Source: Monosiga brevicollis MX1
Taxonomy: Eukaryota > Opisthokonta > Choanoflagellata > Craspedida > Salpingoecidae
NCBI RefSeq assembly: GCF_000002865.3
Contig: NW_001865041.1
Location: 1,962,955-2,026,954, forward strand
Length of the DNA stretch: 64,000 bases
Reading direction: 5' to 3'
Part shown: one piece after another, positions 1-64,000 of the stretch
How positions within the stretch are numbered: position 1 is the stretch's first letter
How the letters are laid out: each line of letters starts with the position of its first letter
Notes under the pieces: model-generated
The model's input: the letters and a program-made list of their open reading frames with translations, nothing else
The model's database searches: none
What the model was told of the DNA's origin: nothing
Program-made: the position numbers and the translations under genes

Positions 1-287
1 ATGCTGGCACAGGTGAGGAAGGCTAGGGCTCTATGCACGAGGGTGTAAAGCCGCTGCTCGACCAGCATGCACAGATGATGCCATGTACTTATTTGAATGT
101 GGGTACGCCTTTTGGGTTTTGGGGGATCTGCCATCAGGTGGCAACACTTCAAGAGGCATGTCGACAAGCTCAGGCACAGCAAGCTGCTTTGCGCAAGGTT
201 TTACAGGACTTTGCTACTGCCTTTGTGTCTCCCAGCAATCCCTTTTTGGATGTCTCTCTGCCGCAGATGCGACCCACCTCGAGCTGA
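1..287 (+). CDS. 3' end of a coiled-coil protein gene (partial)
   Basis: The window opens inside a plus-strand gene. An exon piece at 1-12 (MLAQ) is followed by a GTGAGG donor at 13. An acceptor CAG ends at 137, and exon 138-287 continues in phase 0 to a TGA. The visible product tail is about 53 residues and begins VATLQEACRQAQAQQ. It is rich in Gln and Ala with heptad-like hydrophobics, so a coiled coil is likely, and it ends in a Pro/Ser-rich stretch. The body of the gene lies upstream of the window and the family cannot be named. The open intron makes an unspliced start at 33 possible, but the splice consensus favours the model given. Confidence 0.45.
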
Positions 288-736
288 CCGCCCTGTTCTC
301 TCTCCGATCCGCGTGATGGTTATTGGTTGGCTGGTTGATGGAGCCAGACCCATGCGAGCATTCGCTCTACCGCATTGAGACTTTCATCTACTAGCGATAA
401 TTGATCCCTATGTATATAGCCTCCGCGGCTGCTTCACATCCCCTGCTGCCCTGCTGCCCACTGCGCCGCGCCCTTCCACACACCACCGCTCCATAGCATC
501 CGAAAGTATTTTACTTACATGTTGGGATCAAGTACATGTAGGCACACGACGTGTGCGTGTCGTCCCATTTTGATGACAAGTTCAGTCCGAAAAACAAACA
601 GTGACTTCGCTTTGCTGCTGCATCTTCATACACTTCGACTTCTCACAAGAATGGATTGGGGTGTGGGCAGTCAGTCAACAGTTGTTGACCAGGGCTTTGA
701 CCCTTGTTCTTTTTTTTTTTTCCCCTCAGCGTCTAG
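288..736. other. Spacer, no gene seen
   Basis: No convincing coding exon is visible. The stretch has a C/T-rich part around 420-490 and a T-run at 711-721 just before the ATG at 737. It probably holds the 3' UTR of the first gene and the promoter and 5' UTR of the next. Confidence 0.5.
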
Positions 737-3700
737 ATGGAGCTGTACAGTTGGTTTATGCTTGCCGCTGCCAGCCTGATCGGCTTGCTCTGGGTACTAT
801 ACAGCCTGTCATGGCTTGATCAACAAGAGGCGCAGCCGCAGCCAGCTGCTTCTCAAGAAATGCACGAGCAGTCAGATAAACGATCTGTCTCGACGCGACC
901 TGCCCAAAATGCAAGTCCAGCGGCAGCTGTACTTGCAGACCCATCCTCGACAACGAGTGCCAGAGCGATGCCAGAGGCCGTGCATGAAAAAGGTGAGCCA
1001 CTCAAACAACACCACTTCCTCGCCAAAATGCTGCTCCAATAACCACTCACCTGCAAACCGTGCAATCCAAAGCCGTCCTGGCCAGTACTGCGCATGCAAC
1101 AGGTCCTCAAGCAGCCGCCCAATCTTCCTCGGCCGTTCAGCTTGCGGCTCGACCAAAGTCGATGCAACCAAATGCGCCCAACACCAAAGCTTCCGAAGCT
1201 CTGACTGCGCAAGTCAAGTCCGATCAAGCAAATTTTGCTCAAAAACAAGCTGCCCAGGAGCGAGCTGCCAAAGAACGAGCTGCCCAAGAACGAGCTGCCC
1301 AGGAGCGAGCTGCCCAAGCACAGGCTGCCCAGGAGCGAGCTGCTGAAGCAAAGGCTGCTCAAGAACGAGCTGCCCAAGAACGAGCTGTTCAGGAGCGAGC
1401 TGCTCAAGCACGGGCTGTTCAAGAACGAGCTGCTCAAGCAAAGGCTGTTCAGGAGCGAGCTGCTCAAGCAAAGGCTGCTCAGGAGCGAGCTGCTCAAGCA
1501 AAGGCTGCTCAAGAACGAGCTGCTCAAGCAAAGGCTGTTCAGGAGCGAGCTGCTGAAGCAAAGGCTGCCAAAGAACGAGCTGCCCAAGAACGAGCTGCCC
1601 AGGAGCGAGCTGCCCAAGCACAGGCTGCCCAGGAGCGAGCTGCTGAAGCAAAGGCTGCTCAAGAACGAGCTGCTCAAGCAAAGGCTGTTCAGGAGCGAGC
1701 TGCTCAAGCAAAGGCTGTTCAGGAGCGAGCTGCTCAAGCAAAGGCTGCTCAGGAGCGAGCTGCTCAAGCAAAGGCTGCTCAGGAACGAGCTGCCCAAGAA
1801 CGAGCTGTTCAAGAACGAGCTGCTCAAGCAAAGGCTGTTCAGGAACGAGCTGCTCAAGCAAAGGCTGCTCAGGAGCGAGCTGCTGAAGCAAAGGCTGCTC
1901 AAGAACGAGCTGCTCAAGCAAAGGCTGTTCAGGAGCGAGCTGCTGAAGCAAAGGCTGCTCAAGAACGAGCTGCTCAAGCAAAGGCTGTTCAGGAGCGAGC
2001 TGCTCAAGCAAAGGCTGCTCAGGAACGAGCTGCCCAAGAACGAGCTGTTCAAGCACGGGCTGTTCAGGAGCGAGCTGCTCAAGCAAAGGCTGCTCAGGAG
2101 CGAGCTGCTGAAGCAAAGGCTGCTCAGGAACGAGCTGCCCAAGAACGAGCTGCCCAGGAGCGAGCTGCTCAAGAACGAGCTGCCCAAGAACGAGCTGCTC
2201 AGGAGCGAGCTGCTCAAGCAAAGGCTGCCCAGGAGCGAGCTGCTCAAGCAAAGGCTGCTCAGGAGCGAGCTGCTCAAGCAAAGGCTGCTCAGGAGCGAGC
2301 TGCTCAAGAAGGGCTGCTCGAAAACGAGCTGCTCAAGAACGAAGCAAGAACGGCCGCTCAGGAGCGAGCTGCTCAAGCAAAGAGCTGCCCAGGAACGAGC
2401 TGCCCAGGAGCAAGCTGCTCAAGAACGAGCTGCTCAACGACTGGCCGCTCAAGAACGAGCTGCTCAGGAACAAGCTGCTCAGGAACGAGCTGCTCAACGA
2501 CTGGCCGCTCAGGAACGAGCTGCCCAGGAACGAGCTGCTCAACGACTGGCCGCTCAAGAACGAGCTGCTGAACGACTGGCCGCTCAAGAACGAGCTGCTG
2601 AACGACTGGCCGCTCAAGAACGAGTTGCTCAACGACTGGCCGCTCAGGAACGAGCTGCCCAGGAACAAGGTGCTCAGGAACAAGCTGCTCAGGAACGAGC
2701 TGCTCAACGACTGGCCGCTCAGGAACGAGCTGCTCAGGAACGAGCTGCTCAACGACTGGCCGCTCAGGAACGAGCTGCCCAGGAACGAGCTGCCCAGGAA
2801 CGAGCTGCTCAGGAACAAGCTGCTCAGGAACAAGCTGCTCAACGACTGGCCGCTCAAAAACGAGCTGCCCAGGAACAAGCTGCTCAGGAACGAGCTGCTC
2901 AGGAACGTCAAGAGCGAGCTGCTCAGGAACGAGTCGCTGAAGCAAAGGCTGTCAAACAAGCTGCTCGAAAACAAGCTGCTCGAAAAAAAGCTGCTCAAAG
3001 ACATTCTCAGGAACAAGCTGCCCAGGAACGAGCTGCCCAGGAACGAGCTGCACAAGCTGCTCGAAAATATGCTGCTCAAAAACATGCTGCTCGAAAAAAA
3101 GCTGCTCAAAGCCATTTCCAGAAACGAGCTGACCAGAAACGAGCTGCCCAAGAACGACCCGCTGAAGCAAAGGCTGTCAAACAAGCTAATCGAAAACATG
3201 TTGCTCGAAAAAAAGCTGCTCAAAGACATTCTCAGGAACGAGCTGTCCCAAAAAGAAGTGCTCAAGCAAAGGCCGTTCGAAAACAATTTGCTCACGCAAG
3301 AATTGCTGAAGCAAAGGTTGCTGAAGCACAGGCTGGTCGAGCAAAGGCTTTAGAAGCGAAAGCTGCTCGAATCAAGGCTGCTGCTCGAGCAAAGGCTGCT
3401 CGAGCAAAGGCTGCTCAAGCAAAGGCTGCTCAAGCAAAGGCTACTTACGCAGAGGCTGCTGCTCAAGCACAAGTTGCTCAAGAACGAGTTGCTCAAGCAA
3501 AGGCTGCTTACGCAAAGGCTGTTGCTCAAGCAGAAGCTGCTCAAGGACAAGCTGCTCTGGCTCTCAAGCACGGGTTGCTCGAAGACGAGCTGCTCGAGCG
3601 AGGCCTGGCTCTCAAGCACGAGTTGCTCAAGCATGGGCTGCTTATGTACGGGCTGGTGCTCTAGCACGGGCTGCTCAAGGAAGGGCTGCTCAGGCAAAGA

Positions 3701-4569
3701 TGGCTTATGCAAAGGCTTCTGCTCAGGCAAAGGTAGCCCTCTCAAAGGTTTCTCCTCGAGCAGAAGTTGCTCGAAGTCAAACTGTTCGAGCTGGACCTGA
3801 AAACCCTCAAGTGAAGGCTGCTTTTGCAAAGCTCTTTCGAAGAAAAAAAGCTCGAAGAAAAGCTGCTCATGCCAAGGCTGCTCGAAAACGCGCTGCTCTA
3901 GCAAAGACTGCTCGAGGACCAGCAGGGGCTACTGAAGCAAAGGCTGCTCAAAAACGCGCTGCTGCTCAAGAACGCGCTGCTGAGGCAAGGGCTGCCAAAA
4001 AAGCTGCTCGAAAACAAGCTCAAGCCCAGGCCGCGAAAGCAAAGGCTGCCAAAAAAGCTGCTCGAAAACGAGCTGCTCAAGAACGAGCTGCTGAAGCAAA
4101 GGCTGCTCAGGAAAAAGCTGTTGAAAAAGAATGGACTGCTGAAGCAAAGGCTGCTCAGGAAAAAGCTGCTCAAGAACGAGCTGCTGAAGCAAAGGCTGCC
4201 AAAAAAGCTGCTCAAAAACGAGCTACTCAAGAACGCGTGGCTGCAGCAAAGGCTGCCAAAATAGCTGCTCGAAAACAAGCTCAAGACCAGGCCGCTGAAG
4301 CAAAGGCTGCCAAAAAAGCTGCTCGAAAACGAGCTGCTCAAGAACGAGCTGCTCAAGAACGAGCTGCTGAAGCAAAGGCTGCTCAGGAAAAAGCTGTTGA
4401 AAAAGAATGGACTGCTGAAGCAAAGGCTGCTCGGGAACGAGCTGCTCAATTAATAGCTGCTGAAGAAAGAGCTGCTGAAGCAAGAGCTGCTGAAGCAAGA
4501 GCTGCTGAAGCAAGAGCTGCTCGGGTTTATGCAAGATCTTCCGCTCAGGCAAAGGTAGCTTCTTCTTAG
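737..4569 (+). CDS. Membrane-anchored Ala/Gln/Glu/Arg 15-base-repeat protein (frame switches; may continue into the kinase region)
   Basis: ATG at 737 opens a short N-terminus with a hydrophobic segment (residues about 6-27), likely a signal anchor, then a polar Ser/Pro/Ala linker. Exon 1 ends at 992 (AAAG/GTGAGC). Exon 2 starts at 1073 (phase 1), giving EKAVLAST. From about 1240 the protein is built of five-residue units such as AAQER, AAQAK and AVQER, predicted as a long Ala-rich charged helix or coiled coil. The repeat frame is frame 1 to about 2388, frame 2 from there to about 3560, then frame 1 again to TAG at 4567-4569. No GT donors near the first switch allow an intron. The reading is therefore either broken or damaged by assembly errors in the repeat. 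The last GTAGCT at 4555 could be a donor that skips the stop and joins the alpha-kinase region in frame. No domain family was recognised in the repeat part. Confidence 0.5.
1240..4550 (+). repeat. Degenerate 15-base tandem repeat, stop-free in several frames
   Basis: Units are of the type GCTGCTCAAGAACGA, GCTGCTCAAGCAAAG and GCTGCCCAGGAGCGA, repeated more than 200 times with point variation. Higher-order repeats are visible; for example the stretch around 1240-1340 recurs around 1565-1665. The unit length is a multiple of three and units contain almost no stop codons on either strand, so long open frames appear in several plus frames and in minus frames (853-2376 and 1214-2281). Those antisense frames are shadows. 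In the last kilobase the unit changes to AAKKAARKR/AAEAKAAQEK types. Confidence 0.9.
3764..3968 (+). repeat. Copy A of a ~200-base duplicated block
   Basis: This segment encodes VARSQTVRAGPENP and the following Lys/Arg/Ala-rich stretch. It recurs almost unchanged at 4821-5054. Copy A is open in frame 1. Confidence 0.85.
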
Positions 4570-4820
4570 GATATGATCTGTTTGTGGTCAATTCACAAAG
4601 CAAACAGAGGAAATTGAGGTACAAAGTAAGAATGCCACTTCCGGTCTACAGGACCGTACTTATATCTCGGTGGCAGGAACAATCACAATGTTCTACAGGC
4701 TTCCTTGACGAGCGCCGTCAAGGATCATCAGACATCATTCTGGACTGATATCTTCCAGAGTGTTCCAGTAGCTTCTGGACATACGTCTATGCTTGTAGTC
4801 CAATACTTCTCGTCGACCTA
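4570..4820 (+). other. Unique insert between the two duplicated blocks (probable intron)
   Basis: About 250 bases of non-repetitive sequence interrupt the repeat gene directly after its stop codon. If the gene continues to the kinase, this is intron sequence, with a donor at 4555 and an acceptor after 4897, for example the AAG at 4931-4933, which restores the kinase frame. Otherwise it is the spacer between two genes. Confidence 0.4.
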
Positions 4821-5054
4821 AAGTTGCTCGAAGTCAAACTGTTCGAGCTGGACCTGAAAACCCTCAAGTGAAGGCTGCTTTTGCAAAGCTCTTTTGAAGA
4901 AAAAAAGCTCGAAGAAAAGCTGCTCATGCCAAGGCTGCTCGAAAACGCGCTGCTCAAGCCAAGGCTGCTCGAAAACGCGCTGCTCTAGCAAAGACTGCTC
5001 GAGGACCAGCAGGGGCTACTGAAGCAAAGGCTGCTCAAAAACGCGCTGCTGCAG
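4821..5054 (+). repeat. Copy B of the duplicated block, with an internal stop
   Basis: Nearly identical to 3764-3968 but with C to T at the codon corresponding to TTC/CGA, giving TGA at 4895-4897, and with an extra 30-base unit (AKAARKRAAQ). After the stop, the frame is open straight into the VWA/alpha-kinase region (4898-6667). Confidence 0.85.
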
Positions 5055-6884
5055 CAAAGACTGCTCAAAGACTGGCAGCGGCTGCTAAAGCACAGACTGC
5101 TCAGGTCCAACCCATGCGCGTTGAACTAGCCTCCACTCTTATCGTTTCCCCTCAAACCTTGAGGGACGCAGCACTGTATGGTCGCGAGGATAAAACTCGT
5201 CCAGGGCCAAGTGGTGAAGTGCGGTGTAAGTTGATTCATCATGGCGTCGTGTACATCACCGACGAAACGAAAAGCACAGTCATCACTCATTGGCGCCTTG
5301 ACGGTCAACGCAAAGATGACGTCAAGAGTTTGGTGAATGTTTTTGAGAGCGTCCACATTGTGCTGGTGGTTGATGGTCGTGGACTCATGCGCGAGGACGG
5401 CGTCACTCAATATCAGTCTCGCGCAGAGGTCGTCTTCATGTCCCTCCTCAAAGTTTTTCGCGACTTGCAGGCTAATGCCAGCCGTGATCTTCAAAGCGCC
5501 CTGAAGAACTTGTCTATTTCCCTGATTCTCTTTGCAGAGGAAGCAAGAGTTGAGCTAAACCGGGTTCCTCTGAGTCCAGCTCTCTTGTCAAAGCTTCAAG
5601 ATCTTGCAAAGGCAGTTGCCAGTGATCAGGGGTCTTACTTATCTGGATTGACGGCCCTTGAAGAGCTGTTGGGACCGGAAGTAGAGGCCAGCTCGCGCAT
5701 TATGGTGCTCTGGCTCAGTGATGGGGCGCCCAGTGACCATGTCTTCGAGCGATGCTCCCATGACATCGAGGTTTGGAAATGCCTTGACGATTCCGACGAT
5801 TCCGACGATTCCGACGAAGCTGATTGTGTCAAAGGTGATGCCTGTCGAACAGAAGTCAAAACAAACGTTCGAGAGCAAATCTTGCGCCGCGTTCAGCGCC
5901 TTGGTGATACGCTTGGGCAAAATCGCTTGAGCTTCAATACCGTTGGTTTTGGGCCAGTAGACTCGGGGTTTGAAATGCTTCACGACATGGCTGCTGTCTT
6001 GATACATGGTCAATGTCTCAGCCTGGGCCTTAACGTGGCTGCTCTTATCAATGCTTTTTTGACATCGACCGAGACTAGCTCAACGCTTCTGTTGGCGACC
6101 GCCGGCAAGCGTCAAGAACAGGTCAGAAATGAAGTGGTGGAGAAGCGAGCATGGCACCTGTATACCAACCGCCTGCGTCGCAAGTATACGTTTAGCAAGA
6201 AGCAGCGGTTTCGGAGTCAGCGACTGGTGCCGGGAGCTGACGGCATTGGCGTTTCCAAAACACATTTTTCGTCGGGCCGAGAGCGTTACGCCTTTGATTG
6301 CACGGAGGTGGCTCGCGAGCGTGCAGATGCAGCGCAGGTCAAGGGGCTCCGTCTTGTCGCCAAGAAGAGTCGAGCTGAGAAAAAGTTGAGGTTCTATGAA
6401 CAAAGCGTCAAAACGCAATCGGCTGCCCAAGCGATGGCCGACTGCTTCAACAAATGTTTGCAGGCTTGTTTTTCCAGTCCTCAGCCCACATTGCTCCTCA
6501 ATTTTGTGCCTTGTGCGATTTACGAGGTTGATGATGCCAGTCGTTCAGGTGGCAGAGCCTGGTTCTTGGCCGAGCCGTTCCTCGAGGGCAGGTTCTGCCA
6601 ATGGAACGCCAAACAATGCTGGTGGTGTACGGAAGAACATTGGTGTAACAGTGCGTATCGGTACTAGCGAGCTGTGTATCGACGACGTCACTCAGGCCTT
6701 CAGTCACTTTTCCTATAGACGGTCCAACTGTTCAATGCTGATCTGCAACATTCAGGGCATTTGGAATGAATCCGATGGTTTTTGGTTAACTGGCCCGGTC
6801 ATTCATTCTGACACCGATGGAGAGGAGGGCATCGACAAATTTTTCCATTCCCACAGGTGCTCCAAGTTGTGCCAAATGCTCTGA
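4934..6884 (+). CDS. VWA domain plus alpha-kinase (predicted catalytically dead; one-base frame break)
   Basis: The open frame from 4898 has its first in-frame ATG at 5114. It continues the Lys/Ala repeat into a globular region. A VWA-like fold follows: VHIVLVVDG at the MIDAS strand (D-G-R-G, not D-x-S-x-S), VLWLSDGAPSD, then FNTVGFGP. From about 6180 an alpha-kinase domain follows: RLVAKKS (likely the ATP lysine), FLAEPFLEGRFCQWN, QAFSHFSY, then the zinc-type tail HSHRCSKLC. The VWA/alpha-kinase pairing is known from Dictyostelium VwkA. Frame 2 fails near 6607: dropping one A from an AAA run restores NANNAGGVRKN and the rest of the domain to TGA at 6882-6884. The D-x-Q-G motif is NIQG and T-D-P is TGP, so activity is unlikely. 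It may be the 3' part of the repeat gene upstream. Confidence 0.75.
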
Positions 6885-7701
<817 letters not shown>

Positions 7702-10447
7702 ATGGAGAAGTGGGTGTCAGCACATCCTCGTGAGGTGCGCGCTGCCATCGGGCGGAGCGAGGGACCCGAGGGCACTCCGCCACCACCCGGACACTTTGGT
7801 ATGCAGCCCACGTCCGGTTGCTGCGACGGCTACTTACAGGTCCGACCGCCACAGCCGCTCTCCTGCTGTTATTTCACCCGTCGCACAATGTTCATGCTGA
7901 TGTACTTGGTTATGATGCCTGCCACCTCTCTCCTGCCCAAGGCCAACATTGTGATGATTCCTGAGGAATACGCCGATCAATTTGAGGAATTCTGCCGCCT
8001 CAACTGTCGGCCCTGTCCTCTGCTGTTTCGCAGTGCCCCAGGGCAGACTGATGCAGGACCACTCGCTTTGAGCGCTGTTTGACCAATGCTGGAGTGCCTG
8101 TGCGAAACATCGAGCAAGGTTGCAATGTCAGCATGTACCGGTGAGCTTGGGCCCCTGCTTCATTTGACCCACGAGCCATGATCATGGGCCACCATTATTA
8201 AACAAATCCACGTCTTGTTCAAGTCATTTTGCTGCCTCCCTCTCATGCCGGCGGGCCGCTTTTGCATGGTTGATATTCCTGTACCAATCAGTACCAACCG
8301 TCAGTGTGACCCCGTACCCCCCTTTCACGGACCCATGGTCGTCAGCATGCGGCCCGTGCCTGCTGACATGGTGGATCGAGCCACCGAAGCCACCATCGAG
8401 AGTGTGCTTGCACACGGCGCTGTCATCCATGCTGGCAATCCCCTCGCACTTGGTATTACCGATATTGACGAACCGGACTTTGGCGATCCGGTCCGCTTTG
8501 AGCCCGGGGACGTTCCCTGCTTCTGGGCTTGTGGCGTCACCTGCTCCATGGCCGTTGTCTCGGCTCGGTTGCCTCTTGTCATCACCCATAAACCGGGCTG
8601 CATGTTTATCACCGATCTTAAGGTTGGTTCTACATGGATGGTTCAAGGAGGCGGAAGCTCGCCCACTGGTGCTCATCGGCGAGAAACGCAAAGCATGTCA
8701 ACTCACGTGCTTGGTTGTAGGAGGATGAAGTGGGCGAGGTCGTCAAGATGCCAGGGCTGGCCGGCTTTCCAGCTCGTTTGCAGGCGCGAATCAACACTCT
8801 TGAGGCCTTGCTTTGGGAAGATCCCATGAAGCGGGGCATCGAGTACCTGAAACTGCCCACCCAGCTTTGGCACAGTGCTGTGGCTTTGCAACGTGCAAAG
8901 CGTGTCCTCATCACTACCGGGTTCCCCTGCGTCATGGCCGACCCACCAACGGAATCGGATGGTCCACTCGGGGCCGTAGTACTCGCCGTAGCCCTCGCTC
9001 GACTTGGCATACATGTACGCAACGTGCACCTTCTCCGTTGGTTTGCTAGTGTGACGCACGGGCAGAAAAAACAAAACACAACAAATAAGGCGGTGGCGGG
9101 TGGGGACTTCTCAAAATCGGGAAGTGCCTTTCTATTTGTGACATGCTTTGTGACCAAGGACTCAAATCCTGCTTTTTGTTCTGTTCAGTCAACTATCGTG
9201 GTAGAGCCAATCAACGAAAAGGTGGTCGAGGCCGCTTTCAATCAAGCGCGCTGTTTAGCACCAGAAGTTGCGGAACAACTGGAGTTGGTCATCACGGGCG
9301 AGCTGACTGGTGCGTTGTCGACACAACCTGCCGCTGATCCAGTGTGTCTCTTTGAGTGAGACGTGCTTTTTGAAACTCGGGAGACGGCCGGTTTCTGCTT
9401 GTTATTCCCGTCAGGGCTCACAGCATTCGCGCCATGGGGGATTTTCATACACGTCGGCAGATGATGCGGCTGAGGCCATGCTCAACAAGCTGCAGGTGGA
9501 CGTTTTGGTGGCCATTGAGCGCGCGGGGCTCAGCAAATCCCGGTCCTATCGCACCATGCGCGCCCGCAAAATGCACGGCGTTGTCAATATCGAGGCTCTT
9601 TTTGACGCCGCAGGTGGGCGGTAGCCTCGGTGCATCCCAGCGCGCCTTGTTCGTTTACCCCGTTCACCTCAAGTGCTAATCTGCCCCTCGCTGCGTCCCT
9701 GTTTTCTTTTCTTTTTGTGGTTGCACAGAGAAGAAAAAGCTTGTTACCATCGGGATTGGAGATGGGGGCAATGAATTGGGCATGGGCAAAGTTCGTACAC
9801 ACCCTGTGGCCGTAATGACCTGTGTTTCTCCTCTTTGGTATTCGATCCAGACCGCTTGTGCAGCTCGTGCGCCTTGATGCAGGCTCCTGGTTTCTGGCGC
9901 CATGGCAGGTGTCCCATCTTGTGGAATGCGCCATCTCGCTTGGGTTTTACATTGCATGTACGACATCCACTCAATTTTTGATTGCGGCTGGCGTGAGCAA
10001 TTGGGGCGCCTTGGGCTTGGCTTGTGCAACGCTTCTTCTCGACGCGCATGCGCGGTCATCTACCAACGGTAGGCATGCGACATCCAGTACTTTGTTCTGT
10101 AGTTGTCTCGGTGTCATTTGAGGGGTCCTGATACCCACTTTGCATACTCTTTGCTCGTTGCGATCAGAACTGGCCCCAAAGTTGCCCACTACTGATTTTG
10201 AGCGCACTGTCTTGCGCGATATGGTCAGTGGTTGCATGCCCAGCCTCTCTTCCCGTCATGTTGGAGTGGTAGTCATCGCACAATAGCTCATATGAAAATT
10301 GCTATCCTGCAGTTCGATGCCGGATGCCGTGACGGTGTCAAGCCGGAGCAAGAGATGAGCGTAGATGGCATGCTTTATGACAACGAGCATGCCGACTTTT
10401 TGACTCGCGTGCGCCAGCTCTGTCTAAAGGATTGGGCCACTGCGTAG
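7702..10447 (+). CDS. DGLUCY: D-glutamate cyclase-like protein (DUF1445 + DUF4392), internal segment missing
   Basis: The family lactonises D-glutamate to 5-oxo-D-proline; the animal enzyme is mitochondrial. Exons: 7702-7839, 7942 to about 8066, 8067-8140, 8292-8622, 8721-9014, 9189-9341, 9415-9613, 9729-9794, about 9883-10068, 10168-10223, 10313-10447. The first domain shows GYLQ/ANIVMIPEEYA across an intron, CRPCPLL, PMVVSMRPVP, DVPCFWACGV and FITDLK. The second shows VLITTGFP, TESDGPLGA, VAIERAG, TIGIGDGGNELGMGK, AAGVSNWGALGLA and the VDG tail. This two-domain order matches vertebrate DGLUCY. Between PGQTDAGPLA and FERCLTNAG about 45 expected residues, including the usual GCSFSFE motif, are absent and the frame shifts (near 8066). 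The gene is therefore broken here, or the assembly has lost sequence. Confidence 0.82.
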
Positions 10448-10760
10448 GCAAGCTAGGGTTTTGCACCTTCGCAACTCTTGGAAAGAATGAATTATTTTTT
10501 TCTGAAACCGCATCTCATCATACAAAGAAGGCGTTATCTTGGGAACAGCCAATTCACAACCTTTGAACGGTGGCCTCACTCAGGTGGGTGGGCTGTATTC
10601 AACGTCCAGCACTCGTGTTTGTGGCCGGAAAGTGGAGGGTCTGAACGGTGGCACAGACCGATAATAATAAACAAAAGGACACTCACTCAAGCTGTATTCG
10701 AAAAAACACAGCACTGAAGATGTCCATTTTTCCTGTCGCCGGGCCGGATTGGCAAGCTAC
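10448..10760. other. Convergent 3' spacer
   Basis: Lies between the stop of the D-glutamate cyclase (+) and the stop of the FAM92 gene (-). It holds only the two 3' UTRs; an AATAAT/AATAAA-like string occurs near 10662. Confidence 0.5.
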
Positions 10761-12543
10761 TCATCGTCGCTTGCGCGGAACAATGGCTGCCTCGATTGAC
10801 TCCTCGCTGACGTCGTCATCGTCCAATCGACTGCGGCGTTCGCGGCTGAGACTTCGGTGCGTTGGGCGCCGAGCGTTGCTCACGTTCAAGCGGTCATGGT
10901 TGGTGTCGTCATCATCATCGTGGTCGTCCTCCGAAAGGCGATCCTCAGCCTCCTCTTCATCACCTCGGAAGCTGCGGCTTCGCCCACGCGGTGCGGCACG
11001 TGTCTTCTTGTTCTACAGGTTGCAAGTAGAAGGCAGTTGAGCCAGGATGCGCAGTCATGAAGCAATTGAGTCGGTAGCCCCTGGACCACAAGCGATGACA
11101 TCTGTAACAGAGTTGTTCGTTCAAGCCATGGAAAATGTGCCAGTGCCCATTGGCTGCGCCTTTGAAAAAAAAAAAAAATACCTTTTTGCGGATTGAGACA
11201 TCGGGGTCCTGATTCTGGTCGTCGTCACCGACATCACCACTCTGTGTGTGATCAGCCTGTTCGGAAATTTCCTTCAGGTCATCAATGGCACTGATCTCAT
11301 CTAGAGCTGCTTGTCCGTCCGACAGCTCTTGTAGGCCTTGAGCCATGAACGTAATTTGAGCCTCAATCATGTCACGGAATGTATTCTGTTTGCCAAGCAC
11401 ACGACACATTTTTTGAGCCAAATCTGAGTGCATGGGCACGGCGCCTGCGAAGGCTGAGAAGTGCATGGGCCGGCAAAGCATACGCGAAGGACATCCAGTT
11501 TGCGGGTTTCTTGGCGGATCATGGCTTTGCACACAGATTCTGTTGATTCGTTGACCTTTGACCAACAAGATCAAGACCAGAGATGTGAGAAGGATACGAT
11601 GGGACGTGGGGTACACCTGCTGGTTCTCACCTCGCCGCGACAGCCAGCCAACTCTGTTTTCAACTTTTTGTAGGTGGATGAGTTGGTCGGGTCACGCATG
11701 CGCTGGCGCTCCAGAGCGCTTTCCTTCGTGGTAAGCTTGCCGCGCAGCCGCTCGCGCTCTGCCAGATCCGTCTGGGGACAGACAGGCTCGGGTGAGAGCA
11801 CGACGCGGCGTTGAAAAGAAGGGAGCGCTCCTGAGTCAGTGGGCAGTCAAGGTCCTACGGGGCGCGGTGCACCTTGATGGATTTATAGTTTGGCGGAAAA
11901 GTCTTGAAAATATCCTGCACACGCTGCTGCGTTTGGCGTTGCTGAACAAGGCCAGCAAGACAGAAGCAATCCTGGTCAGTACGAAGCTCAAGGCTGCTGG
12001 CACTTGTGCGGATGCGTAGCGTACAGCGCCGTAAACGCATACCATATCGCGGCGGCGGGCTTGGACTTCTTTGAGGATGTCAGCCATATCTGTCTGCAAA
12101 ATCGTGGCAACGGTGATGGGTGAGCAGAGCAGATGTAGCGCTAGGGCTCAGGCTGAACCAACCAGTGCCGCCTTGACGCCCGGGGTCTCCTGCTCCGAAT
12201 AAATTGCCACGCTCTCAGCAAAGGCGTCCCAGCTACAAGAGCAGACGAGGGATAGCAGAATGGGCCCGACACACGTGTTGAGGATCGAGTGCCGACCACC
12301 CAGTTCGTGAGCCAAACGTGGGCCGACGGGAGGTGTGTTTGTGCGGGTGTGGATCAAAGCCACACTCTCGCCAGGCCCGTCTTACCGATCCGCCACCTTG
12401 AGTTCGGTCCGCAAGGCCTCGTGCAGAGCCACAGCCATGGCATTGAAGTGATGCTCCACAAGGCCAACCTTGCGACTCAGCATGCGCCCCAAGGCATCGC
12501 TGCCAGCGCCACCGCGCCCGTGTGTCGATCCATGTGCCGCCAT
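10761..12543 (-). CDS. FAM92/CIBAR-type BAR domain protein
   Basis: Eight exons on the minus strand: 12543-12386, 12232-12163, 12093-12043, 11971-11873, 11771-11631, 11555-11484, 11385-11182, 11012-10761. They join to 348 codons without a frame break. The helical body follows the FAM92 (CBY1-interacting BAR) pattern: LVEHHFNAM near the start, YSEQETPGVKAAL, ADILKEVQARR, ALERQRMRDPTNSSTYKKL (compare the RNPSD motif of animals) and RNTFRDMIEAQITFMAQGL in the last BAR helix. The family shapes membranes and works at ciliary basal bodies or mitochondria in animals. The tail after the BAR region is strongly acidic, then Arg/Ser-rich (SLSRERRSR). The start at 12543 is the first ATG with a good match to the family N-terminus. 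Confidence 0.75.
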
Positions 12544-12594
12544 AAAGCAGGTCCACCCCCTCTGGATGAGAGAAGAGATCGAGAGCAGGAGATC

Positions 12595-12862
12595 AAAAAA
12601 AAAAAAAAAACGAGAGAGAGCGAGAGAGCGAGAGAGCGAGAGAGCGAGAGAGCGAGAGAGCGAGAGAGCGAGAGAGCGAGAGAGCGAGAAACACACAAAA
12701 GACGAAAAATTGGCGAAATTTTGGCGTTCTCCGTTCACAGAGAGAGTCAGAGAGAGAGAGAGAGAGGAGAGAGAGTTTGAGAGAGAGTTTGAGAGAGAGA
12801 GAGAGAGAGAGTTTGTGAGAGTTTGAGAGAGAGAGTCAGAGAGAGAGTTAGAGGGAGAGAGA
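12595..12862 (-). repeat. GA-rich microsatellite block: (GAGAGAGC)n and (GAGAGAGTTT)n
   Basis: An A-run at 12597-12610 is followed by GAGAGAGC units to about 12688 and by GAGAGAGAGTTTGAGA-type units from about 12740 to 12860. It occupies the divergent promoter region between the FAM92 gene (-) and the gene at 13073 (+). Confidence 0.9.
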
Positions 12863-13072
12863 GTCTTCAAAAGCAAAGAGCACAAAAGTGTGCGCTCTAT
12901 CAGACTTCATCGTCTTGAATTTGATCTGACATTTGCTGTTCGTGAAAGAAGGAGATCATGAAGCTAGACAAAGAGTTACAGAAGATTTTATAGACAAATT
13001 GATGTAACTTGGTGCAGTAAAAAGTAGACTTGTTGCACCTTCAAATTTACCTTTGGCCTCCAGTTTTTCAAG

Positions 13073-13947
13073 ATGTTGCTGTACCGGTCGTGGGTTGTGG
13101 CGCTGGCGCTGGTGGCCTGCACGGGTGCCGTGGTGTCTGGTGCCCGGTTTGGGGACCGTATGCGCGGCCTGCAGGACTCGGAGGATGTTTGCAACACCTC
13201 ACATTATGACCAGGCCGATGAGCGGGCCGTGGTCTGCTATGCGGTGCGTGGGTGCGGCGCCCTCTGAATGCTTTTTTTTTTTTGGCGATGGCTCCCGTTA
13301 CATACACATTCCCACACATACACATACACATGCCCCCGCCCCAGCCAGGTCACTGGTATTCTCACTGGCTTTCTCTCCCGTGTGGCTCGACGTGGTAGGG
13401 TAACTTTTTGGTGAAGATGCTGGGCGAACTTAATGCCGGGCAAAATAAAACGGTCGAGCATGTGCGCGTGCATTTGCTGCCGTACCTGGGTGGTCCTGCC
13501 GTGCTCAATGCTCTGACTTCGGACGATCCTGATGATCCCAATTGCCGTGCTTGCTACACAGACAACGCCACTGCTGCTGGTACGTGATGTGCGCGTGTTT
13601 GAAACCAGATGGGGGCCAGGTTGGGTTGGGCTGGGTGGATGTTTTTGCTCCCCCTGCTTGCTCATATGCCGTTGTAACTGTCCGTGGGTGCACCTGTGCC
13701 AGGTCTGAGCGGACTGCGCAATAGCCTGTCGTCCGAGGAGCTGCAGGCGTATGATCAGCTGGAGGCCTGCTACGTGCGCATGACCTCCCGCGTCCTGGAT
13801 CGCCTTCCCCAGTCAGCCGATGGCGTGTGGCTTCTGCCCAGTGCCGAATATCGCGGGCACGAGGTCACACAGGTCCTCGACCTCTTTGATCAGCTCTTCA
13901 AGGAGCAGTACTTCCATCCGAATAGCTGTTTGGTCACCGCGCCTTGA
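13073..13947 (+). CDS. Small secreted Cys-containing protein, unrecognised
   Basis: Three exons, 13073-13243, 13399-13579 and 13703-13947, join to 198 residues. The N-terminus is a clear signal peptide (LLYRSWVVALALVACTGAVV). The mature part has a few Cys pairs (CNTS, CYA, NCRACYT, EACY, SCLV) and two N-glycosylation sequons (NTS, NAT), so a secreted or lumenal protein is likely. The rest looks helical: HVRVHLLPYLGG, then LSSEELQAYDQLEACYVRM. I do not recognise a family. Both introns have consensus ends and the frame is clean. Confidence 0.7.
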
Positions 13948-14292
13948 GCGTGACAGCTGGACAATTGCAGCTCGTTTTCTCATTGGATGACTCGATTTTG
14001 ATGGCCTCATCCGACATCACGTCGCACAAACAAACTCTCAAAGAAAACACCAAAATCAAAAAAAGAGTAACCAAATTGTCTATAAGCATCACCAGGCACG
14101 CGAGGCGTGGAACCCTAAAATGAATCCAGGAGGTCACTGCACGTGCATTGGGAGCAAAGGTAGTGCCAGATGTCATAAAACGACGCCCATAGCACTGTCT
14201 CTGCGATAAATAGCTTCCAAACCAGGAACAGCTGTTCCCAGCAAGAGAAGAACTCGATGAACACAGGGAAACAAAACTTGGATCAACACCAA
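13948..14292. other. Convergent 3' spacer, nothing seen
   Basis: Lies between two stop codons of convergent genes; A/T-rich around 14030-14070. No exon or RNA gene recognised. Confidence 0.5.
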
Positions 14293-15872
14293 CTACTGAA
14301 CATGGCTTAGCACCGTCACTTGGGTCAGGTCTGTCGCCGAGTCAAAGTGCTGGTTTGCCAAAGTGTCGGTGGTTGCAGCAGCTGCGCCGACCTTGGATGG
14401 CACCCGAGTTGCAAAGAGAGGGAGCTCGGTGGAAGTGGCTGATGGCGACCACCAGCCCTTGAGGTGCTGCACCGTTTGCGTGATAATGGCTCCCATGCTA
14501 CTTGACCACGAAGCCACAGAGTCCGTCTCTGATGCCTCGGACACTTGACTAGAGGCGTAGCTTGAAGCCAAGGAGAGCGGGGCCGAGCGTAGGGAGCTGG
14601 TTAGCGACTGCACCTCGGGATCAGTTGCCGAGAAGGCACGGCGCTCGCCGTGGTGCAGAAACACCAACGCTTGGTTTTCCTCAATAACGTCCCAGTCCGC
14701 GGGCAGGTCCTCCAAGTGCAGAGCGTAGCGCGCCCGCATGTGGCCAGGATGTGACCAGGTGACCCGACGTGTCGCGGGGTGCACAAAGTAGGCCTGGCGG
14801 GCATCGATTTTAAAATGCTCTTCCCAGCCCGGCGGCAGAGTCGGGGCCACGGCCGTCGTATGGTCCGGTTCGTCCAGGTCCACGCTGTGCAGGGCAAAGC
14901 GTGCAATGTCGGGGCGCTCCAGGCTGTCATCGCTGCAAAAGCTCCAGTCATCATCCCCCATGGATTGCCGCGTCGGCGCGTCCGCATTTGGCGGTTGTCG
15001 AACAGCAAAGGCGGGCCAATCAGATGGGGCTTCCCGGGCACTCGTACCCACATAGTCGGCATACGAGGGCGGGGGCGGGGTACGCGTGCCGTCACTGGGC
15101 GGGGATGAGGGGACGTTGCCCGCGGGTGGTCGCGCTTGAAGTACCGCATCAATTTGATGCAAAAGGTTGTTGGTGCGTTGCCCTTCCCGGAAAGAGTAGA
15201 GTTGGACGTAGTAGGCATTGAGGGCATCGTCTTGGGCACGAGAGAGCCACGACGGCCGGCGCTCAGTGCGGCGGGCCGTGTGGGAGATGAAATAGGGCTC
15301 ATCGTCATCGTCAAACTCAAGTTCCCAGCCCGTGGGCAAGGCGAGCCGCCGCAATGATGGCGGCAGGTGATCATCGAGGCGTGGGTCGACAAAGGTGGTC
15401 CTGCGATCCGCATGCCTATCCAAGTGGAGTTGCCCGGGCGCAACGAAGTGAGGAGCAGACGCCATGCATAGTCGGGTAAGCTGAAAGCCCGGGCGCACAG
15501 CATCGCGATTCAAACGAAGCTTGGGGCGATGGCAGAAGCCCGGACAACGTACCATACAAAGAGGTGGCGCCCGGCCTGGATCACGCTAGACCAGCCGGCC
15601 GGTAGAGGTTGATGCGCGGCGGCACGTCGCGGCGGGCACCAGACGCTGTCCGGCGACTGGGCTGTGCAGTGTGCAGGGTCGTTGGTCTGACCTGGGTACT
15701 CGGGGGGAGTCGGCAGGATCTGGTCCAGTGCCTCAACGGCTGGGTTGGACGCTGCTTTGCGTTGCGTTTCGGCACAACCCCCTGGAGCTGCTGCGACTGG
15801 GGCAGGCGGGTTGGAAGGCCGCGCCATGGCCAAACGAATGGCGCCGTCATCGACCGACCACCCGGCATCCAT
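14293..15872 (-). CDS. Multi-WW-domain adaptor protein with PPxY motifs
   Basis: Two exons, 15872-15553 and 15415-14293, encode 480 residues. The intron splits the first WW domain and joining gives PLPAGW followed by GRHLFVWHADRRTTFVDPRL, a complete WW signature. A second WW-like unit starts LPTGWELEF and continues YFISHTARRTERRP. A third is canonical (LPPGWEEHF, AYFVHPATRRVTWSHP). A fourth, degenerate unit starts LPADWDVIEE and has ALVFLHHGERRAF. WW domains bind Pro-rich ligands such as PPxY. The protein itself carries PPEY (near residue 65) and PPSY (in TPPPPSYADY), so it could bind itself or a paralogue. No catalytic domain follows; the Ser-rich C-terminus has GWWSPS. Start 15872 is the first ATG in the exon; a later Met is possible. 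Confidence 0.75.
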
Positions 15873-17297
15873 CCCCGGGGGTGGTGATCACTTTTGTAGG
15901 AAGGAACCGTTTGGAGATGCCACGCGGCGAGTCGAGCTCGCGCTCGCTCGCGCACTTGCGGGCTGATAGGGCAGCACCAAGGCGACCGGCTCGTTTGGGC
16001 CGCGCTTGACTCGAGCGAGAGGTAAATATACACGATTCAAGGCTGCAGGAGGGGAAGAAAGAAGGGGTCCAGAATCGGTAGCAGGGATGTGTCTGTGCGC
16101 GCAAGAGGCCGGGCGGTCGCGCAGCTCCCGAGCCGCGGTGCGGGCAGGCAGGCAGGCAGCACTCGAGGCGGGCGGCGGAAACAATGGACAGGCAACCCAA
16201 TGGATTCCCTTGATGAATGAGGTATTTGGGGAAGCGTTGCGGACGGCAAGTGTGGCAGCACAGTTGAGTTCTCGGGGAAGGGGGGGCTGGTGGGCGATGC
16301 AAGTGGGCATGCCCGTTGCCCGCTCGTTAGTGCTCAGATGGTGGATCCGCTTTTCAGACGGACGAACCGGCGTATCCGCTGGCGCATTCCAGCGACCCCC
16401 GCGCGGGCGCCATGGCCTTTGTCGTGCCCTTGCCTTGCTCTCTCACCCGACGTCAATCGGTCAGGATCTCAGGGGAACGTTGAAACAGAAAAACGAGAGA
16501 AAGGCAACGACAAACACAAGGCAGAAACAATGAGGCCAAGGCTACACTCGAGCTTCCACCCCAACCCCTGCACAGAGAGGTTCTTAACGGCCTGTTTACC
16601 GGCTCTCCTTTGAACTTGTTGGGGGAGAGACTCACACACACTCACATACACACTCATACACATGTGGGGTTAGAGTTTAAGCCGGGCGCTTCGTCAGGGA
16701 GTTTGGTCCGGGAATGTTCTTGCATGCATGTATGCATATCTTAACAGCAACGGCTGTGTAAAACAGGTGTTTGAACACAATGATATAAAGCAACAGCTGT
16801 TGTGCGACTAGAATTTTGTACACGTTGGAAAACCGTGTTGTAGCGTTAGCTGCCAGGTCAGCAGCACAAACAGTCATTTGTCAGATTATTCTGGCGATCG
16901 AAGGTGAGAGAGCGAGAAAGGGCGCGAAACGTCTCTCGCGGCATCGGCGGCAGCATCGGCGGCATCGGGCCGGGCGGTAGCGTGACGTTGTGGCTGCTGC
17001 TGCTGCTGCTGCTGGTGGTGGTGTGTGTATTTGTGTGTTTGCGTGGGTGGGTGGGTGCCAGCAAGGGCTGATGGGAATGAAAAGGGGTCTGGCAAAGGTG
17101 ACGACAAGCAGGAGTGTGTGCGAGGAGGCTGTCGAGCCAGACCGACAAAACTGTAGAGGGGACCGGAGGCTCGGCTTGGGCCCAATTGCCAGCTCGCACA
17201 GCATGTTTTGTTGATGGTGCAGCGGTACCCAACGACCACCCGTTCATCCGGAACTTCTTGTCCTCTTGTGCTGATCAGGCTGTGCTGGACCACCACA
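15873..17297. other. Long divergent promoter region, no gene seen
   Basis: 1.4 kb between the WW gene (-) and SDF2 (+). It contains GC-rich low-complexity sequence, CTCG repeats near 15940, ACAC/CTCACA strings near 16630-16660 and a GCT/GGT-rich stretch at 16990-17030. Open frames here are compositionally biased and lack a splice-supported continuation. Confidence 0.45.
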
Positions 17298-18551
17298 ATG
17301 GCGCACTTTTGGATGCTCACCGCGGCGCTACTGGCTTGTTTGGTTTGCGCGCGCGCCAGCGGCCCCATCGGTACGTTTTGTTTGCAAAGCGGGCTGCGCC
17401 GAAGCCACGGACCGAGCAGGTTGTGCATTCTCACTTGAAATTGACCTCTGGCGTGGCCTGCTTGCTTGCTTATGATCAGGCTATGACGAGGTGACGTGTG
17501 GAAGTACGATGCGCATCAACCATGTCGCGACGCGACTCAACCTGCGTTCACACGAGGTTGCCTACGGCACGGGTTCAGGCCAGCAGGTGTGTGCGCTCCT
17601 CTGCGGGTGACAAGCTGATATCAAGCAAGGATTGCCATTTTTGTCTCCCATCCGCTGCCCCCCTTGAGGCAACCTGGCTGCTGTTGACGCCAGCTCCCGC
17701 CTCACCGGCAACATCGTGCTTCCGTTGGGTGTCAGTCGGTCACACTGGCTTCAAGCGACTCGGACAGCAACGATTACTGGCAAATTCGGGCCCCCAACGG
17801 CAAGGATTGCAAGCAAGGGTGAGTGCCTCTGAATCATGCGCACCGGGACTCCGGGATCTGGCTCACTCGGCCGATGCATTTTCTGCGGGCTGCTTGACAG
17901 TGCGCGCATCAAGTGTGGCGCCACTATCCGCCTGCTGCACACGGCCACGCGCAAGTTTTTGCACAGCCACCAGTTCCAGTCACCGCTCAGTCACAACCAG
18001 GAAGTTTCAGCCTATGCCCGAGAGGATGGCGAGGGTGATTCTGGTGAGTTTGGTTACAACCCCTGCTGTCTCGCAGACAAGGGCCTTCAAAGCGCGCAAG
18101 TGCTTCTTTTCTTCTCTCCTTTACCTTTTCCTTCTCCTTCTCATTCTTGTTCTCTGTATGTTTCTCACGCACATATTCACGACTGCTTTGATTTGTTCAG
18201 GTGACAACTGGAAGGTCGAGTGCTCGGGTACCTACTGGGAACGTGCCAACACGTTCAAGCTGCGCCACGCGGACACGAACCAGGTTGGTCTCAGCCCTTC
18301 CGCCCGCCTCGAATGCCCTTGGTTCTTTCTCGCTGCTTGCTTAGCACACCCAAACATGCCGAGCACTCACCCTTTCTGACGCCTTGATCCAATGGCCCTG
18401 TAACTAGTATTTGCACTCAACAGGAGCACACAAGTTTAACCGACCCATTGCCGGTCAGCGGGAGGTGTGCGCCGTGGGCCAGGCCTCTCGTTTGTCCGAG
18501 TGGAAGTCGGCCGAGGGTTACTTTATCAAGGCCGCAAAAGCAAACAATTAA
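17298..18551 (+). CDS. SDF2: SDF2-like MIR-domain protein of the secretory pathway
   Basis: Six exons: 17298-17370, 17480-17586, 17736-17818, 17901-18043, 18201-18283, 18408-18551. They give 210 residues, essentially the length of animal SDF2. A signal peptide (MAHFWMLTAALLACLVCARA) is followed by three MIR repeats: VTCGSTMRINH/LRSHEVAYGTGSGQQ, then IKCGATIRLLH/LHSHQFQSPLSHNQEVSA, then VECSGTYW/FNRPIAGQREV. The match to SDF2 is close along its whole length. SDF2 and SDF2L1 act in ER quality control with ERdj3 and share the MIR module of protein O-mannosyltransferases. The C-terminus (AAKANN) has no KDEL-type retrieval signal, as in SDF2 rather than SDF2L1. Confidence 0.95.
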
Positions 18552-19382
18552 GGCGTTGCTGCCAAGGCATCTGGTTCGGTCCCGCCGATACCCTGTTGTG
18601 CCTGCTGCAGCCGAGACTGGCTGTGTCGGGCCCGCGCCGGCGCCTCTGTTGACAGAGTTGGGTTGCGGTGTGACCATTAAAAGTCAAGTTGATTCAAAAT
18701 ACACTCGGTGGCTTTCTTTTTTCATGACCATGATGCCCCCAAGAAAACAGAAGAAAACGCCCGCGTATGACTTGTCTTGAATGTCTGTTCAATTGACTGG
18801 TGCGGCCACTCTGGGCTTGGCCCAGAGTGGAGCAAAACTGGGACACACATACATATACACGGCGAGAGGGATAGCAAGATGGGACGGAGGAATGGACAGA
18901 CACAAGGGCGAACGCATGGTTGGGCAAAGGGGCAGGTCGGTGAGCAGACGGACGTGCCAGATGGGCGTGCCCACGCTGTTTCTGCCTGGCCTGCGCGCTT
19001 TCAAGCCAACAAACAGCAAACGCCAAAAGCACACGCTGGATCGGGAGGGGCTGCCACGGGTGCAGGTCACGGAAAGAAGAAGAAAAAAAAAAAAGCCCAG
19101 GGATAAGTCAGCATAAGAGCTGGCTGGACTGCAAGTGAGAGCAGAGCAGCAAAGATCATGGATGATACAGCGTGGCAAGAGACTCTGGGTGGCGTGACAA
19201 AGCAATCGTGCTAGTCACGCAAGTTCAAATACACTGGGACGGATGGAGAGCTTAAAACAACATTTACAAGATCGAAAAATCAAAACGGGAGGAAGATCAA
19301 ATCGACGGAGGCGTCAGACGAGCCAACGTCAAAGGCGGGCAAAGCCCTTCTTGGCTGCAAGTTGGCGGCGCTTGACGGGGCT
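18552..19382. other. Convergent 3' spacer, no gene seen
   Basis: Lies between the SDF2 stop (+) and the LLPH stop (-). It contains an A-run near 19082-19095 and no supported exon. Confidence 0.5.
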
Positions 19383-19924
19383 TTACCAAGCGTGCTTGCC
19401 ACCCTTCTTCTTGCCCTTGACCTTGAGCGCCTTGCGCTTGCGTTCCACCGGCATGTTGCGCACCTGGCGCTGGAAGCGCATCTTCCGCAGCTGGGCCTGT
19501 CAGGCAAACGAACCAGGGTGCGGTTGAGAGATGGGAGAGCATCAACGACAACTTGCCGTTGTCTCCCGCCATCGATTGGACATACCTGCGAGAGGCCGGC
19601 GCCCTCAGCGGGGGCAGCGTCTTCCACCTCCATGCTCTCAGTTGCTGCGGGAGTCGTCTCCTGCACCTCCTCAGCGGGTTGGGTGGTGGCGGCCGCAGTT
19701 GCCGCGGCGTCTTGCTGCTCCTCGAGCGTAGCCTTGACTTGCTCTAGATGGTGCGCACGCGCGCGTGAGATGTGACAGGCTAAGCCAGAACGAGCTCTCA
19801 AGATCGGGGGAGAAAAGCGAGACAAAGGCTTACCCTCAACCACAGCCTGGCGCTTGGCGATAATCTTCTCGCGCTTGGCAGCGCGATGCTGGCGCTTGAC
19901 CTTGCTGCGGAGCGACTTGGCCAT
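19383..19924 (-). CDS. LLPH: LLP homolog, nucleolar ribosome-biogenesis protein
   Basis: Three exons, 19924-19834, 19743-19586 and 19496-19383, give 120 residues. The N-terminus MAKSLRSKVKRQHRAAKREK is the hallmark of the LLPH family (animal MAKSLRSKWKRKMRAEKRKK). An acidic, Ala/Thr-rich middle follows. A Lys/Arg-rich tail (RKRKALKVKGKKKGGKHAW) ends in the family's typical aromatic terminus. LLPH proteins are small, basic nucleolar proteins involved in large-subunit ribosome assembly. The A/T-run just upstream of the ATG (19938-19953) lies in the 5' UTR. Confidence 0.9.
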
Positions 19925-20162
19925 CTTGACAAGGTGCAGCCGGAAAAAAAAAAAAAAAAGAGAGAGATAGAGAGCAGACGTCGAGCAGACAGAGAGACAC
20001 GTGTGTGAGTGTTTGAGTTTGTGAGTGGTTATGATTGCTTTGTCAGACAATCTTAAACAGTATCTCACTGCATTCGCGGCTTGATTGACTCAAATAAAGT
20101 AAAATACATACTTGCCAACTTTGGCATCGTGCCAGGATTGGCACTGCGGACAAGCTTGGCCC

Positions 20163-20163
<1 letters not shown>

Positions 20164-20202
<39 letters not shown>
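20164..20202 (+). repeat. (GA)n microsatellite
   Basis: Perfect GA run in the divergent upstream region between LLPH (-) and the RING gene (+). Confidence 0.9.
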
Positions 20203-20203
<1 letters not shown>

Positions 20204-20478
20204 CTAGGGAGATCGGTGGCACGATTGAGGTTCATTTCGAGTTCAATTTGTGTACGTCAAGGATCGAAGCGACGGACACAGGGACGGGAGGTGGGCAGAG
20301 GCCGAGGCCATACACGGTTGTTGACAACGACACAGACGCGGGGGGTTTTTTCGCTCTGCATCCAGCCGAGCTCACGTATTTTTCAACTGCCAGCTGGTCT
20401 GCGCAGCGCCTTCTCAGCACCTTCTTGGTCGCGTCCACGCTTCCACTTCACCAAGATCCCTCCCATCAGCTCAGCAGC

Positions 20479-22967
20479 ATGGCAGCGACCAGCCCGCCTT
20501 CGATGATGGCCACTCCTGAGCCCGATGAGCGTCGCCTCATGAGCGCTCTGCTTCAACGCATGCAAAAGTACGGGCAAGCATTGAGGCCTCGTCCTGTCTC
20601 GCCCTGTCCTGGTTTCAAGCTTGACACAAGCCCTGACCTGCACACGCCTTGGCGATTGTGGATATAACCGATGACGCTTCTGCTAGGGACTTGGTCTTTG
20701 AACTTCGTGTCATCACGCACCAGCAGCCAGTTAAGGGTGAGCAGAAACAGCGAGCCCGACGCCGCATCGAGCGCTTCCTGTACGTTGCTACTTGTCGCTT
20801 TTGCATTGGTCGGCATCGGTTGGCCTTGCCATCGTCTATCCTCCGTCTTTGGACTGTAGCTGGCGATCATGAATGTTTTGTGGAAGCTTACTCTGGCATC
20901 AATGTTGCAACAGCTTGCGCCAGCTGGGCGAGGAACCAGTGTCCGAATCGAGCTATAGCTCATCATCTACCGCCACTTCCGGGCAGGTCCCGACAGGGGA
21001 TCCCTCGTCAGACACATCAGGTCACGACTGGATCGTCACCCCACTGCACGATGACGACGGCGACGGCGAGGAAGCCAGCATGATGGCCGATGAAGAGTTG
21101 CTGTCGGAGGAGGAGGTGGATGAGGAAGACACAACAGGCCTGTACGAGCCACGCCGCGAAGTGGCCACAGACACGGCCATCGCAGCTGCTCAGCTCAACC
21201 AAGAGAACCCGATCCATCATTTGGTTGGCTATGATGGGAGTGGAGCGAGTACCACGGATCCCGAGCCAGCAGCAGCCGAGAATGTTGAGGATGCAGGCGC
21301 CATCGAAAGTGGCGCTGCCTCTGCCGAAGACGACGTCCTAATTGCTGCTCCCACCCCTCGCGAGGAGCGGGCGCAGCGCTTGGCTGAGCTGGATCTTCTG
21401 CGACAGCGTGGTGGACTGGTTCGCGCCCTCCTGCAGCGGCCCAACTTTGTCAGCGCCATCTCTAACAGCCTGGCTCAACCAGCAGGCTCTACGCGCGTCC
21501 CTGGTCCCCGGCCCCAGGCCAACCATCGTGCAGCCGATGCGGAGGTGTCGGTCGAGCCCGAACAGCGCCCCGACGCCTCTCCGCTGCCGCTGCGTCGCAT
21601 CGTCTTGAGTCAATCAGACGCATGGGACAGTGATGCCAGCGACGCTGAGGCGGAGCCTGAGGCCTTTACCCAGCCAGCCTCGCAGGCCGCTGCCAACCCT
21701 CAGCCCATGAGTAACCAGCCGCGCGCTCAGTCGCCACCCGAGGGTGAGCCTTCCGTACGCGCGCCCATGCCCCCACGCATCATGCGCTTGAATGCCCCAT
21801 TGTTCAACGCCAATGTCCGCCCGCAGCGCGAAACCGTTGAGGTCAGTCCGTTTCCTGCATGTTCCCCCGTCATTCCAAAGATTAGGCTTTGCTTCACCGC
21901 AGTCCCTTACACCCTCCTGCTTCTTTTTTCGCCTCTGCTGTGGTGTGGTGTGGTGTGGTGTGCACGTGCGTGTGTGTTCCGGTGGAGCGCAGGACGTCCA
22001 AGAATTATTGACACGCCGCCTCGTCTCGGGCATTCTGCACGGGCAATTCCGGCCGGTCCTTGAATTCCACTTGGGATCAAGGCTCCAGGGTGGCGGTAAC
22101 ATGAGCTCAGAGGAGCTACAACGGGCCCTGTATCGGCGACGCCAGCAGCGGCACCGCGACCGAGCGGCCCAAGCTGCGCAGGCCCCATCTCCCGCACAAA
22201 CACCACAGCGACCGGCCCAGGACCAGACACAGGCACCCTTGCATGCCGCCTCGCCGGCCGCAGGCATTCCAGACCACGTGCATGCTCATGCACCTCAAGG
22301 ACATGTGCATGCGCATCCCCACGCGCATCCCCATGCACCCACCCATGTACAGACAGAAGGGGCAACCCCAGTGCCTCCGCCGGTCTCATCGTCTTCGGCC
22401 TCCATGGCAGCCACCATCGCCGATTTGCAGGCTCAGGTGGCCGCCTTGACTGACTTGATGCAGGCTAGCTTGCGTTTGCAAGCCGATGTGCGCCGTTGCG
22501 TGCGGCAAGAGGTTTCATCGGCTCTAGCCCGCGTGGGGGACCCAACGAGTTTGCAGTTTGAGCGACCGGCGGTCCGGTATGTCTGGACACACTCAGATCA
22601 AGGGGAATGAGTGCTTCTGAAATGAGCTCATTGTTCACACTATGTTGTTGCTTTTGGGGTGGTACATTCACAGGGGTGCGGCGCACGGCAGCAACTGCGT
22701 GGTGTGCATGGAAGAAAGTGCTGACACCATCATGTACCGCTGTGGCCATCTGTGCGCATGCCTCAGCTGCGCCACTGCTCTCATGGTTGGTCCTATCATC
22801 TTCTTATCCTTGTTGAGCGTTCGGACCCTTGCTCGTTTGCGCTGCAGCCTGCTTCCCAAGTGCTTACATGCCCTAACCTTGCTGCTCTGTACCACCAGGA
22901 GCGCGAGCTGTCGTGTCCAGTCTGTCGCAGTCCCATCTTGGACATTATGCAGGTGTATCTCCCCTGA
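20479..22967 (+). CDS. Neuralized-type RING finger E3 ligase candidate
   Basis: Six exons: 20479-20567, 20687-20779, 20914-21841, 21993-22576, 22674-22785, 22899-22967. They give 624 residues. The last two exons form a C-terminal C3HC4 RING: CVVCMEE, YRCGHLCAC, CATAL, then CPVCRSPI. The intron lies inside the RING. This is the CGHxCxC RING style seen in Neuralized and in a group of plant and protist RING proteins. The long N-terminal part is acidic and probably disordered (residues about 60-330), with a conserved-looking LLTRRLVSGILHGQFRPVLE block at the exon 4 start. A His-rich linker follows (HVHAHAPQGHVHAHPHAHPH), then a short coiled coil (IADLQAQVAALTDLM). A role as an E3 ubiquitin ligase is inferred from the RING alone. 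Confidence 0.85.
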
Positions 22968-23577
22968 TTTCCACCAGAAGCTTGCCGTCGACACCCAAGC
23001 TCCCACTGAACCCCTCTTCCCCGTTGAGCTTTGCTGGTCAAAGTTCGTACCTGTCGTCTGTCAAAACTGTCAGCTGTGCGTCTGCCTTGGGCTGTCGAGT
23101 ATCAACATGTCAAGCGATATCAACATGTCAAGCAATAAGCAATTGACCAACGTGTGTGTACATTGACCTATGGTGCCATAGCAGAACACACAGACAGAGA
23201 GAGAGAGATGAGGTCAGAGAAAGAGAGAAAGAGGTATAAACAGCAAAGTATAAACAGCAAAGGACATAGGGCTTCGAGGAATAGCACAACTACCACATGT
23301 AAAGAGAGAGTTTGAGAGAGTTGAGAGAGAGAGCAAAAGTATGACGTATGTCAAACTATAAATGAATTTGAAGTGTAACAGTTCTCACAGTAAAGTGTGA
23401 CTTGATCCAAGCAAGCGTCGCACACGCCCTTCTCGCCAGTTTGCAGCTGTTAAGCACAAACTACCCAAATCAATACAAATGTTCACACTAAGATTATTAA
23501 CAAAACTGCAATAACTTTTTATATAACCAACATTAACCTTCACTTCATTTGCTTGTTGTCATTTCGACCGGTCCAGA
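22968..23577. other. Spacer with GA repeats; ABCG promoter region
   Basis: No exon. GA/GAGAGTTT-type repeats lie at about 23197-23235 and 23304-23335, and an A/T-rich stretch lies at 23340-23540 upstream of the ABCG ATG. Confidence 0.6.
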
Positions 23578-26570
23578 ATGGCGTCCAACGAACCGCTCTT
23601 GGGAGCTCAAGACGAGGATGAGGTGGAGGTGGAGATCACTGGCTCGGCGGCCAGTGGTCAGGCTGTGCATGTGGATATGGACGGTGCCGGGGCCAGTGCT
23701 TCCACGGACCCGGAGGATGGGCCGCGTCCGGCTGCGCAAAATGCAGAGCAGCGGCTTTTGCAGCGCAAGGCCGAGCACTTTGAGCAGATGAAGTCGCAGA
23801 TGCGTGGGAACCGCCCCTCCGTCTCCATTGCCTACCGCCACCTCGGCTTTGTGGTCAACGGCAACAAGCGTATCCTCCACGACCTGAGCGGCGAGATCAA
23901 GGGTGGAGAGCTTGTGGCCCTCATGGGTCCCAGTGGTGCGTGTGGTGCACGGGGCTCGCTTCAGCTAACAAGGCGGCTTGTCGCTCGCTCATCGCGCTCA
24001 TCTCTTGTTGTTGTTGTCGGTCGTCGAACCACCTAGGTGCGGGCAAGTCGACCTTGCTCAACGTCCTCGCGGGCTTTCGCACTCGGCAAAGCGAGGGCCG
24101 CGTCCTCATCAACGGACACGATCGTGACCTCAAGCGCTATCGCAAGATGGCCTGCTTCGTCATGCAGGTCAGTGTGTGTGTGTGTGTGTGTGTGCGTGTG
24201 CGTGTGTGCGCTCCCATTACATGCGTGGTGAAGGTGCTGCAACTGGGTTCTTTTCTTTCTGATCAACTCCGTCACGTACACCTACAACTTGCAGGACGAT
24301 GTCTTGTTCAAGAACCTGACCGTGGCCGAGTACCTCATGATTTCCTGCAACCTACGCTTCGACCCCGAGATGACCGTCTTTGAGAAGAAGCAGATTATCC
24401 AGTCGGTCAGTCTCCTTCCCAAATGTTGAGACTTTCGGTCATCTGCACCGCATGGGCATGGGCATGTGCAGACACCCCTTTCAACCCACCCAGCATCCAA
24501 ACCCACTGCACTCGTCCCCAGCTGATCATGACCTATCTTGACACATCTATGCCTTCCTGCCTCGCCTTTTTTACAGACCGTCGAGCAGATTGGTATTGCT
24601 GAATGCCTTGATCGCACTGTTATCCAGCTCTCTGGCGGCCAACGCAAGCGCCTCGCCGTGGCCCTTGAAATCGTTTCCGATCCCCCGCTTCTCTTCCTTG
24701 ATGAACCTGTACGCTGAGCTGCCGTGATTTGGGTCTTTGGGTTTCGCCACTCTCCTGCCCCAGCCCCGATACCACAAGTCCTCACCCACCTCGTGGCTGT
24801 GTGCAGACTTCGGGCTTGGATTCCACCAGCGCCGTGTCCCTCGTTGAAATGCTCCGCAGCCTTGCCCAGAGTGGACGCACTGTTGTGGCCAGCATTCACC
24901 AGCCCTCCGCCACACTCTTTGAGCTCTTTGATCGCGTACGTTGCCCCTCTCCATTTTCTCTTCTACAGCCATGTCCTGTGCTCTCTTGCCCGCGCCAAGG
25001 GATGTGCCGTTGGCCTCACACGCGCGCTCTCATACATCCCCGTTGCCCACCCACTACCCCGTAAAACGTGCAGACGGTGGTGCTTTCAGGTGGTCAAATC
25101 CTCTACGATGGACCTGTGAACGAGGTCGTCCCGTACTTCAAGTCACAAAACGTCGAATGCCCGGCTTATCACAACCCCGCCGACTTTTTGCTCGAGGTTT
25201 GGCCCAAACCGCCGCCCCGCTCCCCCCTCCCCTCTGGTCCTTCATCAACTTTGACCTGTCAATCCGATACTCATCCAACTTATGCGTGCGCAGGTGGCCA
25301 ACGGTGTCAAGGGCTCTCCGGCCGCTCTTCTTACCAACTGGCGCAATGATCATCCTCCGGGCGAGGTGGCCCTCGGCGATCAAGTTGCTGTATGTGCCTT
25401 CTCCACCCCCCTCCCCACCCTTTTCCCCTACGCGCGTGCCCTGTCTTCTTCTGATTCCATTGCAGGCGGATGTGGAAGAAATGCTGTTCCTGCACGTACA
25501 TCTCATGAATCAACGACCTGCCTTGTTCGCCCATGCTTTTCGTCGCCACAGTTGGAGGCAGTGCACTCACGTGGGCGTGGGCTCTACCCTATCTCGGTTG
25601 CGGACCAGTTTAAAATCTTGCTCAAGCGCGCGTTCAAGGACGTGATTCGTGATACGCTTCTGACCCGCATGCGGGCCGGCGCTCACGTTGCCGTGGGCAT
25701 TATCATCGGTGTGCTGTATCTGCATCAGGGCGTTCACAGTGACAAGATCCCCTCGGTCGTGGGTTACTACTTCTTTTCCCTTCTCTTCCTGATGCTGGCC
25801 TCGGTCATGCCCACCGTGCTTTCCTTTCCCATTGAGAAGGAGATCTTTGCCCGCGAGCACTTGAATAACTGGTATTCTGTCAAAGCCTACTACTTTGCCA
25901 AGAGCCTCAGCGATTTCCCCTTCCAAGTCGTCTTCCCCATCATTTACATGTCCATCAGCTACTGGATGACCGACCAGCCTTCAGAAGCGGGTCGCTTTTT
26001 CAAGGTCTTGGCAGCTGCCGTGCTGCATACCCAGGTGGCCCAGGCGATGGGCATCGTCATCTCCACAGCCGCACCTACCCCACAAGTTGCCGTCTTCATG
26101 GCCCCAATGAGCTCCATCCCCATGATGCTGTTTTCAGGCTTTTTTGTGCTCATCAACGGCATCCCCATTGCCCTGCGCTGGCTGACCTTCCTCTCCTACT
26201 TCCGCTTCACGCTGCAAGCCATGCTCATTGCCATTCTCAAGGACAAGAAGCTGGATTGTGTCGGTCCTCCCGCCTCCGATGGCTCTTGCGTGGGCGAGTA
26301 CGTGGGCGCTCAGGGCCTCCTGCTCGTTTGTTGATGCCCTGTGTCCCTTGTAGTGCTGCTTTGCGCAGCTCACACTTGCTATTCTCACCCTTTGCTCTTC
26401 ACCCCCCCTGCCCCTGTAGACCGTTTGCGGACGGCAACGCCGTTCTTCGATACTATCACTATGACACACAATCGTACGAGCTCATGATGGGTTTGCTCTT
26501 GGCCTTCTTCTTCTTTTTCAAGATCGTGGCCTATCTGCTGCTGCGTCGCGTTGCCAAACGACCCAACTAA
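23578..26570 (+). CDS. ABCG (white-type) half ABC transporter
   Basis: Ten exons: 23578-23935, 24037-24167, 24295-24405, 24577-24708, 24807-24935, 25074-25196, 25294-25389, 25466-25495, 25552-26297, 26420-26570. They give 668 residues, typical of ABCG half transporters. An N-terminal cytosolic nucleotide-binding domain has Walker A GPSGAGKST (split by intron 1), signature [11 protein letters not shown], Walker B LLFLDEP/TSGLDS (split by intron 4) and the switch HQP. A C-terminal membrane domain of about six helices follows, with the re-entrant/connecting sequence [18 protein letters not shown] typical of ABCG. NBD before TMD defines the ABCG class. It should work as a dimer exporting sterols or other lipids or xenobiotics; the substrate cannot be read from sequence. 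Exon 8 is only 30 bases. Confidence 0.93.
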
Positions 26571-27144
26571 GCACGGCGTGCCCATTTGAGGTGGCGCAAG
26601 TGGTGCCCGCATTACTTTGGCGCAGCTCTCGTTTAACACGTGGTTTTCCATCCCTTTTGACGGGTTTGAGTTGTTGATTGCTTTCGGTGTCTTCGTTCCT
26701 GTCTTTTGCTGAAAAGACCCGAGCCAGTGCCGTCCGCGCCATCCTTTGGGTACACGATGAGGGCCGTGGTATTTGTTCGCGCTTGGTGCGCAAAAAAAAG
26801 TGTCTTTTGTTGTTGGTTCTGTGGTCTTTATTTCTTTTCTCTTTCTTGAATGGCACGAGGCACAAGCGTGATAGTCGTTGGCCAATTGGATATTATGAAC
26901 GTTGCTGCGACTCGTTTGCAAATGAAATGAAAACCACAAATACACGCGCATTCGTTTTCTCGACTGGCCGGTTCACTCATGCAATCACCGGTATGGTCCA
27001 GTTTCCAGCTTATTCCTCTGATAGCTGGATATAATCGCCGTTGCGGTCTGGCTGCAGCTGGACCTCGATCTTGTATTGCTGGCGATGTTTGCTCAGAAAA
27101 TACCACGTGCCTGCAGACCAAATTATCCCATGAGCTCACGCGTA
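26571..27144. other. Convergent 3' spacer, nothing seen
   Basis: Lies between the ABCG stop and the NTPDase stop; no supported exon. Confidence 0.5.
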
Positions 27145-29479
27145 TCACAAAGACCGACATTGAACACACGGGGCCGCACGAAACGCACCAAACACGCTCA
27201 GCAAGAGCCCAATGCTGAGACAGGCGATGGCAATGGCTGCGACATGCCCGCCGTCATACTTGTGCTTGGCACATGTATGATCCACGCGATCAGACGAAGG
27301 GAGGACAAACGAAACCAGCGCGGCCCCGATGGCCCAGCCCGCTTGGCTGGTGTTCAAAGCGTGTTGACTCAAATCAAAACCGTGCTCCAATACCAGCAGT
27401 TCTTCGAGCAGATGCTCGCAGGTCCACTATACAAGCGCAGGCAGTTGAATCAGTCAATGAAACATGCCTAATATTTTGCTCTCCGCCGCAACACTCTTTC
27501 GACCCTAAAAGGTACGTCCGCGCGCCGGCCGCATGACCTACGTTGGCATTTGGGGCGTCCAAATGGGGATACTTTGCCAAAACTTGTGCCACGTTCTTGT
27601 TGCAAACATCCTGCAGAAGCACGAGAGACTGTTGGGTGAGGCTTTTTCGAAGCTCAGCTCGCAATCCCAAAGCATCGGCACCTGAGCAGCGGTTGTCATG
27701 GCATCGGTGGTCACGCTGGTGATATCCAAGTCTGTAAAGGCCCTGTTGGGAACCATCGCCGGGAACACACAAAATCAACAACAAGAGCAGCGACTCGTGA
27801 GGCCGAGGCAGGGGTATTCAGCCAAGCTTGCAATGGTGGCGTTTGGGAACTAATTGATGCAGATATTGATGATGTGGGGTAGCTTGAAGGCCTGGTACAG
27901 CCATACCAATAATAGCTGGCGTGTAGCTCAAAAGGCAGGTTGCTTGGAATGGCGGGAATGGGTGTATTGTCGAGCGAGCACGTTTCGGCTGCGCTCAAGG
28001 TTGGACAGTCCGTATGAAGGTTTGAATCGACCGAAGCACGGCATTGGTCATAAGACGCAGCCCCATGCAGTTCACACGTGGCGACGCTAGTGTCCATGGC
28101 GTTGACAAGCAGACACGGGTCAGGTGTCGGTGGGCTGGCATTGCAAAGCCCCGCCGCAGTCACACGATGCTGGTTGAAGGCATCACTGCCATACTCGGCA
28201 AAGCTCGTCGCAAAGACGTGCAGAGTTGAGCCTGGAAAGGCGAATTGCGTGATGGGCTGGCCTTTTATTTGCCCCGCAACAGATGTAGGCACGGCGTATG
28301 CAATCTCCAGGCTCGAGCCGCCCATGTCAATCATGCCTAGCGTTTGGGCGGGATCTGTGATTTGAAATCCGTGGGCGAGATAGTTGGCGCTCACCCAGCC
28401 AAAGTAGGCCTAAATGCAAGACGCACAGGCGAGGTCGTTACATCGACATTTGACATGATTAAGCGCTGGAAGGAGCTGTGGGCCGCAGCTGTGCGGTCAG
28501 TGGAGACTGGCGACTGACCTCCTGTGAGCCAGGAATGACCTGAACTCGGGAGGGATCGAAAAGGAAAGTGCCGCGGGATAGAACCGCACTGGCCCAGGTC
28601 ATGACTTGCTCCTAGCATAGAAATTGAAACAGATCAGAGGGTAAGGCGGGGGGAGGCGGGAGGCATGTTGAATGGGACACTTTAGGTGGCAGGGGGCGGA
28701 CCTGTGTGCGGTAGGGGAGAACTCGCATGCCAGCTGTTGCCATAAGCGTCAGAGGAACGACAGCGAGATCTAGATTCTGTCAGCCATGGGTGTACAGGGC
28801 ATGGCCATGCATCCAAATTAAAATGCCTCGCATTGACAGTACAGTACTGGCCAGGGTGGTTTGTGCCAACCTTGTCGAGGCTTGCGGCGCAGGTCAGCAA
28901 CCCCTGCAGGGCGTCATTCACGGCTGACAGGCTTGTCGCCTGCGCAAGCGGTTCTGCAGCCGAGGCGCACGCAAGCAAATAAGCAGTCATGGCCACACAG
29001 ATATAGGCCAAGACTGAAGTGTTTGGGAGAGTGTTTGGGAGGGTCTGACGGCGCCCAATGTTCGTGCCCGGAAACGGGAGACGGGAGCCTTACGATGGTT
29101 GCTGCAGTCTGTGGCTGAGCTGGCGAGATCCTCAACCACGGGCAAGCCGTGCGAAGTAGGTGTCCTGCAAGCAAGGCACCAAATGCATGAATGAGCATGG
29201 GATTGCGAGCGAGCCCAAGGGCGTGACCCGAGGAGGGGTTAGGGCATGGGGCGGAGGTGGCCAAGCAAGTCAGGACATTCAGGACCAGCACGCTTCAAAT
29301 GACCTGTGCGCAACGCACCATTTGAACAGATGAAGGCGGTTTCCAGTTGAGCCAGCATCAATCACGGCGGCATGAAGTGGCGCTGTTGGGTAGACGGCGA
29401 GCGGGAGCGAGGCGACAATCAGGGCACCCAGGAGGCACCGGGCCTGGCTGCCACCCGTGGAGCGTTTGGCGTGGATCAT
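27145..29479 (-). CDS. Membrane-bound nucleoside diphosphatase/apyrase (GDA1-CD39 family)
   Basis: Nine minus-strand exons: 29479-29319, 29164-29094, 28953-28871, 28776-28702, 28611-28519, 28409-27907, 27742-27682, 27610-27542, 27426-27145. They give 465 residues. The apyrase conserved regions appear in order: VIDAGSTGNRLHLF (ACR1), TLMATAGMRVLPY (ACR2), FGWVSANYL (ACR3), GMIDMGGSSLEIAY (ACR4) and AGWAIGAAL (ACR5). An N-terminal hydrophobic segment (residues about 14-35) and a C-terminal one (AIAIACLSIGLLLSVFGAF) give the two-anchor topology of CD39-type enzymes, with the catalytic domain and several Cys in the lumen or outside. The family hydrolyses nucleoside tri- and diphosphates. The DAGSTG form of ACR1 resembles the ENTPD5/6 side of the family, but the subfamily is uncertain. 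Confidence 0.9.
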
Positions 29480-30186
29480 GTTGCGACAATGGGCGTGAAT
29501 GAACCCACGGGGGACACGCGCTTGGTCCTGCTAGCCTCCACGCCTTCACTTAACGACCACACCACCCCGCTTTATGGCCCGCACTTGCACCCCTCGTGCA
29601 ACTATCCAACAAGCAACCGAGAAATCAGCGCGCTGCCGCTCCTGATCGGGCCTTGATGCCAGCAGTTCGAGAGGTTCTCAAATCAAGGCAGACAGTTTGA
29701 GAGAGAGAGTTTGAGAGAGAGAGTTTGAGAGAGAGAGTTTGAGAGAGAGAGTTTGAGAGAGAGAGTTTGAGAGAGAGAGTTTGAGAGAGAGAGTTTTAGA
29801 GAGAGTTTTAGGGCGAGTTTGTTTGAGAGAGTGTTTGAGAGAGAGAGGGTAGAGAGAGAGTGTGTGTGTGTGTTTTATGGGAGAGGAGCAGGGCAAAGGA
29901 GCTGGAGTGGGATGCAAAGAAGCTGGTTCTGGTTAGCCTTCAAAGTTAAAGACTGGGCTCTTTCTTGAGGCTTGAGGTGGGCTCGCGCACCAGGCGTAGA
30001 ATTCGCAACACGCGATATCAACTGGTCATGGGTGCAAGACTTTTGCACGCGGTACAGGGAAGACGGGCATACAAACGAGTGGGAGGATGATCATGACAAG
30101 GAGTACAAAAACTCGTAGAAAGTAGATAACAAAAGCAGGCGACAAGCAATCGAAAGAACGGTCGTGCCGGGGGATGGCGACACAAT
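29480..30186. other. Upstream region of the NTPDase gene, repeat-rich
   Basis: No supported exon. A GAGAGAGAGTTT minisatellite fills the centre (see separate entry), and the 3' UTR of the PH-SEC14 gene is at the right end. Confidence 0.5.
29694..29862 (+). repeat. (GAGAGAGAGTTT)n minisatellite
   Basis: About nine near-perfect GTTTGAGAGAGAGA units decaying into GAGTTTTAGAG and GTGTGT at the right edge. Confidence 0.9.
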
Positions 30187-32530
30187 TTAGAGCTTCTCAA
30201 TGACGTCGTCCAAGGCCTATGGGGGATGGTCCGGTGGGTGAGAGATACAATAATTCATCCAAGGTACCTGGCTAAAACTTGGAAATGCACCTTGCGCCAG
30301 GCATCACGCTCTTCAGCAGACTCAGCGTAGAGCTTCCAGGTGCGAAGTGGGGTGGCAATGGCAAAACCGTTGGCCTTGCTGTCGTCCTCCGAGGTTGTCG
30401 AACGCTCAAGCAGCACGACGCCTTGGGGTGCAGCATCCTATGTAGGAGTGAATGTGATGCGACCACAAAACATGAGTTGCACCCTGGCTCGACTGCACAT
30501 TCATGTTGGCTATCGATTATTTCGGACCAACCGTCTCAGCCTTGTAGTAGTAGAGAAGGCCCGAGGTTGAGAGCACGAAGAAGCGACGCTTCCAGTTGAG
30601 CACGACCTTGCCTGCGAAAACCAGAGTGGAGACACCACGCAGGTCAGGTGGGCAGGCAAGTTATCGAAACAGCGCCATGGTCTTTGAAGAAGCTCATGGT
30701 CGCGCGCACGAGTCAACACACCCTGCTTGGTCAGGTAACCAGTCTTGACGGCGCCTTCGGCGGCTTCGGCAGCAGGCTAAATGGGTGATGAAGAAGTCGG
30801 GGGGGGGGGGGGGGGGGGGGATAAGAAAATGAGCGCAGCAAGTGCCTCCGATCAAACAAGACAGGATCAAGGGCACCATCATCTCCTTCTCTGTCAATGG
30901 ACTCACCATATCCTTGAGGGCGTCCAGCAGGGACTGGTCGACACCACCTTCAAAAGCGGCAGCGGCAGCGGCATCATCCAAAAGCTCGACACCATCGGCT
31001 GCAACGGCGGGCACAGCCAAGCGATGTCAGCATGGCAGCGCAGGAACGGACGCGACAAGTCAAGAATGTGTCACGTGAGAGATGCATGGTTAGAACATGA
31101 CTCTTCAAAACGCGCAAATGCTGGATCGGGGACTCACCACTAGCCTGCTGCTCCATAAATTCGGTCACACTAAAGTTGACAGTGCCACCATGCTCCACGA
31201 GCAAGCTGGCAAAGAGTAGATCGGGCACAAGAAGACAGGACACATCAATCAAAGCGAGGATCCCGGCTGTGCTCCAACAGCAAGAGATGAAGCGCCAGCT
31301 CTCAAAAGGAGCAGCCCAATCTCAAACTACGTTTCAAAAGCGCACCTGTCGGGGGAGACAAACGCCTGCATGGTCTGCATGTCCTGGCCGAGAAGGTGAA
31401 CCTTCTTGAGGAGTTGCTCGGAGAAGAAGTTACGGACGGTGGCCCACACCAGGCGGAAAAAGGCCGGGGTGTTGACAACCAGCAGGAGGCTGATGCGCTC
31501 GGGGTAGTTCTCTTGGAGGGTGGAGAGCAGAAGACGTGGCACACGGAAATCGGCCGACTTTGGCGACATGCCCTCGAGGTCAACCACAAAGACGACCGAC
31601 TCGACACCATCGCCCATGCGCCTATCAAAGAGCGGTTGTTGTTGTTGTGAGCGCGCATGGGCATGGGCATAAGCGTACCAGCGCAAACGTCAATCCAGGC
31701 GACTACCATCTAGACCTTGCGGGGCAAGAGAACTGACTTGATGGCAGTTTCCATGGTGTAGACAGCCAGCTTCATGACGTCCAGGGGCGACGATTCGCTA
31801 GGTTTATGCTTGCCGGGCTGCATCACAATGATGGGACGGCCCGTCTTGTCGGGGTTGGGCAGCAGACGCATCTTGCCCGTCTACCGATGCCGAACGAATC
31901 ATGAGACAATCATACCGAATGCTGGAAGTCCCGACCCAACAGCAAGACATCGGTGTGGGCGTACCTTGACTTCACGTGAAACGTTATTAATGGTCATGGC
32001 ATCCACGTTGAAGCGCTTGCGCCAGGCCTAAGCGTCCCAAACGGTCGTTGTGCAGAAGGTGCGTCAGATGCACGAGGGTATGGGCGGATGAGGGTGATTG
32101 ACACGGCAAAGGGAAGGCGTGGGATGAAGGGGTCACGGTGAAGGGGGCAAGGCATACCACGTGCTCCTTGAGGAAGGTGGCGGCCTTTTCGACATCCCAT
32201 TCGTTGCCACGAAGGAAGCGGAGGTAATCGGCGTCAGTGGCGGTAACTTCATCACCCGCACTGGATTTAAGCGACTCCAAGGCCTATTTGCGACATTTGG
32301 TGCATGAGAAGCAGCGATGAGAGCGGGCCATGTTGGAGGTGATGCGCTTATGGCCTACCTTGGCCTGCTCGTCGGTCAGGTTGTCCACGGTGCCTTCCAC
32401 GACCTCGGCTTCAACGGGAACGGCATTGAGGGCGTGCAACCAAGACTCGGCCTCAGCGGGCGAGCTGGCGGCAAACACCTGGACCGAGCTGTCAAAAAGT
32501 ATAGTCCCACGGATAGAATGAGGGTAAGCA

Positions 32531-32622
<92 letters not shown>

Positions 32623-33270
32623 TCTCTGGCCCACCGAATGCAGACGCATCTGCACGGCGCGTTTGTGGCAAGTGTGTGGTTGAGTTTGAAAATGTTGCAG
32701 AGGCGCATACCGTGGCTTTTGAATGACCACCTCGATGCAGTTTTCGCGACCGTGCTTGGCGGCCGAGGCCAGGGAGGCTTGGCAGCCAGCGATCCACAGG
32801 TTGCGGTTCGAATTATTCAGCTACTCGGGGCAAGGCGGCGAGAAGGGTGAAGGGTGAAGGGGTCGCCAGCATGGTGCAACCCTCAGTCATGCAGGTGGGG
32901 GTTGCAAGCTTGGGCGTGGTGTCTCAGCAACGTACGCCAATATCTTCAGGCTTGGAAAAGAGCTTGAGCCAGGAGCCATCAATAACGGCATAGTTCTGGG
33001 TCCAGCCAAAGAAGCGACCAGGAGAGTACAAGGTACGGTACTTGGCGGTGACGGCCATGCTCTCGGCACGGAGGCTACGAATGCATGATTGGAGGACAGG
33101 GTCCGGGATCGTGTCATCAGGGGCGATAATTGGCAACAGCGCATGGGGGCGTGTCATGCTGCGACGTACCGGGCCATGGTTTCTTTGGAGGCGACACGAT
33201 CTTCCTCCTTCTCGGCCAGCGTGAGCTTTTCGAGGTTGGTGAAGTCTTGATCATCATCGGCGGCCGACAT
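30187..33270 (-). CDS. PH-SEC14 (CRAL-TRIO)-PH lipid-binding protein
   Basis: Reading from 33270 the exons include 33270-33170, 33074-32936, 32820-32711, 32488-32359, 32283-32158, 32027-31965, 31880-31716 and about 31621-31330, then shorter ones to the TAA at 30187. The first PH domain runs from FGWTQNYAVIDGSWLKLF to ASSPAEAESWLHALN. A CRAL-TRIO N-terminal helix region follows (DADYLRFLRGNEWDVEKAA), then a SEC14 lipid-binding domain (GRPIIVMQPGKH, VVFVVDLEGMSP, YPERISLLLVVNTPAFFRLVW, VHLLG). A second PH domain starts VKTGYLTKQG, continues LNWKRRFFVLSTSGLLYYYK and ends ERDAWRKALDDVI. It is probably a phosphoinositide- or lipid-transfer protein at membranes. One junction (31716 to 31621) leaves one extra base with canonical sites, so exon 8's edge is unsure. 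The middle introns hold poly-G and GT tracts. Confidence 0.85.
30799..30820 (+). repeat. Poly-G tract in an intron of the PH-SEC14 gene
   Basis: Run of about 22 G on the plus strand (C on the coding strand) near an acceptor. Confidence 0.9.
32533..32621 (+). repeat. (GT)n microsatellite in an intron of the PH-SEC14 gene
   Basis: About 44 perfect GT units, CA on the coding strand, between exons 3 and 4. Confidence 0.95.
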
Positions 33271-33340
33271 GACGACGGTAATGGGTGGGAGGTAGGAATC
33301 GGCGGCAGTGGCTTCCTGTCAAAGCGAAAGAGTACAGCAG

Positions 33341-33371
<31 letters not shown>
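33341..33371 (+). repeat. Poly-A tract upstream of the PH-SEC14 gene
   Basis: A run of 31 A in the 5' flank of the minus-strand gene. Confidence 0.9.
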
Positions 33372-33372
<1 letters not shown>

Positions 33373-33837
33373 AGAAAAGGGGGTGGGGTGGAAAATCGGT
33401 TTATAAGATCGATGAGCTGGAGGACGAGCAAACCAGCGCCAGCAGCAAGGAGAGGTAGTCGAAGCGACCAATCAAGCAGCCAGTGATGAGCTGGCAGGAG
33501 GACGAGCCGTGTGGAAATCAAATCAAGGCATGGTCGTCATCGGACATTACACCCAGTGTGATGGATCGTGGTATGGCATCTGCCTTTGACTCCTGTCTGG
33601 TCAATCGCCGCGTCGAATTCTTCGGCAGCCCGAGACACAAAGACCAAGGCGAGTACTCAAACACATACATGCACACCACGAGCAGGGACGCACCTCTTAG
33701 TCCGACGATGCGATGGAACGACGCGCACGGTCACAACAGAAAAAAAAATACGAAATAAAAACAACAGAAAAATCAGTGAAGGCGAACCACAGTGTGTGTG
33801 CGTTGTGTGCGTGCGTGCGTTGTGTGCGTGAAGAGAA

Positions 33838-33929
33838 AGAGAGAGAGATGAAAGAGAAAGCGAAGAGAGAGAGAGAGAGAGTTAGTTTGAGAGAGAGAGA
33901 TTTCGAGAGAGAGAGAGAGAGAGAGATTT

Positions 33930-34023
<94 letters not shown>

Positions 34024-34130
34024 ATTGATTTGGTCGGTTTGAGAAAGAGAAATAAAGAGCAAAGACACAAAACACAACTACATGTACCACGAGAGAGCGA
34101 GAGAGCGAGAGAGAGTGAGCGAGTGAGCGA
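33838..34130 (+). repeat. (GA)n microsatellite block
   Basis: GA runs with TTTGAGA and TTTCGAGA interruptions, then an unbroken (GA) tract at about 33910-34020. GAGAGAGC units follow at about 34092-34130. It lies in the divergent region between the PH-SEC14 gene and the gene at 34900. Confidence 0.9.
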
Positions 34131-34227
34131 GAATTTAAATTGGTGTAGGGGACTACAGAAGGAATCGGGGCAAGTGTATCATCATACGAAATGTGCGGTT
34201 TGTGAGCGGGGTACCTCTGTACGTGTT

Positions 34228-34600
34228 TTACATGTGGCGGGTGTGGTGAGGTGGCTCACTATGTGAATTGGTTCGCACGGTGTCGAGTGACTCTGATTCG
34301 CTTTCCAATCGCCGTTGTAAACTTTGGAACTCAAGCGGAAAGGCACTAACACAGCTCGTCAGTTGGGGTACAGGTCCGTCCGAGTACATCTCGCCTGGCT
34401 GATGGCAATGTTGTTCCAACCATCGAGCCAGCACCATTGCACCGGAGCTGGCAGCGGCACTTTTCAGCAAGTCATAGCAGCGCAAGTCCAGCTCATGCTC
34501 GCTCCTGGCACAACGCCGGTTCAGTCTCCTCAAAGACTCACCAGTCTCTTGGATGTGAAAACGCTGAACGACGCCCTCCCTCTGGTAAATGAAATATGAC
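34228..34600 (-). CDS. Possible hypothetical exon (low confidence)
   Basis: A minus-strand open frame with rather even composition, containing ESLRRLNRRCARSEHELDLR and ending HSEPPHHTRHM, lies upstream of the 34900 gene. A possible acceptor (ACCAG) precedes REGVVQRF near 34590. No domain is recognised and no 5' exon is clearly supported, so this may be noncoding. Confidence 0.25.
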
Positions 34601-34899
34601 AAAATACAGGGGTATTTCATCGGAGGAGAGGTGGGTGGAAGTGCACTGGAGATCAAATGGCAGCCCGCCACAATATGGCAGCGGCTTGTCACGGCCGCTG
34701 CCAGATGCATCTGCACCATGCAAATTAGTGTCGGGTGGGGGGGAATCACAGTAGCAAAGGATCTCGGCAGGGAGGGGCTGACTTCGTGGACCCTTGCGCT
34801 GTGCCGCCGTTGACTGCCAGTGTGCGCGTCCGCAGGTCACTCACACCAGTGTGTGCATCGCGCTTCCAACTTTTTAGTCTGTCGGGCCTGCCGAGCGAC

Positions 34900-36530
34900 A
34901 TGGGTGTATCCACGATTGCATTGGCCGCGGGCGTTGCCCCTCTGCTGCTCGCGACGCTTGTGCGGTTGGGTGGCAATATTGGCACACCCATTGTGGCCGA
35001 TGATCCTTCCCGTCCCCACATCTTCCTGATCCCCTACGTGGGTCTGGCCTTCTTCCCTCTGGCCTTTGCTCTCTTCCGTGAGCTCAAGAGCTGTTCCTGC
35101 GCGGGTCCTCTCAACGCCGTCAAGAATGGCCTTTGCAACGTCGCCTTTGGTGCCTTTCTCCTTCACTGCTTCTTGACCTTCTTCTACGGTACGAGCCTCG
35201 CTCGGGGAATATTTTATGAAAGCCATTGGAAAGAAAAAAAAAGGGGTGGGAGGAGAACTCCCTCGGAAGAGGCTGGAGGACGCAAGGCTTTGCCGATCCC
35301 TGTGGTAGCATCAGCATGCACTCACTCGCTCCAATTGTCCGTTTGGTGTGGTCTGATCATACTGGACAGGCAACATCAACAACGATGCCTGGTCCAACAG
35401 CATCATGATCGACGTGATTGCCCCGCCCGAGTTCTTTGTGAACATGACCATGGTGCCCGAGGAAATGCGCCTCACTTCCGATGTCAAGCTTTGGGCGCGC
35501 AAGGAGATTCTCGATGGCCCTCACCTCGACATTGATGCCATTGCTGCCTCCAAGTGTCAGCGCCGTGCCTATGCCCGCTTCATGTTTCATGAAATTCTGC
35601 CCCAGTCGCGCATCGCCCGCCTTCTCAAGCAGGGCGTCATGTTTGGCGGCGTTTGGGCCCAGCACACCAGCTCTTTTGCGGAACGGTATGGCATCATTGC
35701 ATTCCGACATGACTGCCGTGATTCAATGCCTGAGGCCCAACTCGACCCGCGCATGCCTCTTGGTTGGGGTCCAGCCGCTCATCTTTGTCGTTCTGTTTGC
35801 CCTGCTGCCACCTTCTCCAGCGCCAACGTGTCCAAGGTCTACACTGACCACGCTTATGGCAATGATGTCGCCTTCAACAAGTACATTATCCGTCCCCTCT
35901 GGGTCGATCGCTTCAACATCTATGGCGACTTTGACCATAAGGAGTACGTGTGTGTGTGTGTGTGTGTGTGTGTTGCTTCCCGATCTTCTCGCCGCTTGCA
36001 TGCAACAAGCGTTGACATGCTCAAGCTGCCGCTCGTACTTGAAGGCCCATCACTCACGTTTGTTTCACATGTTCTGGGCTGATTCGCTCCGTAGTCTGCA
36101 GGAGAAGCACTGGACCGTCTCCTCCCCGGCTCCCTTGCACGAGGGCCAACACATTGCATACGATGCAAAGGCTTCGGGCCAAACTTGGAATGATGCCCGC
36201 TTCATCATGGACCAGTACAGCTGCATGGCCGAGGGCATGTGGCTCGAGAGGTAAATGCGAGTTCGCGTTTGAGTTTGGGCCGCCGCCCCCACCCACTCAC
36301 TTACCACCGGATTGCTCCCTCTTGCTAGCTTTATTGGCCGTCGCTTCTGCTTCCGCAAGATTATGGATGCAACCGAGACATACAGCATGGAGGGCACGCT
36401 GCACCATCCCTATCTGGCCGACAAAGACGTGACCTACCCCTCAGGCTCGATCGATGACTGCGACAAGCCCTATGTGCGGGCCGTCCTCACAAAGGGCCTC
36501 CACTGGACCCGTGACACCTACCTCTGCTAA
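34900..36530 (+). CDS. Multi-pass membrane protein with a large Cys-containing C-terminal region, unrecognised
   Basis: Five exons: 34900-35188, 35370-35685, 35821-35943, 36095-36250, 36329-36530. They give 361 residues in a clean frame. Three hydrophobic segments lie in exon 1 (about residues 4-20, 40-60 and 78-96: VSTIALAAGVAPLLLATLV, FLIPYVGLAFFPLAFALF, LCNVAFGAFLLHCFLTFF). After them the protein is soluble, with one sequon (NMT) and scattered Cys, ending RAVLTKGLHWTRDTYLC. The conserved-looking middle includes DVKLWARKEIL and YIIRPLWVDRFNIYGDFD. No family is recognised. The third intron starts GTACGTGTGTG and continues as a GT repeat. Start 34900 is the first ATG before the hydrophobic segment. 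Confidence 0.7.
35945..35972 (+). repeat. (GT)n tract abutting a 5' splice site
   Basis: GT repeat begins within the donor GTACGTGTG of intron 3 of the 34900 gene. Confidence 0.85.
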
Positions 36531-36918
36531 GCCCCTGCTATCCCCTGCAGGGCCAGAGCGGGCTCATCGCTGCTTTGTGTTTGTCTAGTGCTGTTGCGTT
36601 TCTCTTCTTGTCTTGGACTGGCTCGACGATGTGCGGGTTTTGATAAGCAATCGATGCTGAAAGTATCACAGGCTCTCTTCATGCGCCGCACTTTGTTGTT
36701 GTTGTTGTTGTTGTTGTTGTCAATGTCACAGCATGCAGTCCAGACGATGCCATTTGAACTGATGAGGCGTTGATCTGGTTAACATGACATTTTCTATATT
36801 GATTTTTTTTTTGTTTTTTTGCGCGTTTTACGCGGAAACAGATCGTCGTTGCCCCATTCAATAGGAGCAAAGCATCAGAGAGGGCCGACGAGACAACCGG
36901 GTAACAAGAGTGACAAGT

Positions 36919-37868
36919 TTACATGTTGAAGGCAAAGGCCACGGCCTGGGCGGCAAAGGCCACGGCCAGAGGCAGCGAGACAGGAGGGAAGGCAATAAAG
37001 GCCACGGCAGTAGCCGCGCTGGCGGCAGCAGCGTAGGGAGCGACCTTGGCGCGGTTGATGTCCTCGCGGAGCTGGAGACCCAAGTAGCCGGCACCAAGGA
37101 AGATGAAGCCAATTGTGAGGAAAAGACTCTTCTTGAGCTCAATGGCGGTGATGGAGCTGGCAAACAGATTGTGGGCGACGACGGCGGGGAAAATGGTGAA
37201 GAAGATGGAGCGCGCAGAGAGGGCGACGCTGAGGAGCTTGACAACCAGGTCGGATGGCACAATCTTGTTGGAAGCCAGGACCAGAGGCACCAGGGTACCG
37301 GCAGCAAAGACAATGGGCAGCGCTGGCACGGGCGCGTTCATCACAAACTTTTGCACCAGCTAGCGCACATCGAGGGTCGAGGGGGAGAGAAGAACAAAGA
37401 AAGAGAGAAGAAGAAAAGAAGCAGAAAGAGAAGAAGAAAGGGAAGGTGAGTGGGGGTGGAGACGTGCTAAGCGCGTGTACTCCCGATGCCACACCACAAG
37501 AGAACAGAAATGCAATGACGGGCGGGAGTTGGCACGTGGTGACAAACCTGGCCAGCAAGGACAAGGCTGTGGGTGAAGACAAGGGCATTGATGGCAGACT
37601 TGCGGGTGGAGGGCGTGGCCATGGCAGCTCCGAGCGAGGTCACGGAGAGAGCGAGGGTCGCCTTGCCGATTGTGGCCACCATGTTCTCGCCAAAGAGCAT
37701 CTACGTGGCAGTTTTCAAGGTGAGTTTGCAGTGCGCGCAAGCTGGAGCAAAGCAACAAGCCAGGGAACGTACGGTGCTGAAAAAGTGGTTCTCAATAAAG
37801 GCGGGGGCGGCGATGGCGCCGATGCCGATGCCAAAGTTCAAGATGGTGGAGAAGTCCCAAGCCGACAT
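36919..37868 (-). CDS. Multi-pass membrane protein, unrecognised
   Basis: Three exons, 37868-37773, 37700-37548 and 37359-36919, give 229 residues. Hydropathy by eye suggests about six membrane segments: LNFGIGIGAIAAPAF, ATIGKATLALSVTSLGAAM, VPALPIVFAAGTLVPLVLAS, SIFFTIFPAVVAHNLFAS, LFLTIGFIFLGAGYLGL and two Ala-rich ones at the C-terminus (AAAASAATAVAFIAF, VAFAAQAVAFAF). The small residue-rich, Ala/Gly-heavy composition resembles small mitochondrial or ER membrane proteins, but I do not recognise the family. Start 37868 gives MSAWDFST; all junctions are consensus and phase 0. Confidence 0.65.
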
Positions 37869-38799
37869 GATGCTGCGAACACCGAAGGTCGTGATAAGAA
37901 CAGTGTTGTGAGTTGATTTAGGTTGGATCAGGCTGCAAGCGGCCAAGCAAACGACTGCGTGCCACGAGCTGTCCAGCCCGTTTGACTGCCAGACAGGCCC
38001 TGGAGTCCAATCAACCATCTGGAGCTCTTATTTTTTCTTTTTTTCTCTTGTTCACATGCAGAACCGGAGGTCAGGGCAGCGCGCTCACCTGGTGTTGTTT
38101 GGTAATGAGCCAAAAGACAGGAAGAGGTCTGCAAATGGATCTTGCTACAAATCAGGCGGGGTCCAGCAAGGGCAAAGGCTCGTGAGGCATGTCGTTATTT
38201 GATCGCGGTCCCCGACAACAGGACGCCAAAAACACTTTTGCAAAGCCAGTGGCGTGTTCTGACGCGAGTCCCTCGCCAAACGAGCTTGATCCCGGACACA
38301 AGCATCGACTCCTTCATGTATCAAGAGGTACCCAAATCCCCAGCCACGGCCAGTGCCTCTTGCACCTCGCCACGATCGCGCTGCCGTTTGCACGCCTTCA
38401 GCCCCCCCAACACCCCCTGACAGCTGCAATCCTTACCTTAAGCCCTTGACAAGCGAAAAAAATACGAGAGTTCAAGAGCCAGTGGCTTGAGGGCACAACC
38501 ACAACAACCACACGACGCAACCCTAACACGGCACACTGCTAAAGAAAACTGCATCATCTGGTATATTCAATGCACAAAGTCAAATAAATAACATTAACAA
38601 ATCATCAAAAGGTCGATATATCGCTGAACTTATTATTCAAACATGGTCAATGATTGCGATTGTCAGATCAATTTTTGCTCAAAAGTGTAACAAAAGCCAC
38701 ACATGAAGAGGCAAAGTGCCAGATTGGCATTGCATCAAGGTGGATGTTAACATAAGAGGGGTGTCCCCTTCAATTTCAAGATCATCGATCAGTGCTGCA
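37869..38799. other. Divergent promoter region, no gene seen
   Basis: Lies between the 37868 gene (-) and the FMO gene (+). It is A/T-rich at 38540-38700, including an AAAAGTGTAAC string about 115 bases before the FMO ATG. No supported exon. Confidence 0.5.
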
Positions 38800-39193
38800 A
38801 TGATGGAGCAGGTGCTCGGATCCATCTTTGGCAGCGCCCCGTGGAACGGCGAAGCAGGCCTCGGTGCCTTGCTGCGTGCCGTTCTCTATGTGGTGTGCGA
38901 GTGGACGGGTGCTGCGCTTGTCAATGTGGTCTGCGCCGGGGGTGTCCTGCTTGTCATCTACCTCGTTTTCCATGCAGTGTGGCGCTCCCAGATCCGCAAG
39001 ACCTACTACGCCCGCACCCTGCGGCAGGATGTGATTCCCGACGCCCCGCGCAAGGTCAGCAAGCGCTGCGCTGTCATTGGTGCTGGTCCAGCTGGTATTG
39101 TGACTGCCAAGGAGCTTCTTGAGGCCGGCCATGATGTCACCATCTTCGAGAAGAACGATACCTTTGGTGGTGTCTTTCTTTACCGTGATTACA

Positions 39194-39237
<44 letters not shown>

Positions 39238-41002
39238 CTTGTGTGTGGTCCCTTGTTGTGCAAGACGCAGCTCAAGGCCCCTGCTCCTCAATGCCAACCA
39301 AGCCCCCTTCAATACATGCGCATTGCCGTCCATGTTTGCATGACTGACCCGTCCTACCTGGGCCCTTGCCATGTGTTTTAGGGCGGCGTTTACGACGGCT
39401 GCGTGCTCACCATCGGCAACTACGTGATGACCTTCTCCGACTTTTTCGAGCCGGGTGACAAGTACCGTTTCTGGACTGCCCAGGAATACTGGGAGTATTT
39501 GGCCCGCTACATTGAGCACTTTGGCGTTGAACGCCGCAGTACCGTGTACTACAACCACGAAGTCCTCACCGTGGCTCGCGCCAGCCAAGACACCTGGAGC
39601 GTCACCGCCAAGTCTGCCAAGGGCAAGGTCCACAGCGCCGTCTTTGATCACGTCGCCATTTGCAACGGTGCCCACCAGGTCCCGAACCAGCCCAGGATCA
39701 AGGGTGCCGAATCTTCGCCCATCACCATCTGCCACTCTGATTCCTACAAGCGCGCTGCTGGCGACGCACGTTTTGAGGGCAAGCGCGTTGTTTGCATGGG
39801 CATTGGCGAAACGGGTGCTGATGTCGCTGCTCATGTGGCTCAGGTCGCCAGCGATGCCTACCTCTCCATGCGTCGCACCCCCCACGTCGTGCCCCGTAAC
39901 CTCTGGAACCTTGGCTTTCCTGGCGATGCCTCCTCCACCCGCGCCATGTTCTATTGCCATCACATGTGGATCTCGGCCCTTCACAGCTTTGACCAGTGGA
40001 TCCGTCTAGTGACCAGCGGACCCAAATGCCAGGCTTTTTTCAAGGGTGACATGGGCATGGGCTGTCCCGTTCATGCCAAGGCTGCTGAGCTGGCAGAGCG
40101 CTCCGGTGGCCTCGTCGTCGAGCAGTTTCTCACCAAGAACGACAACTTTATCCCCCATCTGTTGGACGGCAGCCTCAAGGAGAAGCCTGACATCGATCAC
40201 ATCGAGGGCCGTCGCGTCTATTTCACCGACGGCTCCTTTGTGGACGACGTGGACACCATCATTCAGTGCACCGGCTTTGTCGACTCCTTCCCCTTCCTGC
40301 AAGATGTGGACATGCCAGATGTTCGCCACTTGTACAAGCACATGATTCATCCCGATATCGGCCCCAGGTACAGACCCGGCGCGCGTGATGGGGGAAAGGG
40401 AAGACCATGGGTGGAGCCAGGAAGCGGCCGTGTCCCCTTATGCTCCGTGTGCATCCTGTGTCCACTGGCCTACCGTAAACTGACCTTGTCTTGTGCTTGG
40501 TATTCTCCTCTCCCACAGTTTGGCTTGGATTGGCTTTGTGCGTCCCGGTACGGGTGGCGTCCCCGCTTGCGCTGAACTCTGCGCCCGCTATTTCGCTCTC
40601 CTGGCCTCGGGTGAACGCAAATTGCCCGACGACTGGCGCCAACGCATTGCGCGCGAGGCCAACATGGAGGAAGATCTCATCAACATTTCCAGCGGCCGTG
40701 TCAAGACCCTCGTGCTCTATGGTGATTTCATGGAAGCCATGGCCCAGCACGTGGACTGCCAGCCCATGATCATGCGTTACCTCTTCACCGATCCCGTCTT
40801 CTGGCTCAAGCTGCTTTATGGTGCCATGTCCCCCATCCAATTTCGCCTGCGAGGGCCAAATGCTCGCCCTGAATTCGCCAAGGCCTGTTTGAAAGCCATG
40901 CCTGCCCCCACGCCAATCCCCTTTCGCGTCTTCCAATCCATGTTTGCCGTGGCTGGCTGGATCACCGGTACGCTCTTTGGTTTCCGACCTCCGAGCTGGT
41001 AA
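38800..41002 (+). CDS. Flavin-containing monooxygenase-like protein with N-terminal membrane anchor
   Basis: Three exons, 38800-39195, 39382-40367 and 40519-41002, give 621 residues. A hydrophobic segment at residues about 38-60 (ALVNVVCAGGVLLVIYLVF) precedes the Rossmann motif CAVIGAGPAGIVTAKEL with the acidic FEKN end, which binds FAD. A second dinucleotide motif, VVCMGIGETGADVAAH, should bind NADPH. DTIIQCTGF is the usual conserved strand after it, and LAWIGFVRPGTGGVPA matches the C-terminal FMO region. FMOs oxygenate soft nucleophiles such as amines and sulphides, usually on the ER. The FMO fingerprint FxGxxxHxxxY is not clearly present (AICNGAHQVPNQP), so the reaction may differ. Two ATGs in tandem (38800, 38803) could start it. 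Confidence 0.85.
39196..39228 (+). repeat. (GT)n microsatellite starting at the donor of FMO intron 1
   Basis: The exon ends AAG and the intron starts directly as a GT repeat. Confidence 0.9.
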
Positions 41003-41515
41003 AAAAAAATCCCGTGTGTTTCTTCTCCAAAAAGGACTACCATCTGCTTCATGATGTCGTTCTTCCTTTGCTTGTTTCAACTCTTTGGGGCACCTTTCCA
41101 ACCGGCCGTGCCCGCGCTCTCCTTCTTTCTATCGAGTGCTTTCCCAGGGCTCTCCGATTTTGATTTGATTTTCTGTAAATTGACAAGTCTTTGAAACTTT
41201 TTTGCACATATCCTGCGCTGATTGGTCGATCATTTCTCTTTTACTCCTGGGATGCGAGGCACATACAAAAACAAGTTTTGGTTAAGCCTTGCTTGGGAAC
41301 AACAGCGTGCGTCCTACCCATTTGTGTGTTGTGCGACTCATGTACAGTCAGCAAAGTACCCGTCATTCAAATTGAAGAGGGTGCAATCGCCACTTCCCTC
41401 GCTGCCATAAAAAAAAAAAAAAAACAACAGAAAAGGAAATCCCAACAAACTCTCTATTTTTGAAAATAACATGTCTCCTATTTTGCATTTTGCATTTTTA
41501 CAAGTTGCCGCCATC
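41003..41515. other. Spacer, no gene seen
   Basis: Between FMO and FIG4 on the same strand. It is A/T-rich, with an A-run at 41410-41424 and no supported exon. An upstream in-frame ATG for FIG4 exists at 41471. Confidence 0.5.
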
Positions 41516-44262
41516 ATGACCGATGCGGCGGCGGCGGCGGCGGCGGCGGGGGGTTCTGCCTCGCCCAACCTGGGCGATGGGATGGGGAATGGGTCCCAAC
41601 ATACAAGCGCGGCGGCAGCGGCGGCAGCAGCGGCGACGGTGCAGCCAGGGGATCTTTTCCTCAACCCGACTTCCCCAGTGCTCTCTCGATTCAACATTTA
41701 TGCCACCAATGCCAAAATTTACATCGTTGGCTCTGATGAGGTTGGTTCCGAAATTGACCAGGCGCATCCAGCATCCAGCTCGCTCCACAAGGGCATCGCA
41801 CATGGAATTGATGTTGCGTTTCGCTTGCACTTTTGCAGCAACAGACGCAGTTCCGCATTGTGCGCGTGGATCGCTCATCTCTCGACCTCCATGCGACGGA
41901 GGACGAGCGCACCTACGACCAGCAAGAGCTTGATGTACGCCGCTCGCACCCGTCGCGGTTGCGCCGTAGGCAGACCAAGGTTGCGCTGCACTGGCTTTTC
42001 ATGCTGCCCTGTCTCGTCCTTTTCAACGTCGGACCGGCTTCAGGGCATTCTTAACACGCTAGATGCGATGACCCAAAATAAGATGCTCAAGAAGCGTTGG
42101 TCTGGCTACGGCATCATCGGTGTGGTTCGGTGAGGACCCCTAGCGCTCGTGGCTCGTAGCTCAGGTCTGACTCAAAACTCACAAATGATATTTGTGCTTT
42201 TCCAAAGCTTTCTCAAGGGCTACTACTTGATTGTTGTGACCAAGCGCAAACAGGTCGCCAGCATTGGCGCTCATGCCATCTATCGAGTCGAGGACACGGT
42301 GAGGCAAACAAACCCTATTTTTTTTTTTTTTTTTTTTTTTTTTCTTTTGACTCGTCAATGTCATGCCCATAATCCCCACGACCTCATTCCCTTTTGCTTT
42401 TGGTTTTTTTTTTTCAAAAAATTATTGGTCACCCACGGGCTAGATTATGATTTCACTCTTTAGCAAATCTGTGGCTGGCCCCGACCTGCCAGAGGAAGAG
42501 CGTTACCGTCGAATCTTTCATGTATGTGCTGCGGTGGACCAGTCATACCTGTATCATGATTACAATTTGTTTGCAAATTTGCGGCCGGGACCAATGCTCA
42601 AATGGCTGAAAACTGCTTTTCTTGGGCTTGATGCGTTCCCTGCAGAATGTGGATTTGACCAGCAACTTTTACTTTAGTCACACATACGACCTGACTCGCC
42701 CCGTTCAGAGCAACATGTACCTGCCGTCCGATCTCGAGCGTAGGTTCCAACTTGAGACAATGTCACGGTCTCCCGGAAATCTCATGATGTCCTCTCTTCC
42801 CTTCCACGGACAGGCCAACGACTAGCTGAGCCCAAGCCACCGGTTCTGAAGCCGGATGAGACATTCTTGTGGAACCACTTCTTGCTCCATCCTTTCCACG
42901 ATACAGTGCGAATCCTCATAGCGTTGTCTCGGCTTTGGCATTTTGCGTTCAAGGTTGACCCCGCTCACTCTACCCGGTTCCTATTCCCTCATCCCAGCTC
43001 CGCCCCGAGTGGCTTATTTCTTTGACACACGGATTTGTGTCCCAAAGTGACATCAACATCTACGGTCGGCACATCTACGTGACACTGATTGCCCGGCGTA
43101 GCCGTCATTACGCCGGCACTCGCTTCCTCAAGCGCGGTAAGTGATTCTTCTCGCTCCGGTCACATGGCCTTCCCGTGTGTCACAAGCCCACATTCGTCAT
43201 GGTCTGCGCTCATTGCTCGTGGCGATACCAGGTTGTGACAATGCGGGCCACTGCGCCAACCACGTGGAGAGCGAACAGATTGTGCATGATGCCAGCGAGA
43301 TCTCCCATCGCCGTGCCTTCATCACCAGCTACATTCAGATGCGCGGGTCCGTTCCCGTTCATTGGGAGCAAGATCATGCGGGCATGAAGGCCAAACCACC
43401 TATTTCCATCGCGCGCGCCGACCCCTTTGCGTCAGCCGCTGCCATGCACTTTGAAAGGGTACGTCTTGGTACCCTGCCCGCTGCTCCGTGCCTAATTCTC
43501 TGATTCATCGGCGACGGGGACCTTGCGTTGTGGCCTCAAATATCTCTTCTGACCTGCGTCGCCCACGTGTGTCATTTATTTGCAACCTGGTTTAAGCTGT
43601 TCCACAAGTTTGGTGCACCAATCATCGCATTTGACCTGGTCAAAAAGAAGGAGAGGCGTCCGCGCGAGTCCATCTTACTCAATGCCTATACGTAAGACTT
43701 CCTCTTTTTAGTCTATTTTGTTTTTCTCGATGCGAAGTCAAGAGAAAGTAGTGTTGGCCAGTGCGTCATGGTCTTATCAGCTTATTCGCCACTCTTGCGC
43801 GATGTGGTGCGATTCAATGCAGGGCTGCCTTGGGGTACTTGAACAAATTCTTGCCCAAGGAAAGTGCCATCCAGCACGTCTCGTGGGACATGGCCAAATC
43901 CAACAAAAGTCGCGAGCCTGTGGTCTTGCGCATCTTGGATCAGTATGCTCAGCATTTTTTGAAGGTATGAAAAAGCGGCCTTCGCTTGACGTTTAGATTT
44001 GTTTGCGAGCTCTGAATCTCCCAACCCCTCTCATCTCGCGTGAGTTTCATCTTGCTCCCTTAGCAACAAGGCATCTTCACATCCCGACAACGGCTTTCCC
44101 TGGTGGCGGAAGCCGATGCTGGCCTTGATTCAGGCGTTGGCGACAACGCAAGCCGTCAATCTTCCCACTCGCACGCTGGTACCAACCAGGTGAGTTTTTA
44201 TAAGTTTTTATTTCAACTTTTTTTTATTTCTTTTCATTTCAGATTTCCAGCTGCGCGCGCGC

Positions 44263-44293
<31 letters not shown>

Positions 44294-46811
44294 TGTGTGT
44301 GTGGACGACTGCGTATGTTTCGATTTCAGCTCCTTATACCCTGCATGCATTGCATTTCTCTTTCTGCCTCAAAAGCACGGCGTGGTTCGCGTCAATTGTG
44401 TCGATTGCCTGGACCGCACCAACACCGCCCAATTCATGATTGGGCTCTGTGCGCTTCGTCATCAGGTACGCCTCAACGCTCTAAACATTTTTCATGCAAC
44501 TGAGTGTGACTCTGCCTTCGGCTGTGGCCATGCTCATTTTGCCCATCTAACTTGATTGCTGATGGGATCAGCTCTTTGAGCTGGGTGTAATTGCCGACAC
44601 GCAGGCTTCGCAGATACCTCCTGATTCCCCCGTCAATCGAGTGCTTGAGGAGGTAGCTTCATTTTTCACGCCCCTTGAGTGCATTGCTCGCGCAACAGGG
44701 TCACCTCGTGCGCATGACTTATTATTTCGCCCCTGGGTTGCGTCAGATGTACGAGGATCATGGCGATACCATTGCACTTCAGTACGGTGGTTCTCAGCTG
44801 GTCAATCGCATTCAGAGCTATCGCAAGACACGGCCCTGGACCAGCAACTCGCGTGACATCCTGAACACCGTGGCACGCTACTACAGCAATTCATTCACGG
44901 ATGCTGACAAGCAGGTGAGGACAAGAAAAATTCAAGATAAGCCCTGTTGCTCCTCCTGATTGCAACCCAGCCCATTTTCACGCGCCCACTCTACCTCACC
45001 TGATTTCGTTGAAAGAGGCATACTTCTGAATTTCAGTCCTTGTCCTTGTTTGATCCGATGTTCTCTGGCCTCATTGAAATTTTCCAAACTGCGTAGATGG
45101 CCATTAACCTTTTCCTGGGCAAGTACGTGCCACTGAAAGAGGACGAGCCCCTGTGGCTCCAGTACAGCGACTACTTTTTGCACTACCCACATGCCCGCAC
45201 CTTGCATGAAATTCCCCGTCCGCACTACATCTATTGGCATGCCCCGATTGCTGTGCCGTCACTGCGCCGATTTCGGCATGGTGAAACGTTTTTGACGGAC
45301 CATGGCGAGCAGGATGATTCAAGCGTCATCCGCTTCTTCCGTCAGCGTCTGCAATCGGAGAGCAGCGACGTCGACGACGATCCCCTACGCGTTTTTCGCA
45401 GCCTTTCGTCTTCGCCAGCTACAGAGCTACGCGGGCCTCTCGCCAAAGCCAGCACCGGTGGCAGTGGCATGACGCCAGAGGACATTTTATTGGCGCGTCG
45501 CCAACGGCATCGTCAAAAGCTTGCCGATCTCTTTGAGGACGACGATGACGATATGGTGGTGCCATTGGCGCCCGAGGATACCGAGGTACAGGACGCGCTC
45601 AGGGAGCTGCGTCAAACCTACCGGGACATTCGCCACCGTGTGGTGACGGCTCGCTTTCCACAAGGTGCGTTGATTGCTGTGTGTTTGTTGGCTGGCTTGT
45701 CTTCGAGGGCCTGCGCTGTGTCCTGACTTGAAATCATTCCCCTCCCTCCCCCTGCTACCATTCCGCCTCAGCCTTGGACGCGGCAGCCAAACTCAAGGCC
45801 GGCTTTGATGAGGAGGTGACGGGGTTGTTGCAGAGCTGGAACGTCAGTCTCTCCGGGCAGAATCAAGTGCGAGCTGCGAAGTGGGTGGCTGCTCAACATG
45901 GCGTCTTGCTGAGCAACGAGCTCGGGCCGTTTTGCCGACCAGCCCCGGACTACCTCTCGGCCACGCTGCGCCTGTACTTTTACTCTGACGTACCGATTGA
46001 ACTGGACACGCTGTTTGAGATGTGCATGCCGTCCACCTTGAATCACGGCATTGGTCCCTTGACGAGTTGCTCCACATTGACCTCTTGGAAAAGTCTGGCC
46101 GCCAACCCCCATCAAGCCCGAGTGGCCGGGCAGGCACCCATCCCGGATGATGGCCTTGACTCGGACTCGGACGACTCTGATGAGGAGGAGTTTGCCGCAT
46201 GGTCCAATGTCAAAGCCACCAACAACGAGGCCACAACCAAGGACGCGAGTCAGGGAGAACATCGCCGTCGCCATCCAACCATGTTCATGTTTCCGCCCTT
46301 GGGTCAGGCTGATCAAAACGTCTTTCATCGCTACGTCAGTCGAGAGGCCCTGATCCAGTCGATGAAGCGACAAGCATCGCCCTCATCGACTCTGGTAACG
46401 TGGACAGCCACGAACAACGCTTCAGGTCCCATCACCTCGCGTTCCCGGGCGCATTCGCAGGCTTTGCGTGATGAACGAGCCAACTCACAGCGCCGCAACT
46501 CCGTTTCAGGCCAGGCACGTGGCTTGAAGGGCTTTCGTCCTCGTGCGCGTGTCGTGCGCCGCCAGGAGAGCGTGCCCACAGCAAGTGCACCCGTGACAGT
46601 GGCACCAACGCCCACGGTGCACCTCAAGTCATCCACACGTGCCGAAGTGCAAGCGCCCCTCATGCCCCAGGTTATGCCAGCAGATGAAATTCGACCCAGC
46701 AGCCGTATGCTCTATGAAGAGGTCACCAGCATGTCCACGCAGTGTCGTGACTTTTGGCGACCCGCCGATAAGATGACTTATGAGAACTACTGCGCGCGGC
46801 CGGCGTTTTAA
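41516..46811 (+). CDS. FIG4: FIG4/SAC3 phosphoinositide 5-phosphatase (SAC domain)
   Basis: Seventeen exons: 41516-41740, 41845-41934, 42044-42129, 42208-42298, 42444-42521, 42646-42739, 42826-42905, 42998-43136, 43232-43458, 43597-43691, 43823-43964, 44064-44189, 44376-44465, 44572-44652, 44747-44914, 45097-45664, 45772-46811. They sum to 1139 residues. The SAC domain matches FIG4 closely: [46 protein letters not shown], and the catalytic CX5R(T) motif [14 protein letters not shown]. After it come [18 protein letters not shown] and [13 protein letters not shown], all FIG4 hallmarks. FIG4 dephosphorylates PI(3,5)P2 on endolysosomes and is held with PIKfyve by VAC14. The N-terminus has two Ala tracts encoded by GCG repeats. 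The C-terminal 500 residues are longer and less conserved than in animals. Start 41516 has a good context; 41471 is an alternative. Confidence 0.97.
44253..44303 (+). repeat. (GC)n then (GT)n repeat inside a FIG4 intron
   Basis: About 12 GC units run directly into about 13 GT units in the intron between exons 12 and 13, a potential Z-DNA-forming alternating purine-pyrimidine tract. Confidence 0.9.
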
Positions 46812-47342
46812 AGCCTTGTCGGCAACGCTCCATAATCGAATCACCTTTGATTATTTTTATCTTTTGTTTGTTTTGATTATTATTCTTACTCATGCATGAT
46901 GTTAAGCTCTTGCTCACAAGAAAGAAGCGATAGCGTGGCGCTTCTCTGATTTTGCGTGGGGATTTCTCATGAGAATCTGGGTCGCATCATGTTTTGAGGG
47001 CCATCAACGCGTGACGTGACTTCTTGTAAGGTTCCAGTCCGACAACCGCCAAACGTCAATGATTTTCCGACTGAACCCCACGCAGGTTATTGTTCACCCA
47101 CAGCGAGATATGGTGGAAGATTGCGACAACCAAAGGGCGACTGTTAGAAAATGCAACTGGAGAAGACGTCGATTTCTGTTGACCTTTTGTTGAAAGCAAA
47201 AATGGAGCCATTAACCTATCAAAAGAAGAATCGGATAAAAATAGCTTTTTCAAGTTCGGCGATGTGACATTGTGGTGGTTTGGTGGAGGGCAAAAGTGCA
47301 TTTTTCTTTCGCCCGGACTTGAAACCGCCAGTGAAAACGAGA
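46812..47342. other. Spacer, no gene seen
   Basis: Same-strand spacer between FIG4 and the helicase. The A/T-rich stretch at 46845-46885 probably includes the FIG4 polyadenylation region. The helicase frame is open upstream to 47280 but has no ATG before 47343. Confidence 0.5.
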
Positions 47343-49976
47343 ATGTCCGCCATGTCGATCAGCCCAACGCCGGATGGCCCCCCCATTGGTTATCTTTCGG
47401 ACTTTGAGGACCGTATGACCTTGCCAAGAATCACTCTTGCCGATCAATTGCTCAAGGCAAAGCATGTGGAGTCAAGCGTGCTCACAGAACTTTTGGATGA
47501 GCTTGTATCTCAAGCCAGGCAAGCTGCAAAACAGCCAGCTCGAGCTGCAAGACAGTTGCCCAGGTCTTGGCGCGTCAAGGACGATACAACATCTGAGGAG
47601 TGCCTCGAACTATGTCAAAACATTCTCGTCCGCGAGACTGCCGAAGAGTTTTGTGCTTTAGGCAACTTGGCCAAGGAACCAGAGTTTGAGATTGAAGCCA
47701 ATCCTTACAGTGATGATGACATCAAAGAGGGGCTGCTGATTCATCGCGTGTGCCCCAAAGGCAAGACTTTGAGCGACGACGACCTGCAGCAAGAGCTGAG
47801 CGACTTTCGAAGCACTCTGTTTATTTGGAAGGGCCGTCTTTGCCTGTCCAAACAGCCGTACGTGAATTGCCCTTGTCGCGAGGCTTCTTCCAGGGGTTCG
47901 ATGGAATCTGCGTCTGAGGATGAATTGGAGGAACTTGATCGACTCGGAACGAGCCAAGATGAATCCGTGGCTTCAACATCGGCTGAAGACATTTTTGCTG
48001 CTGCTGCGAGCCCTGATGCTGCCGGTGGAGTTCCCAAAGCCCCCGGTGATGATCTTGCAGACGCTGTTGAGGCGACAAGCACATTGAAATGCCTGCTTCA
48101 CCCAAAAGCGACCCTGCAACTGCCGTGTTGCGTGGGCCCCAGCGTGGGCCCCAGCGTCAAAGAAGCCTCCGCCCAAGGAGCCTTTGTCGATCCCAGTGTC
48201 ATGAACATGCCTCCCTCACGCGTACGCAAGCTGTTTTCACTAGCAACCATGCTCACGACCCTCTCTTTGCTTGATGTGGCACGTGAGTATCTGACAAGAC
48301 GGGTTGAGGAAGTCGTGGACGAGGAAGTTGCAGCCCTGAAGCACTGGCTCGGTGTATTTTGCCGACCACAACGACGTGAGTTGTGCCCTCAACTGCAACC
48401 ACAACCCAGCGCCATGGTGGCGGATCCAAGCCAAGATGTCAGCGCACAAGTCGTGGCAGATCTTCGGCATGAGCTAGAAGTGGTGCAAGGTCCACCAGGC
48501 ACGGGCAAGAGCACCCTCCTTTCTCGCGCGATCAACCGTTGCTCTGAAGCGGCTTTCACACCCTCTACAGTGCGCAGTCCTCAATCCCATGCCACATTGA
48601 TCATTGCCGTTCAGAACAAAGCTTGCGAGAATGTACTCCGACGTCTTGTTGAAGACGAAACCTTCACGGATGAAGAAGTCCTTGTTCTGGGAACGGAGCG
48701 CAATGCCGATCGACTGGGTCCATTGCAGTTCCACTGCTTGATGCAAAGCCATCAAAGTCGAGACTCGTTTGTCAAGTATTTTCTCCACGAGTTTCAGAAA
48801 CCGCAGAGTCCAGCCAGGCACAAGAAGATGCTCGACTACCTGGAAAAGGCTTTGCGGCAAGTGGAGCAGCGTCTCTATAGGACTGCCAAGATTGTCGTCG
48901 CCACGCTGGACTCAGTGCAACCTTTACTGACCAGCAAGCGAATGATGCACCTGCGCAGACGCATCAAGTGTATTTTTTGCGATGAAGCTGGCACCATTCC
49001 TGAATGCCGCCTGCCCACCCTCTCTTTCTTCTTGCCAAAGTTTGTTCTCATGGTCGGTGACACGAAACAGCTTCCTCCCTTCACTCGGCTGCGCTCCGAC
49101 AACGCCCAAGACCCTCTTCCCCCGTTTGCCCGCATGGAGAAGTGTTTGGGACAGGCTGGCGTCCACATGCTGACGCAGCAGTATCGGTCGCATCCAGCGA
49201 TCAGCGATTTTGTGTCCGAGAACTTTTATGGTGGTTGCTTGCATCCACACGAAAGCGTGTACTCACGCGTGTGCAAACCTGGGCTAGAATACTTTGAGGG
49301 CTTGCGCTACGAAGTCACTCATAGCGATGGTGATCACCAGGAACTGACGGTGGAGGAGCTTGGTGAGATCAGCCAACCAAACTGGATGCAACGGCTGTGC
49401 AAAGAAGCTTTGGTCGGCGTCGCGCGTACCTCCTATTTGAACCTGAGGGAGGCTCTGGCAGTGAAGGAGCAGTTGACGAGAATTTTGAGTCGCGTCGCCT
49501 CAGCGCAAAGACTCGCCTCAGACCCATCTACCTCGGAAGAAGCCCCAGCCGAGCCTTCGGCGACAGTCGACGTGATCACATTTTACAAGGCTCAAGTTCA
49601 CGTTTTGGAAACGCTCCTGTTTGATGAAATTAAAAGGGGGGCCGAGCTGTACAACATGCGCATCGAGGTCAAGACCGTAGACGCTGCTCAAGGCTCAGAG
49701 GCCGATGTGGTCATCTTGTCCCCTGTGCGCTGCCACGCACGAACGGGCTACAAAACCCTTGGTTTCCTCCATGACGAGCGCCGCCTGAACGTGGCATGTT
49801 CTCGTGCACGTTACGCACTCATCGTCGTTGGGTGCTTGTCCTATGAACATGGGTGCGTTGACAAGCACCGAATTTTCCGCGAGTTTGTTGGTTTGGCCAA
49901 GCGTTCGGATCGTGTCCTACAGCAGAATGCCATGCCTGAGCAGAATGCCATGTCTGAGGACGATTTCTTCATGTGA
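47343..49976 (+). CDS. UPF1-like superfamily 1 helicase, intronless
   Basis: A single uninterrupted frame of about 877 codons from the first in-frame ATG (MSAMSISPTPDG). The helicase motifs appear in order: VVQGPPGTGKST (I), ATLDS (Ib region), CDEAGTIPE (II), VGDTKQLPPF (III), QYRSHPAI (IV), VDAAQGSEADVVILSPVR (V) and RRLNVACSRARYALIVVG (VI). This is the UPF1/Dna2/SMUBP2 group. The N-terminal third is acidic with no recognised domain; a Cys cluster PYVNCPCRE is present at about residue 180. Motif II is DEAG rather than DEAA or DEAS. The lack of introns contrasts with every neighbour of comparable size. The nucleic-acid substrate and process cannot be assigned. Confidence 0.9.
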   Translation: MSAMSISPTPDGPPIGYLSDFEDRMTLPRITLADQLLKAKHVESSVLTELLDELVSQARQAAKQPARAARQLPRSWRVKDDTTSEECLELCQNILVRETAEEFCALGNLAKEPEFEIEANPYSDDDIKEGLLIHRVCPKGKTLSDDDLQQELSDFRSTLFIWKGRLCLSKQPYVNCPCREASSRGSMESASEDELEELDRLGTSQDESVASTSAEDIFAAAASPDAAGGVPKAPGDDLADAVEATSTLKCLLHPKATLQLPCCVGPSVGPSVKEASAQGAFVDPSVMNMPPSRVRKLFSLATMLTTLSLLDVAREYLTRRVEEVVDEEVAALKHWLGVFCRPQRRELCPQLQPQPSAMVADPSQDVSAQVVADLRHELEVVQGPPGTGKSTLLSRAINRCSEAAFTPSTVRSPQSHATLIIAVQNKACENVLRRLVEDETFTDEEVLVLGTERNADRLGPLQFHCLMQSHQSRDSFVKYFLHEFQKPQSPARHKKMLDYLEKALRQVEQRLYRTAKIVVATLDSVQPLLTSKRMMHLRRRIKCIFCDEAGTIPECRLPTLSFFLPKFVLMVGDTKQLPPFTRLRSDNAQDPLPPFARMEKCLGQAGVHMLTQQYRSHPAISDFVSENFYGGCLHPHESVYSRVCKPGLEYFEGLRYEVTHSDGDHQELTVEELGEISQPNWMQRLCKEALVGVARTSYLNLREALAVKEQLTRILSRVASAQRLASDPSTSEEAPAEPSATVDVITFYKAQVHVLETLLFDEIKRGAELYNMRIEVKTVDAAQGSEADVVILSPVRCHARTGYKTLGFLHDERRLNVACSRARYALIVVGCLSYEHGCVDKHRIFREFVGLAKRSDRVLQQNAMPEQNAMSEDDFFM

Positions 49977-50170
49977 GCGCTGGGTTTAGTCCTTCCTGGC
50001 GGCGTGGGTTTCTTCTGTTCATCGCGTCAGTGCGCGTGAATCGTGGTTCCTGCTCTGTTTGACTGTCAACAACATTAAAAAAAAAAAAATCAATTGAGTG
50101 TCACGTAAATATATTTGTCAGAAACCCAGGCAATACAATCAGTCAGGCCAGCGGAACATGACAAAGATAA
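49977..50170. other. Short convergent 3' spacer
   Basis: Holds the 3' ends of the helicase (+) and GH3 (-) genes. An A-run lies at 50077-50090. Confidence 0.6.
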
Positions 50171-52496
50171 TCAGCGGGCCACCATGATGGATGTCGTGGC
50201 TCGGATATCGGCGACGGACAAGCCGACTTCTAGCAGGAATATACCATCTTGGACGGTCCAGGCTCGAGCACCAACGTCCCAGGCACTAAAGGCACGTGCG
50301 TTCAAGGGGAATTGAATCTGTGTCCGTGACCCTGGGCTGATCAAGGAGGTGTTATATCCACGAAGCTGGCGCGGCGGCTCGTCCTGGCCCAAGCCCGCAG
50401 CGGGATATGTCAAGTACAGTTGCACTACCGCGCGCCCGGTGTCCGGGCCAATGTTGGACACGGTGACGGAGGCGGCGCATTCGAGTTGCTCATTGCACCC
50501 AATGCCCAGAGCTTCAAAGCCCCATGACGTATAGGACAGACCATGCCCAAACGGGAAGAGCGGGAGCAAGTGGTGCTGGTTGTACCAGCGATAGCCCACC
50601 TGCAAGCGCTCGGTGTAGTTTGATTCATGGTCCAGGCCGGGGAATTGTAGCATCGTCATGTTGGTTTCGTTGAAGCGGTTGGGCATGGTAAATGTGAGAT
50701 GCCCGCTTGGGCAGCCCTGCGAAATGCAAGTTGCAGACTGCAGTAAGAGGTCAGCGACAGCACCGCCCATTTCCTGTCCTGGGTAGCCCATGTGCACGAG
50801 CGCGGTCGTGGCGTTGATCCATGGCGCAACAAAGGCGCCAGGGGCAGCGGCTACAACGATGAGATGGGGCTGGACTTGAGCGATTTGCTCGACCAGCTCT
50901 GCCTGGTCAAGATCAAGCGTTGCTCGATCCTGATTCTCGCCAGATAGGGTGGCCAGCACGAGGACGGCAATGTCGGCGGTTTGGGCAAGCGCCCGTGCGT
51001 GGTGCACATCTGTGCCATTGGCGTACGAGACGTTGACGCCGGCATGACGCAGGCCGTCAAGCACGGTAACAATGCGCGAGGGTGTGACCGCACCCGAGCC
51101 AAATCCGCCAGTAATGGGGCGATCGTGTCCTGCTGTGCCCAGAACCGCCACACGGTGGTTGGAGGTGATGGGTAGCTGGTGATCCTGGTTGCGAAGCAGA
51201 GTCGCCGCGCGCAACGCAAGGCGATGCGCCACCTCACGCTGCTGGCCGTTTGTGACATTGGTACTGGCTGTCTGGTCAGGGTCGCGCGTGCGGTTGAACG
51301 CACCAGACACGATTAGGGAGCGGATGATGCGAGTAACTTTGGCATCAAGGACAGCTTCTGGCACGCTGCCGTTGCGCACGGCTTCTTCCAGAGGCTCCCC
51401 AAAATAATTTGGGCGGATGCTATCGGAAGCACAATTGAGCGGGTTTGTGGCATTGGGATGACTGCATCCTGGCATTTGCTGATCTAGGCCCCCTAGGGCC
51501 GAGGCAACGGTGGATTGGGTGCCTTGATAGTCGGAGAGCATCCAACCTTTGAAACCCGCCAACTCACGAAAGAGCATGTTAATGGTGTGATTGTTGGCAC
51601 AGGCAAAGGCTTGGTTGACGCGGTTGTTGCCACACATGGCAGAGAGAGCCCCTGCTTGAGCAGCACCTTCAAAGGGGGGCAGGTAGATTTCCATTTCCGT
51701 GCGCTCATCGACGTTTTCGGAGACGGCATGGCGATCGGTTTCTTGGTTGTTGTTGATAAAGTGCTTTGGGTTGGCGATGATGCCCTGATCCTGAATGCCT
51801 TGAACAACAGCACGGGCTAGGGTTTGGCCCAGAAATGGGTCTTCGCCGGAGCAATACTCAAAGTTGCGCCCTGCGCGGGGTCAAGGGGGAGGGGGCGCCG
51901 TCAGTTTGTAGGGCAAAATTTGAGACATGTCTGCGAGATCGGGAAAAGACATGGGTTGTCGTGCTGAGCCACGCACCGCCCCAGGGAAGCCGGTGAATGT
52001 TCAAGCCAGGGCCAAACTGCACAAAGCAGCCCTTGCCAGCAAATTCGCGGCCCATGGCGGCGCCAAATTCATACATGAGTTCAGTATCAAAAGCCATCCC
52101 GACCTGAGGCAGGGTTGAGTCTGTCAGTGAGCACGAGGGCGCGCCGTGGGCTTGGGCGGTTTCGTGCGGGTATTGGTAAAAGCGATCACGGACCGTCATG
52201 CCCGAGGGGAATTGGGTGGATGTGCCAGGTGGGCCACGGAAGCCCTGGGGCCCGTCGTTCATGGTGATGCCTGGTACACCGAGGCGCGGCACGCCAAGAG
52301 AGAAGCCAACATAGCCGGCTTGAACTGGATCGGCTGCGCTTTGATTTCCGTGCACCATGCCTATCTTTTCTGCCAACGTCATCTGTTGCACCAGGGCCGC
52401 AGCGGCCTGCCCTGCAGGGTCAGTCTTTGAGACATCCAACCCCAAACACGCCCAGCACGAGAGCACCACCAGGGCCAGCGCGCGGGTAGTGGTCAT
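50171..52496 (-). CDS. Secreted glycoside hydrolase family 3 beta-glucosidase
   Basis: Three exons, 52496-52194, 52103-51977 and 51870-50171, give 709 residues. A signal peptide (TTTRALALVVLSCWACLGLD) leads the GH3 N-terminal barrel: MTLAEKIGMVHG, GITMNDGPQGFR, MYEFGAAMGREFAGKG, GPGLNIHRLPWGGRNFEY (joined across intron 2), SGEDPFLG, KHFINNNQETDRH. The nucleophile motif is GWMLSDYQGTQS with the catalytic Asp after Ser. The second alpha/beta domain contains AVLGTAGHDRPITGGFGSG. A fibronectin III-like C-terminal domain ends it (VTVSNIGPDTGRAVVQLYL). Several sequons occur. It should hydrolyse beta-glucosides or related plant/fungal/bacterial wall glycans outside the cell or in a digestive vacuole. 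Length and order match the family. Confidence 0.93.
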
Positions 52497-52721
52497 CCTT
52501 CTTTTGGTGTCTCAATCGACCGTTGGTGTCAGACTCGACTACACCCGACGCGCAACACAAACCAAGGGTTAACAGGGATCCACCTCAACACAAACGCAAT
52601 CACACACCCTCCTCCTCCTCCTCCTCCTCCCGTTTATGCCAAGGCATCGCGCGATCCGTCCTTCACCTGCACGGTCGCGTCCCTCACTGACGGCGTGTGT
52701 GTGTGTGCGTGTGTGTGTGTG

Positions 52722-52794
<73 letters not shown>

Positions 52795-53294
52795 CATCAA
52801 CAAAGTATAAGTGTCACGTAACGTTAACTTCACAAGGAAAAAAGTTGTTTCTGACTGCCTTCGTGTTTTTAAGAATTGATTGTGTCACTTTCCCTCTTCT
52901 GTTTTGGACTTGTGCCTCTCTAATTTTAATATATTCGGTAAACTCTTTGTCTCTGGGAAGCAATCTGTGCTCAAGCCAGTCTCTGGATTTGTGTCTGATT
53001 CGCCGTTTCTGAAAATAGAGAGTATAGCGCTGTCTCTGAAAAAGATACTTGGTCGCTCCATTCTCTTTCACGACTCGTTTGATTTTTTTTGCAGACGGAT
53101 CGTTGGTCGGTGGGTCGCTCGGTGGTCGGCAGCTCGGTGGTCGGCAGCTCGGTGGTCGTCGTTCTGGTTCTGGATGGGAGCCTGTTTGCGAGCTGGTGTG
53201 GGATTGGGAGTGACCTTTGGATTCTCAATCGGTTGGCTCGACGGACTGGACCACTTGGCAGCCGCAGGCGGGCTACACTGACACACCAGCAAAG
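52497..53294. promoter_or_regulatory. Shared divergent promoter region of GH3 (-) and VAC14 (+)
   Basis: About 800 bases between the two divergent ATGs. It contains CTC repeats (about 52608-52630), a long GT microsatellite and an A/T-rich part (52790-52990). Short TCGGTGGTCGGCAGC repeats lie at about 53105-53160, close to the VAC14 start. No TATA element can be assigned with confidence. Confidence 0.45.
52695..52790 (+). repeat. (GT)n microsatellite
   Basis: Interrupted only by a few GC dinucleotides near its left end. Confidence 0.95.
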
Positions 53295-56200
53295 ATGGCG
53301 GGCAATGGCGAGGAAGACATCTTGCCGCCGCACATGGCTCGTCTGCTGACGGACAAGCTCTATGAGAAACGCAAAACGGCGGCGGTAGAGTTGGAAAAGT
53401 GAGCTTGCTTGCTTTTGGTGTTTGTGGCCCTTCATCGTGTCAGCTTCTTCCAGACTAAAATGACTTTCTGGGTGGCCATAGGTACATCAAAGACTTGCTC
53501 CAGCAGTCGCCGCAGAACGAGGCCAAGGTCCGCTCTGACTGCGATCCCTGTCGTGAAACCAAGCACCCACCTTGGTCCTGCTCATTGCCGCATCCCCAAT
53601 ACGCGTGGTGGCATAGGTGGCCGCCATTCTAGCGCATCTGCGCAAGAAGTATTTTATCAAAACCAATGTCAATGCTCGCAAGGGCGCTCTCATTGCCTTT
53701 GCAGCCGTGACCATGGCCGTCAAGCAGGTGGGTCCTTCATGTTGGCCATTTTTGTTGAGGGTCTTGGCCTCCATGCATGCCTTGGCCTCCGTGCATGGGC
53801 CAGTGACTAGCTTGTCATGTGTTCTGATTCCGTTTGTGTTGCCTGCTCGGCCAACGCCAGGTTTTGGGCTGCAGTCGTGAGTTCATGCAGGAGGTCGTCC
53901 CACCCGTTCTCACTGGCATGACCGATGAAGATGCGCGTGTCCGTTACTTTGCCTGCGAAGCCATGCTCAACATCGCGCGCACGGCCCGTGGTAATGTTTT
54001 GCCTTTTTTCAACCGTCTCTTTGATGCCCTGTGCAAATTGGCTGCTGATTCCGACCCCAACGTCCGCAACGGCATTGAGCCCTTGGATCGCACGCTCAAG
54101 GTCTGCCGCCTTGCCTTTTTATTGCTTTGGCGCGTGCCGATACTTGCATCGTGCCGATTTTAGACATGAGGCGAAACATCATCCGTTATTCATGTCACTC
54201 ATTGCTACCTAGGATCTGGTGACTGAGCACGGTCAAGTGGACGTGGAGTCCTTTGTTCCCTTGCTGCGCGACCGCATTCGCACGACCGATCCTCGGGCGC
54301 GGAGAGTAAGTCTCGCCTAACCTCTCCCCTTGACTTCTGTTTCTGTTGTGTGGCGTGAAGCTGCTATGCGCCTGCACCGCGTGCAAGTATCAAGGCCCGT
54401 GAATAATGCTCCTCTTGTGGTGCCACCCGCGTAGTTTTTGGTATCATGGCTGCAAATTTTAAATGCCGTTCCCGACCTGGACCTCATCTCTGAGTTGCCA
54501 AAGTTTCTCTCTGGCCTCTTTGAGATTTTGGAGGAGCCCACTGCCGTCAGTTTGCCCGCCATTCCGTAATTGGGCTCCTGTGGCCGCATTTTGGTGCAAA
54601 AACAAGCCAGATCATTTGCTTACTTATTTGGTTGCCTCATGTCAGGAGATTAATCGCCTCTGCTTGATCGTCTGCAAGGAGTTTCTCAAAGCTTTGCCGG
54701 TGAGACTCTTGCATGTGTCGACAATGGACAGTCCGGTACTGTACCGGCTTACATCGCGCCTTGTGCCCACAGTCGGCTACGCACCTCAACACCCGCGAGC
54801 TCATCTCCATCGCCACCCACTACTGCTCATCTGAGCGTACGTCTCTCTCTTTTGTCCTCGAGCCGTGGTTGCTTGCCAAAAGTGCCTGGGTGTGGTGTTT
54901 GCCGATTTGACATCAGCAAACGGTTTTCCCGAGAGCTGGAAGGCGTAACACCGACTCAAGGTCTGCATTTTTGGGGTGTGCTGGGCCGATGTAGACTCGC
55001 TCATTAAACGGACCGCCATCTCCTGGGTTCGCGAGTTCTTGGAACTGTACAAGGTTTGTGATTGTCAACTGCTCATCCGATTCTCATTTTGTCCTGGTCA
55101 TTCAAGTCCTGCCAAACTCAATGTCACAATTTGTCTGTCTGTCTCTCTTTTCAGCATGCACTGCTTCCCGCGGTGGCTGATTTGCTGCAATCCATTCTGC
55201 CAGCCATGAGCGATGCAGTAGACACGGCCCTCAAGTGAGTGGACCCATGCGTACCCATGCAACAGACTTGCCCGTATCAGCCTCTGCTGCCTATCCGCTC
55301 ATGCGATGTGTTGTAGGGAACTCTCGCAAACCGTCAATCAAGGGTTGTTGCGTCTAGTAGCTGACAGCTCATCCGAAGGTGCTTTGCGCCTTCTCTCAAT
55401 GACATTCTATGTTTGGATAACACTTACCACCAGCCTTCTTGGGTCAAGGTCTGATTTGCCTCATTTTCCTTGCACTCGCTTCTCAAAGAACTTGCGGCCT
55501 TTAATTTTGATAAGACTTTGACTGTGTTGGTTGGGCAATTGGCCATCGAGGTGAGTCCTGGTCTACCATCCTGGTGCTCGTCGTGCCCCGATGGTTACTC
55601 GACATGGTAGCTCTTTACCACAGCGTGACGCTCATTTCCTGGCTCTCGTTCACTTGACCAGGCTGTGGATACGCGACTTGCCGCCTTGCGTTGGCTTCTT
55701 ATGCTTCGCGAAAAGATGCACCGCCAGGTTGGCTGCAGGGCCCGGCTTAAATTTCACAACTCGGTTGACCTAGAATCCTCTTATTGCAAGTGTGCCGGCC
55801 CATTTTATAGATGTATGATCACGTCGAATTGTTGATGGGGCCGCTGCTCTCCGTGTTGAATGTCAAGGCCGACAAGGCAAGCGGCGCACCCCGCTTTGTT
55901 GCATCCTCGTTTCTTGACTCAACGCTCGAGTCTTCTTGAGTTTCCTTCTGTCATGGCTGCTCTCTTCTGGTTTCTTCTCCCCCCTTCTCATCCCTGTCGG
56001 CGGCTTGTTGTGGGCTCTTTTGCCTGTGTAGGTCATCGACTTGGATTTGGAAGTTTTTGCGGAAATGTCGTCATCTGATGACGATGACGCAGAGGATTGT
56101 ACAGATGCCGCACAGCTTTTCTTTGAAGGGTGCGTCAACACTGTCGTTCCTGTAGAGGGGTATTTATGCCGACTGCTCGTGCTGCGTCTCTCGCGTGCGT

Positions 56201-57600
56201 TTGCTTCAAGTTGGCCTCACGCGCTGCGCTTGCAGCACCATGGCCAACATCCTGAAGCTGTTTGATACAGATCGCACCCTGCTGGCACAGCGAGGTGCCT
56301 ACATCATTCGCACATTTTGTCGCTTCCTTGGTGCCGAGCGCGTGTACCGAAGCTTGGCTGGTACGTAAAACCATTACGAATGCGGTTGGCTACACAAAGT
56401 TGTGCGGGCTGATGCCGATCTTTCTTTGGCTGTGCAGGCAGCGTTTTGTCTTCGGCTGATCCTGAGTTTGCACCGGTGATGGTGCAACATTTGAACGTCA
56501 TCTTGTTGACGGCAACCGAGCTCTCGGAGCTTCGTCTTGCGATTCGCCAGTTAGCAACACCTGAAAGCAAGGCACTCTTTTGCGACCTCTATCGGCAAGT
56601 CCACCGTCTGCTGTTGCCCGCATGTGCTTGGTGCATCCTGCTTCTGCGAAAGCAGGCGCGGATCGACCATATTCACCATAACCTCAGCCCACCTCGTTGT
56701 TCATTCCAAACTTGTTTTCACTTTCTTCTTTGTGGCATCGGTAGGTGCTGGTGCTTTAGTCCCGTGTCAACCCTCTCCCTCTGTTTGCTGGGCCAAGTGT
56801 ACGATCATGCCTGTGACGTGCTGGCCAAGTGCGGCCAGGCTCCGCCCACTGTTTCCTTCCTTGTGGAGGTACGTCTCAACCTGGGTCCATTTCACCACAT
56901 TGATCATGCTTGTAACAAGGCAAGGGGTTCTCATCTTGGGCCACCGTGGTACCGCCACATTTGACTGGCGTGAACGTGTACCCAGGTCGATAAGCTGGTG
57001 CAACTCCTTGAGTCTCCAATCTTTACATATTTGCGCCTGCAACTGCTTGAGCCGCACACTTACAGCTACTTGATCAAGTGTCTTTATGGCCTACTGATGC
57101 TGTTGCCCCAGGTGAGCCAAGATCCCAGCCCCCTGCCACCCCCTCCTGCACGCCAATATGATGCTGTTACTCAATCCATTCGATTTTGGCTCCCAATCGT
57201 CCCCTATTTGAGCAGTCAACGGCCTTTATGACGCTCAAGACTCGCTTAGAGGTTATGCCAGTGGTTGCAAGCACGCTGGGGGATTTGGATCGGTCCGTGG
57301 CTTCGACGCGCGTTGATCTGTGAGCACAACTCTTTCCGGGTTATCAGACCTCATGTCGCGCTGCACCTCTTCATAGTGCCAACAAGGACAAGAGCAAGGG
57401 CGGCAACATTGGTAGCGGTCTACCCTTTGCAGAGCTCTTGGCTCACTACGATCAGATTCAGGTGCGTCCACCGGGGCATCTTACATGGCCACCTTACATG
57501 TTCACGATCCTGCACCACTCTGCCCGTAAGACGACCGTCATTCATGCTCCACATGCATCAACTGTTATAGGCGAGGGCAACGACGCATGTGCACGCCTAA
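53295..57600 (+). CDS. VAC14: VAC14, scaffold of the PIKfyve-FIG4 complex
   Basis: Twenty-two exons, 53295-53398, 53482-53527, 53617-53727, 53861-54100, 54213-54305, 54435-54545, 54646-54699, 54773-54836, 54995-55053, 55155-55234, 55317-55378, 55489-55550, 55662-55727, 55811-55876, 56032-56129, 56236-56360, 56438-56594, 56745-56868, 56986-57111, 57216-57319, 57377-57461 and 57571-57600, sum to 688 residues. The match to VAC14 is unmistakable: [18 protein letters not shown] at the start, [38 protein letters not shown], then [20 protein letters not shown] and [12 protein letters not shown] in the conserved C-terminal domain. VAC14 is a HEAT-repeat pentameric scaffold that joins the lipid kinase PIKfyve and the phosphatase FIG4 on endolysosomes. 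Two introns (after 55876 and 56594) need GC donors. The C-terminal tail is short. Confidence 0.96.
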
Positions 57601-58344
57601 GTTCGGCTGCGCTGCAGGTGTTGTGGTCAAATGGCTGAGCTTTTCATCTTGACAAGCGAGGAAACAGCGAATGAGAATATCTCGAGTTTGTCAAAACTAA
57701 TTGTTGGTGATCATGAAATTCTTCGGGTTGTGACAAACGCAACCAACACACAAAAACCCAGAACTACGATGGATCTTGCATGGCAAGACGGTGCTTCGCA
57801 ACATTGGCGCAGAACTGGCGCTAGCACATACACACATGAGAACACCCAAGTGACACGAGGGGAGTGCCAACAAGTAAAAATCAAAGGCAAATCGACTTTG
57901 ATCACAGAAAGCAGCAACAATAAAATAAAAGGAAACACAGATCAGATCAGATTACAAAGGTCTATATTAGAGTAGCACTGAACACATGAGCGAGGTTACA
58001 CGACCAAATTGCATGGGCTGCACTCTCGACACAGAGAGAAGAAAATAGCAAAAGGACTGATGTCGCAATGCCAGTCATCACAGCACGTGGCTGACGGCAC
58101 GAGCAACTTCAATGCGACGTTCCAGCGCCGCTGCCCGAGGGACACTCAAAGGCACACGATTAAAGCGCACGACATGAACAGGTGGCATCAAATGATTCCA
58201 CAACCGAAAAAAAAAAAAGCGGTGAGGCCAAAAAAACAAAAATCAAAACAAAGCAAAAGCAAAGTCTCGACCAGGCAGGCTTGAGACAAGGAACAGCCCA
58301 AACGTTCCAAGAGCAAAGCCTATGCCAGCGTCTTGTGATGCTGC
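57601..58344. other. Convergent 3' spacer, no gene seen
   Basis: Lies between the VAC14 stop (+) and the ankyrin gene stop (-). It is A-rich, with AATAAAATAAA near 57920 and an A-run at 58208-58217. Confidence 0.5.
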
Positions 58345-61300
58345 TTAAAAGCAGAGTGCAGTTTGAAGTGCCAAAATGTCAGCACGCATGGCCTCCATGG
58401 CCTTGGCGTACTCGGCACGCTGAGCCTCGAGGACATCGATCTATCGCAGCGAGCGCGCGGTGTGCCAGACAGCAAATGAGGTGATGCGAAAATCATGCCG
58501 AGAAAGCAGCGCCGGTGATGGCCAGGCGGCCAGACGATCAACCCACCTCTTCATCATAGGCCTGGCCTCTTAGGTTTTGTTGCGCACGGTAGCGTTGCAT
58601 GTATTGACGTCGCCACTCCTTGGTTTTAGAGCGCGGTCGCGCGTCATCGTCCTTGTCATGCTCAACTGAGTGGCAGGTATCAGCACCGCTTGTTGATCCA
58701 GCACTGTTCATGCTTTCCGGGCTATCAGCAGATAGAATGGGGACGGTACTATTTCCACTTGCGGTGGCATCCGTCGCTGAGTAGTTTGGGCCGAGCGAGC
58801 AAGAGGGGATCAGAGGAAAGGGGAGTGAGGGCGCTGCTTCAGTGATATCGGGACACAGCGCGCGCGCGCGCGCAATTTGCAGCACTGGGAAGCTTGAACG
58901 CGAGTATGAGCCTGAGACGTACTGCTCATAAACTGCTTGAGAACCACCATTGATTGATCAGCTCCCACAGTTGTGGCCAGAGCAATTGGTAACTGGCCTG
59001 CAAATGATCGAGGCATGGACCGTGGGTAAGATTATAGGCACAGTTCAAGGTTACAGGCACATTTCACAAAGTTATGGGCACTGTTCACAGGATGATGGGC
59101 ACAGTTCACATATGCCACGGTAAAACCCAGTCGGGTGGCGACGTACCATCGACGGTCGGTGTGATGAGGAGAGAATTGAGACAGCCACGGTGCTGTGCAG
59201 AATTGAGAATCATCTTGACAACCTAAAAGTCCAAGGAAAATAAGGATGAGGGGTAGCAAGGCGGACAGAGTCATGATGAGCCGGCAAGGCGGTGCACCAT
59301 GAGACAAGGTTGACAATGATGAACATACAGATGGGTTATCTTCCCGAATGGCTAGCATAAGGCTAGTGTTATCGCGCTCGTCAGTGATACGCAGGTCCAA
59401 TTGCTCCGAGCCCAAAAGTACACCACAGCATGCCTCGGCGTTTGTAGCCGCCTGCACCAAAGACAACGTCACATGAGCAAAGCAGCAAAGGCAGCACAAA
59501 GACACAAAGTGCACATTGGCTCAGCTTCTAGCCAATGCACCAACGCACCGCCCAGTGAAGAGGAGTCCTAGATTGCCAGTCGGTCAAATTGGGATCAGCT
59601 CCCCGCTCGACAAGCAAGGCACAAAGTCGTTCGTTGTGCTACATGGCGCAACGTCCGGACCGCGTCAATGAGTAGAAGATGATGACACAGTCGCGTTTGT
59701 AATAAAAGGGAACGGCGCGTACCAGCATGCAGGCGAGATGGAGCGGGGTTTGGTGCCGTGAGTTGGTGTCATTGACATTCGCACCGAGCAGCAGCAGGGT
59801 GCCGCAGCCATCCAGGTCTTGCAGGTTAATTGCCAAGTGCAAAGGCGTGTAACCCTGAGGACAACGGGAAGTGGGGGGTGGCCATCAAAAACTGTGCCGG
59901 TCCACGGAACCGGCGCGAAGGACAAAGTGGAAAACGGCCGGCCATAGTCTCACATACCTCGACGTCGGGGCTGTTAATATGAGCGCCAGCTGAGACCAGG
60001 GCGGGAAGACAATGTGCGTTTTGGTGAAGCAGAGCCCAATGAAGGGGTTGGAGATCGTTTAGACGAGGCGCTGTTGAGTGTCGAGCCAGGCTGAGGGCAT
60101 GGGCAAACTCTACGTCATCATGGAAGGCAATGGCTTGCAGGAGGGCTGCAGCCCAAACATCAGGACTAGCCAACGTCTCAAGCAAGTGATTGGCCTGAAA
60201 CATCAGGGCCGGGTCGCCATTGAAGCGGGGCGGGGAGAGAAGGGCGGCATCGGACTGGGCGCCAGCCGAGGCAGCCATCATCTCCGAGTCGCTGTAATTG
60301 GGCAAGGATTCATTGCTGTCGGTGTGGCTTGCAGCACTGGCACTATGCGTCGTGAGCTTTGACATGCGCGTCGGCGGCTGGCTTTCAGAATCATCGTTAT
60401 GTTGGCGGCGCTTGCGGGACAGCATGAGGAGCAGAGCGGCGCCAAAGGCAATGAGCACAACTACGGAGGAGACGGTGGAAGCCAACACGGCGCGTTGAAA
60501 AGCAGCCGCTCCTGAGCGAGATCCATCGCCGTTGGCTGTGGTAGTGGGTGGGGTCGTGGAGGTGGTGGGTGTGGTAGTTGCTGTGGTAGTGGGTGTGGTC
60601 GTGGAGGTGGTGGGTGTGGTAGTTGCTGTGGTAGTGGGTGTGGTCGTAGAGGTGGTGGGTGTGGTAGTTGGTGTAGTGGTGGGTGTAGTGATGATGGCGG
60701 CGGCGGCGGCGGTGGTGGTGGTAGGGACGGCGGTCATGTTCACATCACAGATGCGGCTCGGATCCAAGCTTGGCTGAGCCTGCGGAAGTAGGTTGCTGGC
60801 TACTTCTGATGTCGTGGGTATATCAAATTCATATCCATTGATCATAACGTGGGATCGACTGCCCACAAAGTCATGGCTGTTGACGCGAAGGTCGCGTGCC
60901 ACGGCTGAGAAGGAAAGAATTTGGCTGACGTTTGCAAATACGAGGCGCATGTCAGTCTTGGTCAGGTCCAAGACAACGTCACCGAGGGAGGCGCACGCCT
61001 CGAAAACTACCAGGGTTTCTAACTTTGAGCTCTATCGTCATGGGGCAGGGTAGAATTACGTGAGGATTCAAGTATGGGGCAAGCCGTGACCACCTGAAAG
61101 CGAAGGCACATCGGAGCGTACCTTCCCGGCAAAAGCTTGGAAAACATCAATTGAGGCCAGGGCAAGGCGGTTTTCGATTTTAGCTCGATCGGCTACGTCC
61201 ACGTGAAGCCGGGACACGTGTGTTCCAGTCAAGCTCAAGGCATTGATTTGATCCCGTGCGGGCGAGTTGTCGCAAAAAATCATGGAGTGGAGGGTGCGGT

Positions 61301-62022
61301 TACGACCGAGATTAAGCGTCACTTCAACGCCTGCCTGGGCGGCAAAATGAATGAGGACCGTGTCCAAGTGCACGGAACAGGGGGCATTCAGCACGACGGC
61401 AGAGGCGCCATTGTGGATGATGGTGATGATGACAGCTTCGGCGGAAGACAAGGGTTCGAGGTTGATAATGGTCGTGCCGCGGCGATTGATGACAAAGTTG
61501 AGTGTGTTGTTGAGTGTTGTGACGTTGGAAAATGGCCAGGTCCAAGTGGCGATGCTGGCAGATACCTCTGTCCCTGCTTCATCGTCATCTTCGTCCTCAT
61601 CTTCGTCCTCATCTTCGTCCTCATCTTCGTCCTCATCTTCGTCATCATCTTCGTCATCATCTTCGCCCGGGCCAGCTGGAGTGCTGGCTGTGATATCTAT
61701 CTGGTAATCTTGGAACGCATTGACAGCATCGGCTTGGGTGGGCAGGGCAGGGGCTCCATCGAGGACGTTCAGTGCTTGGCAGGGTCGATTTGTCTGCCGA
61801 CGAAAAAGTATGCGAAAGAGTGTGTGAGAGAAAGGGGGGAAGCCCGTGCAAGTTTATGTCATGCGGTAAATGGCGTGGTGGGATAGCACGGGGTCTGTTT
61901 GCGCGACGCACCTGGTCCCAAGTGCTGGCTGCATGGCCCGAGGCCAAGCGCAGGGTGAAGAGACAAAAACACAGGACGATGCCAGAGTGAAACACCATGA
62001 CGATCGTGCTGAGGAAACCCAT
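58345..62022 (-). CDS. Single-pass receptor-like protein: Thr-rich stalk, TM, intracellular ankyrin repeats, basic/heptad tail
   Basis: Read from 62022 the N-terminus is a signal peptide (FHSGIVLCFCLFTLRLASG). An exon from about 61805 to 61121 carries an Asp/Glu tract and a beta-rich ectodomain with sequons (NVT, NNT, NRT). The next exon (about 61012 to 59958) adds FEACASLGDVVLDL, a Thr/Pro mucin-like stalk, one TM helix (AVLASTVSSVVVLIAFGAALLLM), stop-transfer SRKRRQ and the first ankyrin units. Later exons encode GYTPLHLAINLQDLDGC, RTPLHWA, TSLMLAIRED and a last degenerate unit, about six repeats in all. The final exons (about 58760-58555 and 58443-58345) encode KTKEWRRQYMQRYRAQQ followed by a heptad helix (IDVLEAQRAEYAKAMEAMRA). 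The topology recalls Notch but no EGF or LNR module is present. Ectodomain family unknown. Confidence 0.75.
60525..60720 (-). repeat. Thr-Pro codon repeat (mucin-like stalk)
   Basis: Imperfect 36-base repeat (GGTGTGGTAGTTGCTGTGGTAGTG on the plus strand), coding TTTPTTTA/TTTPTTST on the minus strand. Confidence 0.85.
61570..61670 (-). repeat. (GAAGATGAG GAC)n acidic codon repeat
   Basis: TCATCTTCGTCC units on the plus strand encode an Asp/Glu tract of about 28 residues in the ectodomain of the ankyrin protein. Confidence 0.9.
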
Positions 62023-63870
62023 TCAAGCAGCGTTGTCGTTGGGCATTGTGTCGCAACTCCAATGGCACAATGTCTTGGCGGAAGCGGTGCGAGCATGTGT
62101 AGTCGGGCTGGGAAGTTTGCCTCAACGGAGTGCACAGGCAGGCAAGCTTCGGCAAGGCGCGCGGTTGGCCCGAGGGCAATAATATGATGATGAGCGACTG
62201 TATCCGGGAGGGAGGGACCGCCGCGAGAACGAGGACGCAACCCGGGCCAAAGGTTGGCACGAGGGGTGTGCCCAGGGTTGAGTGACTTGAGGTGTGGCGT
62301 CTACAAGCCCTGCAGCATCAACCCCACACGCGCATACGCAAGCAAATCGGGCACGGTAAGAGAGTGAGAGAAAGAGCCAGAGCGAGAAGAAGGTGGGCAG
62401 GGGAAGGGGAAGGAAGGGGAAGGCAGGGGAAGGAAGGGGAAGGGGAAGGAAGCGAGGGGGCCAAAGGGTAGCGCCATGTCTTTTTTTTCTTGTCTTGTGC
62501 TTCTTGTTTCCCCCGTCGGCAGCCAGACCGGATGGATGCACCAAGGCAATCAAGGAGCAGATGCAGAAGCAGAAGTAGGAGAAGAAGCAGAAGAAGGAGA
62601 GGGAGAAGGAGAAGGAGGAGGAGGAGAAGCAGCAGAAGCAGAGGCGCGCGGGCGGGGCGCGCGGGTAGCGCAAAGGGCAGACCCACCAGCTGAATGTGGG
62701 TGTTGGTCTCTTGTCACAAGAGAGCAGAGACGGACCAACAAACGGCGTGATATCGGCAGGCGTCCTCGACTGAGAGAGAGAGAAGGAGAGAGAAGGAGAG
62801 AGAGGGAGCGTGTGTGTGTATGTGTGTGTGTTTGGGTGATTGGCCTGAGCCAGTATCTCCGGGGGGTTTGCAATTCAATGTCCGGTGCCGGGGTGCCGAT
62901 GCCGGGGTGCCGATGATGCGTGTGCCGGCGGTGCCGCGAGCGCGGGAACGAGCGGGAACAACGACAAGGTGGAGATTGCCCTTGTTGTTGTTGTTGCACG
63001 CTCGGAGAGGGAGAGGGGTGGAGGGGGAAGAGATGTGGGGTAGGAGAGCAGGGGAGGAAGAGGGAGGGGGTAGGGACGGGTGTGGATGAGAGACTTGGGT
63101 GAGGTGGGGGAACGGGGTTTCGGTAAGTTCAAGGTGATAATAGAGAAGGAACAAAAGTGTTGTAGAGATGAAGAGAAAGTCTGTCGTTGAGAATGGATCA
63201 CAGAGGGACACGTACCCCCACCATTGATCTTCAGAGAAAGAAAGATGTACCATCAACCGATGCAAAAGAACAAAAGAATCTTTGTCTCGTTGCCTCTTAG
63301 TAAAGCTTTACCACGCTCCATGCTATGCTATGCTGCAGCGGGCATAAGAGGACCATCAGCCAGTACTCGTGGAGGGTGTATAAGGTATCGCGAACAAAGG
63401 TCTTATGGATTGGCTGGGTTGTTTCGTACCCAAAATGGTAAAACCTCTGTAAACCTCTTTTGGCTTGGCTCTGCGCGACCCAAACCCAAACTTGACGCCC
63501 AGCCTGTGCGCCCATGGGAAACACAAAGGCAGGCGGGAGGGTGGCGACACAGCAACGCGACAAAAACATCTTATACGACCAAATAATGCCATGCGCGGCC
63601 AGACGTAACATGGCAAAAAGAATTGTGCCGTGGGACCTGAGCATCTATGGGGCATGGTGTGTCGCGTTTCCGTATCAGCAGATCGAGCGACCCATGACTA
63701 ACACATCATCTCAAGAGGGTCTGAAAAATCTTTGTTCATGATGTCAGATAGAATTGTATTGTCAGACGACGAGAAAAACATTCATGTGGTAGCAGAATGA
63801 TTGAAAGAAAAGAGCCAAAGGTGTGCTCCAGTGCCATGCGCCATCCGCGTCCCGGCGTGATGCCGCTGGT
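62023..63870. other. Low-complexity spacer upstream of the ankyrin gene
   Basis: No supported exon. It contains AAGGGG minisatellite units (62390-62460), GAGAAGGAG units (62575-62645), GA runs (62770-62810), GT tracts (62812-62832) and GGTGCCG repeats (62880-62935). Open frames on both strands here reflect this bias. Confidence 0.5.
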
Positions 63871-63877
63871 CTCTTGA

Positions 63878-63920
63878 TGGCCCTGCTTAGTGGCCTCCTA
63901 CTCTTCTCGCCCGCCCAAGG
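63878..63920 (+). CDS. Possible first exon (signal peptide) of a gene leaving the window
   Basis: An ATG at about 63877 opens MALLSGLLLFSPAQ followed directly by a GTAGCA donor-like site. The hydrophobic character fits a signal peptide. With no second exon visible this is only a suggestion. Confidence 0.25.
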
Positions 63921-63990
63921 TAGCAGAATACACCGCCCCTAGTCCCCTGTCAGCACGTATTCAGCCAACCGCAGGGTGTGCGGAGCGCCC

Positions 63991-64000
63991 CCCCCCCCCC
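63991..64000 (+). repeat. Poly-C at window edge
   Basis: The window ends in a run of C that may mark low-quality sequence or a gap edge. Confidence 0.6.

What the first reader, a model, noticed from the sequence alone, without database searches (positions are those of the whole stretch)
58345..62022. Notch-like topology without EGF repeats, ending in a basic plus heptad tail
Seen: signal peptide, ectodomain, Thr-rich stalk, one TM with SRKRRQ stop-transfer, about six ankyrin repeats, then RRQYMQRYRAQQ followed by a helix with I/R/M/I/L at a-positions and L/Y/M/L at d-positions. The tail looks like a degenerate bZIP (the invariant Asn is missing). Inference: a membrane-tethered regulator that could be released by proteolysis and act in the nucleus.
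Basis: partly seen in the sequence, partly recalled or inferred. Interest (0 to 1): 0.7.

Follow-up and report, generated by a model that had tools for sequence, protein, structure and literature searches.

The report
Membrane ankyrin protein with coiled-coil tail
This is a probable choanoflagellate cell-surface protein laid out like the animal receptor Notch but without its outer domains, and its tail looks like a pairing coil rather than a DNA-binding zipper.

Summary
A 10-exon gene model on the minus strand (62022-58345, nine GT-AG introns, 889 aa) encodes a signal peptide, an acidic run, a beta-rich ectodomain, a Thr-rich stalk, one TM with SRKRRQH, 6-7 ankyrin repeats and a C-terminal helix. 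In-frame codon usage is the best of six frames in 9 of 10 exons, including the last two; no transcript was available.

The tail has a heptad pattern above chance (9 of 10 a/d positions core; 17 of 20,000 shuffles as good). It is not a bZIP: 1 of 5 signature residues, no bZIP match in Pfam or PDB, and the basic half scores like its shuffles (4,795 of 20,000 reach it).

The host is probably the choanoflagellate Monosiga brevicollis (inferred). The genome also holds a TM-ankyrin gene with two LNRs, fitting the published 'Notch-like' gene. Both carry KRRQH after the TM, but homology is not significant, and the ankyrin array lies nearer a generic consensus than NOTCH1.

Best reading: a dimerising membrane ankyrin scaffold; proteolytic release is possible but untested. 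Presenilin, CSL and reverse-NOTCH1 searches did not complete.

The parts
58345..62022 (-). whole coding span, 10 exons, 889 aa: 62022-61912, 61793-61122, 61022-59958, 59854-59723, 59638-59549, 59451-59329, 59222-59147, 58997-58923, 58776-58547, 58440-58345
   Evidence: GT-AG splice model; in-frame codon score best of six frames in 9 of 10 exons, the exception being exon 1
61930..62022 (-). signal peptide, about aa 1-31 (end set by eye)
   Evidence: hydropathy above 1.6 in all 19-residue windows starting at aa 1-10; no signal-peptide predictor run
61578..61664 (-). Asp/Glu run, aa 81-109, on a 12-bp tandem array
   Evidence: 7.4 copies, 96% matches
61122..61577 (-). ectodomain core, exon 2 part (aa 110-261); beta-strand-rich, possibly a beta-solenoid
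   Evidence: AlphaFold2 from a single sequence, mean pLDDT 59, pTM 0.62; Foldseek against PDB: 30 matches at E<=10, none at E<=0.001; ectodomain query without the acidic run: best Pfam E 0.068
60786..61022 (-). ectodomain core, exon 3 part (aa 262 to about 340)
   Evidence: the four matches at E<=10 in the own genome are the gene itself
60534..60728 (-). Thr/Pro-rich mucin-like stalk (aa 360-424), on a 45-bp tandem array
   Evidence: 3.4 copies, 95% matches
60420..60491 (-). single transmembrane helix, about aa 439-462
   Evidence: hydropathy peak 2.51
60399..60419 (-). stop-transfer SRKRRQH (aa 463-469)
   Evidence: sequence; KRRQH also follows the TM of the C55 Notch-like gene
58923..60155 (-). 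ankyrin array, aa 551-781, over the end of exon 3 and exons 4-8 (introns in between)
   Evidence: Pfam Ank_2 2.3e-29, PF00023 in 5 stretches; PDB ankyrins, best 3.4e-60
58577..58627 (-). basic helix KTKEWRRQYMQRYRAQQ (aa 832-848) at the bZIP basic-region position
   Evidence: 1 of 5 signature residues; 4,795 of 20,000 shuffles score as well
58345..58576 (-). short coiled coil, aa 849-889 (58576-58547 and 58440-58345)
   Evidence: 9 of 10 a/d core residues; 17 of 20,000 shuffles of the last 38 residues reach the observed fraction

Best explanation
A type I membrane protein of a choanoflagellate. A beta-rich ectodomain stands on a mucin-like stalk; inside the cell a six- to seven-repeat ankyrin scaffold ends in a helix that dimerises through a four- to five-heptad coiled coil. 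The most likely mechanism is that ligand binding or clustering outside changes which partners the paired ankyrin scaffold holds at the membrane; the basic stretch before the coil would bind acidic partners or lipid, or serve as a nuclear localisation signal. Shown by sequence: gene structure, topology by hydropathy, ankyrin repeats, heptad pattern. Inferred: dimerisation, surface location, scaffold role, signalling.
For: Gene model and coding frame; TM and signal peptide by hydropathy; ankyrin repeats; heptad pattern above chance, with the zipper half in the fixed register reached by 6 of 20,000 shuffles; no DNA-binding signature; beta-rich ectodomain model; the downstream neighbour is a Vac14 gene on the + strand, so the tail is not read in from that gene.
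Against: No orthologue could be examined, so conservation of the tail is unknown. The coil is short, with one Arg at an a-position and two Tyr at d-positions. No coiled-coil program was run. The ectodomain model is low-confidence (mean pLDDT 59). No transcript or localisation data were available; in-frame codon scores of exons 1, 5, 7 and 9 are slightly below zero.
Confidence: 0.55

Rival explanations
1. Membrane-tethered regulator. ADAM-type shedding and gamma-secretase cleavage release the ankyrin-coil fragment, which enters the nucleus and works there through the ankyrin repeats with a partner, as Notch does, without binding DNA itself.
For: Topology; basic juxtamembrane and tail stretches that could serve as NLS (by eye); presenilin homologues and genes partly homologous to TACE are reported for M. 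brevicollis (PMC10970066 passages), and presenilin for all surveyed eukaryotes except Fungi+Microsporidia and Alveolata (PMC2770060 passages).
Against: No RAM WFP motif in the cytoplasmic part (motif recalled; sequence). The ankyrin array scores 190 against a generic consensus and 157 against NOTCH1. Presenilin in this genome was asked for seven times and CSL once, without an answer.
Confidence: 0.27
2. Membrane-tethered bZIP that binds DNA with its own tail once released.
For: Spacing from the first Arg of RRQYMQRYR to the d-positions equals bZIP spacing (+18, +25, +32, +39, +46). The ungapped score peaks sharply at that register (7.1, next -12.6) and 5 of 5,000 shuffles reach it.
Against: Signature residues Asn13, Ala16, Ala17 and Ser/Cys20 are absent. 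bZIP HMM: tail 0.4 bits, full protein -4.3, the 16 sequences it was built from 55.6-74.6. Ungapped: comparison bZIPs left out in turn score 37.2-67.2, and 7 of 32 tropomyosin windows reach the tail's 7.1. Basic half like its shuffles.
Confidence: 0.04
3. A diverged paralogue of the genome's LNR-containing Notch-like gene, that is, a Notch-type intracellular half carrying a different ectodomain (this can be true together with the readings above).
For: Both have SP-ectodomain-TM-ankyrin order and KRRQH after the TM. Of 38 TM-plus-basic segments found in the scanned loci and the window, only these two match (K/R)2-4, an optional Q/K/R/E/A, then H. The NOTCH1 juxtamembrane, recalled, reads LSRKRRRQH.
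Against: BLASTP of this protein with the 748 aa in hand of that gene gives E 2.1 at best; its ankyrin part could not be fetched. TM segments find no Notch in PDB. None of the 60 PDB sequences shown of 336 matched by the ankyrin part is a Notch.
Confidence: 0.12
4. Gene-model artefact: the tail exons belong to another transcript.
For: No RNA evidence available; exon 9 read through its donor ends after two codons (VG, stop), so intron retention would remove the coil.
Against: GT-AG splice sites and frame kept; exon 9 and 10 coding frames score best of six, exon 10 highest of all ten; the next gene downstream is on the other strand.
Confidence: 0.05

Closest known systems
Notch receptors (metazoan)
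   Same: Signal peptide, ectodomain, one TM, basic stop-transfer, six to seven ankyrin repeats
   Different: No EGF, LNR or NOD/NODP in the Pfam scan, no RAM WFP motif by eye; ankyrin array nearer to a generic consensus than to NOTCH1; ends in a coiled coil
Monosiga brevicollis 'Notch-like' gene (Gazave et al. 2009, PMC2770060 passages; here G000:C55, about 1217850-1220788)
   Same: SP-TM-ankyrin order, KRRQH after the TM; same genome if the C55 gene is the published one
   Different: That gene has an EGF-like stretch (by eye), two LNRs and a long linker before the ankyrin repeats; the window gene has neither EGF nor LNR
Choanoflagellate Notch homologue of Mylnosiga fluctuans (Richter et al. 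2018, PMC6040629 passages)
   Same: TM followed by ankyrin in a choanoflagellate
   Different: Reported with EGF, Notch (LNR), TM and Ank in canonical order; no sequence compared here
Membrane-bound bZIP factors (ATF6, CREB3 group)
   Same: Coil in a membrane-anchored protein
   Different: Those have a real bZIP domain, N-terminal and cytosolic (recalled; bZIP flagged in PMC12724719 passages); here the tail is C-terminal and lacks the basic signature
Ankyrin-repeat scaffold proteins
   Same: Canonical repeats, best PDB match ankyrin-1
   Different: Receptor-like layout with one TM

Membership tests
Notch | EGF repeat(s) | tested here: not met
   none among the 13 Pfam families listed for the whole protein at E<=10
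Notch | LNR (PF00066) | tested here: not met
   not; the four LNR matches at E<=1 in the genome lie at C55 and C43, none in the window
Notch | single TM followed by ankyrin repeats | tested here: met
   hydropathy and Pfam
Notch | RAM domain with WFP motif after the TM (motif recalled) | tested here: not met
   no WFP in the cytoplasmic sequence (by eye)
Notch | Notch-specific ankyrin similarity | tested here: inconclusive
   local score 157 against NOTCH1 and 190 against a seven-fold consensus, NOTCH1 itself 290 against the consensus; 3 of 7 window repeats (0, 4, 5) score higher against some single NOTCH1 repeat than against the consensus, 4 of 7 lower; reverse search not answered
bZIP | Asn13, Ala16, Ala17, Ser/Cys20, Arg21 (PMC4736632 passages) | tested here: not met
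   R, Y, M, Y, R: 1 of 5
bZIP | leucines at positions 31, 38, 45, 52, 59 | tested here: inconclusive
   Y, L, Y, M, L: 2 of 5 Leu, 5 of 5 hydrophobic or aromatic
bZIP | family HMM match | tested here: not met
   no bZIP family at E<=10 for tail or whole protein, no PDB match of the tail at E<=10, own HMM 0.4 bits
two-stranded coiled coil | a/d heptad pattern above chance | tested here: met
   17 of 20,000 shuffles; number of strands not tested
Ankyrin-repeat protein | Pfam Ank above curated cut-off | tested here: met
   Ank_2 102.2 bits, cut-off 27.3
gamma-secretase substrate | cleavage in or near the TM after shedding | not testable with these tools
   needs protein work

The most novel reading that the evidence does not exclude
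A second, EGF- and LNR-free branch of Notch-type TM-ankyrin proteins in a choanoflagellate, whose intracellular half pairs through its own C-terminal coil and is released by regulated proteolysis. This would suggest that the TM-KRRQH-ankyrin module travelled with different ectodomains before animals arose.
Probability: 0.1. Interest if true: 0.8.

Novelty: new variant of a known kind. Interest (0 to 1): 0.38.

Why it matters
A Notch homologue with the canonical domains is reported in one choanoflagellate, and the authors infer Notch in the common ancestor with animals while not excluding convergent shuffling (PMC6040629 passages). A TM-ankyrin receptor without EGF or LNR, in a genome that also holds an LNR-containing Notch-like gene, offers a concrete second gene to place on the tree and to test for cleavage: is the TM-ankyrin half older than the rest of Notch?

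Tried and rejected
Rejected: DNA-binding bZIP. A gapped alignment of the tail to Maf was considered by eye and dropped because gaps break the helical register; no call tested it. Known ectodomain folds: Foldseek gave 30 matches at E<=10, none at E<=0.001; several rows are beta-helix, left-handed beta-helix or LRR proteins (fold names recalled), which is not significant. Whole-protein Pfam matches CENP-B_dimeris (4e-4) and MAM33 (0.0031) span the acidic run and lie below their cut-offs, taken as composition. Ectodomain relatives: viral contigs (9 pattern matches, 0 confirmed) and prokaryote genomes (227 pattern matches, 0 confirmed). Ectodomain paralogues in the own genome: 4 matches at E<=10, each the gene itself; only 2 candidates were scored. 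Copies of the tail: the 83-aa exon 9 piece found one match at E<=0.001, itself; of 130 matches at E<=10 with the 305-aa ankyrin-plus-tail query, 8 are the gene itself and one other reaches past query residue 239, at E 0.147 with a stop inside (C56:53892-54119). Notch TM similarity by PDB search: none.

Not completed because the genome machine did not answer: reverse search with the NOTCH1 ankyrin domain, presenilin PF01080, CSL PF09270, and the rest of the C55 gene. A KRRQH pattern count of the genome was planned and never sent.
Full report
Gene. On the minus strand, ten exons between 62022 and 58345 join at GT-AG introns of 84-149 bp into one frame of 889 codons; seven introns are phase 0 and two phase 1. 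A codon-usage score was trained on the longest open frames of at least 350 codons: 20 frames, 11,867 codons, from the 34 of 49 loci left after dropping those that overlap this gene or repeat another locus. The coding frame scores highest of six in 9 of 10 exons; in exon 1 one reverse frame is higher (0.08 against -0.06). Exon 10, the zipper exon, has the highest in-frame score (0.44); exons 1, 5, 7 and 9 score slightly below zero in frame (-0.06 to -0.22). The nine introns score below zero in all three forward frames, -0.17 to -0.96. The next gene found downstream is on the + strand and carries a Vac14 C-terminal domain (PF11916, 1.8e-25), so the two genes converge.

Source. The window lies in a 39.47 Mb genome of 57 contigs. 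It holds four LNR matches at E<=1 at two places: two in a frame at C43 that reads by eye like a GNPTAB-type protein, and two at C55 in a 1015-aa frame. Two ankyrin matches lie on the same strand in a frame of the same length. The C55 frame also shows a hydrophobic N-terminus, an EGF-like stretch and a TM by eye. This is the domain set that Gazave and colleagues printed for a 'Notch-like' gene of Monosiga brevicollis (PMC2770060, passages seen); their sequence was not compared. I therefore take the genome to be M. brevicollis by inference; no tool named it.

Topology. The segments with 19-residue hydropathy above 1.6 are aa 1-28 and aa 434-466. The ectodomain holds an Asp/Glu run from a 12-bp array, a beta-rich part, and a Thr-rich stalk from a 45-bp array. 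Without the acidic run the ectodomain's best Pfam E is 0.068; with it, weak matches below cut-off appear (CENP-B_dimeris 4e-4, MAM33 0.0031). AlphaFold2 on the exon 2 part alone (152 aa, no alignment) gave mean pLDDT 59 and pTM 0.62 with long strands and one four-residue helix. Foldseek found nothing significant (30 matches at E<=10, best 0.29). A beta-solenoid is a guess. Own genome, viral contigs and prokaryote genomes gave no relative of the ectodomain.

Ankyrin part. Pfam and PDB agree on canonical ankyrin repeats; none of the 60 PDB sequences shown (of 336 at E<=1e-8) is a Notch. Three of seven repeats (0, 4 and 5) score better against some single NOTCH1 repeat than against the consensus, four do not; seven tries against one favour NOTCH1 here. 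The reverse search of the genome did not complete.

Juxtamembrane. The window gene reads LSRKRRQH, the C55 gene QAKRRQH, and NOTCH1, from memory, LSRKRRRQH. A six-frame scan of the window and 38 of 49 loci (11 that overlap the gene left out) found 38 distinct TM-plus-basic segments; two match (K/R)2-4, an optional Q/K/R/E/A, then H, and they are these two genes. The sample is small and includes spurious frames. PDB searches with the two TM segments found no Notch, and BLASTP of the window protein with the 748 aa of the C55 protein in hand gave E 2.1 at best; the ankyrin part of that gene could not be fetched. Homology is open.

Tail. With d-positions set by bZIP spacing from the first Arg of RRQYMQRYR, the d residues are Y, L, Y, M, L and the a residues I, R, M, I, L: 9 of 10 are core residues (I, L, M, V, F, Y, W, C), against 2-4 in the other six registers. 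A bZIP HMM was built (script) from 8 recalled bZIPs and 8 of the 35 own-genome matches; six of those eight are over the Pfam cut-off, L009 and L011 are not. It gives the tail 0.4 bits, the full protein -4.3, and its own training members 55.6-74.6. Shuffling only the basic part gives at least the tail's score in 2,812 of 5,000 cases, shuffling all in 1,030 of 5,000 (4,954 reported), shuffling only the zipper in 385 of 5,000, and 28 of 32 tropomyosin windows reach it. In the ungapped register test the bZIP register stands out (7.1, next -12.6) and 5 of 5,000 shuffles reach it, but so do 7 of 32 tropomyosin windows, while the comparison bZIPs left out in turn score 37.2-67.2. Split in two, the basic half scores 2.9 (comparison bZIPs 20.7-40.9; 4,795 of 20,000 shuffles as good) and the zipper half 4.2 (comparison 5.2-26.4; 6 of 20,000 shuffles as good). 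Four of the five signature residues (PMC4736632, passages seen) are changed. So the heptad pattern is real, a bZIP is not shown, and direct DNA binding is unlikely.

Mechanism. The anatomy best fits a surface protein whose paired ankyrin scaffold holds partners at the membrane. Release by shedding and gamma-secretase is plausible because presenilin is reported for M. brevicollis (PMC10970066 passages), but I could not look for the enzymes in this genome.

Literature. Eight searches (the listings of 31, 48 and 63 show 15 of 71, 15 of 189 and 8 of 80 papers) listed no title or abstract start that describes a choanoflagellate TM-ankyrin protein with a coiled-coil or bZIP tail. The M. brevicollis genome paper (King et al. 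2008) was not held, so I cannot say whether this gene is the ankyrin 'cassette' gene counted there. Richter et al. report a Notch homologue in Mylnosiga fluctuans and a subset of Notch domains in five other choanoflagellates (PMC6040629 passages). Passages only, no whole paper, were seen of PMC2770060, PMC12724719, PMC6040629, PMC4810162, PMC4736632, PMC10970066 and PMC7649014.

Noticed in passing
G000:C55:1217850-1220788 (-), loci L046 and L048: Gene with a hydrophobic N-terminus, EGF-like stretch (by eye), two LNRs, TM, KRRQH and ankyrin repeats in one 1015-aa frame; fits the published M. brevicollis 'Notch-like' gene. After KRRQH it reads ERLAPAPEEDG, reminiscent of GQLWFPEGF in NOTCH1 (recalled).
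   Followed up: partly
window 56413-56964 (+): Vac14 C-terminal Fig4-binding domain, the convergent neighbour gene.
   Followed up: partly
L009 (G000:C36:411046-411207): Sub-threshold bZIP match with EWRRDNNRTAAKDLR, sharing EWRR with the window tail; by eye the heptad register differs by three residues.
   Followed up: no
window 59028-59110: Small tandem repeat (units of 19-21 bp, GGCACAGTTCACA-like) inside the seventh intron of the gene.
   Followed up: no
L041 and L045 (G000:C41:217219-217803): Ankyrin array, best non-self match of the window's ankyrin part (40% identity); by eye an inversin-like array.
   Followed up: no
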